The translations under genes and the position numbers were made by a program. Positions 1-44,183 of a DNA stretch of 44,183 bases are shown in pieces. The stretch's first letter is position 1. Each line of letters begins with the position of its first letter. The stretch spans positions 1 to 44,183 of the forward strand of contig PAZL01000063.1 in the NCBI GenBank assembly GCA_002715485.1, given 5' to 3'. The stretch is from Aequorivita sp. GTDB lineage: Bacteria; Bacteroidota; Bacteroidia; Flavobacteriales; Flavobacteriaceae. The notes below the pieces were generated by a model, which was not told the DNA's origin, made no database searches, and saw nothing but the letters and a program-made list of their open reading frames with translations.

Positions 1-2
1 CA

Positions 3-107
3 GAGGGTAACTTTGTGGTAGAACGCTATGATGCAAAAACAGACGCAATCGTCTCGGAAGTTTATAAATTGAATGTGAAAAATGATATGAAAAAAGATAA
101 AATGTAG
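3..107 (+). CDS. C-terminal tail of an unidentified protein (5' end outside window)
   Basis: An open frame enters from the left edge and stops with TAG at 105-107, giving about 34 residues that begin EGNFVVERYDAKTDAIVSEV and end in a Lys-rich MKKDKM tail. It is followed 33 bases later by a strong terminator hairpin, as expected for a gene end. Nothing in this fragment identifies the family. The reading frame is supported only by its openness and by the terminator. Confidence 0.5.
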   Translation, partial: EGNFVVERYDAKTDAIVSEVYKLNVKNDMKKDKM

Positions 108-135
108 AATATTTATTAACTATCCCCACAAAATG

Positions 136-172
136 AAAAACGGCTCTCAGTTTGAACTGAGAGCCGTTTTTT
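136..172. terminator. Bidirectional intrinsic terminator
   Basis: Perfect 10-bp arms (141-150 and 157-166) enclose a 6-base loop. A-run before and T-run after allow it to end transcription from both the left-hand gene (plus strand) and the ferredoxin gene (minus strand). Confidence 0.85.
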
Positions 173-190
173 AATTATAATAATATTGTT

Positions 191-541
191 TTAATCTTTA
201 TGCATAAAAGCCTGCTTTGCCAAAAGTTCCTCCTCAGACTCCACGTGATCATCATCGGGAACACAGCAATCTACTGGGCATACTGCCGCACATTGCGGTT
301 CGTCATGAAAACCTTTGCACTCGGTACATTTATCTGGTACAATAAAATAAATTTCATCGCTCACGGGCTCTTGTGCCTCATTGGCATCTACTTGTTTTCC
401 GTTTGGCAAAACTACTTTACCCTCTAAATCGGTTCCATCTGCATAGCGCCAATCATCGGCACCTTCATAGATTGCGGTATTAGGGCACTCAGGCTCGCAA
501 GCGCCACAGTTTATACATTCATCGGTTATTATAATTGCCAT
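191..541 (-). CDS. 4Fe-4S dicluster ferredoxin
   Basis: A 116-residue acidic ferredoxin that probably carries two [4Fe-4S] clusters and acts as a cytoplasmic electron carrier. The first cluster motif is C9-x2-C12-x2-C15-x3-C19-P. The second is C72-x2-C75-x8-C84-x3-C88-P, with C92 and C93 close behind; the eight-residue insert between the second and third Cys is typical of the longer bacterial 2[4Fe-4S] ferredoxins. The middle (residues 27-62) is an acidic linker. The gene is divergent from the acyl-CoA reductase, with only about 60 bases between the two starts. This suggests, but does not prove, that the ferredoxin supplies electrons to that or another reductase. Confidence 0.9.
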
Positions 542-564
542 GGGATATTCTTTTTCTAACTTTG
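535..564 (+). promoter_or_regulatory. Flavobacterial promoter for the acyl-CoA reductase gene
   Basis: TTG at 535-537 lies 19 bases upstream of TAACTTTG at 557-564, a full match to the Bacteroidota -33/-7 pattern. Transcription would start near 570. That leaves almost no leader for the ATG at 575 and favours the ATG at 605. Confidence 0.65.
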
Positions 565-604
565 CGCAAATTTAATGCCTATCAATCGCAACTCCAAAAT
601 AAGT

Positions 605-1630
605 ATGCAATTAAAACAAAGAATTAACGCTTTTATCGCATTAGGAACCTATCTACAACGTATTGCATTCGAAAAAGACGACGCCGAAGCGAAAGGAATA
701 TTTCAAAAAGCCGAGGCTGAGAATGGCTGGTTTACACAAGACAATATAAAGTTTGCACTTGAAAGCTGGAGCGAAGCACTTTCAGAAGAAAATCTACAAC
801 AGTGGATTTCTAATTACCAGATTGAAGAGACCAATCCAAAAATCGTGGCTATCATAATGGCGGGTAATGTTCCCTTGGTAGGTTTTCACGATTTCCTTTC
901 AGTGCTTATAACCGGAAACAAAGTGCTGGCAAAACTCTCTTCAAACGACAAAACCCTTCTTCCCTACCTTGCAAAATACTTAATATCCGTGGAACCAGCG
1001 TTTAAAGGCTATATTGAATTTACCGAAGGTCGATTGAAAGATTTTGATGCTGTCATCGCCACGGGCAGTAATAATACTGCTCGTTACTTTGAATATTACT
1101 TTGGAAGATACCCTCACATTATTCGCAAGAACAGAAATTCCGTTGCGGTGCTAACAGGCAAGGAAACCGAGGAAGAACTCACGGCACTAGCCGATGATAT
1201 ATTTAGATATTTTGGTCTTGGCTGTCGCAACGTTTCAAAAATATATATTCCTGAAAATTATGATTTTGAAGCTTTTTTTAAGGCAATGTACAGTTGGAAG
1301 GAAATTATCCATAACCACAAATACATCAACAATTATGATTATAATAAGGCGGTGTATTTGATGGATAGCTTTCCATTGTTAGACAACGAATTTATGTTGC
1401 TGAAAGAAGATAATGGCTTCTCCTCACCTATTTCAGTAGTTTTCTATGAAAAATATAATTCTATTGAAAAGCTTGAAAAGGAACTCAAAGCCCAATCAGA
1501 AAATATTCAATGCATCGTTTCAAATAAAAGTTTTGCAAATAAAGTTTCTTTCGGAAAAGCACAAACCCCAAAATTATGGGATTATGCAGATGGAGTTGAT
1601 ACCATTGAGTTTCTGTTGAAACTTCCTTGA
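605..1630 (+). CDS. LuxC-like acyl-CoA reductase
   Basis: A 341-residue member of the LuxC/acyl-CoA reductase family (aldehyde dehydrogenase-like fold), which reduces acyl-CoA or acyl-enzyme thioesters to aldehydes with NADPH. Family blocks are visible: the GNVPLVGFHDFLSVLITGNK segment for cofactor binding, VIATGSNNTARYFEYYFG, and FRYFGLGCRNVSKIY, whose Cys is the likely acyl-accepting nucleophile. I start at ATG 605 (MQLKQRINAF) because the promoter box at 557-564 leaves no leader for ATG 575, which would add ten residues. The gene is divergent from a ferredoxin and followed 68 bases on by serC. The substrate is unknown, and no luxAB genes are present, so this is not a bioluminescence locus. 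Confidence 0.85.
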   Translation: MQLKQRINAFIALGTYLQRIAFEKDDAEAKGIFQKAEAENGWFTQDNIKFALESWSEALSEENLQQWISNYQIEETNPKIVAIIMAGNVPLVGFHDFLSVLITGNKVLAKLSSNDKTLLPYLAKYLISVEPAFKGYIEFTEGRLKDFDAVIATGSNNTARYFEYYFGRYPHIIRKNRNSVAVLTGKETEEELTALADDIFRYFGLGCRNVSKIYIPENYDFEAFFKAMYSWKEIIHNHKYINNYDYNKAVYLMDSFPLLDNEFMLLKEDNGFSSPISVVFYEKYNSIEKLEKELKAQSENIQCIVSNKSFANKVSFGKAQTPKLWDYADGVDTIEFLLKLP

Positions 1631-1698
1631 TAAAATATTCATAATTACCACATTTTTAGTAGCATAATTCACATCTTTGTACTATAAATTTTCATAAG

Positions 1699-2766
1699 AT
1701 GAAAAAACATAATTTCAGTGCGGGTCCCTGCATTTTACCACAATCTGTTTTGCAAAAATCTGCCGAGGCAGTTTTAAACTTTAATAATTCAAATCTTTCA
1801 TTGATTGAAATTTCCCACCGCAGCAAAGATTTTGTGGAGGTAATGGATAAAGCAAGAAGCCTGGCCCTTGAACATTTGGGCCTTCAGAACAAAGGCTACC
1901 AAGCCTTATTTTTACATGGAGGTGCAAGTCTTGAATTTTTGATGGTTGCCTATAATCTCTTGGAAAAAAAAGCAGCATATCTAAACACAGGAACTTGGAG
2001 CGACAAAGCCATAAAAGAAGCCAAATTATTAGGTGAAATTGTTGAAGTAGCAACTTCAAAAAGTGATAATTTTAACTTTATTCCTAAAAACTATAGCATC
2101 CCTTCAGATGCAGATTATTTCCACTGCACGAGCAACAATACTATTTTTGGGACGCAGATGCGTACATTTCCCCAAACCGAAATCCCGATGGTTTGCGACA
2201 TGAGCAGTGATATCTTTTCGCGTCAGCTCGATTTTTCAAAATTCAGTTTAATCTATGCCGGTGCCCAAAAGAACATGGGGCCAGCAGGAACAACACTTGT
2301 AGTTATAAAAGAAGATATTTTAGGAAAAGTTTCACGCGCCATTCCTTCTATGCTAAATTATAAAGTGCATATTGATAAGGACAGTATGTTTAACACCCCG
2401 GCGGTATTTTCGGTGTACGTATCCATGTTGACTTTGGAATGGTTAAAAGATCTGGGAGGCATTTCAGCAATTGAAAAAGTAAACAATCAAAAAGCTGAAC
2501 TTCTTTACAATGAAATTGACAGAAACCCTTTATTTGAAGGCTTTGTAGCCAATAATGAAGACCGCTCAAAAATGAACGCTACCTTTAACTTAAAAAATGA
2601 CGAATTAAAAGCAACCTTTGATGATCATTTAAAACAAGCAGGAATCAATGGTCTTAATGGCCATCGCAGCGTTGGCGGTTACCGCGCTTCTATGTACAAT
2701 GCATTACCGTTAGAGAGCGTGCAGGTTTTGGTAGAAGTAATGCAGGCAATTGAAAAAGGCGCATAA
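1699..2766 (+). CDS. serC: Phosphoserine aminotransferase
   Basis: Converts 3-phosphohydroxypyruvate plus glutamate to O-phospho-L-serine, step two of serine synthesis; also usable for pyridoxal phosphate synthesis. The 355-residue length is normal for the family. Visible landmarks are the N-terminal HNFSAGPCILP, HGGAS at 73-77, the CDMSSD block with Asp167, and AGAQKNMGPAG with the PLP-binding Lys191. A near-consensus -7 box, CATCTTTG at 1672-1679, precedes the start. serA follows after 32 bases, so the two form an operon. No serB is present in the window. Confidence 0.97.
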   Translation: MKKHNFSAGPCILPQSVLQKSAEAVLNFNNSNLSLIEISHRSKDFVEVMDKARSLALEHLGLQNKGYQALFLHGGASLEFLMVAYNLLEKKAAYLNTGTWSDKAIKEAKLLGEIVEVATSKSDNFNFIPKNYSIPSDADYFHCTSNNTIFGTQMRTFPQTEIPMVCDMSSDIFSRQLDFSKFSLIYAGAQKNMGPAGTTLVVIKEDILGKVSRAIPSMLNYKVHIDKDSMFNTPAVFSVYVSMLTLEWLKDLGGISAIEKVNNQKAELLYNEIDRNPLFEGFVANNEDRSKMNATFNLKNDELKATFDDHLKQAGINGLNGHRSVGGYRASMYNALPLESVQVLVEVMQAIEKGA

Positions 2767-2798
2767 ATCAAGATATTAGTAACACAGAATTTTATTAA

Positions 2799-3752
2799 AT
2801 GAAAATATTAGCAAACGACGGAATTTCAAAAAGTGGTATAGACGCATTGAATGATGCTGGTTTTGAGGTATTGACAGTGCACGTTGCACAGGAACAACTT
2901 CAAAATTATATAAATGAACATAAAATTGAAGTGCTTTTAGTACGCAGTGCAACCAAAGTGCGAAAGGACATAATAGATAATTGCCCTTCCTTAAAGATTA
3001 TTGGTCGCGGAGGTGTGGGAATGGACAATATAGATGTGGAGTATGCCCGCAAAAATGGAATTGAGGTAATAAATACCCCAGCGGCATCGTCAGAATCAGT
3101 GGCCGAATTGGTATTTGCCCATTTGTTTGGAGGGGTTCGTTTTCTTCACGATTCCAACAGGAATATGCCTTTGGAAGGAGATACTAGATTTAAAGAATTA
3201 AAGAAAAATTATGGAGGTGGTCGTGAACTTCGCGAAAAAACCTTAGGGATTGTTGGTTTTGGCAGAATAGGTCGCGAAGTAGCAAAAATAGCCCTAGGAT
3301 GTGGAATGAAGGTTATCGCCAGCGACCGAGAGGTTGGAGAGGCAGATATAACATTAACCTTCTATGACGGTCAAAATATAACTCTAAAAATTAAGACTGC
3401 TCCCATAGATAAATTAATAAAGCATAGTGATTTTATAAGTCTTCACGTGCCTTCCCAATCGGGTTATTTAATAGGCAAGGAAGAGATTTCAAAAATGAAG
3501 GAAGGCGTAGGTATAATAAATGCTGCCCGTGGTGGTATTCTAGACGAAAACGCACTCTTGGAAGCCATTGAAGATGGAAAAGTTTCTTTTGCGGCACTTG
3601 ACGTTTTCGAAAACGAACCTACCCCATCAATAAAAATATTGATGCATGATAAAATTTCGCTAACCCCACACATTGGTGCAGCAACAAACGAAGCACAAGA
3701 TAGAATTGGGTTAGAACTGGCAAATCAGATTATTTCGATTTTAGTAAAATAG
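2799..3752 (+). CDS. serA: D-3-phosphoglycerate dehydrogenase (short form, no ACT domain)
   Basis: NAD-dependent oxidation of 3-phosphoglycerate to 3-phosphohydroxypyruvate, the first step of serine synthesis. The NAD-binding Rossmann motif is GFGRIG at 153-158. The catalytic residues of the D-2-hydroxyacid dehydrogenase family are visible: Arg244 in NAARGG, Glu in the ENEP segment (271-274) and His291 in TPHIGAA. At 317 residues it lacks the C-terminal ACT regulatory domain found in long SerA proteins, so it should not show ACT-mediated serine feedback. The phosphoglycerate assignment rests mainly on linkage to serC; otherwise it would be called a generic D-2-hydroxyacid dehydrogenase. Confidence 0.9.
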   Translation: MKILANDGISKSGIDALNDAGFEVLTVHVAQEQLQNYINEHKIEVLLVRSATKVRKDIIDNCPSLKIIGRGGVGMDNIDVEYARKNGIEVINTPAASSESVAELVFAHLFGGVRFLHDSNRNMPLEGDTRFKELKKNYGGGRELREKTLGIVGFGRIGREVAKIALGCGMKVIASDREVGEADITLTFYDGQNITLKIKTAPIDKLIKHSDFISLHVPSQSGYLIGKEEISKMKEGVGIINAARGGILDENALLEAIEDGKVSFAALDVFENEPTPSIKILMHDKISLTPHIGAATNEAQDRIGLELANQIISILVK

Positions 3753-3862
3753 AGCGTTTTTATTTACATAAGGCGTAGTCATATTATTATATTCATTTTA
3801 TAAATAGATAATTATTCATTTTCAGTAACTTGCGGAGATAAATAAATTTAATGTAAAACAAA

Positions 3863-4504
3863 ATGGCAGGAATTTTAGATTTATTGAACAGTGACCTCGG
3901 AAAACAAATTATTGGAGGTATTAGTCAAGAAACCAATCAACCAGCAGACAAAACCGCTTCTGTTGTAACCATGGCTATGCCTATTCTGTTAGGCGCCATG
4001 AAACGCAATGCGAGTAACGAAAGTGGAGCAGCTAATTTATTGAATGCTTTAAACAGCAAGCATGACGGTAGTATTCTCGATAATTTAGGCGGTCTTTTTG
4101 GGGGTGGTGTAAATGAAGAAGTGAAACAGGACGGGCTTGGTATTTTAGGTCATGTCTTAGGAGGTTCACAAGATAATGCAGTGAGAGCGCTTTCTCAAAA
4201 ATCTGGATTGGACACCAATTCTGTTATGCAAATTTTACAGGTTGCAGCCCCTATTTTATTGGGTTATTTGGGGAAACAAAAGCAACAGAAAAATGTAAAC
4301 TCAGATTCTGGAATCGGCGATTTGCTTGGAGGTCTTATGGGCGGTGGCAAGAAACAACCTAAGCAGCAGTCAATGATTGAATCTTTGCTTGACGGAAATA
4401 ATGACGGTAGTGTAATTGACGATATCGCTGGAATGGTTTTAGGTGGAGGCAGTCAGAAAAAAGGTGGTCTCGGCGGTCTTTTGGGAGGCTTTTTTGGAAA
4501 ATAA
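3863..4504 (+). CDS. DUF937 domain protein
   Basis: A 213-residue soluble protein rich in Gly, Leu and Gln. The N-terminal half (about 1-140) carries the DUF937 pattern: GILDLLNSDLGKQIIGGISQ, repeated AMPILLGAMKRN and AAPILLGYLGKQ helices. The C-terminal half is a flexible region with several GG(L/M)GGG runs and an NDGS motif seen twice (residues about 70 and 176). No signal peptide is visible. Function is unknown for the family. It is a stand-alone transcription unit with its own terminator. Confidence 0.8.
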   Translation: MAGILDLLNSDLGKQIIGGISQETNQPADKTASVVTMAMPILLGAMKRNASNESGAANLLNALNSKHDGSILDNLGGLFGGGVNEEVKQDGLGILGHVLGGSQDNAVRALSQKSGLDTNSVMQILQVAAPILLGYLGKQKQQKNVNSDSGIGDLLGGLMGGGKKQPKQQSMIESLLDGNNDGSVIDDIAGMVLGGGSQKKGGLGGLLGGFFGK

Positions 4505-4525
4505 AAATATAAAAGTAAAACTAAT

Positions 4526-4560
4526 AAAAATACTGTCATTCCTAAAATGGCGGTATTTTT
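4526..4560 (+). terminator. Intrinsic terminator after the DUF937 gene
   Basis: Arms 4526-4539 and 4547-4560 pair with two G-T wobbles around a 7-base loop and are followed by a T-run. Confidence 0.7.
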
Positions 4561-4603
4561 TTTAAATGAAAGTTAAATCAGGTTACCTTCATTTTACATT
4601 TGT

Positions 4604-4611
4604 TAACTTTG
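4604..4611 (+). promoter_or_regulatory. -7 box TAACTTTG for the DUF6146 gene
   Basis: Exact TAnnTTTG match 15 bases before the ATG at 4626. It lies downstream of the alternative ATG at 4566, which therefore cannot be the start used from this promoter. Confidence 0.6.
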
Positions 4612-4625
4612 TAAAAATCATTGAT

Positions 4626-5048
4626 ATGAAAAATTTTCTACTAATTGTGATACTTTCACTTGTTATTTTTAGCTGCGGAACAGGAAATACTTCCATAAGC
4701 AGCTCACCATCTGATGGAACCACAAAAAATGATACAGTTAGAATTGCGAATGATAGCCTTGAATATGAAATAATAATCGTAGAACCAGGGTTTCAATCTT
4801 GGCTAATTTCCCAGCCACCACGGGGTTTTTACGGTCAAGCAAAATTAGAGGGAAATAACCGTCAGTTTGTAGCGGAGTACAACAGTCGTGTTTTACAGCC
4901 AAACTTATATTCCAGAAATTTATATGGTGAACAAATTAATTATGACCCAACTATAGATTATGGATACGAGGTGAATTATTTATTGTATAATTATTTTGTT
5001 TATTTTCAAGATAAGTACAACCAAAGATTTATAGGCGGAAGAAATTGA
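4626..5048 (+). CDS. DUF6146 family lipoprotein
   Basis: A 140-residue predicted lipoprotein. The N-terminus MKNFLLIVILSLVIFSCG is a signal peptide with lipobox Cys at about residue 17. A Ser/Thr/Asn-rich linker follows, then the conserved domain with EIIIVEPGFQSWLISQPPRG and the aromatic stretch DYGYEVNYLLYNYFVYFQ. This matches DUF6146 as I know it from flavobacteria; function unknown. The start is set by the lipobox and by the promoter box at 4604-4611. It heads a tightly packed set: the next gene overlaps its stop codon. Confidence 0.8.
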   Translation: MKNFLLIVILSLVIFSCGTGNTSISSSPSDGTTKNDTVRIANDSLEYEIIIVEPGFQSWLISQPPRGFYGQAKLEGNNRQFVAEYNSRVLQPNLYSRNLYGEQINYDPTIDYGYEVNYLLYNYFVYFQDKYNQRFIGGRN

Positions 5049-5347
5049 AAAAGCTTAAAGAACGTTGGAATATTGAAACCAACAGACAACTGTTTATAAT
5101 TTTTCTTGTATTTGCCATTACAGGAAGTTCAGCTGCAAAACTGGCCGCTCCACTAACAGATTTTTTTAATATTACAAGGGAAATGGGTTGGTATATATAC
5201 TGGCCATTCCGAATTTTGATTATCCTACCAATTTATAAAGTACTTTTAGTATTTTTTGGTTGGGTATTTGGAGAGTTTCACTTTTTTTGGAGTTTTGCAA
5301 AGAAAATGCTCAAAAGTATGGGCTTCAGTTTTTTAATTAAGAAATGA
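5045..5347 (+). CDS. DUF6787 family small membrane protein
   Basis: A 100-residue protein with an unusual TTG start that overlaps the TGA stop of the preceding lipoprotein gene (TTGA), which indicates translational coupling. Two hydrophobic segments are visible, about residues 16-34 (FIIFLVFAITGSSAAKLAA) and 54-78, with a Lys-rich end. The pattern RWNIETNRQLFIIFLVFAIT fits DUF6787. Function unknown. The stop overlaps the start of the next gene as ATGA. Confidence 0.75.
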   Translation: MKKLKERWNIETNRQLFIIFLVFAITGSSAAKLAAPLTDFFNITREMGWYIYWPFRILIILPIYKVLLVFFGWVFGEFHFFWSFAKKMLKSMGFSFLIKK

Positions 5348-5673
5348 TAATTCTTAAAACAAAAATAACGCAGTTTTTAGTAGCTACGATTTTTTCGTTG
5401 GTGCTGCTACTCCCTTCTGCCGTTCAGTTTGCGCATACTTTTGAAGCTCATGAGCACAAAGCCTGTACAGATATTTCCACCCATCTTCACGAAAAGCAAT
5501 TAGACTGTTCTATTTGTGATTTTCACTTTTCAATATTTACCTTCACACCCTTGGAGGTTCCTGATTTTACTGTATTTCAAGGTTTTCAAAATACTGAAAG
5601 TTTTTACTTTACATCTGCTTTTAGTTTAAACCTTTCCCAATATTTCCTTAGAGGTCCTCCGCTACTTTCTTGA
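5344..5673 (+). CDS. Small exported His/Cys protein, putative metal-binding partner of the receptor
   Basis: A 109-residue protein of no named family that I can assign. Residues 1-30 form a signal peptide or membrane anchor (FLVATIFSLVLLLPSAVQFA). It is followed by a His/Cys-rich stretch: AHTFEAHEHKACTDISTHLH, then CSICDFHFS. The C-terminus ends in an LRGPP motif resembling the R-(A/G)-P-P end of DUF2946 proteins linked to copper loci in proteobacteria. The gene overlaps the preceding stop (ATGA) and lies 37 bases before a TonB receptor. I infer a periplasmic or membrane-bound metal-binding role, probably Cu or Zn. The metal is a guess. Confidence 0.6.
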   Translation: MIILKTKITQFLVATIFSLVLLLPSAVQFAHTFEAHEHKACTDISTHLHEKQLDCSICDFHFSIFTFTPLEVPDFTVFQGFQNTESFYFTSAFSLNLSQYFLRGPPLLS

Positions 5674-5710
5674 TTTTACCATTTTATTTTAATTAAATAA
5701 TCAAGAAAAC

Positions 5711-7924
5711 ATGAAAAACATACTATGCTTACTTGTGGTGTTCTTTATATATACCACGGTAAGCTCACAAAATACATTGACAGGAAACATAACTTCAAAA
5801 AACACAAAAGAGCCAATACCCGCAACAATCTATATTCCACAACTTGAAAAAGGAACCGTTGCAGATTTTAACGGTAACTACACAATAATTAACATTCCCG
5901 ACGGAAGCTATAATATAGTTTTTTCTTCACTAGGGTTTGCAAGCATTTCAAAAAAAATTAATTTTTCAAACGGAAAAAGCGTTACGGAAAATCTTGAAAT
6001 GCAGGAAAGTGCCGTTGAAATGGAAGAGGTTATAGTTTCTACTCCTTTCCATAAATTACAGAGTGATAATGTTATGAAGGTAGAACGAGTTTCCACCGCA
6101 GATTTAAACGCCTCTGGGGCTGTAACCTTAGCCGATGGCATTAAAAACATTGCAGGGGTTGAGATTATTAGCACAGGTACAGGTATTGGAAAACCAGTTA
6201 TTCGCGGACTAAGCTCAAATAGAGTTTTAACGTATACGCAAGGTGTACGTTTAGAAAATCAGCAATTTGGCGATGAACACGGACTCGGTATTAATGAAGC
6301 GGGAGTAGAAAGTGTAGAGGTCATTAAAGGCCCTGCATCATTGCTTTACGGAAGCGATGCATTAGGCGGAGTACTGTATTTGAATCCTGAAAAATTTGCG
6401 CTCTCTGGTGAAACTCACGGTGATCTAAGCAGCGCTTATTATTCAAATACATTGGGGACCGCTACAAATCTTGGAATTAAAACCTCAGGTAAAAAGCTGA
6501 AGTTTTTGGCACGGGGCGCCTATGCAAGCTTCAGTGATTATGATACGGGAGCAGATTATCGTGTAACCAACACTAGGTTTAATGAAAAAGATTTTAAAAC
6601 TGGAATACAATATTCTGGCACAAAATTTAAGTCAACACTTCGCTATAATTACAATCGATCAAATATTGGTATTCCTGAGGAAATCGGTGAACAAACGCGT
6701 TCAAAGGATTTAGAACTTCCTTTTCAGGAAATTGACAACCATATTTTAAGTTTTGATAATACATTGTTTTTAAATAATTCCAGTTTAGATATAAAAGCTG
6801 GCTATTTGTTCAATGACAGGCGTGAGTTTGAAGAAGAACCAGATGTAGCAGCCCTTCGTCTTAAATTAAATACTTTTAATTATGATTTGAAATATCACCT
6901 ACCTCAACTGGGTAATTTTGAAACCATAGTTGGTCTGCAGGGAATGTTTCAAAACAATAAAAACGAAGGTGAAGAAATTTTGATTCCCGATGCCTTTACT
7001 ACTGATATCGGAATATTAGCAACTTCACACTATCATTTGGAAAAAATTGATTTTCAAGCTGGAATCCGTTTTGACTCCCGAAAAATTGAAAGTGAAGCCG
7101 CTAGAAATCCAACTGACATGGATTTTATTCCAGCACTAAATACAACCTTTAATAGCTTTACGGCTGCCTTAGGGGCTAAACTCGATATTGTTGAAAATTT
7201 TTCAACACGAATCAATCTTGCCAGTGGATTTAGAGCACCAAACTTGGCAGAGCTAACTTCTAATGGCGTTCACGAAGGTACAAACCGATACGAACGCGGG
7301 AATACAAATTTAACCAACGAGCAGAATTTTCAAGCTGATGTTGCTTTAGAGTACAGAAACGAACATATTGAGTTTTTTGCAAATAGTTTTTACAACGCCG
7401 TTAATGACTACATTTTTCTGTCACCTACCAATGAAACCATTGACAATGCACAGGTATTTGATTACTTGCAGGACAACGCATCACTTTATGGAGGCGAATT
7501 GGGCTTTCACCTTCACCCCCACCCGTTGGATTGGCTTCATTTAGAAAGTAGTTTCGAAACGGTTACGGGTAAATTGAGCAATGATGATTACTTGCCATTG
7601 ATACCGGCAAATTCACTGCGGAATACATTCCGTGTAGAATTAAATGACGGGAAAACCAGAAAATCAAGTACAGCTTTTATAACACTCGAAAATACCTTTG
7701 ATCAAAAAAATGTAAGCAATTTTGAAACAAGAACGGGAGGTTATTCATTACTAAGCGCAGGGATTGAAAGCAGTTTTCAATTTCAAAAGGTTTTATTTAA
7801 AATCGGCTTGAATGGAACAAATCTTACCGATAAAAAATATATAGCCCATCTCTCAAGATTAAAACCCGATGGTATCTTTAACATGGGAAGAAGTATTAAT
7901 GTAAACCTAAAATTGAAAATTTAA
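5711..7924 (+). CDS. TonB-dependent outer-membrane receptor, probably metal-related
   Basis: A 737-residue receptor that imports a ligand across the outer membrane using TonB energy. It has a signal peptide ending TTVSSQ (about 1-20), then a CarboxypepD_reg-like domain (about 20-105, with GTVADFNGNYTI), a plug domain (about 120-230, with VIRGLSSNRVL and ESVEVIKGPASLLYGSDALG) and a 22-strand-type barrel to the end. The plug has QQFGDEHGLG and the barrel has a His-rich loop, FHLHPHPLDWLHLE, which suggests a metal or metal complex. The preceding small His/Cys gene supports this. There is no SusD neighbour, so glycan uptake is unlikely. A strong terminator closes the unit. Confidence 0.9.
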   Translation: MKNILCLLVVFFIYTTVSSQNTLTGNITSKNTKEPIPATIYIPQLEKGTVADFNGNYTIINIPDGSYNIVFSSLGFASISKKINFSNGKSVTENLEMQESAVEMEEVIVSTPFHKLQSDNVMKVERVSTADLNASGAVTLADGIKNIAGVEIISTGTGIGKPVIRGLSSNRVLTYTQGVRLENQQFGDEHGLGINEAGVESVEVIKGPASLLYGSDALGGVLYLNPEKFALSGETHGDLSSAYYSNTLGTATNLGIKTSGKKLKFLARGAYASFSDYDTGADYRVTNTRFNEKDFKTGIQYSGTKFKSTLRYNYNRSNIGIPEEIGEQTRSKDLELPFQEIDNHILSFDNTLFLNNSSLDIKAGYLFNDRREFEEEPDVAALRLKLNTFNYDLKYHLPQLGNFETIVGLQGMFQNNKNEGEEILIPDAFTTDIGILATSHYHLEKIDFQAGIRFDSRKIESEAARNPTDMDFIPALNTTFNSFTAALGAKLDIVENFSTRINLASGFRAPNLAELTSNGVHEGTNRYERGNTNLTNEQNFQADVALEYRNEHIEFFANSFYNAVNDYIFLSPTNETIDNAQVFDYLQDNASLYGGELGFHLHPHPLDWLHLESSFETVTGKLSNDDYLPLIPANSLRNTFRVELNDGKTRKSSTAFITLENTFDQKNVSNFETRTGGYSLLSAGIESSFQFQKVLFKIGLNGTNLTDKKYIAHLSRLKPDGIFNMGRSINVNLKLKI

Positions 7925-7926
7925 AG

Positions 7927-7950
7927 AAAAAGCCCCAATTGGGGCTTTTT
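7927..7950. terminator. Bidirectional terminator between convergent genes
   Basis: Perfect 10-bp arms (7927-7936 and 7941-7950) around AATT, flanked by A-run and T-run. It serves the receptor gene on the plus strand and the small membrane protein on the minus strand. Confidence 0.9.
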
Positions 7951-8253
7951 TTATTCGTTTACGCGAATTTCAATAGTCTGTGGGGTGGGCTGCTTTTTCC
8001 ATACAAATGTGTATAACCACATAAGTGTAAAGGTTGGAACAACATCTGTAAAGGGTAAAACTTCCTCAACAAATACAAGAACAGAAGCGATTTTACCTTC
8101 AGTTCCTTTATACATTTCACTCATGTTTTTTGCTGCAATGGGCGCCCAAAGTAAATCTAAAAAGGGGCCAATTACGGGAATGGCCATTGTAGCCATACCT
8201 ATTATATCATAAAAGATACTTTTTCGAAGTAATTTATATTTTTCGTTTTTCAT
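7951..8253 (-). CDS. Small conserved membrane protein
   Basis: A 100-residue protein with about two hydrophobic segments: YDIIGMATMAIPVIGPFLDL (about 14-33) and VVPTFTLMWLYTFVWKK (about 71-88). Between them lies KNMSEMYKGTEGKIASVLVF. I start at the ATG ending at 8253 (MKNEKYKLLRK) because a -7-like CTCTTTG sequence lies just upstream on the minus strand and the 15-residue extension is poor coding sequence. It follows folE by 50 bases. Function not recognised. Confidence 0.65.
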   Translation of the reverse strand: MKNEKYKLLRKSIFYDIIGMATMAIPVIGPFLDLLWAPIAAKNMSEMYKGTEGKIASVLVFVEEVLPFTDVVPTFTLMWLYTFVWKKQPTPQTIEIRVNE

Positions 8254-8303
8254 TTTTGTTGTGTTTAATTTTATTACAAAGAGCAAAAAACATTCCAAAA
8301 AAA

Positions 8304-8903
8304 TTATCCCAAATCACTACTGATTAATTTTAAAAATTCATTTCTGGTTTCTATAGCCTCAAATTGGCCACGAAAACCTGAAGTTGTTGTAACGCTATTC
8401 TGTTTCTGCACACCGCGCATCATCATACACATATGTGATGCTTCAATAACAACTGCAACTCCTTTTGGTTTTAAAGTATCATTTATACATTCCAAAATAT
8501 CATGAGTTAAGCGTTCCTGAACTTGCAATCTACGCGCAAAAACATCTACCACCCGTGGGATTTTACTAAGACCCACAATATGTCCATCAGGAATATAAGC
8601 AATATGTGCTTTCCCAAAGAAGGGAAGTATATGGTGCTCACAAAGTGAATAAAGCTCAATGTCCTTAATAATAACCATATCGTGATAAGCTTCCGCAAAC
8701 ATGGCACTTTTTAATATTTCAGCAGGATCTTGACAGTTTCCCGATGTTAAAAATTGCATAGCTTTTGCTGCACGTTCCGGAGTTTTTAAAATTCCTTCTC
8801 GGGAAACATCTTCACCTATGGTGCTTAGAATATTGCTATAATCGTTAATCAAACTGTCTGTGACAGAATGTTCGTATTCCTCAAAATATTTGTATGATGA
8901 CAT
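8304..8903 (-). CDS. folE: GTP cyclohydrolase I
   Basis: Zn enzyme that opens GTP to 7,8-dihydroneopterin triphosphate, the entry to folate, pterin and (via QueD) queuosine synthesis. The 199-residue protein begins [12 protein letters not shown]. Zn ligands Cys88, His91 (in [12 protein letters not shown]) and Cys159 (in SHMCMMMRG) are present, as are the [20 protein letters not shown] block and the C-terminal TTTSGFRG. An upstream ATG at 8960 would add 19 hydrophobic residues absent from the family and lies upstream of the -7 box, so it is rejected. Confidence 0.97.
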
Positions 8904-8927
8904 TTTGTAAGTTTGAAAATTGAAAAC

Positions 8928-8935
8928 CAAAAATA
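8928..8935 (-). promoter_or_regulatory. -7 box for folE
   Basis: The minus strand reads TATTTTTG, an exact TAnnTTTG match, 24 bases upstream of the folE ATG. Confidence 0.55.
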
Positions 8936-8958
8936 AACACATAAGTCTGAATAAAAAC

Positions 8959-8992
8959 AATATAATCCATTGGATTGTATTATAGCGCTATA
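8959..8992. promoter_or_regulatory. Paired palindromes between folE and the ABC ATPase gene
   Basis: Two inverted repeats abut each other: 8959-8981, with 11-bp arms, one mismatch and a single central T; and 8981-8992, the perfect 12-bp palindrome TATAGCGCTATA. They sit between divergent genes about 24-60 bases upstream of folE's -7 box, so they may be operators. No T-run follows, so they are not terminators. Confidence 0.35.
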
Positions 8993-9022
8993 AATAGTAC
9001 TTTCACGGTTTAAAATTTTGCT

Positions 9023-9685
9023 ATGATTGAAGCCCATAATATTCACAAATATTACGACAACCTCCACGTTTTAAAAGGCGTTGACCTCTACATAAAAAAG
9101 AGTGAAATTGTTTCAATAGTTGGTGCGTCGGGTGCAGGAAAAACCACATTGCTGCAGATATTGGGAACGCTAGACGTTTTTGATAAATCAAAAAGTAAAT
9201 TAGCCATAAATGGTATAAATATTGGTTCCCTTTCGGGGAAGAAATTAGCGCAGTTCCGAAATGAAAACTTGGGATTTATTTTTCAGTTTCACCAACTTTT
9301 ACCAGAGTTTACAGCTCTCGAAAATGTTTGTATACCTGCATTCATAAAAAATACTCCCAAGACCGAAGCTGTCATAAGAGCAAAAGAACTTTTAGCGTTT
9401 CTTGGACTTTCACATCGCGAAGAACATAAGCCAAATGAGCTTTCAGGCGGAGAACAACAACGGGTTGCTGTAGCGAGGGCATTGATTAATAATCCAGCAA
9501 TTATTCTAGCTGATGAACCTAGTGGAAACCTCGATACCGAAAGTGCCGAAAACCTGCACAATTTATTTTTCAAATTGCGGGATGAGTTTGGTCAAACCTT
9601 TGTTATCGTTACACACAATGAAGAACTGGCAAATATGGCTGATAGAAAATTGGTAATGCAGGACGGAAAAATTGTTGGCCATTAG
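9023..9685 (+). CDS. ABC transporter ATP-binding protein, LolD/MacB type
   Basis: A 220-residue ABC ATPase of the LolD/MacB (o228) class, which power lipoprotein release or similar membrane-extraction steps. Walker A GASGAGKT is at 34-41, the Q-loop is near 88-91, the LSGGEQQR signature is at 140-147 and Walker B ILADE ends at Glu165. A H-loop lies in VTHNEELA. The [20 protein letters not shown] stretch is typical of LolD. No LolC/E permease is adjacent; in many flavobacteria the permease is elsewhere. It ends directly against the next gene (stop codon immediately followed by ATG). Confidence 0.88.
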
Positions 9686-10450
9686 ATGAATAAAACTGAA
9701 CTGAAGTTATTCCTTGATGAAAAGGTCAATATTTACAATAACACCAACTTTATTGAAACTGATCCTATTCAAATTCCACATCTTTTCACTTTAAAGGAAG
9801 ATATTGAAATTGCAGGCTTTTTGGTGGCTACTATCGCTTGGGGAAATAGAAAAAGCATCATAACAAATGGCAACCGTTTAGTGGAATTGATGGGCAATTC
9901 GCCTTATGATTTTGTGATGAATTTTTCAGAAGAACATGTAGGGTCTCTTTCAAATTTTGTGCATAGAACTTTCAATAATGAAGATCTTGGCTATTTTCTG
10001 AAATCACTCCAAAACATTTATAAAAACCACGAAGGGCTGGAAAGCTTGTTTTCAAAACATGCCGAAAAAAACTCGATGCAACCGGCAATACATCAATTCA
10101 AAAAGACTTTTTTTGAACTCCCCCACCCGCCTCGTACACAAAAACATATTAGTGACCCATTGAAAAACTCGGCAGCAAAAAGAATAAATATGTTTCTTCG
10201 GTGGATGGTTCGTAATGACGCAGCAGGCGTGGATTTTGGAATTTGGAAAAGCATTTCCCCTTCCAAATTATCTTGTCCGCTTGATGTTCACAGTGGAAAC
10301 GTTGCGCGAAAGCTTAAACTGTTAAAACGCAAACAAAATGATTCCAAAGCATTGATGGAGTTGGATAAGTCGCTTCGGAAGTTAGATCCAAACGACCCTG
10401 TAAAGTATGATTTTGCTCTTTTCGGATTAGGTGTTTTTGAACGGTTTTGA
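9686..10450 (+). CDS. TIGR02757 (DUF2400) family protein
   Basis: A 254-residue protein recognisable as TIGR02757: IEIAGFLVATIAWGNRKSII, KRINMFLRWMVRND, GVDFGIWKSISPSKLSCPLD, VHSGNVARKLKL, and the closing DPVKYDFALFGLGVFE. The C-terminal half resembles helix-hairpin-helix DNA glycosylase-like folds in spacing, but the biochemical role is not established. It starts on the base after the stop of the ABC ATPase gene, so the two are co-transcribed; whether they share a function is unclear. Confidence 0.88.
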   Translation: MNKTELKLFLDEKVNIYNNTNFIETDPIQIPHLFTLKEDIEIAGFLVATIAWGNRKSIITNGNRLVELMGNSPYDFVMNFSEEHVGSLSNFVHRTFNNEDLGYFLKSLQNIYKNHEGLESLFSKHAEKNSMQPAIHQFKKTFFELPHPPRTQKHISDPLKNSAAKRINMFLRWMVRNDAAGVDFGIWKSISPSKLSCPLDVHSGNVARKLKLLKRKQNDSKALMELDKSLRKLDPNDPVKYDFALFGLGVFERF

Positions 10451-10517
10451 TTTTAAGTTTAACCCATTTCACATAAATTTTTGATGTATTAAAATTCTTT
10501 ATAAAATGTTGTACTTT

Positions 10518-10525
10518 TACGTTTG
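10518..10525 (+). promoter_or_regulatory. -7 box TACGTTTG for the histidine kinase gene
   Basis: Exact TAnnTTTG match 53 bases before the TTG start codon, giving a leader of roughly 45 bases. Confidence 0.5.
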
Positions 10526-10578
10526 CACCCACAAATAAAGCTATTTGTAGGTTTTAATTTTAAACACCTAAACCCATT

Positions 10579-11784
10579 TTGATTGCACCCAAATTTCCAA
10601 TAGATGAAGCCCAGCGTTTGGCGGCAGTCCGATCATATCATTTATTGGACACATTGCCTGAAAAGGATTTTGATAATATTACCGCGTTGACAGCAAATAT
10701 TTGTGATGTGCCAATCTCTTTGGTGACTTTACTTGATGCAGACCGCAATTTTCTTAAGTCACATTACGGTATTCCTTTTAATGAATCACCAAGAGATATT
10801 TCTTTTTGCGGACACGCAATATTGGAAGAATCAAACATTTTTATAATTGAGGATGCAAGAAAAGATGATCGTTTTAAGGACAACCCATTAGTTACCGATA
10901 TGAATGCCATTTTCTATGCCGGTGTTCGATTGGTAAACAGTGATGGCTATCCCTTAGGAACCCTTTGTGTTTTTGACACCAAGCCCCGTGTATTGACAAA
11001 ATCCCAAAAAAAGGCACTCACAGCAATGGCCTACCAAGTTGTGAATTTGTTTGAGGCCCGAAAACGTAACAGAGCATTGCTTTCTGTCCAAAAAGAACTT
11101 AGGGAACGCAATGAGGAACTTAAAAATTTTGCTGGCGTGGTTTCCCACGATATGAAAATGCCACTAGCAAATATGATTATTACTTCTGATATGCTCCGCA
11201 CAAAATATGGTCAGCATTTGGATGAGCAGGGCAAAGAATATTTAGATTATATCAAGCAGTCATCCTTTACGTTAAGCGAGTATGTTACTGGCCTATTGGA
11301 GCATTACGAAACCGATAAAACAGCATCTTTACGAAGTGAACCTTTTGACAGCCAAGACCTTTTAGAGGAAATAATAGAACTGCTGAACATCAACGTGGAT
11401 TGTGAGATAAATCTCCCCGATGAAAATATAGAAATGCAGGCCAATAAAGTTGCCCTTGAGCAAATACTTTTAAACCTTATTGGCAATAGCCTAAAATACA
11501 ACGACAAAAAGAAAATAAAAATTGATATTGGTTGTGAAGAAAAGGATGGCTTTTACTTTTTTACAATTACCGACAACGGAATGGGAATACCAAAAGACCG
11601 AATAGATCATATTTTTGATCTTTTTGTCACCACTGGAAATTTAGACCGAAATGGAAAAAAAGGAAATGGCATCGGACTTTCCACAGTAAAAAAGCTAGTT
11701 AATAGACTTGATGGTGAAATAGAAGTTTCTTCCACTTTGGGAGAAGGCACTACTTTTAAGTTTTGTGTGAAAAAGTTAGATTGA
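10579..11784 (+). CDS. GAF-domain sensor histidine kinase
   Basis: A 401-residue cytoplasmic sensor kinase starting at TTG. Residues about 10-165 form a GAF domain (RLAAVRSYHLLDTLPEKDFD, DISFCGHAILE, GTLCVFDTKPR), a short coiled coil follows (166-186), then HisKA with the phospho-acceptor His190 in VVSHDMKMPLANM, and HATPase_c with Asn303 in the N-box, DNGMGIP at 332-338 and GNGIGLS at 362-368. No transmembrane segment is visible, so the input is intracellular. No response regulator gene is adjacent: an orphan kinase. Confidence 0.92.
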   Translation: MIAPKFPIDEAQRLAAVRSYHLLDTLPEKDFDNITALTANICDVPISLVTLLDADRNFLKSHYGIPFNESPRDISFCGHAILEESNIFIIEDARKDDRFKDNPLVTDMNAIFYAGVRLVNSDGYPLGTLCVFDTKPRVLTKSQKKALTAMAYQVVNLFEARKRNRALLSVQKELRERNEELKNFAGVVSHDMKMPLANMIITSDMLRTKYGQHLDEQGKEYLDYIKQSSFTLSEYVTGLLEHYETDKTASLRSEPFDSQDLLEEIIELLNINVDCEINLPDENIEMQANKVALEQILLNLIGNSLKYNDKKKIKIDIGCEEKDGFYFFTITDNGMGIPKDRIDHIFDLFVTTGNLDRNGKKGNGIGLSTVKKLVNRLDGEIEVSSTLGEGTTFKFCVKKLD

Positions 11785-11830
11785 TTTTACCTTTAGCTTG
11801 TAGAAATAGCTTTAATTGCGTTCCATTTTT

Positions 11831-11838
11831 TATCTTTG
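11831..11838 (+). promoter_or_regulatory. -7 box TATCTTTG for the BatA-domain gene
   Basis: Exact TAnnTTTG match 16 bases upstream of the ATG at 11855; it argues against the earlier ATG at 11816. Confidence 0.6.
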
Positions 11839-11854
11839 GCCAATATTTATAGGA

Positions 11855-13777
11855 ATGCAGTTTAAACATCCAGAAATTCTTTACGCCCTTTTCCTGCTGC
11901 TCATCCCAATATTTATTCATCTTTTTCAACTTCGGCGTTTTCAAAAAGTTGATTTTACGAATGTCGCTTTTCTTAAAAAAGTGACCATCCAGACCCGAAA
12001 AAGCTCACAACTTAAAAAGTGGCTCACACTACTGATGCGTTTGCTAGCCTTAGCGTCTATTATTATTGCTTTTGCACAACCATTCACCGCTGCCAAAAAT
12101 GCTCTAAATACAAAAAAGGAAACCGTAATTTATATTGACAATTCCTTCAGCATGCAGGCCAAAGGTGCAAAAGGTCCAATGCTGGAGCGAGCCTTGCAGG
12201 ATTTGTTTGATAAAACTGGCGGCGGCGAAAAACTGAGTTGGTTCACCAATAATTCTGAACGAAGAAATGTTACCCCACAGGATTTTAAAAACGAGGTGCT
12301 TTCCATAGAATATTCACAAAGCCAATTGACCCCTGCACAGGTTTTATTAAAGGCCAACCAACTTTATTCAAATGAAAAAGATGTTTTGAAACGATTGATT
12401 TATCTTTCAGATTTTCAGCAACAAGAAATTTTTCCAGAGATACCTGAAGATTTAATTTTGGATGCTGTACCTCTTAAGCCTGTAAAAGCATCCAATATTT
12501 CCATTGATAGCGCATACATCGTTTCAAAGAATGCCTCCGTAACGCAATTAAAAGTAAAAGTCTCCAACACTACTTCTGAAATTTCGGAGGTTCCTATTTC
12601 TCTTTTCAACAAGAATAGATTAATTGCCAAAACAGCGTTGGATTTCTCAGAAAATTCTAACGGAACCGTAACTTTTGACATCGAAAATTCCGAAGAGTTT
12701 ATTGGAGAACTACAAATTAATGAGCCCAATCTTCCCTTTGACAATTCGTTGTATTTCTCCATCAACAATCCAGGAAAAATAAAGGTTTTGGCTATTAATG
12801 AAGCAGACGGAAACTTTCTGCAACGCCTGTTTGATAAAGAGGAATTCCAGTTTAATCAGCAAACTTTCAAAACATTGAATTATAATGAAATTCCCGACCA
12901 GAATTTCATTGTGCTAAACGAGTTGAAGGAAATTCCGGCTTCATTGGCAACCGCTTTAAAAGCTTTTAGTGACAATGGCGGAAGTATTTTAATTATACCA
13001 GCTTCACAAGCAGATTTAAGTGGCTATAATAACTTTTTGTTAACGATGGCATTGGGAACACTTACAGAGGAAAAAAGTCAAGAAAAAATGATTACTAAAA
13101 TTGTTTTTTCGCATCCGCTCTTTAAAGATGTTTTTGAAAAAGAGGTCGAAAATTTTCAATATCCGAAGGTCAATTCGTTTTATAGAGTTTCAACTAATGC
13201 ATCTGCAGCAATCGGTTTTGAGGACAATCAGCCGTTTTTACTTCAAAAAAACAAAACCTATCTATTTGCAGCCCCAATTAATAAGGAAAATTCCAATTTT
13301 CAGAATTCGCCATTGGTAGTGCCCACCATTTATAATATGGCTTTGCAGAGCTTGCCACTGCCACACTTGTATTACACTATTGGTCAGCAAAATGAAATCG
13401 CTGTTCCCGTAAAGTTGGGTCAGGATGAAATAATCACCGTTAAAGACAGTACCGAACAGTTTATTCCAATTCAGCAAACAAAAGCCAATTATGTTTTGAT
13501 GACAACCACTGATGAGCCCGCGAAAGCTGGGAATTATCAAATAATGAAGAAAAACGAGTTCTTGGAAAACATAAGTTTCAATTATTCACGAAGCGAGAGT
13601 GAATTACAATACTTGAGTCCCGAATATTGGGAAGGTGCGAAAGTTTATAGTTCGGTGGAAGCTCTTTTTGATTCTATTGAAGATGCGAACGCTATTAATA
13701 GTTTTTGGAAATGGTTTGCTATTTTTGCACTGCTCTTTTTACTTTTTGAAATGCTTATCTTAAAATTCTACAGATGA
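11855..13777 (+). CDS. BatA-domain membrane protein with vWA-like region
   Basis: A 640-residue membrane protein of the flavobacterial BatA-like type. The N-terminus MQFKHPEILYALFLLLIPIF is the BatA domain with a first transmembrane helix (about 6-24), and a second follows at about 58-77. A von Willebrand factor A-like region begins with ETVIYIDNSFSMQAKGAKG, where the DxSxS metal-site motif reads D-N-S-F-S. A large periplasmic region and a last helix (SFWKWFAIFALLFLLFEMLI) close the protein. Start chosen by the BatA motif and the promoter at 11831. The stop overlaps the next start (ATGA). Confidence 0.85.
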   Translation: MQFKHPEILYALFLLLIPIFIHLFQLRRFQKVDFTNVAFLKKVTIQTRKSSQLKKWLTLLMRLLALASIIIAFAQPFTAAKNALNTKKETVIYIDNSFSMQAKGAKGPMLERALQDLFDKTGGGEKLSWFTNNSERRNVTPQDFKNEVLSIEYSQSQLTPAQVLLKANQLYSNEKDVLKRLIYLSDFQQQEIFPEIPEDLILDAVPLKPVKASNISIDSAYIVSKNASVTQLKVKVSNTTSEISEVPISLFNKNRLIAKTALDFSENSNGTVTFDIENSEEFIGELQINEPNLPFDNSLYFSINNPGKIKVLAINEADGNFLQRLFDKEEFQFNQQTFKTLNYNEIPDQNFIVLNELKEIPASLATALKAFSDNGGSILIIPASQADLSGYNNFLLTMALGTLTEEKSQEKMITKIVFSHPLFKDVFEKEVENFQYPKVNSFYRVSTNASAAIGFEDNQPFLLQKNKTYLFAAPINKENSNFQNSPLVVPTIYNMALQSLPLPHLYYTIGQQNEIAVPVKLGQDEIITVKDSTEQFIPIQQTKANYVLMTTTDEPAKAGNYQIMKKNEFLENISFNYSRSESELQYLSPEYWEGAKVYSSVEALFDSIEDANAINSFWKWFAIFALLFLLFEMLILKFYR

Positions 13778-15030
13778 AGATATTACTGAAATCCGCGACC
13801 ATAATAGATGTTTCAAGCAGGCATCATTTAAAAAAACGGGATGTTTTAATAGAAAATGGTAAAATTTCAAAAATTGCTTCTACAATTCCTTCAGTTGAAA
13901 AAACAAAAGAAGTTTCCCTAAAAAACCTTTACATTTCCCAAGGCTGGTTTGATAGCAGCGTTTCTTTTGGCGAACCTGGTTTTGAAGAACGTGAAACTAT
14001 TGAAAATGGATTAAAAACAGCAGCTTACAGCGGATTTACAAGTGTTGCCGTAAATGCCAACAGCTTTCCGGTTACGGACAGCAAAGGGCATATAAAATTT
14101 CTGAAAAGTAAAGCCGAAGGAAATGCCGTGAGCCTCTACCCTATTGGCGCACTAACCGTAGGCAGTAAAGGAACAGATCTTGCAGAATTGTATGATATGC
14201 AAAACGAAGGTGCGGTTTCCTTTTACGATTATAAAAACCCCATTGCGAATGCAAACTTGCTAAAAATAGCGCTGCAATACACACAAAATTTTGATGGATT
14301 AGTACAATCGTTTCCATTTGAAAAATCTGTGGCTCGAAACGGAATGGTGAACGAAGAAATAAACAGTACCCGATTGGGGTTGAAAGGAATTCCGGCACTT
14401 TCGGAAGAGCTCCAAATTATTCGCGATTTGTATATTTTAGAATATACGGGTGGTAAGCTTCATATTCCTACCATTTCAACCAAAAAATCTGTTGAACTGG
14501 TTAAGGATGCCAAGAAAAAAGGATTGAACGTAACGTGTAGTGTTGCTATTTTCAATCTTATTTTAACAGATGATGTTTTGGAAGAATTTGACACAAACTA
14601 TAAATTACTTCCGCCCTTACGCACCAAAGAAGATACAAAAGCATTATTAAAAGGACTAAAAGACGGAACAATTGATGGCATTACAAGCGACCACAACCCA
14701 ATTGATGTGGAGCATAAAAAAACCGAATTTGACCATGCGTATTTCGGAAGTACTGGTCTTGAAAGCTGTTTTGGAGCGCTAAATAGTGTTTTGGGGATTG
14801 AGGAATCTGTTAAAGCACTTACGGGTTTAAAACAAGCTTTCAATATTCCTTCGGAAAAAATTGAGGAAGGACATTTTGCTAACCTTACATTGTTCAATCC
14901 TGACCAACGTTGGGAGTTTTCTGAAAAAGATATTCTATCAACTTCAAAAAATGCTGCATTCCTCGGAACAAAATTAAATGGAAAGCCTTACGGAATTTTG
15001 GCAAACAACAAATTGGTGCTGAATAAATAA
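13774..15030 (+). CDS. Dihydroorotase-family protein lacking all metal ligands (pseudo-dihydroorotase)
   Basis: A 418-residue protein with the whole amidohydrolase/dihydroorotase layout, of the kind usually annotated dihydroorotase. Its active-site positions are changed. The D-x-H-x-H motif after strand one reads D60-S-S-V-S64, the usual H-x-E-D becomes SFPFE (179-183), the H-x-S-T His becomes Thr233 (in HIPTIST), the PHH of the next block reads IFN (259-261), and DHAPH reads DHNPI with Asp306 kept. A catalytic binuclear metal centre therefore seems impossible. By analogy with PyrC-prime proteins, it could be a structural partner of aspartate transcarbamoylase or have another role. Overlaps the BatA gene by four bases. 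Confidence 0.85.
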   Translation: MKILLKSATIIDVSSRHHLKKRDVLIENGKISKIASTIPSVEKTKEVSLKNLYISQGWFDSSVSFGEPGFEERETIENGLKTAAYSGFTSVAVNANSFPVTDSKGHIKFLKSKAEGNAVSLYPIGALTVGSKGTDLAELYDMQNEGAVSFYDYKNPIANANLLKIALQYTQNFDGLVQSFPFEKSVARNGMVNEEINSTRLGLKGIPALSEELQIIRDLYILEYTGGKLHIPTISTKKSVELVKDAKKKGLNVTCSVAIFNLILTDDVLEEFDTNYKLLPPLRTKEDTKALLKGLKDGTIDGITSDHNPIDVEHKKTEFDHAYFGSTGLESCFGALNSVLGIEESVKALTGLKQAFNIPSEKIEEGHFANLTLFNPDQRWEFSEKDILSTSKNAAFLGTKLNGKPYGILANNKLVLNK

Positions 15031-15350
15031 TGAAGACTTCACCCGCAGGAAAATCTACCGCTCTCATTGCCTACGCTCCTTTTGTGGGCTTTATTATTGC
15101 CTATTTTTTCAACAGGGAAGAAAACCACCCCTTTGCCACTTGGCATATAAAAAATATGTTTGGATTAACAATAATGTTCATCGTTTCACTTGTTATACAA
15201 GCACAGGTAGATGTAACGATTGGTGATATTATTTGGTTAATCTGTCTTTTGCTGTGGCTCTTTTCCTGGGCGATGGCTTTTTTCAACAAAAGGAAAGGCA
15301 TTCCATTTTTAAGTGAAAAATTTCAGGAATGGTTTACATTTTTAAATTAA
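15030..15350 (+). CDS. Small membrane protein, DUF4870-like
   Basis: A 106-residue protein with three hydrophobic segments (about 10-26, 42-59 and 67-86). It has the pattern STALIAYAPFVGFIIAYFF, HPFATWHIKNMFGLTIMF, then GIPFLSEKFQEWFTFLN at the end. The start overlaps the last base of the previous stop (TAATG), so it is translationally coupled. It shares its layout and its FQEWF ending with the next gene, so the two are tandem paralogues. Function unknown. Confidence 0.7.
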   Translation: MKTSPAGKSTALIAYAPFVGFIIAYFFNREENHPFATWHIKNMFGLTIMFIVSLVIQAQVDVTIGDIIWLICLLLWLFSWAMAFFNKRKGIPFLSEKFQEWFTFLN

Positions 15351-15401
15351 TGTATTGGTTATCTTTATCTTATAAATTTCACTAACCTAAAATCAAAAAA
15401 A

Positions 15402-15725
15402 ATGGAAACAACTGCAGACAATGGCAAAACCGTAGCCATCATTGCTTACATTACCTTAATTGGCTGGATCATCGCTTTAATAATGAACAATGGAAATAAA
15501 ACCGCACTGGGTTCATTCCATGTGCGGCAATCTCTGGGCATTATGTGCGTGGGAGTAGTATTGAGTATCGTTATAAGTTTTATTGGAGTTTCAATACTTA
15601 CTTGGATTGTACAGCTCGCAATTTTGGTATTTTGGCTCCTTGGTTTGATAAGTGCCGTTCAGGGCGAAATGAAACCGGTTCCTGTTCTTGGCGAACAATT
15701 TCAAGAATGGTTTAAAGGAATTTAA
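15402..15725 (+). CDS. Small membrane protein, DUF4870-like paralogue
   Basis: A 107-residue protein with three hydrophobic stretches (about 9-29, 45-62 and 66-86). It shows KTVAIIAYITLIGWIIALIM, a conserved FHVRQSLGIM block and an end in LGEQFQEWFKGI. This is the pattern of small DUF4870/Tic20-like membrane proteins. It is a paralogue of the gene just upstream. A long terminator hairpin follows, ending the unit that begins with the BatA gene. Confidence 0.75.
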   Translation: METTADNGKTVAIIAYITLIGWIIALIMNNGNKTALGSFHVRQSLGIMCVGVVLSIVISFIGVSILTWIVQLAILVFWLLGLISAVQGEMKPVPVLGEQFQEWFKGI

Positions 15726-15740
15726 TTTTAAACAATTTTT

Positions 15741-15787
15741 AACGAGACCTTTTCTACTGAAAGAACTTCAGTTTAAAAGGTCTTGTT
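15741..15787 (+). terminator. Long intrinsic terminator
   Basis: Arms 15741-15753 and 15775-15787 pair along 13 bp with the inner arms CTACTGAA/CTTCAGTT extending the stem, followed by a T-rich tract. The end of the hairpin abuts the -7 box of the next gene. Confidence 0.75.
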
Positions 15788-15795
15788 TATTTTTG
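15788..15795 (+). promoter_or_regulatory. -7 box TATTTTTG for the carboxylesterase gene
   Basis: Exact TAnnTTTG match only 6 bases before the ATG at 15802, so transcription would begin at or next to the start codon. Confidence 0.45.
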
Positions 15796-15801
15796 TAGTC
15801 T

Positions 15802-16458
15802 ATGGAAAAACAGACCTTACTTTTAGAACACAATTATAGACCCGCAAAAAATTCTTCGGAAAATCCACCGGCAATTATAATGCTGCACGGCTTTGGGAGT
15901 GATGAAAATGATTTGTTCTCCTTTGCCAACGAACTTCCGGAAAAATATGCAATCATTTCTCTAAAGGCCCCAATACGGTTGGAACCGTACGGAAATGCTT
16001 GGTATAATATTTATTTTGACAATTCACAGGGAAAATTCAGCGACGATGAACAAGCCGTTGCCTCTCGCGAATTGGTTTCAAAATGTATAGATGAAGTAGT
16101 TGAAAAATACAAAGTTGACAAAAATAATATTACACTTCTCGGTTTTAGTCAAGGGACCATTTTAAGTTTTGCAGTTGCATTGAGCTATCCCGAAAAGATA
16201 AAAAACGTAATCGGCTTGAGTGGTTATATTAATGAGGAAATTTTAAAGGAGGGGTATGCCAAAAACGATTTCAGCAATCTAAAGGTTTATACTTCCCACG
16301 GCAGTGTGGACCAAGTGATTCCCGTGCAATGGGCCCGAAAAACTGAGCCTTTTCTCAAAAAATTAAATATAGACTGCAAGTATTCGGAATTTCCCGTGGG
16401 TCACGGGGTTGCTCCCCAGAATTTTTATGAACTTAAAAATTGGTTGGATAAAATTTAA
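15802..16458 (+). CDS. Alpha/beta hydrolase, phospholipase/carboxylesterase family
   Basis: A 218-residue cytoplasmic serine hydrolase of the Abhydrolase_2 family, which cleaves short-chain esters, thioesters or lysophospholipids. The oxyanion-hole region IIMLHGFGSDENDL is near 26-38, the nucleophile is Ser116 in GFSQGT, and Asp170 (HGSVDQVIP) and His201 (PVGHGVAP) complete the triad. No signal peptide. It is a single-gene unit between two hairpins; the real substrate cannot be told from sequence. Confidence 0.9.
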   Translation: MEKQTLLLEHNYRPAKNSSENPPAIIMLHGFGSDENDLFSFANELPEKYAIISLKAPIRLEPYGNAWYNIYFDNSQGKFSDDEQAVASRELVSKCIDEVVEKYKVDKNNITLLGFSQGTILSFAVALSYPEKIKNVIGLSGYINEEILKEGYAKNDFSNLKVYTSHGSVDQVIPVQWARKTEPFLKKLNIDCKYSEFPVGHGVAPQNFYELKNWLDKI

Positions 16459-16480
16459 CCTTTGATCTTCAGGTAATTAC

Positions 16481-16975
16481 CTAGTTTTGATATAAAAAGG
16501 AAGCGAGTGGTGTCAATTCCAGTTCTTTTTTATCATTAAAATAATATTCCAAAATCATTTCACCCCAATAAGTATTGTCTGTAAAATCAGCAAGTATCCA
16601 TTTGTGATTGAGAAATTTTAACTTGTTGATTTTCATATCGCCTGCCATTCCCTCAAATGGAACTAAGGGATTGTTTCCCTTTTTAAGATTGAAATCATAA
16701 ATTTGATCAGAAACCATTGATTCTACTGCAGAAGCCTCATAACCCAAGTTTTCAAAATAGGTCATCGCATTATCATTTCCCATTAAAGTGAAATAGTTCA
16801 GGTTCATTATTTCCCCATTCAACTTTTCGATTGAATCATTATACTTTTGAACCTTAGCTTGCAGATTTTCAATCTGGGATTCCTGAGATTCAAAAATGCT
16901 TTTCTCATTCATATATTGATAAATTATGAAAAGCACTGCAAAAAGGAACAGGTACATAAAAATTTTGTTTCTCAT
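16481..16975 (-). CDS. Membrane-anchored coiled-coil protein of unknown function
   Basis: A 164-residue protein. Residues 4-20 are a single hydrophobic helix (KIFMYLFLFAVLFIIYQY), followed by a coiled coil of about 35 residues (ESQESQIENLQAKVQKYNDS). A globular domain comes next, with WILADFTDNTYWGEMILEYY near the end. It is likely anchored in the inner membrane with the domain outside. ATG at 16975 is used; a TTG two codons earlier overlaps the stop of the upstream hydrolase gene. Co-transcribed with that hydrolase; the link is not understood. Confidence 0.7.
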   Translation of the reverse strand: MRNKIFMYLFLFAVLFIIYQYMNEKSIFESQESQIENLQAKVQKYNDSIEKLNGEIMNLNYFTLMGNDNAMTYFENLGYEASAVESMVSDQIYDFNLKKGNNPLVPFEGMAGDMKINKLKFLNHKWILADFTDNTYWGEMILEYYFNDKKELELTPLASFLYQN

Positions 16976-16977
16976 AA

Positions 16978-17754
16978 TCAAATAGTTATAGTGAGTGTAT
17001 CATAGGCCAAATGGACATTTTTTGGAAGTTTCTTTTCCACTTCATCATGAAAGCCCATTAAATGGCTAATATGGGTAAAATATGTTTTCTCTGGTTTTAC
17101 TTTTCCTGCAAAGTCAAGGGCTTCCGAAAGGTTGAAATGGGAATAATGAGGTTCTTCGCGCAAAGCATTTACAACCAAGACCTTTGTTCCTCTTATTTTT
17201 TCAATTTCTTCTTCAGCAATGGTTTTAACGTCCGTTAAATATGTAAAGTCTCCCACCCTAAAACCTAAAACCGGCAAGGTGTCGTGGAACGCTTCAATTG
17301 AAACAACTTCCTTTCCCCCTATTGTGAAAGGTCTGTCTTTATCAATCACAATTTCTTCAACACTAGGCGCTCCGGGATATTTATTTTCAGTTTCAAAAAT
17401 ATAAGCAAAGCGTTCGTGCAATGATTTAAAAACTCGCTTATGGGCATAGAAAGGCATGTTGCCCTGCATAAAGTTAAATGGACGTATATCGTCCAAACCT
17501 GCGGTGTGGTCACTGTGCTCGTGCGTTAAAAGAATGCCGTCCAGTTTTGAAACATTTTGGCGCAACATTTGCTGTCTAAAGTCTGGACCGCAATCAATAA
17601 CGTAAGTAAAATCATCCCATTGCAATAAAACCGAAACGCGCAAACGTTTATCCTTTGGGTCACTGCTTTTACAAACAGGATGATTGCTGCCTATTACGGG
17701 TATGCCTTGAGAAGTTCCAGTGCCGAGAAATGTAACGCGGAATGTTGATTTCAT
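16978..17754 (-). CDS. MBL-fold metal-dependent hydrolase (PhnP-like)
   Basis: A 258-residue metallo-beta-lactamase-fold enzyme resembling PhnP-type phosphodiesterases. The motif LLTHEHSDH carries the metal ligands His78, His80, Asp82 and His83. Further pieces are FLGTGTSQGIPVIG at the N-terminus with HPVC and a nearby Asp, TYLTDVKTI, and THISHLMGFHDE near the end. It is probably a cytosolic phosphodiesterase acting on a cyclic or nucleotide phosphate. No phn operon is present, so carbon-phosphorus lyase function is not implied. The next gene starts two bases after its stop. Confidence 0.85.
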   Translation of the reverse strand: MKSTFRVTFLGTGTSQGIPVIGSNHPVCKSSDPKDKRLRVSVLLQWDDFTYVIDCGPDFRQQMLRQNVSKLDGILLTHEHSDHTAGLDDIRPFNFMQGNMPFYAHKRVFKSLHERFAYIFETENKYPGAPSVEEIVIDKDRPFTIGGKEVVSIEAFHDTLPVLGFRVGDFTYLTDVKTIAEEEIEKIRGTKVLVVNALREEPHYSHFNLSEALDFAGKVKPEKTYFTHISHLMGFHDEVEKKLPKNVHLAYDTLTITI

Positions 17755-17779
17755 CTGCGCAAAAATACTGGTATTTTTT

Positions 17780-17808
17780 TTGTTTACCTATTGTATTTGC
17801 TACCTTTG
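17780..17808 (+). promoter_or_regulatory. Flavobacterial promoter for the 484-residue protein gene
   Basis: TTG at 17780-17782, an 18-base spacer, then TACCTTTG at 17801-17808, a full -33/-7 match. The ATG is at 17834. Confidence 0.65.
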
Positions 17809-17833
17809 TTATATTAAAAAATAGAACGTTGCT

Positions 17834-19288
17834 ATGCCAGAAACCATAATAGGAGACAAGGAATTTGAAAATATTCCCTCCATAAAAAGTAAGGCTTTAC
17901 GAATTAATCTGAACGAAAACATTTACGGCACTTTTGCTGAAATTGGAGCCGGGCAAGAAACCGTTCGGAATTTTTTTAGGGCCGGCGGTGCTTCTGGAAC
18001 CATTGCAAAAACGATGTCTGCCTATGATAAAGACTTTAGCGACGCAATCTATGGAATAGAAGAAGATGGCCGGTATGTAACAGAATCAAGACTTCAAAAG
18101 ATGCTCTCGCATGAGTTTAACTTGATTGAAGAGCGCATAAATCGTGAAAAACACCCAAACAGACTTTTCTTTTCGTATGCAAATACTGTTGCCACGATTG
18201 ATTTTGCTAAAAAATATAAGGGTCACGGTTGGGTAGGTATTCGGTATCAAATAGACCCAAAAGAGCCCTACAATGAAATAACCCTTCATATTCGTTTTCA
18301 CGAAAATGATGCCCAATTACAGCAGATTACACTTGGTACTTTAGGTGTAAATTTAATTTACGGTGCGTATTATAAATATGACCAACCCAATAAATTGCTT
18401 CGTTATCTGTACGATCATATCGATAAGGATAAAATTGAAATTGATACCATAAACTTTTCTGGGCCTCGCTTTAAAGACGTTGACAACAGATTGATGAGTC
18501 TTCAGTTAATTAAAAATGGCATGACCGATGCGGTTATGTTTAACCCAGAAGGCCACAATATACTTCCTGCAAGAATACTTTATAAAAAAAATATATTGGC
18601 CCTTCGCGGTAGTTTTAGGCCCGTTACTAAGGTCAATATAGATATGTTTGAACGTTCTTATGAAATGTTTTTGAAGGAAAATAGGGTAGAAAAAGATAGA
18701 ACTGAGGTGATATTTGAAATTACACTTTCAAATTTACGTGCCGAAGGTGAAATTGACGAGGAAGATTTTATGGACCGAGCAAGATTGCTATGTTCTTTGG
18801 GGCATACGGTTATGATTTCAAATTTTCAGGAATATTATAAACTAGTCGAATATTTCTCCAGATATACAAAGATGCGTATGGGCCTTGCCATGGGCGTTAA
18901 TAATCTTGTAGACATATTTGATGAAAAATATTATCGACACTTAAGTGGCGGTATTTTGGAAGCCTTTGGAAAACTCTTTTTTAAAGATTTAAAGGTTTAC
19001 CTGTACCCTATGAAAGATGCAGAAACAGGAGAATATACTAATAGTGAAAACCTGAAAGTGCATCCACGAATGAAAGAATTGTACAAATTCTTTAAATACA
19101 ATGGCAAGGTTGTAGATATCACAGATTATAACCCTGACAACATGGAGATATTTTCTCGTGAAGTGTTGGCAATGATAGAAACTGGTGAAGAAGGATGGGA
19201 ACAAATGTTGCCACCTGGGGTTTCAGAAATTATAAAGGATAAGCAACTTTTCAATTATAAGCCTACTGCTGAAAAGGTAGATAATTAA
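17834..19288 (+). CDS. Large conserved protein of unknown function
   Basis: A 484-residue soluble protein with no signal peptide or membrane segment. It has strikingly ordered blocks: NLNENIYGTFAEIGAGQETV, FFRAGGASGTIAKTMSAYDK, YANTVATIDFAKKYKGHGWV, TINFSGPRFKDVDNRLMSLQ, LALRGSFRPVTKVNIDMFE, MGLAMGVNNLVDIFDEKYYR, HLSGGILEAFGKLFFKDLK. I recognise it as a family common in flavobacteria but without an established role. There is no HxGH nucleotidyltransferase motif and no beta-barrel, so adenylyltransferase or TonB-receptor labels would be wrong. The YGTFAEIGAGQETV and GVNNL blocks suggest an enzyme. Its stop overlaps the convergent bcp stop by four bases. Confidence 0.8.
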   Translation: MPETIIGDKEFENIPSIKSKALRINLNENIYGTFAEIGAGQETVRNFFRAGGASGTIAKTMSAYDKDFSDAIYGIEEDGRYVTESRLQKMLSHEFNLIEERINREKHPNRLFFSYANTVATIDFAKKYKGHGWVGIRYQIDPKEPYNEITLHIRFHENDAQLQQITLGTLGVNLIYGAYYKYDQPNKLLRYLYDHIDKDKIEIDTINFSGPRFKDVDNRLMSLQLIKNGMTDAVMFNPEGHNILPARILYKKNILALRGSFRPVTKVNIDMFERSYEMFLKENRVEKDRTEVIFEITLSNLRAEGEIDEEDFMDRARLLCSLGHTVMISNFQEYYKLVEYFSRYTKMRMGLAMGVNNLVDIFDEKYYRHLSGGILEAFGKLFFKDLKVYLYPMKDAETGEYTNSENLKVHPRMKELYKFFKYNGKVVDITDYNPDNMEIFSREVLAMIETGEEGWEQMLPPGVSEIIKDKQLFNYKPTAEKVDN

Positions 19289-19737
19289 TTCAGTATCTGC
19301 GCAGCGTGATCTTTGGTCTTAACCTTGTCAATGACACGGGTTATGATTCCGTTTTCATCCATTATAAAAGTTTTTCTGTGAATACCGTCAAATTCCCTAC
19401 CCATAAATTTTTTTGGTCCCCATACCCCAAAACTATTTATTACCTCCTTATTTTCGTCTGCTAATAACGGAAAGGGAAAATCATATTTTTCTTTAAAGTT
19501 TTTTTGTCGTTTTTCACTATCTGCGCTTACGCCCAATAATTCATAGCCTTCTTTTTGTAATTCTTTATAATTGTCTCTAAGATTACAAGCTTCTGCTGTA
19601 CACCCAGGAGTATTGGCTTTGGGATAGAAAAACACAATCCATTTCTTTCCCTTAAAGTCTTTTGAGGAAATACTATTTCCATCTTGATCGTTTACTGTAA
19701 AATCTGGGGCCTTATCTCCTACCTCTAATGTTTTCAT
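19285..19737 (-). CDS. bcp: Thiol peroxidase, peroxiredoxin Q/Bcp type
   Basis: A 150-residue thioredoxin-dependent peroxiredoxin that reduces hydrogen peroxide and organic hydroperoxides in the cytoplasm. The peroxidatic Cys46 sits in YPKANTPGCTAEAC and the resolving Cys51 lies five residues later, the atypical 2-Cys Bcp arrangement. The family end IHRKTFIMDENGIITRVI is present. Divergent from the endonuclease III gene across only 30 bases. Confidence 0.96.
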   Translation of the reverse strand: MKTLEVGDKAPDFTVNDQDGNSISSKDFKGKKWIVFFYPKANTPGCTAEACNLRDNYKELQKEGYELLGVSADSEKRQKNFKEKYDFPFPLLADENKEVINSFGVWGPKKFMGREFDGIHRKTFIMDENGIITRVIDKVKTKDHAAQILN

Positions 19738-19743
19738 TATATT

Positions 19744-19761
19744 TATTTTTGCATAAAAATA
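19744..19761. promoter_or_regulatory. Interlocked divergent -7 boxes for bcp and nth
   Basis: On the plus strand TATTTTTG at 19744-19751 faces nth; on the minus strand TATTTTTA at 19754-19761 faces bcp. Both are 16 bases from their ATG. The second differs from TAnnTTTG at the last base. No clear -33 TTG is visible for either. Confidence 0.4.
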
Positions 19762-19767
19762 CTTAAA

Positions 19768-20424
19768 ATGACCAAGCAGGAAAAGGTAACATTTGTTATT
19801 GATACGTTAAATAAAATTTATCCACAAATTCCAATTCCCTTGGACCATAAAGATCCGTATACTTTATTGATTGCCGTATTGCTTTCCGCGCAAAGCACAG
19901 ATGTTCGGGTCAATCAAATTACGCCACTTTTGTTTGAAGTAGCTGATAATCCTTATGATATGGTGAAACTTACCATAGAGGAAATTAGGGAAATCATAAA
20001 ACCAGTGGGGCTCTCGCCAATGAAATCAAAAGGTATCCACGGACTATCAGAAATATTAATAGATAAATATAACGGGCAAGTACCCGCAGACTTTGAAGCT
20101 TTAGAGTCTTTACCCGCTGTAGGCCATAAAACAGCAAGTGTCGTTATGAGCCAAGCCTTCAACGTACCTGCCTTTCCAGTGGACACTCACATACACCGAT
20201 TGATGTACCGTTGGGGTTTTACTAATGGAAAAAATGTAGTACAGACAGAAAAAGATGCAAAACGTTTATTTCCAAAAGATTTATGGAATAAACTGCATCT
20301 TCAAATTATTTGGTATGGAAGACAATACTCTCCTGCCCGAGGCTGGGATTTGGAAAACGACATTATTACCAAGACCATTGGCAGAAAGGCGGTAATAAAA
20401 GAGTATTGGAAAGATAAGAGATAA
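19768..20424 (+). CDS. nth: Endonuclease III without the iron-sulfur cluster
   Basis: A 218-residue base-excision DNA glycosylase/AP lyase for oxidised pyrimidines. The helix-hairpin-helix LPAVGHKTASVV contains the lyase Lys121, and the catalytic Asp139 lies in FPVDTHIHR. At the C-terminus, where E. coli Nth has C-x6-C-x2-C-x5-C, this protein reads YGRQYSPARGWDLENDIITK with no Cys. In fact the whole protein contains no Cys, so it cannot hold the [4Fe-4S] cluster. Otherwise the length and catalytic residues are normal, so it is probably active. Confidence 0.93.
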   Translation: MTKQEKVTFVIDTLNKIYPQIPIPLDHKDPYTLLIAVLLSAQSTDVRVNQITPLLFEVADNPYDMVKLTIEEIREIIKPVGLSPMKSKGIHGLSEILIDKYNGQVPADFEALESLPAVGHKTASVVMSQAFNVPAFPVDTHIHRLMYRWGFTNGKNVVQTEKDAKRLFPKDLWNKLHLQIIWYGRQYSPARGWDLENDIITKTIGRKAVIKEYWKDKR

Positions 20425-20430
20425 TCAAAA

Positions 20431-20459
20431 AAAACCCCGAAAAGCTAATTCCGGGGTTT
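20431..20459 (+). terminator. Terminator after nth
   Basis: Stem AAAACCCCG/CGGGGTTT with arms 20431-20439 and 20452-20459, loop of about 12 bases. The following run TTTCTCC is short, so strength is uncertain. It can also act on the minus-strand small gene. Confidence 0.6.
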
Positions 20460-20468
20460 CTCCAAAGT

Positions 20469-20621
20469 TTAGTTTAGAAGTGCTTCAAACTTCATTTTAT
20501 GGTAATCTATAACACTTAAAGCCATCGAATAATCCAGAAGAAATTTAATTGTTTCTTCTTTTGGAACGAGTTTTTTATTCACGTCGTCCACACGTGATGT
20601 TTCGGAGTAAAATTTTTGCAT
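20469..20621 (-). CDS. 50-residue conserved small protein
   Basis: A short frame encodes 50 residues: start MQKFYSETSRVDDVNKKL, then VPKEETIKFLLDYSMALSVI and the end DYHKMKFEALLN. It is charged, helical in appearance and has no signal or membrane segment. I recognise a very similar small protein next to flavobacterial ECF sigma genes, which supports its being real, but I know of no function. It lies 57 bases downstream of the sigma factor stop on the same strand and ends just before a hairpin. It might be co-transcribed with the sigma gene. Confidence 0.7.
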   Translation of the reverse strand: MQKFYSETSRVDDVNKKLVPKEETIKFLLDYSMALSVIDYHKMKFEALLN

Positions 20622-20678
20622 AGAATGTTATTTTGAGGTTTTATTTCCAAATAACGTAGCAAAAATCACTTTATTGTA

Positions 20679-21263
20679 TCAATTGGTCAATATAATATTA
20701 TGTTTATCAATTACTTTGCGCAAATTGATGAGGGCATAACGCATCCGTCCCAGTGCAGTATTAATACTGACGCCTGTTTGCTCACTAATTTCCTTAAAGC
20801 TCATATCTTTATAAATTCGCATAATCAATACTTCCTTTTGATCATCCGGAAGTTCCTGGATTAATCTGCGAACATCACTTTCAACCTGCCCCTTAATTAT
20901 CTGTTTTTCCACATTCAATGCATTGTCGCTTAAAACCGAAAAAATATTAAAGTCATTATTGTTTTCAAACTTGGGCATGCGGTTGTTTTTTCTGAAATGG
21001 TCTATCACCAAGTTATGGGCAATTCGCATTACCCAGGGAAGAAATTTTCCCTCTTCATTATAAGCTCCTCTCTTTAAGGTTTTAATTACCTTAATAAAAG
21101 TGTCTTGGAAAATATCTTCAGCGACATCCCTATCAAAGACTTTCGAATAAATAAAACTGTAGATTCTTTGCTTGTGTCGAGTTATCAACTCGCTAAGTGC
21201 AGATTCATTACCGTTCATATAAGCGCTCACTAAGAACGCATCAGAGTTTGTGCTTTGCTTCAT
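20679..21263 (-). CDS. ECF-type RNA polymerase sigma factor
   Basis: A 194-residue sigma-70 family factor of the extracytoplasmic-function type. Region 2 spans about residues 20-95 (ALSELITRHKQRIYSFIYSK, DVAEDIFQDTFIKVIKTL, LPWVMRIAHNLVIDHFRK). Region 4 spans about 125-185 (LPDDQKEVLIMRIYKDMSFK, EISEQTGVSINTALGRMRYA). No anti-sigma gene is adjacent, which is unusual for an ECF factor. The gene is followed by the 50-residue gene and is divergent from uvrA across about 257 bases, where I see only the uvrA promoter. Confidence 0.92.
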   Translation of the reverse strand: MKQSTNSDAFLVSAYMNGNESALSELITRHKQRIYSFIYSKVFDRDVAEDIFQDTFIKVIKTLKRGAYNEEGKFLPWVMRIAHNLVIDHFRKNNRMPKFENNNDFNIFSVLSDNALNVEKQIIKGQVESDVRRLIQELPDDQKEVLIMRIYKDMSFKEISEQTGVSINTALGRMRYALINLRKVIDKHNIILTN

Positions 21264-21483
21264 ATCAATACTTCTTTAAAAAATAAACAACTATGGTGAT
21301 TTGGTTGCTTAGTTACAATGTTTATTTGTTAAAAGTAATGATCAGCTATAGGCAATAATTTTTATATATGACGTTAAGAGCCGTAAATATAACAACAAAG
21401 AAATCACAAATGCAAAAAAAAGGTTAAATTTTTCATTAAAAAATAATAATAACCTCAAATGTGCATTGCTGAAATCGATATAG

Positions 21484-21491
21484 TATCTTTG
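21484..21491 (+). promoter_or_regulatory. -7 box TATCTTTG for uvrA
   Basis: Exact TAnnTTTG match 29 bases before the TTG start. A TTG at 21466-21468 is 15 bases upstream, shorter than the usual spacer. No SOS/LexA-type palindrome is seen here. Confidence 0.5.
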
Positions 21492-21520
21492 CTAAAAGCT
21501 ATAAAAAAGGAAAAAATAAA

Positions 21521-24301
21521 TTGAGTACGGAAACTATAGACACCAAAAAAAACATCCTCATTCAGGGTGCTAAACTTCATAACCTTAAAAATATTTCTGT
21601 TGCTATTCCTCGGAATAAATTGGTTGTAATAACAGGTCTCTCCGGAAGCGGAAAATCCAGTTTGGCGTTCGATACGCTTTATGCAGAAGGCCAGCGCCGC
21701 TACGTGGAGAGCCTTTCCAGCTATGCGCGCCAGTTTTTGGGAAGGTTGGATAAGCCAAAAGTAGATTCTATAAAAGGAATCGCTCCGGCAATTGCAATTG
21801 AACAAAAAGTAAATTCCACAAATCCGCGTTCTACAGTTGGAACTTCCACTGAGATTTATGACTATTTGAAATTGCTTTACACACGAATCGGAAAAACCAT
21901 TTCGCCAATTTCCGGCAAAGAAGTTAAAAAAGATACAACTACAGATGTTATAAATTTCATAAAAAAGTTTTCTGAAGGTGAAAAGCTACTGCTCCTTGCC
22001 CCTATTCTTCTGGAAGAAGGCCGCACAATGCAAAACAAAATTCAAGCATTAGCACAACAAGGCTACTCAAGAATTAAAATAAATGATGAAGTATTACGAA
22101 TTGATGAATTAGAAGGCAAATCCTTTCCGAATAAAATAGATTTGGTAATTGATCGAATCATTACAAAAGACGAAGAAGATTTTTACAACAGATTGGCTGA
22201 CGCCATTGAGATAGCCTTTTTTGAAGGTAAAGGCGAACTTTATATTCAAGCACTTTCCTCCAATAAAATTACAGAATTCAACAACCGCTTCGAAGCCGAT
22301 GGAATGATTTTCATGGAACCAAATGTGCATCTCTTCAGTTTTAACAATCCGTACGGCGCCTGCCCCACTTGCGAAGGCTACGGTGAAGTTATCGGCATAG
22401 ATGAAGATTTGGTGATTCCAAATACTGCGCTCTCAATTTATGAGAATGCCATATTTTCTTGGCGAGGAGAAAGCATGAGTTGGTATCGCGATCAATTGGT
22501 GAACAGTGCCTATAAATTTGACTTTCCAATCCATAAACCATGGTTTAAACTTACTGAAGAACAGAAACAACTTGTTTGGGACGGAAACAAATATTTTGAG
22601 GGATTGAATTCTTTCTTTTCCTTTTTGGAGTCAAAAAGCTATAAAATCCAAAACCGTGTTATACTTTCGCGCTATCGCGGAAAGACAAAATGTACAACTT
22701 GCAAAGGAAAGCGTCTTCGTCCCGAAGCCGGCTATGTAAAAGTCAACAATACTGCAATTCAGGAATTGGTGGAATTGCCATTGGATAAAACAGCTGATTT
22801 TTTTAAAAACCTTACTCTTTCAGAATTCGATGAAAAAGTAGCAAAGCGCTTGTTGCTAGAAATCAATAACCGTCTTCGCTTTTTGCAGGATGTTGGTTTG
22901 GGCTATTTAACTTTGAATAGAAAGTCAAACACCCTCTCGGGCGGCGAATCGCAACGAATAAATCTTGCCACCTCTTTGGGAAGCAGCCTTGTAGGTTCGA
23001 TGTATATTTTGGATGAACCGAGCATTGGGCTTCACCCAAAAGATACAGAAAGACTAATCGTTGTTTTAAAATCGCTTCGCGATTTGGGAAATACGGTAAT
23101 AGTAGTAGAGCACGACGAAGATATAATGAAAGCAGCTGATGAAATAATTGACATTGGTCCAGAAGCCGGAACTTTTGGTGGCGAAGTGGTTGCACAAGGA
23201 ACCTATGCTGAAATTTTAAAATCCAATTCGCTCACCGCAAAATATTTAAATGGCGAAATGGAAATTGAAGTTCCAAAGAAACGGCGTACTTCAAAGAATA
23301 AAATTTCCATTACCGGCGCGCGACAGAACAACTTAAAGAATATTGATATTACTTTCCCATTGAATGTTTTTACTGCAGTAACAGGTGTTTCGGGAAGTGG
23401 AAAAAGTACTTTGGTGAAGAAAATTCTCTATCCTGCCTTAATGCGTGAAATTGGTGGATATGGCGAAAAACCAGGACAATTTTCAGAAATCAAAGGAGAT
23501 TTCAACACTATAAAAAGTATTGAATTTATTGACCAAAACCCTATTGGCCGCTCCAGCCGAAGCAATCCGGTAACCTATATTAAAGCGTATGATGATATAA
23601 GAAATCTGTATGCTTCCCAGAAACTTTCGGACATTCGTGGGTACAAAGCAAAACATTTCAGTTTCAATGTAGATGGGGGTCGCTGCGAAACTTGCAAAGG
23701 CGAAGGTGAAGTTACAATAGAGATGCAGTTTATGGCAGATGTGCATTTAATATGTGATACGTGCAATGGTAAACGTTTCAAAAAGGAAGTTTTGGAAGTA
23801 ACTTTTGAAAATAAAAATATTGACGATATTCTCACAATGACTGTGGATGATGCGGTAGCATTTTTTGGAGAACATAAGCAGGATAAAATTGCGGCCAAAT
23901 TGCAACCATTACAAGATGTAGGGTTGGGCTATGTACAGCTTGGGCAAAGCTCCTCTACCCTTTCCGGTGGGGAGGCGCAACGTATTAAGCTTGCTTCCTT
24001 TTTGGTTAAGGGAACTTCAAAAGAGAAAACTGTTTTCATTTTTGATGAACCTACTACTGGACTTCACTTTCACGATATAAAAAAATTATTGGCTTCCTTT
24101 TATGCTTTACTCGACAGAGGCCACACGGTAATTGTGGTAGAACACAATTTAGATTTGATTAAATGTGCAGATTACATTGTTGATCTTGGGCCAGAAGGTG
24201 GTGAAAATGGCGGACAAGTGGTTGTAGTTGGTACTCCAGAAGAAGTTGTAAAAAGCAAAGAATCTTTTACTGCGGAATATTTAAAGGAAAAACTTATATA
24301 G
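21521..24301 (+). CDS. uvrA: Excinuclease ABC subunit A
   Basis: A 926-residue nucleotide-excision-repair damage sensor with two ABC ATPase modules. Walker A sites are GLSGSGKSS (about 39-47) and GVSGSGKST (about 621-630). Signatures are LSGGESQR and LSGGEAQR. Zinc-finger Cys pairs are CPTC near 280 with CTTC near 390, and CETC near 722 with CDTC near 746. The length is that of usual UvrA. It begins at TTG, preceded by the purine-rich GGAAAAAATAAA. It is a single-gene unit with its own terminator. Confidence 0.98.
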
Positions 24302-24355
24302 AATTATATATTCTTGGCACACTAATTGAAATCAAAATATTAGAAATAAGACTTT

Positions 24356-24375
24356 TAGTTTTTTTGGTTGGTTAG
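24356..24375 (+). repeat. T-run plus GGTTGGTTAG element, copy 1
   Basis: TAG followed by seven T and GGTTGGTTAG, directly upstream of a terminator stem. A nearly identical element lies after the next gene at 25792-25813. Confidence 0.45.
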
Positions 24376-24380
24376 TTTTT

Positions 24381-24418
24381 AAAGTCCGTTGAATTGTTAA
24401 AACAGTTCAGCGGATTTT
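24381..24418 (+). terminator. Terminator after uvrA
   Basis: Arms 24381-24393 and 24406-24418 pair with one bulged G and one G-T pair, followed by a T-run. The rest of the 278-base gap to the next gene shows no clear feature. Confidence 0.75.
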
Positions 24419-24579
24419 TTATTTGAATATCTTTAAAATTCCCTTCCAATCATATAGCAATCCAAAACACCTTCTGAAAATCAACTACTTAAAACTTTGG
24501 CACGGTCGTTGGTTATTTAATAGCGTACTCAGCTGACCAAAAATTTAAAGCAAGTACGAACCTTTTAAAAATTGAAACT

Positions 24580-25788
24580 ATGAAAAACATAGCATTTATT
24601 TTTAGCGTCCTTTTGATGGGATATTCAGCAAATGCAACTTCCCTTGAAAATGCAGATAACCTAAGAAGAGGATATGACGGAAGTGCCTACATCTTTATTG
24701 AAGGCGATGTGGAATTTTCCGTTTTTCCCGACGGTCAATTTGATTTTGTATATGTGGGGCCTCAAAAAGGTTCAAGCGTTACGATAAACACTCCCAATGT
24801 GAATATAAGTTTCAATTCGGGATATGACTATGACGCTTATGTACAGTACGATGATTACGGAGCGGTCATACAGGTAGAAAGTGTCCCTATCTATTATGAT
24901 TACTACGGACGTATCATTCAAGCAGGTAATGTAGACATTCAATACAACGACCGACGCTTAGTACGCGTTGGCGGGCTTCATATAGTTTACAACAATTATG
25001 GCTACTTTTCACACGCCACAGGTGTTATAAACGTTTACAATCCATATTACGTTTACCGCCCTTGGCACGTATACTACGCACCTCCTATATATACACACTG
25101 TGTGGTTTATGATCTGCCCTACAGAAGATATTACAGTCCTATTAGATACAGTTACCATGACCATGTAGTCTATTATAAAAAGAGACATCGGGTAGCTTAC
25201 CATAATGGCCGCAGAGATTTTTATCGTCCAGGAAGCCGAGTTTACGATAAAAAAGGCAGGGCTTCAATAAATAAAAATTACAACCCCAATAGAAGAAATA
25301 CTATGATTGCGACCAGCAATACGCGATCTAATAGTACTGTAAGAAATAATAGCACAACCCGAAACAATAATTCTCGAAGCAACAGTGCTATAAGAAATAA
25401 TAACTCACGGAGTGAAACCGTAACTAGAAATAGAAGCTCTAATAGTAAAGGCGCTGCTGTTATTGATAGAAACAGGAGTAACACAAAGGTAAAAAGCAAT
25501 ACCTCTCGAAATAATGTAAGAGATATGAGAAGTGACAATACCGTTCTTTCCTCAAATAATAAAACTGTTTCTACTAACAAATCGGTTCAAAGACAAACCC
25601 GAGTAACATCGAACAATAGAAACAGCTCAGTAAGTAGAAACAAAACCCAGGCTCCAAAGCGGGAAACCGCTAGCCGTGGCCGTAGTACAGTAAATAAATC
25701 CAGCGCTCCTTCACGCAGCAGTTCAAAAGCTAGCACCTCTCGAGGTAATTCATCTAGAGAAGCTAGTTCCAGAAGAGGACGCGGATAA
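24580..25788 (+). CDS. Exported Tyr-rich protein with long Ser/Arg/Asn-rich tail
   Basis: A 402-residue protein I cannot assign to a named family. Residues 1-19 are a signal peptide (MKNIAFIFSVLLMGYSANA). Residues about 25-210 form a Tyr/Val-rich beta domain (VEFSVFPDGQFDFVYVGPQ, YDYDAYVQYDDYGAVIQ, IYYDYYGRIIQAGNVDIQYN, IVYNNYGYFSHATGVINVYN) with repeated Y-x-D-Y/N-Y-G turns. From about 225 to the end it is low-complexity, strongly basic R/S/N/T sequence with short N-N-S-R-S-N-type units, few hydrophobic residues and an RGRG end. A basic disordered tail on an exported protein suggests binding to an anionic surface polymer or nucleic acid; this is inference. Confidence 0.7.
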   Translation: MKNIAFIFSVLLMGYSANATSLENADNLRRGYDGSAYIFIEGDVEFSVFPDGQFDFVYVGPQKGSSVTINTPNVNISFNSGYDYDAYVQYDDYGAVIQVESVPIYYDYYGRIIQAGNVDIQYNDRRLVRVGGLHIVYNNYGYFSHATGVINVYNPYYVYRPWHVYYAPPIYTHCVVYDLPYRRYYSPIRYSYHDHVVYYKKRHRVAYHNGRRDFYRPGSRVYDKKGRASINKNYNPNRRNTMIATSNTRSNSTVRNNSTTRNNNSRSNSAIRNNNSRSETVTRNRSSNSKGAAVIDRNRSNTKVKSNTSRNNVRDMRSDNTVLSSNNKTVSTNKSVQRQTRVTSNNRNSSVSRNKTQAPKRETASRGRSTVNKSSAPSRSSSKASTSRGNSSREASSRRGRG

Positions 25789-25791
25789 AGA

Positions 25792-25813
25792 TAGTTTTTT
25801 GGTTGGTTGGTTA
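25792..25813 (+). repeat. T-run plus GGTTGGTTGGTTA element, copy 2
   Basis: TAGTTTTTT then GGTTGGTTGGTTA, immediately followed by a terminator stem; related to the element at 24356-24375. Confidence 0.45.
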
Positions 25814-25860
25814 AACCTCCGTGATTCGCTTCTGGCGGAGATCGGGGGTTTACTTTTTTA
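25812..25860 (+). terminator. Terminator after the Ser/Arg/Asn-rich protein gene
   Basis: Arms 25812-25829 and 25835-25852 pair with a 3-base internal mismatch, followed by a T-rich tract. The 3' arm contains the stop codon of the convergent glycosyltransferase gene. Confidence 0.7.
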
Positions 25861-27136
25861 AATTAAAAATTAATGATGCCATTTGCTGTGTAAGCCCCCT
25901 TCTACTATATTTTTCAATTCCTTGGGAAGCAATCTTTAAATGGCCACTTTTGAAATCTTTGTACAATTGAAGGATTTCAGCTTTCAATTCATCGTTATCC
26001 CAATAGCTGAAAAATTTTCCGGCATTGGTATCTTGAATAATTCCTTCGATATCACTTTCCTTGGGACCCAAAGCAATGATTGGGCGTTTGGCAGCTAGAT
26101 ACTCAAATAGTTTTCCTGGAATAATAGCACGGGTTTCCGCACGGTTTATTTCAACCAAAAATAAAACCTGACTTTTATGTTGAAGCCGTAGTGCTTCGGT
26201 ATGGGACACATATCCCAAAAACTTACAATTTTCCAATAGTTGGAAATTTTCAAGACTTTGTTTCACTTCTTGGCTCACAGCTCCTGCAAATTTCAATTGC
26301 AGATCTTTTTTAAAGTTTTGGTCTTCTTTGCAAATTTCAGCAAGCACTTTCCATAAAATCTCTGGGTTTCTTTCACTCAACAAGGAGCCTATATGTGAAA
26401 TTGAAAAGACAGAATCTATCTCAAAATCAATTTTCTCAGTAATATCGTAACCGTTCGTAATAACCTCTATGGGTCTTTCAGTAATCATCCCAAACTCTTT
26501 TTTGGTCGTAGGGCTAGTTACTGTGATAATCGATGCCGATTTTAAAACCGAGGCTTCCAATGCCTTGTGCTTTCTAGCTGAAGCTTTGCTCAATCGAAGA
26601 GATTTGTGGTAATGAATAGTCGTCCACGGATCACGAAAATCTGCAATCCATTTTATATCCAATTCCTTTTGAAGTTGCATTCCAATTAAGTGAAGGCTGT
26701 GAGGCGGTCCTGTAGTAATCACTAAATCTACAGGATTTTCAGAAATATATTCTGAAAGAAATTTTACCGAAGGCTTTACCCAACCCACGCGCGCATCGGG
26801 AATAAAAAAATTGCCGCGAATGTAAAGCATCAGCTTTTCCATTGCCGAAATTTCTTTTTTTGAAATAATACCGCTGCTTATCTGTTTGGTCTTTTTTTTT
26901 GAAAAAAGTTTTGCAAATCGATACGGTTCTTTAATTGGTTTTTTTAAAATTTTGATATCCGAAGGAATTTCAAAAGAAAAATTTTCGTCAATCAAAGGAT
27001 AGTTCGGATTTTCGGGAGCATACACTATGGGTTCCACGCCAAATTCCCTAAAATATTTCACAAACTTCAACCACCGCTGTACGCCCGGACCGCCCGCGGG
27101 AGGCCAATAGTATGTGATGATAAGGGCGCGTTTCAT
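25850..27136 (-). CDS. Family-4-type glycosyltransferase
   Basis: A 428-residue GT-B fold glycosyltransferase. The N-terminal domain begins ALIITYYWPPAGGPGVQRWL, a Gly-rich acceptor-side start typical of GT4 enzymes, with VITTGPPHSLHLIGMQLQ and WIADFRDPW. The C-terminal donor domain has FSISHIGSLLSERNPE, FLGYVSHTEALRLQHKSQVL, then PGKLFEYLAAKRPIIALG, where the usual E-x7-E is represented by FEYL. Donor and acceptor are unknown. It abuts the YfhO-family gene with no gap, so they are probably co-translated and share a surface glycan pathway. Confidence 0.85.
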   Translation of the reverse strand: MKRALIITYYWPPAGGPGVQRWLKFVKYFREFGVEPIVYAPENPNYPLIDENFSFEIPSDIKILKKPIKEPYRFAKLFSKKKTKQISSGIISKKEISAMEKLMLYIRGNFFIPDARVGWVKPSVKFLSEYISENPVDLVITTGPPHSLHLIGMQLQKELDIKWIADFRDPWTTIHYHKSLRLSKASARKHKALEASVLKSASIITVTSPTTKKEFGMITERPIEVITNGYDITEKIDFEIDSVFSISHIGSLLSERNPEILWKVLAEICKEDQNFKKDLQLKFAGAVSQEVKQSLENFQLLENCKFLGYVSHTEALRLQHKSQVLFLVEINRAETRAIIPGKLFEYLAAKRPIIALGPKESDIEGIIQDTNAGKFFSYWDNDELKAEILQLYKDFKSGHLKIASQGIEKYSRRGLTQQMASLIFNLKK

Positions 27137-29572
27137 TTATTCTTGCAGTTCTTTTTTTCGAAAGGCAAAATACAGCCCGCTCAATAAAATTAATAGGAAT
27201 ATAATACTGCTCACCAAAGAAATGGTACTTCCGGTTTGGATTACTTTTGGTTCAAACTTGAATTCTATTTTATTATTTCCCGCTGGGATAACCATAGCAC
27301 GAAGTACATAATTGGCTCGGAAATATTCAGCAGGTTTACCATTTATATATGCGTTCCAACCTTTTGGGTAATATACTTCCGAAAAGACAGCCAATTGCGG
27401 CGACTTGGTAGAAGCTTCGTAAACTAGATGATTGGGTTGATAAGTGAATAGTTCAATAGTTGCCGTACTGTCCCTTTCAATTTTTTGGTTCGGAATTTTT
27501 GAAAGAAATTCTTTATTGATAACTGCGGTTCTTTTGGTGTCCAAACTGTCCAAAAGCTGAATTTCCTCATTTGCATTTTCCGCAGGTAACACGTTTTCAA
27601 CAAACCAAGCATCTCCATTTGCATACGGATTACGCTGCGCCACTGCACCACCGTTTTTGTTTTCCACAATAATGTAGCGCACGTTCAGCATATTTAGAAT
27701 ACCTATATTGCCCTTGCTTATGTAAAATTCATTTAAATCCTGCATCCTGCCAGGCTTTGCAGCGTGGTATCCCCCCAAAGCATTGTGATAATAACTGGCG
27801 CGCCCACTATTGAAAGCATTTGCAGCAGCATCATAAACACGGTAATGCCCATCATCTTCCAAAATTTGTATGTCTGCCCCATTTTTTTGGAAAGGCTGCT
27901 CAACCAACTTTGCTTGTACAAAATCTTCTTCATTCACATATCTTCTATCAACGCCAACTAAATCTACCAATATCAATAAGCAAAGTGCAGCAACGGCAAA
28001 GCCTTTTTTAAGAGTGCCTTTCATAAAAAACCAAAGAACTGCAGCCGTTAAAAGCACAAATATCAACGAACGGATAGCATCTGAAGTGAAAAGCGACATT
28101 CTATCCTCACGGATGGCCTCCAAAAATGGAAGTCCCATTTCATCCCTAAAATAGCTATCGTACGGACTCGCAAAATCGAACAAGGTTGTTTTAAAGAGAA
28201 TAAATAGCAAGGTAATTCCACCCACAATTCCTGTTGACCAAAGCAGAGCTTTTTTCTTTTCATCTTCTTTTTCAAAATGACTAAAAAACTGATGTAAACC
28301 AACAATAGCAAGGATTGGAAGAATCAATTCAATAATTACTTGAATGGAAGAAACTGCGCGGAATTTATTATACATCGGCACATACTCAATGAAAAACTGA
28401 GTCAGCCCTTTAAAATTGTCTCCCCAAGAAAGTAGTAGGGTTAAAATAAAACCTGAAACTATCCACCACTTTAATCTCCCACGAACTAAAAAGAGCGCCA
28501 ACACAGAAAGAAATATAACAATCGCGCCTATATATGCCGGGGCTCCCACATAGGTCTGTTCGCCCCAATACATTGGAATTTGGTTTAAAACTTGATTAGC
28601 TTCCTGTGCAGAAGCACCCATTCGCATCAAGCTCTCTACGGTTTTGGAATCTTTTGGAAAGGACTCGGCAGAACTTCCGCCCATAAATCGTGGAATATAT
28701 AAATTGAAACTTTCCAGCCTGCCGTAGCTATATTCAGTAATATAATCGTAATCTAGCCCTGTTTTGTTGTCTTTCGGCGTACCGTCTGCATTTATTGTCA
28801 ATTCAGTTTTTCCGCGAGTAGAAGTATCTGCATATTCTTTTGTTGCCAAAATATTTGTAGCATTCAAGCCCATGGAAATTATTACTGCAACCATCATGAT
28901 ACCTACAGCTTTGAAATAATGGGGCAGCATTTTCTTTTTAAAAGCATCAATCAAATAAACAATGCCGATGATTACTACTAACAGCATCAAATAATATGTC
29001 ATTTGGAAGTGGTTTGCAACCAGCTCCAGTCCCATGGAAACGGTCAGCAGTAAAAACCCCCACAAATATTTTCCACGGAAAGTGAGAAATATTCCGCTTA
29101 AAACAAAGGGCATATAGGCTATTGCATGGGCTTTTGCGTTATGGCCCACCCCTAAGATTATTATCAAATAGGTTGAAAATCCAAACGCCAGCGCACCCAA
29201 AAAGGCAAGTTTATAGTCCACTTTCAGCACTAGGAAAAGAATATACATTCCAATAAAATAAAGGAAGAGATAATCAGCCGGACGGGGCAGAAAACGGATA
29301 GCGAGATCGAGCTGTTTTATGTAATTGTTCGGGTATTTTGCACCCAATTGATACGTTGGCATTCCGCCGAAAGCGGCATCGGTCCAATAGGTTTCTTCGC
29401 CGGTTTTCTCTCGGAAATCATTTTGCTGTTTTGCCATTCCAGTGTATTGCACGATATCACTTTGGAATATTTTTTTCCCCTGTAAAACCGGGTTAAAATA
29501 GGCTAGCGAAGCCACGATAAACAAAACGAAAACAACTAAATGCGGAAGGATTTTTTTATAGCTGGACTGCAT
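27137..29572 (-). CDS. YfhO-family multi-pass membrane protein
   Basis: An 811-residue inner-membrane protein of the YfhO family, related to GT-C glycosyltransferases, which use lipid-linked sugars. About a dozen hydrophobic helices are visible from residue 9 to about 520, with another at the C-terminus (ISLVSSIIFLLILLSGLYFA). N-terminal loop 1 has the DIVQYTGMAKQQNDFR block, where the early Asp/Gln residues resemble GT-C catalytic loops. A soluble C-terminal domain carries HYRVYDAAANAFNSGRASYY and PKGWNAYINGKPAEYFRANY. Followed directly by a GT4 gene. Confidence 0.88.
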   Translation of the reverse strand: MQSSYKKILPHLVVFVLFIVASLAYFNPVLQGKKIFQSDIVQYTGMAKQQNDFREKTGEETYWTDAAFGGMPTYQLGAKYPNNYIKQLDLAIRFLPRPADYLFLYFIGMYILFLVLKVDYKLAFLGALAFGFSTYLIIILGVGHNAKAHAIAYMPFVLSGIFLTFRGKYLWGFLLLTVSMGLELVANHFQMTYYLMLLVVIIGIVYLIDAFKKKMLPHYFKAVGIMMVAVIISMGLNATNILATKEYADTSTRGKTELTINADGTPKDNKTGLDYDYITEYSYGRLESFNLYIPRFMGGSSAESFPKDSKTVESLMRMGASAQEANQVLNQIPMYWGEQTYVGAPAYIGAIVIFLSVLALFLVRGRLKWWIVSGFILTLLLSWGDNFKGLTQFFIEYVPMYNKFRAVSSIQVIIELILPILAIVGLHQFFSHFEKEDEKKKALLWSTGIVGGITLLFILFKTTLFDFASPYDSYFRDEMGLPFLEAIREDRMSLFTSDAIRSLIFVLLTAAVLWFFMKGTLKKGFAVAALCLLILVDLVGVDRRYVNEEDFVQAKLVEQPFQKNGADIQILEDDGHYRVYDAAANAFNSGRASYYHNALGGYHAAKPGRMQDLNEFYISKGNIGILNMLNVRYIIVENKNGGAVAQRNPYANGDAWFVENVLPAENANEEIQLLDSLDTKRTAVINKEFLSKIPNQKIERDSTATIELFTYQPNHLVYEASTKSPQLAVFSEVYYPKGWNAYINGKPAEYFRANYVLRAMVIPAGNNKIEFKFEPKVIQTGSTISLVSSIIFLLILLSGLYFAFRKKELQE

Positions 29573-29685
29573 AATTTGGCTTGTGATTTTGAAGAGGGGA
29601 AATTATGAAAAATATATTTAACGCTGTACGCCGGAATTACTTCAAGTTTTTGCAAACCATATCATCCCGTTTCATGCAATCACCA

Positions 29686-29949
29686 CTACTCTACCTCTTC
29701 ATAATCCACATATTCCCCAACTTTTTTGCTATTTCGGGAATTTGGCGAAGGATTTTTATCAATGGTAATACTCCCCTCCTTTTCGCGCTGGGTGTTCATG
29801 TTTGGACTATTTCCGAAGAATTGCTCAAACTGCTGTCCTGCTTTTTTTGAAATATAGCGCATTAAATAAGGAGTTGCCAGTCTAATAAGAAACTTTAGAC
29901 CAAAGTATACCAGAAGAACGATTAATATCGTTTTTAGGAATGTCATCAT
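29686..29949 (-). CDS. DUF4834 family small membrane protein
   Basis: An 87-residue protein with one N-terminal transmembrane helix (FLKTILIVLLVYFGLKFLIR) and a charged disordered tail ending VGEYVDYEEVE. This is the DUF4834 pattern of flavobacteria, with the RYISKKAGQQFEQFFG block. Function unknown. The start could equally be the second of two tandem Met codons (29946). It lies 113 bases upstream of the YfhO gene on the same strand. Confidence 0.8.
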   Translation of the reverse strand: MMTFLKTILIVLLVYFGLKFLIRLATPYLMRYISKKAGQQFEQFFGNSPNMNTQREKEGSITIDKNPSPNSRNSKKVGEYVDYEEVE

Positions 29950-30029
29950 AACTGTAAAATTCTTTCCAAAAATAAGAATTGGTGTAGAAAAAGACGAATG
30001 TTGACTATTAAATAAATGGTAAAATCTTA

Positions 30030-30037
30030 TATCTTTG
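30030..30037 (+). promoter_or_regulatory. -7 box TATCTTTG for the outer-membrane protein gene
   Basis: Exact TAnnTTTG match 18 bases before the ATG at 30056. Confidence 0.55.
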
Positions 30038-30055
30038 AACTAAACCCAACTATCC

Positions 30056-31033
30056 ATGAATATCAAACTTCCCTTTCTATTTCTGCTTTGCACTATTTCT
30101 TTTTCTCCTGTTTCGGCACAATATACCGAAATGATTAATACCAACCGCCCCGGCGGCTCACAGGGTGCTTTTTCGGTTGGAACTAATGTACTTCAGGTTG
30201 AGACTGGATTTAGCTACGGAAAAGAAAAGCACGAACTATTGAAAACAGAGACTAACGGTTTTAACATTGATTATTCCGTTCGCTATGGATTTTGGAAAGA
30301 ACGTTTGGAATTTAGTCTTATGGGCGAGTTTCAATCAAACTCGGTTACAGATAACCGTTCTGCAGTGGCACGGGAGTACAGTCTTTCAAATTTTAAAAGC
30401 AATACACTTGGCGCTAAATATTTAATATACGATCCCTATCGAAAACGTGACCTAAAAGGTCCTAACCTTTACAGTTGGAAGGCAAATAACAAAACACAGT
30501 GGGCAGATTTAATTCCAGCAATCGCAATCTACGCAGGGGCTAATTTTGATTTTGCTGACAATCCATTTACTCCTGAAACTGAAGGGAAAATAAGTCCAAA
30601 ATTTGTTATTTCCACACAGAACAACTTTATAGGCGGTTGGGTGTTTGTGACCAATATTATTGTAGACCGAGTTACTACAGATTTTCCCACCTATGGATAT
30701 GTTGTAACCTTAACACACGCTACCAATCGCTATTTTTCGGTCTTTCTTGAAAACCAAGGTTTAAAAAGTGACTTTTACTCAGACCAATTAATCCGCGGAG
30801 GCGCTGCTGCCCTCATTAATCAAAACCTACAAGTAGATCTTTCACTAACTTATAGTTTTAAGGATACTCCATCTAAATTTTATGGACGAGCAGGTCTAGC
30901 CTATCGATTTGATATGCACAATAAAGATGAATATTTAGAGGATGATGCAAATAAAGAGATGAAAGACAAAAAAGAAAAGGATAAAAAAGAAGAACGCCAA
31001 GAAGAATTGAACTTGGACGAAGGTGGTGAATAA
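30056..31033 (+). CDS. Outer-membrane beta-barrel protein, MetA-pathway/transporter type
   Basis: A 325-residue outer-membrane protein with signal peptide MNIKLPFLFLLCTISFSPVSAQ. It starts TEMINTNRPGGSQGAFSVGT and shows alternating aromatic strands such as VLQVETGFSYGKEKH, WVFVTNIIVDRVTTDF and VDLSLTYSFKDTPSKFYG. It resembles the transporter (phenol MetA deg) family of barrels with unknown substrate. The last strand FYGRAGLAYRFDMH is followed by an unusual acidic/Lys-rich tail of about 35 residues (KEMKDKKEKDKKEERQEELN). The next gene begins 13 bases beyond the stop. Confidence 0.75.
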   Translation: MNIKLPFLFLLCTISFSPVSAQYTEMINTNRPGGSQGAFSVGTNVLQVETGFSYGKEKHELLKTETNGFNIDYSVRYGFWKERLEFSLMGEFQSNSVTDNRSAVAREYSLSNFKSNTLGAKYLIYDPYRKRDLKGPNLYSWKANNKTQWADLIPAIAIYAGANFDFADNPFTPETEGKISPKFVISTQNNFIGGWVFVTNIIVDRVTTDFPTYGYVVTLTHATNRYFSVFLENQGLKSDFYSDQLIRGGAAALINQNLQVDLSLTYSFKDTPSKFYGRAGLAYRFDMHNKDEYLEDDANKEMKDKKEKDKKEERQEELNLDEGGE

Positions 31034-31046
31034 TAACATTTTGTGT

Positions 31047-32165
31047 ATGATTACAATAAAACAACTAACCTCAAAAAGTGATCTTAAAAAATTTGTCACT
31101 TTTCCCTTTAAATTATACAAAGACAGTAAATATTGGGTTCCATCGCTTATTAAGGATGAGATGGAAACCTTGGATACTGAAAAAAATCCTGTTTTTAAAA
31201 ATGCCGAAGCTTGGTATTATTTGGCTTATAAAGGAGATGAAATTGTTGGTCGTATCGCAGTTATTTTAAATCATTTGGAGGTAAATGAACAGGGGAAGAA
31301 AAAGATACGCTTTGGCTGGTTAGATATGGTTGATGATATTGAAGTGACCAAAGCCTTACTTGAAAAAGCATACGAAAAAGGCCGTGAACATTATCTTGAA
31401 TATGCCGAAGGCCCCGTAGGCTTCAGTAATATGGAAAAAGCAGGAATTTTAACAATGGGTTTTGAGGAAATGAACACCATGATTACTTGGTATCATTACC
31501 CCTATTATGCAGAACACTTGGAAAAATTGGGCTTTGAGAAACAGGCAACTTGGGTAGAATATAAAATGAACATACCTCCTGCTATTCTTGATAAGGTGAA
31601 AAAATTCTCAAAGTTAGTTCGCGAACGTTATCAAATATCTGTTATTCGCTTTAAAAACAAAAAGGAAATCCTTCCGTACGTGGATAGTATGTTTGATTTG
31701 CTGAACAAAACCTATAATAGCCTACAGACCTTCGTTCCAATCCAACAATATCAAATTGATTATTATAAAGAAAAATATTTTAGTTTTATACATCCTGATT
31801 ATATAACCTGCATAAAAGACAAGGAAGGAAAGCTTATAGCATTTTCAATCGTAATGCCTTCTTTTTCCAAAGCACTGAAAAAAGCCAACGGCAAACTCTT
31901 TCCGTTTGGTTGGAGCCATATTTTGAAGGCGCAAAAGAAGAATGATACCGCAGCTTTCTATTTAATAGGAATTGACCCAGAATACCAAGGCAAGGGCGTT
32001 ACCGCTATTATTTTTGAAGAGATGCAATATCTCTTCAATTCCAAAGGAATACAGACCGTTGAAACAAATCCCGAATTAAAGGAAAACACAGCGGTACAAT
32101 TGCTTTGGAAAGATTACAATCCCGTGCAGCATAAGGAAAGAAGTACTTTTAGGAAGAATATTTAA
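31047..32165 (+). CDS. GNAT-fold acetyltransferase-like protein
   Basis: A 372-residue protein of a flavobacterial GNAT-like family. The N-terminal half (MITIKQLTSKSDLKKFVTFP, KYWVPSLIKDEME) has VGRIAVILNHLE, and the C-terminal half a second GNAT core: AAFYLIGIDPEYQGKGVTAI, whose Q-G-K-G-V-T-A is the acetyl-CoA-binding motif. Two GNAT-like folds in one chain are likely. The substrate is unknown. ATG at 31047 is preferred over the GTG at 31023, which lies inside the previous gene. Terminator follows. Confidence 0.8.
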   Translation: MITIKQLTSKSDLKKFVTFPFKLYKDSKYWVPSLIKDEMETLDTEKNPVFKNAEAWYYLAYKGDEIVGRIAVILNHLEVNEQGKKKIRFGWLDMVDDIEVTKALLEKAYEKGREHYLEYAEGPVGFSNMEKAGILTMGFEEMNTMITWYHYPYYAEHLEKLGFEKQATWVEYKMNIPPAILDKVKKFSKLVRERYQISVIRFKNKKEILPYVDSMFDLLNKTYNSLQTFVPIQQYQIDYYKEKYFSFIHPDYITCIKDKEGKLIAFSIVMPSFSKALKKANGKLFPFGWSHILKAQKKNDTAAFYLIGIDPEYQGKGVTAIIFEEMQYLFNSKGIQTVETNPELKENTAVQLLWKDYNPVQHKERSTFRKNI

Positions 32166-32168
32166 ATA

Positions 32169-32197
32169 AAAAATCCACCCAAAAAAGGTGGATTTTT
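32169..32197. terminator. Bidirectional terminator
   Basis: Arms 32169-32179 and 32187-32197 (AAAAATCCACC/GGTGGATTTTT) around an 8-base loop; ends the GNAT gene and, in reverse, the PLP acyltransferase gene. Confidence 0.85.
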
Positions 32198-32208
32198 CAA
32201 TATCATAT

Positions 32209-32230
32209 AATTCCCGCCTGCACGGGAATT
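32209..32230. repeat. REP-like palindrome AATTCCCG-N6-CGGGAATT
   Basis: Perfect 8-bp arms (32209-32216 and 32223-32230) around CCTGCA. It lies between the terminator and the stop of the minus-strand gene at 32234 and has no T-run, so it is not itself an intrinsic terminator. Confidence 0.5.
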
Positions 32231-32233
32231 TGT

Positions 32234-33499
32234 TTAAATCTTCTCTCCCATCGCCTCTGCAACAGCGGCAGAAAGACGTTTATAAGTACCATTCTCCAAG
32301 CGCTCGCGGATGGATGAAAAAGCTTCCAAAGTCTCTTCAATATCCTGCATAGTGTGCGAAGCCGTTGGAATCATTCTTAACAGAATCAATCCTTTTGGTA
32401 TTACTGGATACACAACAATTGAGCAGAAAATTCCGTGGTTTTCACGAAGATCTTTAACCAAAGCCATTGCTTCTGGAATACTTCCTTTTAAATAAACAGG
32501 GGTTACACAACTTTGGGTAGTTCCAAGGTCAAAACCTCTTTTTCGAAGTCCGCCCTGTAAAGCGTTTACATTTTCCCAAAGTTTGTTTTTTAATTCAGGC
32601 ATGGTACGGAGCATATCCAAGCGTTTCAAAGCGCCTTCCACCAAAACCATTTGCAATGATTTTGCAAACATTTGCGAACGCAGATTATATTTTAGGTAAT
32701 TCATAATCTCTTCATCACCCGCAATAAAAGCCCCGGTACTCGCCATAGATTTTGCAAATGTGGCAAAATATACATCTATTCCATCCTGAACTCCCTGCTC
32801 CTCGCCTGCTCCCGCACCTGTTTTACCAAGTGTTCCGAAGCCATGTGCATCATCAACAAAAAAGCGGAAATTATATTTTTCCTTAAGTGCTATAATTTCT
32901 TTTAATTTTCCCTGCTCACCGCGCATTCCGAAGACTCCTTCTGAAATAAGCAGAATTCCGCCGCCAGTCTTTTCAGCAACTTTTGTAGCGCGCTGTAGGT
33001 TTTTTTCGATACTTTCCATATCGTTGTGCTTGTAGGTAAAACGTTGCCCTAAATGAAGGCGAACACCATCAATAATACAAGCATGGGCATCAACATCATA
33101 AACAATCACATCATCTTTTGAAACAAGTGCGTCAATGGTTGAAACCATTCCTTGATAACCAAAATTCAAAAGATAAGCTGCCTCTTTGCCTACAAAAGCT
33201 GCTAGCTCTCTTTGTAATTGCTCGTGAAGATCGGTATGGCCACTCATCATCCGGGCGCCCATTGGGTATGCAGAACCCCATTTTTTGGCAGCTTCAGCAT
33301 CTACTTTTCTAACTTCTGGGTGGTTGGCAAGACCTAAGTAATCATTAATACTCCAAGTAATTACTTCTTTGCCCTTAAATTTCATCCTGTTAGAGATTGG
33401 ACCTTCCAGTTTTGGGAAAACAAAATAGCCTTCCGCTTGTTCAGCCCATTTTCCTAACGGACCTTTATCTTTATAGATTTTATCGAATAAATCTTTCAT
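32234..33499 (-). CDS. PLP-dependent alpha-oxoamine synthase family acyltransferase, likely cysteate fatty-acyltransferase
   Basis: A 421-residue enzyme of the alpha-oxoamine synthase family (relatives: BioF, Kbl, serine palmitoyltransferase), which condense an amino acid with an acyl thioester and lose CO2. PLP Lys250 sits in FATFAKSMASTG, Asp216 and His219 in VDDAHGFGTLG, and His138 in DVDAHACIIDG. The N-terminus MKDLFDKIYKDKGPLGKWAE and the block YPMGARMMSGHTDLH match the flavobacterial enzymes that join cysteate to a fatty acyl group to make capnine, the sulfonolipid base. A neighbouring cysteine-synthase-like gene supports this. A serine palmitoyltransferase role is the main alternative. 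Confidence 0.8.
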   Translation of the reverse strand: MKDLFDKIYKDKGPLGKWAEQAEGYFVFPKLEGPISNRMKFKGKEVITWSINDYLGLANHPEVRKVDAEAAKKWGSAYPMGARMMSGHTDLHEQLQRELAAFVGKEAAYLLNFGYQGMVSTIDALVSKDDVIVYDVDAHACIIDGVRLHLGQRFTYKHNDMESIEKNLQRATKVAEKTGGGILLISEGVFGMRGEQGKLKEIIALKEKYNFRFFVDDAHGFGTLGKTGAGAGEEQGVQDGIDVYFATFAKSMASTGAFIAGDEEIMNYLKYNLRSQMFAKSLQMVLVEGALKRLDMLRTMPELKNKLWENVNALQGGLRKRGFDLGTTQSCVTPVYLKGSIPEAMALVKDLRENHGIFCSIVVYPVIPKGLILLRMIPTASHTMQDIEETLEAFSSIRERLENGTYKRLSAAVAEAMGEKI

Positions 33500-33524
33500 T
33501 AAATCTTTAGTTAAAAATGCGGGA

Positions 33525-33532
33525 CAAAATTA
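33525..33532 (-). promoter_or_regulatory. -7 box for the PLP acyltransferase gene
   Basis: The minus strand reads TAATTTTG, an exact TAnnTTTG match, 25 bases upstream of the ATG at 33499. Together with the terminator at 33597-33629 it shows that this gene is transcribed separately from the synthase gene beside it. Confidence 0.55.
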
Positions 33533-33596
33533 ATTAAATTATTTGTGAGATATTAGATTTTGGACAGTAGATTTTAGAATGTCACTATTAGAAAAA

Positions 33597-33629
33597 AAAA
33601 TCCCGATAGCGCGTTGCTATCGAGATTTA
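33597..33629 (-). terminator. Terminator after the cysteine-synthase-like gene
   Basis: Stem of about 13 bp with one mismatch (arms near 33599-33610 and 33616-33628) around GCGTT; the minus strand continues into a run of nine T. Confidence 0.8.
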
Positions 33630-33664
33630 AGTGATTTAATACTTTATACTTCTTATTTCAGAAA

Positions 33665-34702
33665 CTATTTCACAAATTCTATTTGATGAATTTCAGCAGT
33701 TTCAGAATCAAAAAAGCCCTGCTGGCTCATCCATTCATCATTGTAAATTTTGCTCATGTAGCGTGAACCGTGATCGGGGAATATAACAACTATATTGCTG
33801 TCTTGGTCAAATTCACCTTCTTCTTCAAGTTGCTTCAAACCTTGCATTGCCGCACCGCTTGTATAACCCACAAAAAGTCCTTCAGTTTTTGCAAGTTCGC
33901 GGGCAGTATGCGCACTGCTCTCATCGGTTACTTTTTCGAATTTATCAATAATATTGAAGTCTGTAGCGGTAGGAATTAAGTTTTTTCCCAAACCTTCAAT
34001 GCGATATGGATAGATTTCATTGGCATCAAATTCCTTGGTTTGGTGATATTTTTGAAGTACCGAGCCGTAAGCGTCAATACCTATTACTTTTATATTTGGA
34101 TTCTTTTGTTTTAGGAAACGTGCCGTTCCGGAAATGGTTCCTCCGGTTCCGCTGCAAGCTACCAAATGGGTAATTTTCCCCGCTGTCTGTTCCCAAATTT
34201 CCGGACCAGTAGTTTGATAATGTGCATCAATATTTAATTCATTAAAATATTGATTTATGTAAACTGAACCTTTTATTTCATTGTGAAGTCTTTTTGCAAC
34301 CTCGTAATAGGACCGAGGATCATCTGCACTTACGTGTGCGGGGCATACGTAAACCTTAGCTCCCATTGTTTTCAGCATATCAATTTTATCAGCCGAAGAT
34401 TTTGAACTTACGGCCAAAATACATTCGTAACCTTTAATAATACTAACCATCGCTATGCTAAAACCTGTGTTGCCACTTGTGGTTTCTATAATAGTATCGC
34501 CGGGCTTAAGAATACCTTTTCTTTCGGCTTCTTCAATAATATAAAGTGCTATGCGGTCTTTGGTAGAATGTCCCGGGTTGAATGCTTCAACTTTTGCGAA
34601 AAAATTACCCTTCATCTTCTGGGTAATTTTGTTAAGCTTTATCAACGGTGTGTTGCCTATAAGTTCCAACACGTTATTGTGTGCTTTTATTTCTTCTTTC
34701 AT
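33665..34702 (-). CDS. Cysteine synthase-family PLP enzyme, possible cysteate synthase
   Basis: A 345-residue fold-type II PLP enzyme. The Schiff-base Lys48 is in [11 protein letters not shown], the substrate loop TSGNTG is at 75-80, and the phosphate-binding GTGGTISGT follows. The end [17 protein letters not shown] resembles cystathionine beta-synthase/CysM types rather than CysK. In capnine-making flavobacteria a related enzyme forms cysteate from O-phosphoserine and sulfite; the acyltransferase gene just downstream favours that here. Cysteine synthase or cystathionine beta-synthase remains possible from sequence alone. Confidence 0.8.
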
Positions 34703-34758
34703 AAAGAGGGAGTTCGTTTTAAAATGACTTCAGTTTTAAACTGAAAATTTTAACCGCA

Positions 34759-34766
34759 CAAAGGTA
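34759..34766 (-). promoter_or_regulatory. -7 box for the cysteine-synthase-like gene
   Basis: The minus strand reads TACCTTTG, an exact TAnnTTTG match, 56 bases upstream of the ATG at 34702. The leader contains the near-palindrome TTCAGTTTTAAACTGAA. Confidence 0.55.
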
Positions 34767-34780
34767 AGGAATTATTTTTA

Positions 34781-36916
34781 TTACTCCTTAATTCCTTCCA
34801 AATCCAATAAAAAGGCATAATCCATCGCAACTTCCTTCAACGCTTCAAAACGCCCGGAAGCACCGCCGTGACCCGCATCCATATTGGTATGTAAAAGCAA
34901 TATATTATTGTCAGTTTTCAAATCTCTAAGTTTGGCTACCCATTTTGCGGGTTCCCAATATTGCACTTGGCTATCGTGTAGGCCCGTTGTAACCAGCATA
35001 TTTGGATAGGCTTTTGCCACTACGTTATCATAGGGCGAATAGCTTTTCATATAATTATAGTATTCAACCTCATTGGGATTTCCCCATTCGTCATATTCTC
35101 CTGTAGTTAACGGAATGGAATCATCTAGCATAGTTGTAACCACATCAACAAACGGTACAGAGGCTATTACGCCATTGTACAATTCTGGAGCCATGTTTAC
35201 CACGGCACCCATTAAAAGTCCGCCAGCAGAGCCACCAGAAGCATAAAGATGCTCTGGAGAAGTATAACCCTCTTCTATTAAATATTTGGAAGCATCAATA
35301 AAATCGGTAAATGTATTTTTCTTTTTCAACAATTTTCCGTCCTCATACCATTGACGCCCCATATATTCCCCACCGCGAACGTGCGCAATTGCGAATACAA
35401 AACCACGATCCAACAAACTTAACCTAACCGTAGAAAAGTAAGGGTCTATAGTAGCTCCATAGGAACCATAACCATATATCAAAGTCGGATTTTTACCATC
35501 TTTTTTAATTCCCTTTCTGTAGATAACCGACATTGGGATTTTTGTTCCATCCGCGGCAGTTGCCCACAAACGCTCGGTTTCATAGTTATTTTTATCAAAC
35601 TTTCCGCCCAAAACTTCCGTTTCTTTCAAAACAGTTTTCTCTTTGGTCTCCATATTGAAATCAATAACCGAAGCGGGAGTATTTAACGAGTTGTAACCGT
35701 AACGAAGAATGTTGGTATCAAATTCGGGATTCTGCGTTGTAAAGGCCGTATAGGTTTCATTATCAAAAGGCAAATAATAATCTGTATCGCCTTTCCATTC
35801 CTTTATTCTAATCTTGGTTAGTCCGTTATTCCTTTCACTAACCACCAAATAATCCTTAAAAATATCAATGTCTTCCAAAAGCACATCATCGCGGTGCGGA
35901 ATCATATCAACCCAATTCTCTTTTGAAGTTTTGTCTTCCGAAGTTTTCATGAGTTTAAAGTTGAGTGCTTGGTCCTTATTTGTCAAAACATACCAGTTAT
36001 TTCCATAATGCGAAATGCTATATTCCAATCCCCTTTCGCGCGGCTGAAAGATTTTGAATTTACCCATAGGATTATCGGCAGATAGAATACGGTATTCTGA
36101 TGTTAAGGTACTGTAGCTTCCTATTACTATAAATTTTTTAGACTTTGTTTTATACACATAGGTGCCAAAGGTATCGTCGTTTTCGGTAAATACAAGTTCG
36201 TCTGTAATGGGGTCGGTACCCAAAGTATGCCTGTAAATTCTATCTGCCCGAAGGGTTTTCTCATCCTTTCGGGTATAAAAAAGCGTTTTGTTATCACTGC
36301 CCCAAGTTGCGCTTCCAGTGGTCAAAGGAATGCGCTCTGGGTAAACTTCCCCAGTTTCAAGGTTTTTTATATAAATGTCGTATTTTCTTCGGCTTAAGGT
36401 ATCCACCCCAAATGAAACTAATTTGTTGTCTTCAGAAACATTAAGACCCGTAAGGTTATAGTAAGAATAGTCCTTAGCCATTTCATTCACATCAAAAAGA
36501 ATTTCCTCGGGGGCGTCCAAGCTTTCTTTTTTTCGAGTATAGATAGGGTAATCTTTTCCTGTTTCATACCTCGTAATGTAGTAATAACCGTTCAATTTGT
36601 AGGGAACCGATTCATCATCCTCCTTTATGCGCGCCTTCATTTCTTCAAAAAGAGCTGACTTAAACTTTTTGGTATGTTCAGTCATTGCTTCATAATAACT
36701 ATTCTCTTCATTCAAATAATTTAGTACTTTTTCATCTTCGGGATCGTTGAGCCAATAATAATTATCAATGCGGATATCGTTGTGGGCCTTTAATTCCTTA
36801 GCAATCTTTTCTGCTTTTGGGGGAGTTATTTCCATATTTTTATCTGAAGTATCTTGATTTTTGCAAGCAATGGCAAAAGTAAGGCAAGCTACTGTAACAA
36901 TTAAACTATTTTTCAT
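34781..36916 (-). CDS. Lipoprotein S9 peptidase, oligopeptidase B type
   Basis: A 711-residue serine peptidase of the prolyl-oligopeptidase family that trims small peptides, probably cleaving after basic residues in the oligopeptidase B manner. The start MKNSLIVTVACLTFAIACKN gives a signal peptide with lipobox Cys, so it is a membrane lipoprotein. An N-terminal beta-propeller (about 30-440) is followed by the alpha/beta-hydrolase domain with Ser563 in GGSAGG, Asp648 in GLHDSQVQYWEP and His683 in DAGHGGASGR. An upstream in-frame ATG at 37132 would add 72 residues that overlap ybaB in opposite sense and is rejected. Confidence 0.94.
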   Translation of the reverse strand: MKNSLIVTVACLTFAIACKNQDTSDKNMEITPPKAEKIAKELKAHNDIRIDNYYWLNDPEDEKVLNYLNEENSYYEAMTEHTKKFKSALFEEMKARIKEDDESVPYKLNGYYYITRYETGKDYPIYTRKKESLDAPEEILFDVNEMAKDYSYYNLTGLNVSEDNKLVSFGVDTLSRRKYDIYIKNLETGEVYPERIPLTTGSATWGSDNKTLFYTRKDEKTLRADRIYRHTLGTDPITDELVFTENDDTFGTYVYKTKSKKFIVIGSYSTLTSEYRILSADNPMGKFKIFQPRERGLEYSISHYGNNWYVLTNKDQALNFKLMKTSEDKTSKENWVDMIPHRDDVLLEDIDIFKDYLVVSERNNGLTKIRIKEWKGDTDYYLPFDNETYTAFTTQNPEFDTNILRYGYNSLNTPASVIDFNMETKEKTVLKETEVLGGKFDKNNYETERLWATAADGTKIPMSVIYRKGIKKDGKNPTLIYGYGSYGATIDPYFSTVRLSLLDRGFVFAIAHVRGGEYMGRQWYEDGKLLKKKNTFTDFIDASKYLIEEGYTSPEHLYASGGSAGGLLMGAVVNMAPELYNGVIASVPFVDVVTTMLDDSIPLTTGEYDEWGNPNEVEYYNYMKSYSPYDNVVAKAYPNMLVTTGLHDSQVQYWEPAKWVAKLRDLKTDNNILLLHTNMDAGHGGASGRFEALKEVAMDYAFLLDLEGIKE

Positions 36917-36928
36917 AATTGAAGGTTG

Positions 36929-36957
36929 TTGAATAGCTTTACAATGTAGTAAATTTG
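36929..36957 (+). promoter_or_regulatory. Flavobacterial promoter for ybaB
   Basis: TTG at 36929-36931, an 18-base spacer and TAAATTTG at 36950-36957. It lies in the 64-base gap between the divergent peptidase and ybaB starts. Confidence 0.65.
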
Positions 36958-36980
36958 CATCAAACTTAAATACAAAAAAT

Positions 36981-37304
36981 ATGTTTGGAGATTTAATGGG
37001 TATGATGGGCAAACTGAAAGAAACCCAAGAAAAAGTAGAAGCCACTAAAAAACGTTTGGATTCCGTTTTAATAGATGAAGCCAGCAGCGACGGACTTTTA
37101 AAAATAACGCTTACCGCAAACAGACAAATCAAAGCTATTCAAATTGATGACACACTGCTAGAGGATAAAGAGCAATTGGAAGATTACCTAATCCTTACCC
37201 TGAACAAAGCCATTGAAAAAGCTACTAACGTTCACGAAACAGAAGTTGCCGCTGTGGCCAAAGAAGGGATGCCAAATATTCCTGGGCTTGATATGTTTAA
37301 ATAA
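36981..37304 (+). CDS. YbaB/EbfC nucleoid-associated protein
   Basis: A 107-residue DNA-binding protein of the YbaB/EbfC family, which dimerises through long helices and binds DNA as a nucleoid-associated factor. It has the family's N-terminal coiled-coil helix ([20 protein letters not shown]), the small beta-sheet ([20 protein letters not shown]) and a C-terminal helix ([20 protein letters not shown]). In many bacteria it is linked to recR/dnaX; here it is isolated. Confidence 0.9.
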
Positions 37305-37411
37305 AAGTGCTGAACTTTTTTATAAAAACATCCAGAGATTTTTTTTAAAAACATTGTTTTTCACGATATTGAAGGCTCAAAATATTCAGTAATCATTTTA
37401 AACACCTAATC

Positions 37412-37732
37412 ATGTTTGAACTCAAAAAAAGCGGTGATAAATTTCACTTTGTATTAAAAGCAGCCAATGGTCAAGTTATTTTAACCAGCCAAATGTATGC
37501 TACTAAAGCTTCTGCGATGAACGGGATAGAATCTGTTCAAAAAAACTGCGGTAAAGACAGCAGTTTTGAAATGAAGACTGCTAAAAACGGAAAAATTCAT
37601 TTCAACATTAAAGCCACGAATGGGCAAATAATTGGCAGCAGCCAAATGTATGCCGCCGAAAGTGGTGCAAAAAATGGAATTGAATCCGTCCGAAAGAATG
37701 CACCAGGTGCCTCGATAAAAGAAGTTGAATAA
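37412..37732 (+). CDS. YegP-like protein with two DUF1508 repeats
   Basis: A 106-residue protein built of two DUF1508 units. Unit 1 (2-47) has FELKKSGDKFHFVLKAANGQ with SQMYATKASAMNGIESVQKN. Unit 2 (51-102) has FNIKATNGQIIGSSQMYAAE with NGIESVRKNA. Each unit has the F-x-L/I-K-A-x-N-G-Q and N-G-I-E-S-V signatures. Function unknown; the fold is a small beta-sheet dimer domain. A perfect terminator follows the stop. Confidence 0.92.
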   Translation: MFELKKSGDKFHFVLKAANGQVILTSQMYATKASAMNGIESVQKNCGKDSSFEMKTAKNGKIHFNIKATNGQIIGSSQMYAAESGAKNGIESVRKNAPGASIKEVE

Positions 37733-37764
37733 AAAAAGCCTCCAGAATTCTGGAGGCTTTTTTT
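37731..37764. terminator. Bidirectional terminator
   Basis: Near-perfect 15-bp arms (37731-37745 and 37750-37764) around AATT, with A-run and T-run; it separates the YegP-like and threonine aldolase genes. Confidence 0.92.
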
Positions 37765-38785
37765 AGCGATATTCTTTAATTGTTTTTATAAATATATCGT
37801 GCATTTCGTTTGTATAATCAAGATGGGTAACAATACGTAGCTTGCCCTGTCCCATTGCGCTGATTTTAATATTCTTTTTAAGCAGATCGTCCATAAATTT
37901 TGCTTCACATATTCCTGCTGCCAAATAAAATATAACAATATTGGTTTCGGTAGGTTCTACCTTTTTTACATACGGTTGTTGTGATAGTACTTCCGCAATT
38001 TCAAAAGCTTTTTTATGGTCTTCTGCCAAACGCTCCATGTGATTATCCAAAGAATACATTCCAGCTGCTGCCATAAACCCTATTTGCCGCATGCCGCCAC
38101 CCAATACTTTACGTACACGCATAGCTTTTTGCATAATATCCTTTTTGCCTATTAAAACGCTGCCCATAGGCGTACCCATACCTTTGCTTAAACATACTGA
38201 AATGGTATCAAAAACTTTTCCGTAGGCTTTTGGATCTTCGTTTTTAGCAACAAGCGCGTTCCAAATTCGTGCACCGTCAAGATGTAATCCTAAATTATGG
38301 TTATCACAAACTTTTTTAATCTTTTCTATTTCAGAAAAATCATAACAGGCGCCACCGCCTTTATTCGTAGTGTTTTCCAAACAAACCAAACTAGTTAGCG
38401 GACTATGGTAAAAATCTGGCGGATTGATATTCTCCTCCACTTGTTCAGCAGTAATCATGCCTCTATTACCGTCAATCAATTTGCAGGAAACACCACTGTT
38501 GAAAGAAACCCCACCACCTTCATAATTGTAAACATGCGCCCACTTATCTGCTATCAGCTGTTCGCCTGGCTGGGTGTGCATTTTTATGGCAGCCTGGTTC
38601 GCCATACTGCCCGTGGGAAAAAATAATGCAGTATCCATCCCAAACATAGCTGCCAATCTTTCTTCCAGTCTATTTGCGGTCGGGTCTTCTTTATATACAT
38701 CATCCCCTACTTCGGCTTCCATAATCGCCTGCATCATTCCGTTCGTAGGCTTGGTTACCGTATCGCTTCTTAAATCTATAATCAT
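37763..38785 (-). CDS. Low-specificity L-threonine aldolase
   Basis: A 340-residue PLP enzyme cleaving L-threonine or allo-threonine to glycine and acetaldehyde. PLP Lys201 is in VCLSKGMGTPMG, Asp170 and Arg173 in LHLDGARIWNA, and the N-terminus has IDLRSDTVTKPT and GDDVYKEDPT, the hallmark of the family. The minus-strand gene following a 209-residue exported protein by nine bases may be co-transcribed with it. Confidence 0.94.
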   Translation of the reverse strand: MIIDLRSDTVTKPTNGMMQAIMEAEVGDDVYKEDPTANRLEERLAAMFGMDTALFFPTGSMANQAAIKMHTQPGEQLIADKWAHVYNYEGGGVSFNSGVSCKLIDGNRGMITAEQVEENINPPDFYHSPLTSLVCLENTTNKGGGACYDFSEIEKIKKVCDNHNLGLHLDGARIWNALVAKNEDPKAYGKVFDTISVCLSKGMGTPMGSVLIGKKDIMQKAMRVRKVLGGGMRQIGFMAAAGMYSLDNHMERLAEDHKKAFEIAEVLSQQPYVKKVEPTETNIVIFYLAAGICEAKFMDDLLKKNIKISAMGQGKLRIVTHLDYTNEMHDIFIKTIKEYR

Positions 38786-38794
38786 TTTCAGTTT

Positions 38795-39424
38795 TTAGTT
38801 TTCTCGGAAAAATTTCCCGTTTTCGTCAAAATTTTTAATCATTTCAGAAATAATCTTGTCCAGTTTCACCAATTCCAAAGAATTGTTATGCGCGGCATTT
38901 ACATTTTTATACTTAGAATCGTTCGTCAAGTCAAACTCCTTAAATTTTTTCTCAAATGGCTTTCCTCCCAATACAAACTTGTATTCCTTATGGCAAGACT
39001 GAACTTGCATATTTCCGTAAGCATTTTCCTCAACCTTTTCCCCTTCATAAGGCTTTACCTCACCCTCTTTTAAAGCGGTTTTATCTTTAAGGGGTTTACC
39101 TATCGTGCTTTTTTTACTAATGCTTATTGGCATAAAACTTCCACAATTGTCAAACTTTTGAAGCTTCATAACATCTTCATCTTCGCTCCAAAAAACATAC
39201 ACAGAATAATAGGTAGATTTTGAAGTGCAAAGCTTTCCACCGGGCAAATTAAACATCTGGATATTGCCATCGCAGTAATCCTTTCTAAAGAAGTACTCAG
39301 GGTTTTGCTGTAATTCAAGTTCCGCCATTTTTTGGGCAACCATAGCATCCACATACGCTTCATCATTTTGAGTGAAACCAGCAGTTGCAATAAGCACTGT
39401 AAATAAAAATAGTAGTTTTTTCAT
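38795..39424 (-). CDS. Exported protein of unknown function
   Basis: A 209-residue protein with signal peptide MKKLLFLFTVLIATAGFTQ. The mature part begins with a helical charged stretch (DEAYVDAMVAQKMAELELQQ), followed by a Cys-containing region (DYCDGNIQMFNLPGGKLCTS, FDNCGSFMPISISKK, VQSCHKEYKF) that could form disulfides in the periplasm. I do not recognise the family. The start at 39424 is set by the signal peptide; the ATG 14 codons earlier adds a poor extension. Nine bases from the downstream threonine aldolase gene. Confidence 0.7.
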   Translation of the reverse strand: MKKLLFLFTVLIATAGFTQNDEAYVDAMVAQKMAELELQQNPEYFFRKDYCDGNIQMFNLPGGKLCTSKSTYYSVYVFWSEDEDVMKLQKFDNCGSFMPISISKKSTIGKPLKDKTALKEGEVKPYEGEKVEENAYGNMQVQSCHKEYKFVLGGKPFEKKFKEFDLTNDSKYKNVNAAHNNSLELVKLDKIISEMIKNFDENGKFFREN

Positions 39425-39507
39425 CTGTAAAAATATTTTGAGAAATACGTTTTTATAAGAAACCATAAAATTAGCCGAAATATTCGTTTAGCTCACGAAG
39501 TTAATAG

Positions 39508-39515
39508 TATTTTTG
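39508..39515 (+). promoter_or_regulatory. -7 box TATTTTTG for prfB
   Basis: Exact TAnnTTTG match 19 bases before the ATG at 39535. Confidence 0.5.
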
Positions 39516-39534
39516 CTGAAATTCTTATCCAAAA

Positions 39535-40642
39535 ATGACTACAACAGACCAAATCAAAGACCTTAAGGTGCGGTTAGATGCCTTAAGGCGCTATCTTTGA
39601 CATTGCCGGAAAAAGCATAGAGATTACCAACGACGAAGAAAAAACCTTTGACCCCAACTTTTGGAACAATCCGCAGGAAGCAGAAGCTTTTATGAAAGTT
39701 CTCCGTACCAAAAAAAAATGGGTTACCGATTACGAAACCGCAAAAACACTTACCGAAGAAGCTGAAATTCTACTTGAATTTTACAAAGACGGCGAAGGAA
39801 AGCCTGAAAATGTAGATGTGGCCTTTGAAAAGGCTGAATCTGCAATTGAAGATTTGGAGTTCCGCAATATGCTGGGCGAAGAAGGCGACGACATGAGTGC
39901 CGTACTACAGATTACCGCAGGCGCCGGCGGAACCGAAAGCTGCGATTGGGCACAAATGCTTATGCGCATGTACCTTATGTGGGCCCAAAAAAACAATTTT
40001 AAAGTAAAGGAACTCAACTTTCAGGCCGGCGATGTGGCGGGCGTAAAGACCGTAACGCTGGAAATTGAAGGCGAATATGCTTTTGGCTGGCTAAAAAGCG
40101 AAAACGGCGTACACCGCTTGGTGCGTATTTCTCCTTTTGATAGCAACGCAAAGCGACATACAAGTTTTGCAAGTGTATATGTTTACCCATTGGTTGATGA
40201 TACCATTGAAATTGAAATAAACCCAGCCGATATTTCGTGGGAGTTTGCCCGCAGTAGCGGTGCTGGCGGCCAGAATGTAAACAAGGTAGAAACAAAAGCC
40301 ATACTTACCCACCACCCTTCCGGTATTGTTATTCACAACAGCGAAACACGAAGCCAGTTGGACAACCGTGAAAAGGCAATGCAGATGCTCAAATCGCAAT
40401 TGTATGAAATTGAACTTCGCAAGCAAATGGCACAGCGTGCCGAAATTGAGGACAACAAACTTGCCATAGAATGGGGCTCGCAAATACGCAACTATGTGTT
40501 ACACCCATACAAACTTGTAAAAGATGTACGTACAGGCCACGAAACCGGAAATACCGATGCTATGTTGGACGGTGAGATTGACGAGTTTTTAAAGGCTTAT
40601 TTGATGATGACTGGGCAGAAGGAGAAGAAGGATGAACTGTAA
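39535..40642 (+). CDS. prfB: Peptide chain release factor 2 with programmed +1 frameshift
   Basis: RF2 releases nascent chains at UGA and UAA. The 5' frame (39535-39600) encodes 21 residues ending RRYL, then an in-frame TGA at 39598-39600. Reading continues in the +1 frame from GAC at 39599 to the stop at 40642, for about 368 residues. The slip site CTT-TGA-C at 39595-39601 is the classic RF2 autoregulatory frameshift. The upstream SD-like stretch is AAGGCG (39585-39590), weaker than the usual AGGGGG. The peptide-anticodon S-P-F motif is near residue 199 (VRISPFDSN), and GGQ is at 244-246. Intact gene, not a pseudogene. Confidence 0.96.
39585..39601 (+). promoter_or_regulatory. RF2 programmed +1 frameshift site
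   Basis: Purine stretch AAGGCG, TAT, then slippery CTT, TGA stop and C. Low RF2 slows termination at the TGA and lets the ribosome slip forward one base. Confidence 0.92.
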
Positions 40643-40691
40643 AAAATTCTATAATTTATTATATTGCAAAACTTATATTTCAATTAACGTT

Positions 40692-43664
40692 ATGAAAAAA
40701 TATTACTGTTTTTTAATTGTTGCTATAACAATATTTACAAACCTTTCCTCCCAAACTATTGATGCAACATTAATAGAACTAAATTCTGTTGATGACAGTT
40801 CACCTAGATATATGGTTGAAAAGAATAACAAATTATATTTCTCGGCAAAAGATAATATCCACGGACGAGAATTATGGTCTCTTGATTTGGCTTCAAAAGA
40901 AGCTTTTTTAATAAAAGATATCAACCCAGGATATAATGGAGGTTTGCAGTTTTCAAACCATGTATTTGTCAATGACATTTTATTTTTTTCGGCTAGTGAT
41001 GGAGTAAATGGATATGAACTTTGGAGAAGTGACGGTACAGAAAGCGGAACTTATATGGTTAAAGATATCAATATTTCTGGCAGTAGTTCAATCGAAAACA
41101 TGATTAGCTATAATGGAAATTTAGTTTTTAGTGCAGACGATGGTATCAATGGTCAGGAAATATGGATAAGTAATGGTAGTGAAAACGGAACCTATTTGCT
41201 GAAAGATATTAAGGTGGGACCTGATGATAGTGATATAGCAGATATTTTTGAGTTTAATGGGAATCTATACTTCTCAGCAGATAATGGTATTAACAGTCGA
41301 GAACTTTGGGTAAGTGATGGAACTCCTGGGGGAACATCAATTCTTATTGACTTAAGCGTTGATTATAACGGAGTAGTGGATGGAAATAATTTTATAATTT
41401 TCGACAATCACTTTTACTTTTTAGCAGGAGAAAATTCTTTTGAATACCATTTATGGAAAAGCGATGGAACTGCAGCAGGAACTTCTATAGTTAAAGAGAT
41501 TTATTCCTCTATGGGTTTAACTTTTGGGGCTGTAACTAATAATTACTTTATATTTTCAGCTCTTACCAACGGTATTGGTCGAGAGATCTGGGTAAGTGAT
41601 GGAACTAATAGTGGCACACAATTAATAAAAGATATTTTCCCTGGATTTCCAAGTGGCATCAATCTTCAAAATAGACAATTTGCAATATTAAATAACAAGG
41701 TTTATTTTCTAGCCAATGATGGTGTCAATGGAAATGAATTATGGGTTACTGATGGCACTTCTAATGGAACGCAAATAGTAAAAGATATTTTTCCAGGATC
41801 ACATACAAGTGGAATCGTAAATTTAACATCAAACGGGCAATACCTAATATTTGCCGCCCAAGAAAACTATAACAGCCCTACAAGCTTGTGGAAAAGCGAT
41901 GGAACTATGGCTGGAACCATCGAGATTATACAAATTGATTTGAATAAAGATTATGGGTACACTATGCAATTTTTAGAAGTCAATGATAAATTTTATTTTC
42001 AAGGAGCTGACAAAACATTAAATGGCATTGAAATTTGGGAAACTAACGGTATTCCAGAAAACACTGCTTTGACAGTAGATATTAATCATAGAAGAAGTAG
42101 CAATCCTATACCTGCTTATAGTGATAGATTTATTACTCCGCTAAATGATAAATCTGTAATGTTTGCAAAGGATGGGTTACATGGTGCTGAGCCATTTTCG
42201 ACAAACGGAACAGTTAATGGCACATTTTTACTTAAAGACATCATGCCTAACGACGATTCTTCAATAGACTTAAACCAAATTCCAGATTTTAATTTTAAAA
42301 AAGCTGGAGGAAAATTATTTTTTAGAGCCCTTGACCCTCTGTATGGATATGAATTATTTATGACAGATGGCACTTCTGCAAATACCTCTATAGTTAAAAA
42401 TATTGCCCCTGGAGCTGAAAGTAGTATTGTGGAGAGCTTTCTTTTTATTGAATATAATGATGATTTATATTTTAAAGCAAATGACCAGGTTCACGGAGGG
42501 GAATTATGGAGGACCGATGGTACTGAAACTGGTACATTTATGTTAAAAGATATATATCTTGGTCCTGGGCACGGCATTGAAAACGCAAATTATCGAGATG
42601 GTTTAAATTATCATACAGTTATGAACGGATTGTTATATTTTAATGCTGATGATGGTGTCGAGAACGCAATATGGAAAACAGATGGTACTGAAAGCGGGAC
42701 AGTTAAAGCTATTAGTATTCCTTCGTCAGGAAATAATGATAATGGGCCTGTTGTTCTTAATTCTTCCAATGGAAAACTTTATTTTGCCACAAATCCCAAT
42801 AATACGTCGTATGGATATTTTTCTTTAAATGTTAGCGATGGTACTCAATCCAATATTACAACTTTGGGAACTTGGTTATCACCCGTCCACTTCGAATATA
42901 ATATTATTTACAACAATGAATTTTATTTCATGGTTAGAGATGGATTTGGATTGGGACTAATGAAAACGGACGGTACTGTAAATGGAACAGTAATGGTAAA
43001 AGGAGGAATGGAGCGTAGCTATGTAAAATATATGGGGATTTGTGGGCCATATTTGTACTTCTCAGTAGGTGAATATAATGAATTTGATTCTGAACTATGG
43101 CGTACAGATGGTACTGCAGACGGCACCATCCGAATAGCTGAAAATGAATTACGAAATTATACTTGTATCGAAAATAAATTAGCTTATTTAGATGGTGTTT
43201 ATGGAGATAACCTTTGGATTACAGATGGCACTAATAAAAACTCGGTAGCAATAAATGTTTTAAATGGTGAACAGCTAGACAATAACTATGTAAGGAAAAT
43301 TGAAAGTTATTCCCATAATAAGATATACTTTATATCACCAACATTAGCGAGTGGCGAAGAGTTATATGTTGCTGGTGTATCTGAAATTTTAAATGTGAAT
43401 GATTATAACACTCAAACGGCTAATTCGGAAGATAAAATTATTATTTACCCTAACCCTACTAAAGGATTTTTTACCATTACATCAGAAGAAAATTTAATTC
43501 TATACAATTTAGAAATTTTAGATTTTTCCGGGAAAAACATACTAAGGAAGGATATTGGTTCAAAATCAGCCAATTTCGATATTTCAAATCTGTCAAAAGG
43601 ATTGTATATAGTAAAGATAAAAACTACTGAATCAGTAATTACAAAAAAGATAATTCTAAATTAA
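40692..43664 (+). CDS. Exported T9SS protein with about 16 ELWxSDGTxxGT repeats
   Basis: A 990-residue secreted protein. Signal peptide MKKYYCFLIVAITIFTNLSS. The body consists of repeats of about 50-60 residues, each with E-L-W-x-S/T-D-G-T-x-x-G-T followed by a short turn (for example ELWRSDGTESGTYMVKDI, EIWVSDGTNSGTQLIKDI, ELWRTDGTETGTFMLKDI); I count about 16. Interleaved G-K-L-Y-F-x-A segments suggest a beta-propeller-like fold. The last 80 residues are a type IX secretion sorting domain: IIIYPNPTKGFFTITSEENL, ending in GLYIVKIKTTESVITKKIIL. Probably an adhesin or surface protein. The start at 40692 follows from the signal peptide. The region is visibly AT-richer than prfB. Confidence 0.9.
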   Translation: MKKYYCFLIVAITIFTNLSSQTIDATLIELNSVDDSSPRYMVEKNNKLYFSAKDNIHGRELWSLDLASKEAFLIKDINPGYNGGLQFSNHVFVNDILFFSASDGVNGYELWRSDGTESGTYMVKDINISGSSSIENMISYNGNLVFSADDGINGQEIWISNGSENGTYLLKDIKVGPDDSDIADIFEFNGNLYFSADNGINSRELWVSDGTPGGTSILIDLSVDYNGVVDGNNFIIFDNHFYFLAGENSFEYHLWKSDGTAAGTSIVKEIYSSMGLTFGAVTNNYFIFSALTNGIGREIWVSDGTNSGTQLIKDIFPGFPSGINLQNRQFAILNNKVYFLANDGVNGNELWVTDGTSNGTQIVKDIFPGSHTSGIVNLTSNGQYLIFAAQENYNSPTSLWKSDGTMAGTIEIIQIDLNKDYGYTMQFLEVNDKFYFQGADKTLNGIEIWETNGIPENTALTVDINHRRSSNPIPAYSDRFITPLNDKSVMFAKDGLHGAEPFSTNGTVNGTFLLKDIMPNDDSSIDLNQIPDFNFKKAGGKLFFRALDPLYGYELFMTDGTSANTSIVKNIAPGAESSIVESFLFIEYNDDLYFKANDQVHGGELWRTDGTETGTFMLKDIYLGPGHGIENANYRDGLNYHTVMNGLLYFNADDGVENAIWKTDGTESGTVKAISIPSSGNNDNGPVVLNSSNGKLYFATNPNNTSYGYFSLNVSDGTQSNITTLGTWLSPVHFEYNIIYNNEFYFMVRDGFGLGLMKTDGTVNGTVMVKGGMERSYVKYMGICGPYLYFSVGEYNEFDSELWRTDGTADGTIRIAENELRNYTCIENKLAYLDGVYGDNLWITDGTNKNSVAINVLNGEQLDNNYVRKIESYSHNKIYFISPTLASGEELYVAGVSEILNVNDYNTQTANSEDKIIIYPNPTKGFFTITSEENLILYNLEILDFSGKNILRKDIGSKSANFDISNLSKGLYIVKIKTTESVITKKIILN

Positions 43665-43683
43665 CTCTATATCTACTAAAAAA

Positions 43684-43720
43684 CAAAGGGAACAAGATTC
43701 TAAAATCTTCGTTCCCTTTG
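43684..43720 (-). terminator. Intrinsic terminator downstream of the TPP riboswitch
   Basis: Minus-strand arms CAAAGGGAAC (43711-43720) and GTTCCCTTTG (43684-43693), extended inward by GAAGATT/AATCTT, followed by six T (43678-43683 on the plus strand are A). On the plus strand the hairpin is not followed by a T-run, so it works mainly for the minus strand. Confidence 0.8.
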
Positions 43721-43724
43721 CAAA

Positions 43725-43810
43725 TCATATTCCTTCTGCTGGCATTATCCGTTTCGAAGTCTTACGGGTATATTCTCAGCTGTTTTTAAAACTTAAGCAC
43801 CCCGATATGA
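43725..43810 (-). ncRNA. TPP riboswitch (THI element), orphan
   Basis: The minus strand reads the conserved thiamine pyrophosphate aptamer. GGGGTGC (complement 43797-43803), CTGAGA (43774-43779), TACCC (43766-43770 region) and GGATAATGCC (43741-43750) are all in order. P1 closes by TCATAT (43805-43810) with ATATGA (43725-43730), and P4 pairs CTTC (43756-43759) with GAAG (43733-43736). One departure from consensus: the P5 stem, CUGG/CCAG in the E. coli thiM aptamer, reads ACGG/CCAG, so only its two inner pairs can form. A terminator stem follows. Nothing but the 3' end of an opposite gene lies beyond it, so no thiamine gene is controlled in this window. Confidence 0.82.
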
Positions 43811-43818
43811 TAGTTGTA

Positions 43819-43826
43819 TAAAAGTA
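43819..43826 (-). promoter_or_regulatory. -7-like box for the riboswitch transcript
   Basis: The minus strand reads TACTTTTA, one base off TAnnTTTG, 8 bases before the 5' end of the aptamer. I see no clear -33 element. From here up to 43992, AT-rich sequence holds nothing else that I can recognise. Confidence 0.4.
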
Positions 43827-43992
43827 TTAAAACCTTTTGCACTTCCCATCCACTTTCACGAAACTTTAACCCTTTTTTAGCGCCACAAACAGCTTTACTT
43901 GAAAATGAAGACCATTCCCCCAGTATCTTTCGCCTTTTAGCAAAAACCCAGTAAAATCAATTAATAAGAAAGTATGTAAGGTCTACTTTTAA

Positions 43993-44183
43993 ACGTGCAC
44001 TCGCAACTCCCGAACGTACACTCACATTTATCGAACGTGCACTCACAACTATCGAATGTGCACTCACAACTCCCGAACGTACACTCACAACTCCCGAACG
44101 TACACTCACAACTATCGAACGTGCACTCATAACTCCCGAACGTGCACTCATAACTCCCGAACGTGCACTCACAACTCCCGATC
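43993..44183. repeat. 21-bp tandem repeat, nine copies, reaching the window edge
   Basis: Nine direct copies of a 21-base unit, typically ACGTGCACTCACAACTCCCGA, run from 43993 to 44181; two bases of another copy follow. Differences fall at fixed positions: GTGCAC or GTACAC (ATGTGCAC once), CACAACT or CATAACT (with CGCAACT and CACATTT in the first two units), and CCCGA or ATCGA. The array continues beyond the window. As a multiple of three it is open in several frames, so coding cannot be ruled out. The segment 43665-43992 holds the riboswitch and no gene. Confidence 0.9.

Follow-up and report, generated by a model that had tools for sequence, protein, structure and literature searches.

The window analyzed here is the whole of a 44,183-nt contig (C63) from a 2.8-Mb Aequorivita genome assembly estimated to be 90% complete. 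On its plus strand, prfB is followed by a gene for a protein with a T9SS C-terminal sorting domain; converging on the latter, on the minus strand, lies a TPP-type aptamer that starts 369 bases from the end of the contig, is preceded by two promoter-like boxes and runs into an intrinsic terminator (Table 1). The initial annotation had described an orphan TPP-type aptamer with a −7-like box and a terminator, a description borne out by the RF00059 score of 47.3 bits, the fold and the motif counts given below. It had also rightly put 13 bases between the last T of the terminator and the 3′ end of the T9SS gene on the plus strand (40632–43664) and had seen no credible minus-strand gene after it: the ORF list contained no minus-strand ORF longer than 91 aa antisense to the T9SS gene, and no thiamine gene was found after the aptamer in the window. 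Just upstream of the RNA unit, at the contig end, nine copies of a 21-bp repeat (AACGTGCACTCACAACTCCCG) form a tandem array (43992–44181, 87% matches), which may have broken the assembly.

Table 1 Features of the window around the TPP-type aptamer
Feature	Position	Strand	Basis
Upstream box GTTAAAGT, 44 nt before the start of the −7 box	43863..43870	-	GTTAA counts, alignment, pattern match
−7 box TACTTTTAT, just upstream of P1	43818..43826	-	TAnnTT in 46/46 elements
Whole stand-alone RNA unit, ~137 nt	43678..43814	-	Full-length R1/R2 model matches in Flavobacteriaceae
TPP-type aptamer; aminopyrimidine half kept, pyrophosphate half altered	43714..43814	-	RF00059 score, covariation, pocket counts
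P1 5′ strand, ATCATAT	43805..43811	-	Helix 1: both sides changed in 6/7 pairs
GGGGTGC	43803-43797	-	Read from sequence
GCTGAGA (J3/2)	43774..43780	-	Each position identical in 44-46/46
ACCC	43769-43766	-	Read from sequence; positions kept in 43-46/46
P4, CTTC/GAAG	within aptamer	-	Read from sequence
P5/L5, GGATAATGCC	43741..43750	-	L5 UAA 46/46; both P5 pairs form in 46/46, with compensatory changes
P1 3′ strand, ATATGAT	43724..43730	-	Partner of 43805-43811; covariation
Intrinsic terminator, hallmark stem GCAAAGGGAAC/GTTCCCTTTGT and T6 tail	43678..43721	-	Fold; stem conserved and covarying across genera
Terminator stem, 11 bp: GCAAAGGGAAC with GTTCCCTTTGT; six T	43721-43711 with 43693-43683; 43683-43678	-	Sequence
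T9SS C-terminal sorting domain protein, 1010 aa	40632..43664	+	PF18962, E 1.4e-15; single-member cluster c37
prfB (peptide chain release factor 2)	39692..40642	+	PF03462 and PF00472 on the L056 member of cluster c0

Scanned against Rfam, the whole window gave no family that reached its gathering score. When 43400–44000 was scanned by E-value, the TPP family RF00059 was the sole match (43814–43714, minus strand, 47.3 bits, E = 3.7 × 10−8); it covered model positions 1–105 of 105, i.e., the full length, yet stayed under the gathering score of 54.3. The Rfam model thus upholds the original assignment in its extent and leaves it borderline in its score, 7 bits under the threshold. We take GCTGAGA at J3/2 to be the aminopyrimidine-binding loop, and CUGAGA together with ACCC to be the aminopyrimidine site. 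The terminator formed in the predicted fold (whole-stretch z of −2.04); a generic terminator scan, which found 0 against 0.6 expected, did not list it, presumably because its stem is interrupted.

Conservation and spread of the unit

We identified an intact unit in 21 of the 28 Aequorivita genomes, the one under study included. It was missing, partial or broken in the other seven: in the G021 copy the GGGG/ACCC pairing is broken, G019 and G020 retain the 3′ part only, G015 has a terminator-like fragment, and no unit was found beside prfB in G006, G016 and G024. The deficits in G016, G019 and G020 may be assembly effects. In G019, GC-rich sequence foreign to the genus stands in for the 5′ half of the unit on contig C77 (L075), which may be a metagenomic chimera. 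RF00059 matched 22 of the 28 genomes at E ≤ 0.01 and four over the cut-off, the match sitting at the unit in 21 of the 22 and, in G016, only at a cis switch; two unit copies (G025 and G022) reached the gathering score. Among the weak matches in the genus, six without a locus, plus L031 and L032, fall outside the set that was read.

The block 43678–43833 is 85–96% identical in most congeners, and its flanks do not align. Across 20 Aequorivita copies (all but G004 and G021), mean identity was 88% in the unit versus 52% at −200 to −65 and 54% at −60 to 0 in the flank, against a baseline of 20% for shuffled sequence aligned likewise; the Aequorivita alignment has 22 rows and excludes G019, whose 5′ half is GC-rich, and G020, where only ~55 nt of the 3′ end are present, at the start of a contig. 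Such identity between unalignable flanks, together with covariation across genera (see below), places the aptamer block beyond chance. The initial annotation had made its reading depend on conservation in relatives, and the sequence is indeed kept in them.

In Aequorivita, the gene that converges on the 3′ end of the unit is usually prfB, which ends ≤42 nt away in 19 of the 24 mapped loci (G019 included). Upstream, on the strand of the unit, most loci have genes for a TonB receptor, a DUF4249 protein and a ~595-aa protein without Pfam domains, ending ~300 nt before the unit. In the window, G007 and G012, prfB is separated from the unit by extra genes; the T9SS gene occupies this position in the window, the only one of the 24 loci that has it. 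An earlier proposal of a short or antisense RNA directed against the T9SS gene is therefore retained, on the sequence evidence, as a candidate short RNA and loses its target, since that gene is present in a single locus, the usual neighbour is prfB and neighbours differ between genera. The intervening genes of G007 (L058, 5384–7172) and G012 (L059, 6964–9612) belong to the c14 family, the G007 member having Big_9 and receptor-L domains; a second copy of the unit's terminator stem lies near them, as if a c14-family gene and a terminator had been duplicated or inserted. The names TonB receptor, thiS, thiC, NMN transporter family, NAPRTase, isochorismatase family, prfB, methyltransferase and AIR-synthase families, racemase and RecG are Pfam-based, mostly from one example each, and the remaining gene names were assigned by eye.

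An exact-pattern scan of species genomes returned 18 stretches, from Aequorivita, Altibacter (two) and Gelidibacter (three). Model R1, built from the 22 Aequorivita copies and with a non-canonical P2–P3 in its consensus, gave matches at E ≤ 1e-3 in 45 of the 397 Flavobacteriaceae genomes sampled. Forty of its 48 matches were read and three more were Aequorivita units already counted; outside the 40 also fall those in G300, G406, G191 and G144 and a terminator-only second copy in G007. In 33 of the 40 (31 genomes), the aptamer was linked to the hallmark terminator stem or to a close variant of it, GGG/CCC having become GAG/CTC or GGA/TCC in some lineages with both sides changed. Seven lacked the hallmark stem (G080, G236, G140, G272, G073, G192 and G441) and were left out of the 46-row alignment and the 33-element orientation count described below; those in G236, G140, G073, G192 and G441 precede a co-directional gene, and that in G272 overlaps a co-directional ORF. 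The G080 match (C1, 627229–627353, minus strand; L163/L248) is an orphan TPP-type aptamer with a canonical-looking P4–P5, a different terminator and a convergent nearest downstream ORF, possibly an independent second case.

Model R2, built from 46 elements with canonical structure, matched 38 of the 397 family genomes and 27 of 237 genera at E ≤ 1e-10. After removal of G140 and G236 (cis switches) and G272 (another stem), with G353 kept as a hallmark variant, 35 genomes in 25 genera carry the aptamer with the hallmark stem or a close variant. These counts are lower bounds, because weak matches are lost to the stricter filters applied whenever more than 40 genomes were searched. An R2 search of the order (395 genomes, the family included) matched 251 genomes at 1e-4, the best match outside the family, among the matches listed, scoring ≤64.7 bits; a co-directional ORF lay directly downstream of 24 of the 25 matches read (22 of them outside the family), and the 25th was that of G080. 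A search of the phylum gave three matches in 395 genomes at E ≤ 1e-10, all in Flavobacteriaceae. Neither search of 395 genomes, that of the order taken over the matches listed, found the unit outside Flavobacteriaceae. Ten more matches (nine in g146, one in g138) each had a downstream co-directional ORF, of TonB type by eye. For g146, presumably Flavobacterium, the genomes sampled in the family and phylum searches gave no R2 match at E 1e-10, and the nine genomes read carry cis switches. Phages and plasmids gave no match to the window copy, and carriage by them was set aside.

Among the 33 stand-alone elements of other genera, the nearest downstream ORF of ≥100 aa was convergent in 24 and co-directional in nine. 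Convergent ORFs lay within 60 nt of 18 elements; the co-directional ones lay 162–787 nt away, in six genera. No thiamine gene was recognised by eye among the nearest ORFs of the 33, and the unit does not occupy the 5′ leader of a thiamine gene, as a typical RF00059 member would. Downstream gene and orientation vary between genera and, within Aequorivita, in the window, G007 and G012. The unit appears to have stayed at one location within a genus and to have moved from genus to genus. One co-directional gene follows in each genome of g33 (three genomes, 162–189 nt) and of g93 (two genomes, 206–222 nt). In Gelidibacter (L096, L095 and L088), the unit lies 130–381 nt upstream of co-directional NAD-salvage genes, identified by Pfam on L095 as nicotinate phosphoribosyltransferase (NAPRTase) and isochorismatase family, with an ltaE-like gene ahead of them in one species; in several Aequorivita, NAD-salvage genes lie beyond prfB. 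Because the same or co-directional genes follow there, local cis effects are possible in g33, g93 and Gelidibacter.

Fold, promoter motif and terminator

We aligned 46 elements: nine of the 22 Aequorivita copies, three from Gelidibacter, one from an Altibacter contig and 33 from 31 other genomes of the family. The P1–P5 architecture of RF00059 was present with covariation. Paired cells amounted to 94.0% versus 43.9–53.4% when partners were slid, both sides had changed in 22 of 31 pairs (17 of 20 in P1–P5 and five of 11 in the terminator), cells with such changes numbered 99 versus 26.6 in shuffles, and compensated pairs were present in each of the six helices, with the caveats that related rows inflate these counts and that the structure was derived from one of the rows. 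RF00059 matched 32 of the 33 stand-alone copies of other genera at E ≤ 0.01, G356 being the exception, and eight of the 33 passed the gathering score.

TAnnTT occurred near P1 in all 46 elements versus ~18 expected, and GTTAA 35–75 nt upstream in 35 versus ~5 expected, the control being shuffles of single bases only; the spacing between the two boxes was 42–44 nt in 34 of 48 spacings. We take the −7 box to be of the Bacteroidota TAnnTTTG type, and transcription would start at the foot of P1. The pattern GTTAAN37-39TANNTTTA was not enriched in the genome under study, with 27 matches versus 56 for the reversed pattern. Fourteen of these 27 (G000) were intergenic with a co-directional ORF within 400 nt, and the pattern may represent a promoter type with an upstream element.

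The terminator appears to be unconditional. In the truncated RNA, its 5′ arm paired upstream with a median probability of 0.09, exceeding 0.5 in two of the 46 elements, and in the full RNA the terminator helix had a median probability of 0.99 (lowest 0.61); no alternative pairing that would release the terminator was seen in the 46. Since the 5′ arm rarely pairs upstream and the helix nearly always forms, there is no sign of a switch from termination to read-through. The aptamer thus appears to be enclosed by a promoter motif and a terminator of its own.

Ligand pocket and relation to cis switches

The aminopyrimidine site (GCTGAGA and ACCC) is kept in the stand-alone copies at the counts of Table 1, as is the UAA of L5. 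We take the pyrophosphate site to be J4/5 with J5/4, with the roles of G60, C77 and G78 as in the E. coli thiM structure. Its consensus-derived signature, CCTGAT..CGNAGG, occurred in none of the 46 stand-alone copies and in 10 of the 39 cis copies read in Flavobacteriaceae, six of which precede thiS-thiC, three an NMN-transporter-family (PnuT-like) gene and one a methyltransferase-family gene. Weakness of P5 in the window copy, which has two G–C pairs, had been noted before and tentatively attributed to early decay; the weakness is real, and its attribution is not supported, since an altered J4/5–J5/4 and a weak P5 are common to the whole stand-alone lineage. In several genera (L146, L159, L160 and L164), P4 and P5 merge into a near-continuous helix.

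Cis switches before TonB receptors (L202–L232, L077–L083 and L002) carried the phosphate signature in 0 of 29 cases, the genome's own copy included, and may sense another thiamine form. That copy is a further RF00059 match on contig C10 (23.7 bits, E = 0.025), and 24 of the 31 other genomes with a unit likewise have at least one further match. The TonB-type switch on C10 of G002 (L083, 32.2 bits) has a P3 arm enlarged by a short tandem repeat (AACTCATAACTCAT...), an expansion that probably lowers its Rfam score. In a tree of the aptamer core, 45 of the 46 stand-alone RNAs formed one clade (support 97/95) and all 28 TonB-type cis switches a separate one (100/100), with L167 a long branch outside the stand-alone clade and L002 left out; the bootstrap is unsettled, the columns are few and the groups differ in P4–P5 itself, and the tree is support rather than proof that the stand-alone aptamers form a separate lineage.

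Possible function and comparison with known systems

Sequence comparison thus supports the existence of the unit and its structure, the promoter motif in front of it, its independence from the neighbouring genes and the change in its pocket. The explanation that we favor, at slightly better than even confidence, is a free-standing small RNA of ~137 nt with a modified TPP aptamer, always terminated, ligand-gated and acting in trans. It is the most likely one because the aminopyrimidine residues are kept, no downstream gene is kept across genera and the terminator seems unconditional. Its own promoter, made up of the upstream GTTAAA box and the −7 box, would start the RNA at the foot of P1; the TPP-type aptamer would be the body of the RNA, with the strong intrinsic terminator directly after P1, and the RNA would constitute one lineage within Flavobacteriaceae with no fixed downstream gene as its control target. 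A thiamine-type ligand would have its aminopyrimidine half bound as in TPP aptamers and its phosphate end bound differently or not at all, and its binding would stabilize P1 and so alter the lifetime of the RNA or its binding partners. Transcription, ligand binding and action in trans are what we infer from this arrangement. Tentatively, a family-wide class of sensor RNA may have been derived once from a TPP aptamer whose ligand was switched to another aminopyrimidine compound (thiamine itself, thiamine monophosphate, or a breakdown or salvage product), with a distant target in trans and with hosts that are, in many cases, thiamine scavengers.

Outside the aptamer core, the alignments show no conserved single-stranded segment that might act as a seed for base pairing, which weakens an antisense-type action. 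In 24 genomes, the RNA paired no better with the TonB-receptor leader of its own genome than with those of the others (permutation p = 0.22), by a duplex energy that ignores intramolecular folding. With neither a seed nor matched leader pairing, a protein partner or an effect on RNA stability is as plausible as antisense pairing. One candidate pairing, between UUCCCUUUG of the terminator and CAAAGGGG of the cis TonB-type switch, was attractive by eye and was not upheld: the units of G322 and G327 have TTCTCTTTG while their cis switch retains CAAAGGGG, and the same duplex test (p = 0.22) gave no backing.

The missing canonical phosphate pocket also fits an RNA without a ligand. The aptamer fold could have been kept as a scaffold, in an sRNA that binds no thiamine compound and acts via a protein or as a stable structural RNA, and both the absence of the canonical signature from all 46 copies and the near-continuous P4/P5 helix of several genera agree with this. 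Near-invariant unpaired residues in the aminopyrimidine site (44–46 of 46), however, are difficult to account for unless a ligand, or some contact of equal precision, constrains them, and we regard a ligand-free scaffold as unlikely, if worth keeping in view.

A ligand-controlled attenuator acting in cis, in which read-through would either produce RNA antisense to prfB, the T9SS gene or another gene, or express a gene on the same strand, seems improbable. The strong terminator directly after P1, the convergent ORF within 60 nt of 18 of the 33 elements, and the co-directional genes of nine of them and of Gelidibacter would suit it, but no terminator-releasing alternative pairing exists in the folds, and the gene downstream and its direction differ from genus to genus and also within Aequorivita. 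Classical attenuation was set aside as well, as no antiterminator was seen.

ThiC was found in only two of the 28 Aequorivita genomes, and not in the genome under study; most of the genus therefore probably scavenges thiamine. Scavenging, like the lack of a conserved seed beyond aptamer and terminator, would be compatible with an RNA that holds a thiamine compound as a sponge or buffer, with no base-pairing or protein target; such a role is quite improbable, as it would require RNA copy numbers comparable to the free ligand. The relic of a cis riboswitch whose thiamine gene has departed, as the initial annotation suggested with its moved thiamine operon, would account for the sub-threshold window score and for the decayed or partial copies in a few congeners (the broken GGGG/ACCC of G021, the terminator-like fragment of G015), and is very improbable for a unit that 25 sampled genera share, whose helices all show compensatory changes and which forms a clade of its own.

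The stand-alone RNA would represent a riboswitch aptamer that, in no fewer than 25 of the genera sampled, has turned into a gene in its own right. Riboswitches are usually recognised by the gene that follows them, and conservation across many genera without a fixed gene suggests an unrecognised sensor RNA. We found no stand-alone TPP-type RNA in the open-licence literature, where absence is weak evidence, and the available portion of PMC2258182 makes no mention of one. If a thiamine compound is sensed, this would be the first such RNA as far as that literature shows. The natural variation of the phosphate pocket offers a ready series for studying ligand change in TPP aptamers, and sub-threshold 'orphan' riboswitch matches in Flavobacteriaceae are not necessarily annotation noise.

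Several known systems resemble the unit in part. The fold of the HMP-PP riboswitch (thiS motif) differs from the TPP aptamer. That riboswitch senses a thiamine precursor and links its aptamer to a terminator, according to the accessible part of PMC6478431, and always accompanies thiazole-synthesis genes, according to that of PMC7266159; it shares with our unit the link to a terminator and differs in its tie to those genes. In the portion of PMC9723704 available, Rfp18 of Flavobacterium psychrophilum is described as an independent structured sRNA conserved across species. Like the unit, it is an independent structured sRNA of Flavobacteriaceae, and in this comparison by description alone the two could be identical.

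Trans-acting riboswitch RNAs (Loh 2009; DebRoy 2014; Mellin 2014) are reviewed in PMC7266159, by whose accessible text they likewise carry an aptamer on a small RNA and may act at a distance. Our unit differs from them in that its aptamer is of the TPP type. Their ligands are reportedly S-adenosylmethionine and cobalamin, and their hosts Firmicutes.

Closer at hand are the cis switches before TonB receptors of ~725–800 aa, which resemble those named OMthi in the available part of PMC5613172. The same portion of that source reports that, in Bacteroides thetaiotaomicron, transport operons linked to TPP switches showed no significant response to thiamine, whereas the biosynthesis operon responded. 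These OMthi-like switches occur in the same genomes as the unit and likewise lack the canonical phosphate signature; unlike it, they are followed by the receptor gene on the same strand and form a separate clade. With the TPP riboswitch (THI element, RF00059) itself, the unit shares a full-length match, the junction architecture, the aminopyrimidine residues, the UAA of L5 and the order of P1–P5; unlike that riboswitch, it has no fixed downstream gene, a terminator without an antiterminator, and an altered J4/5–J5/4 in place of the canonical signature (0/46).
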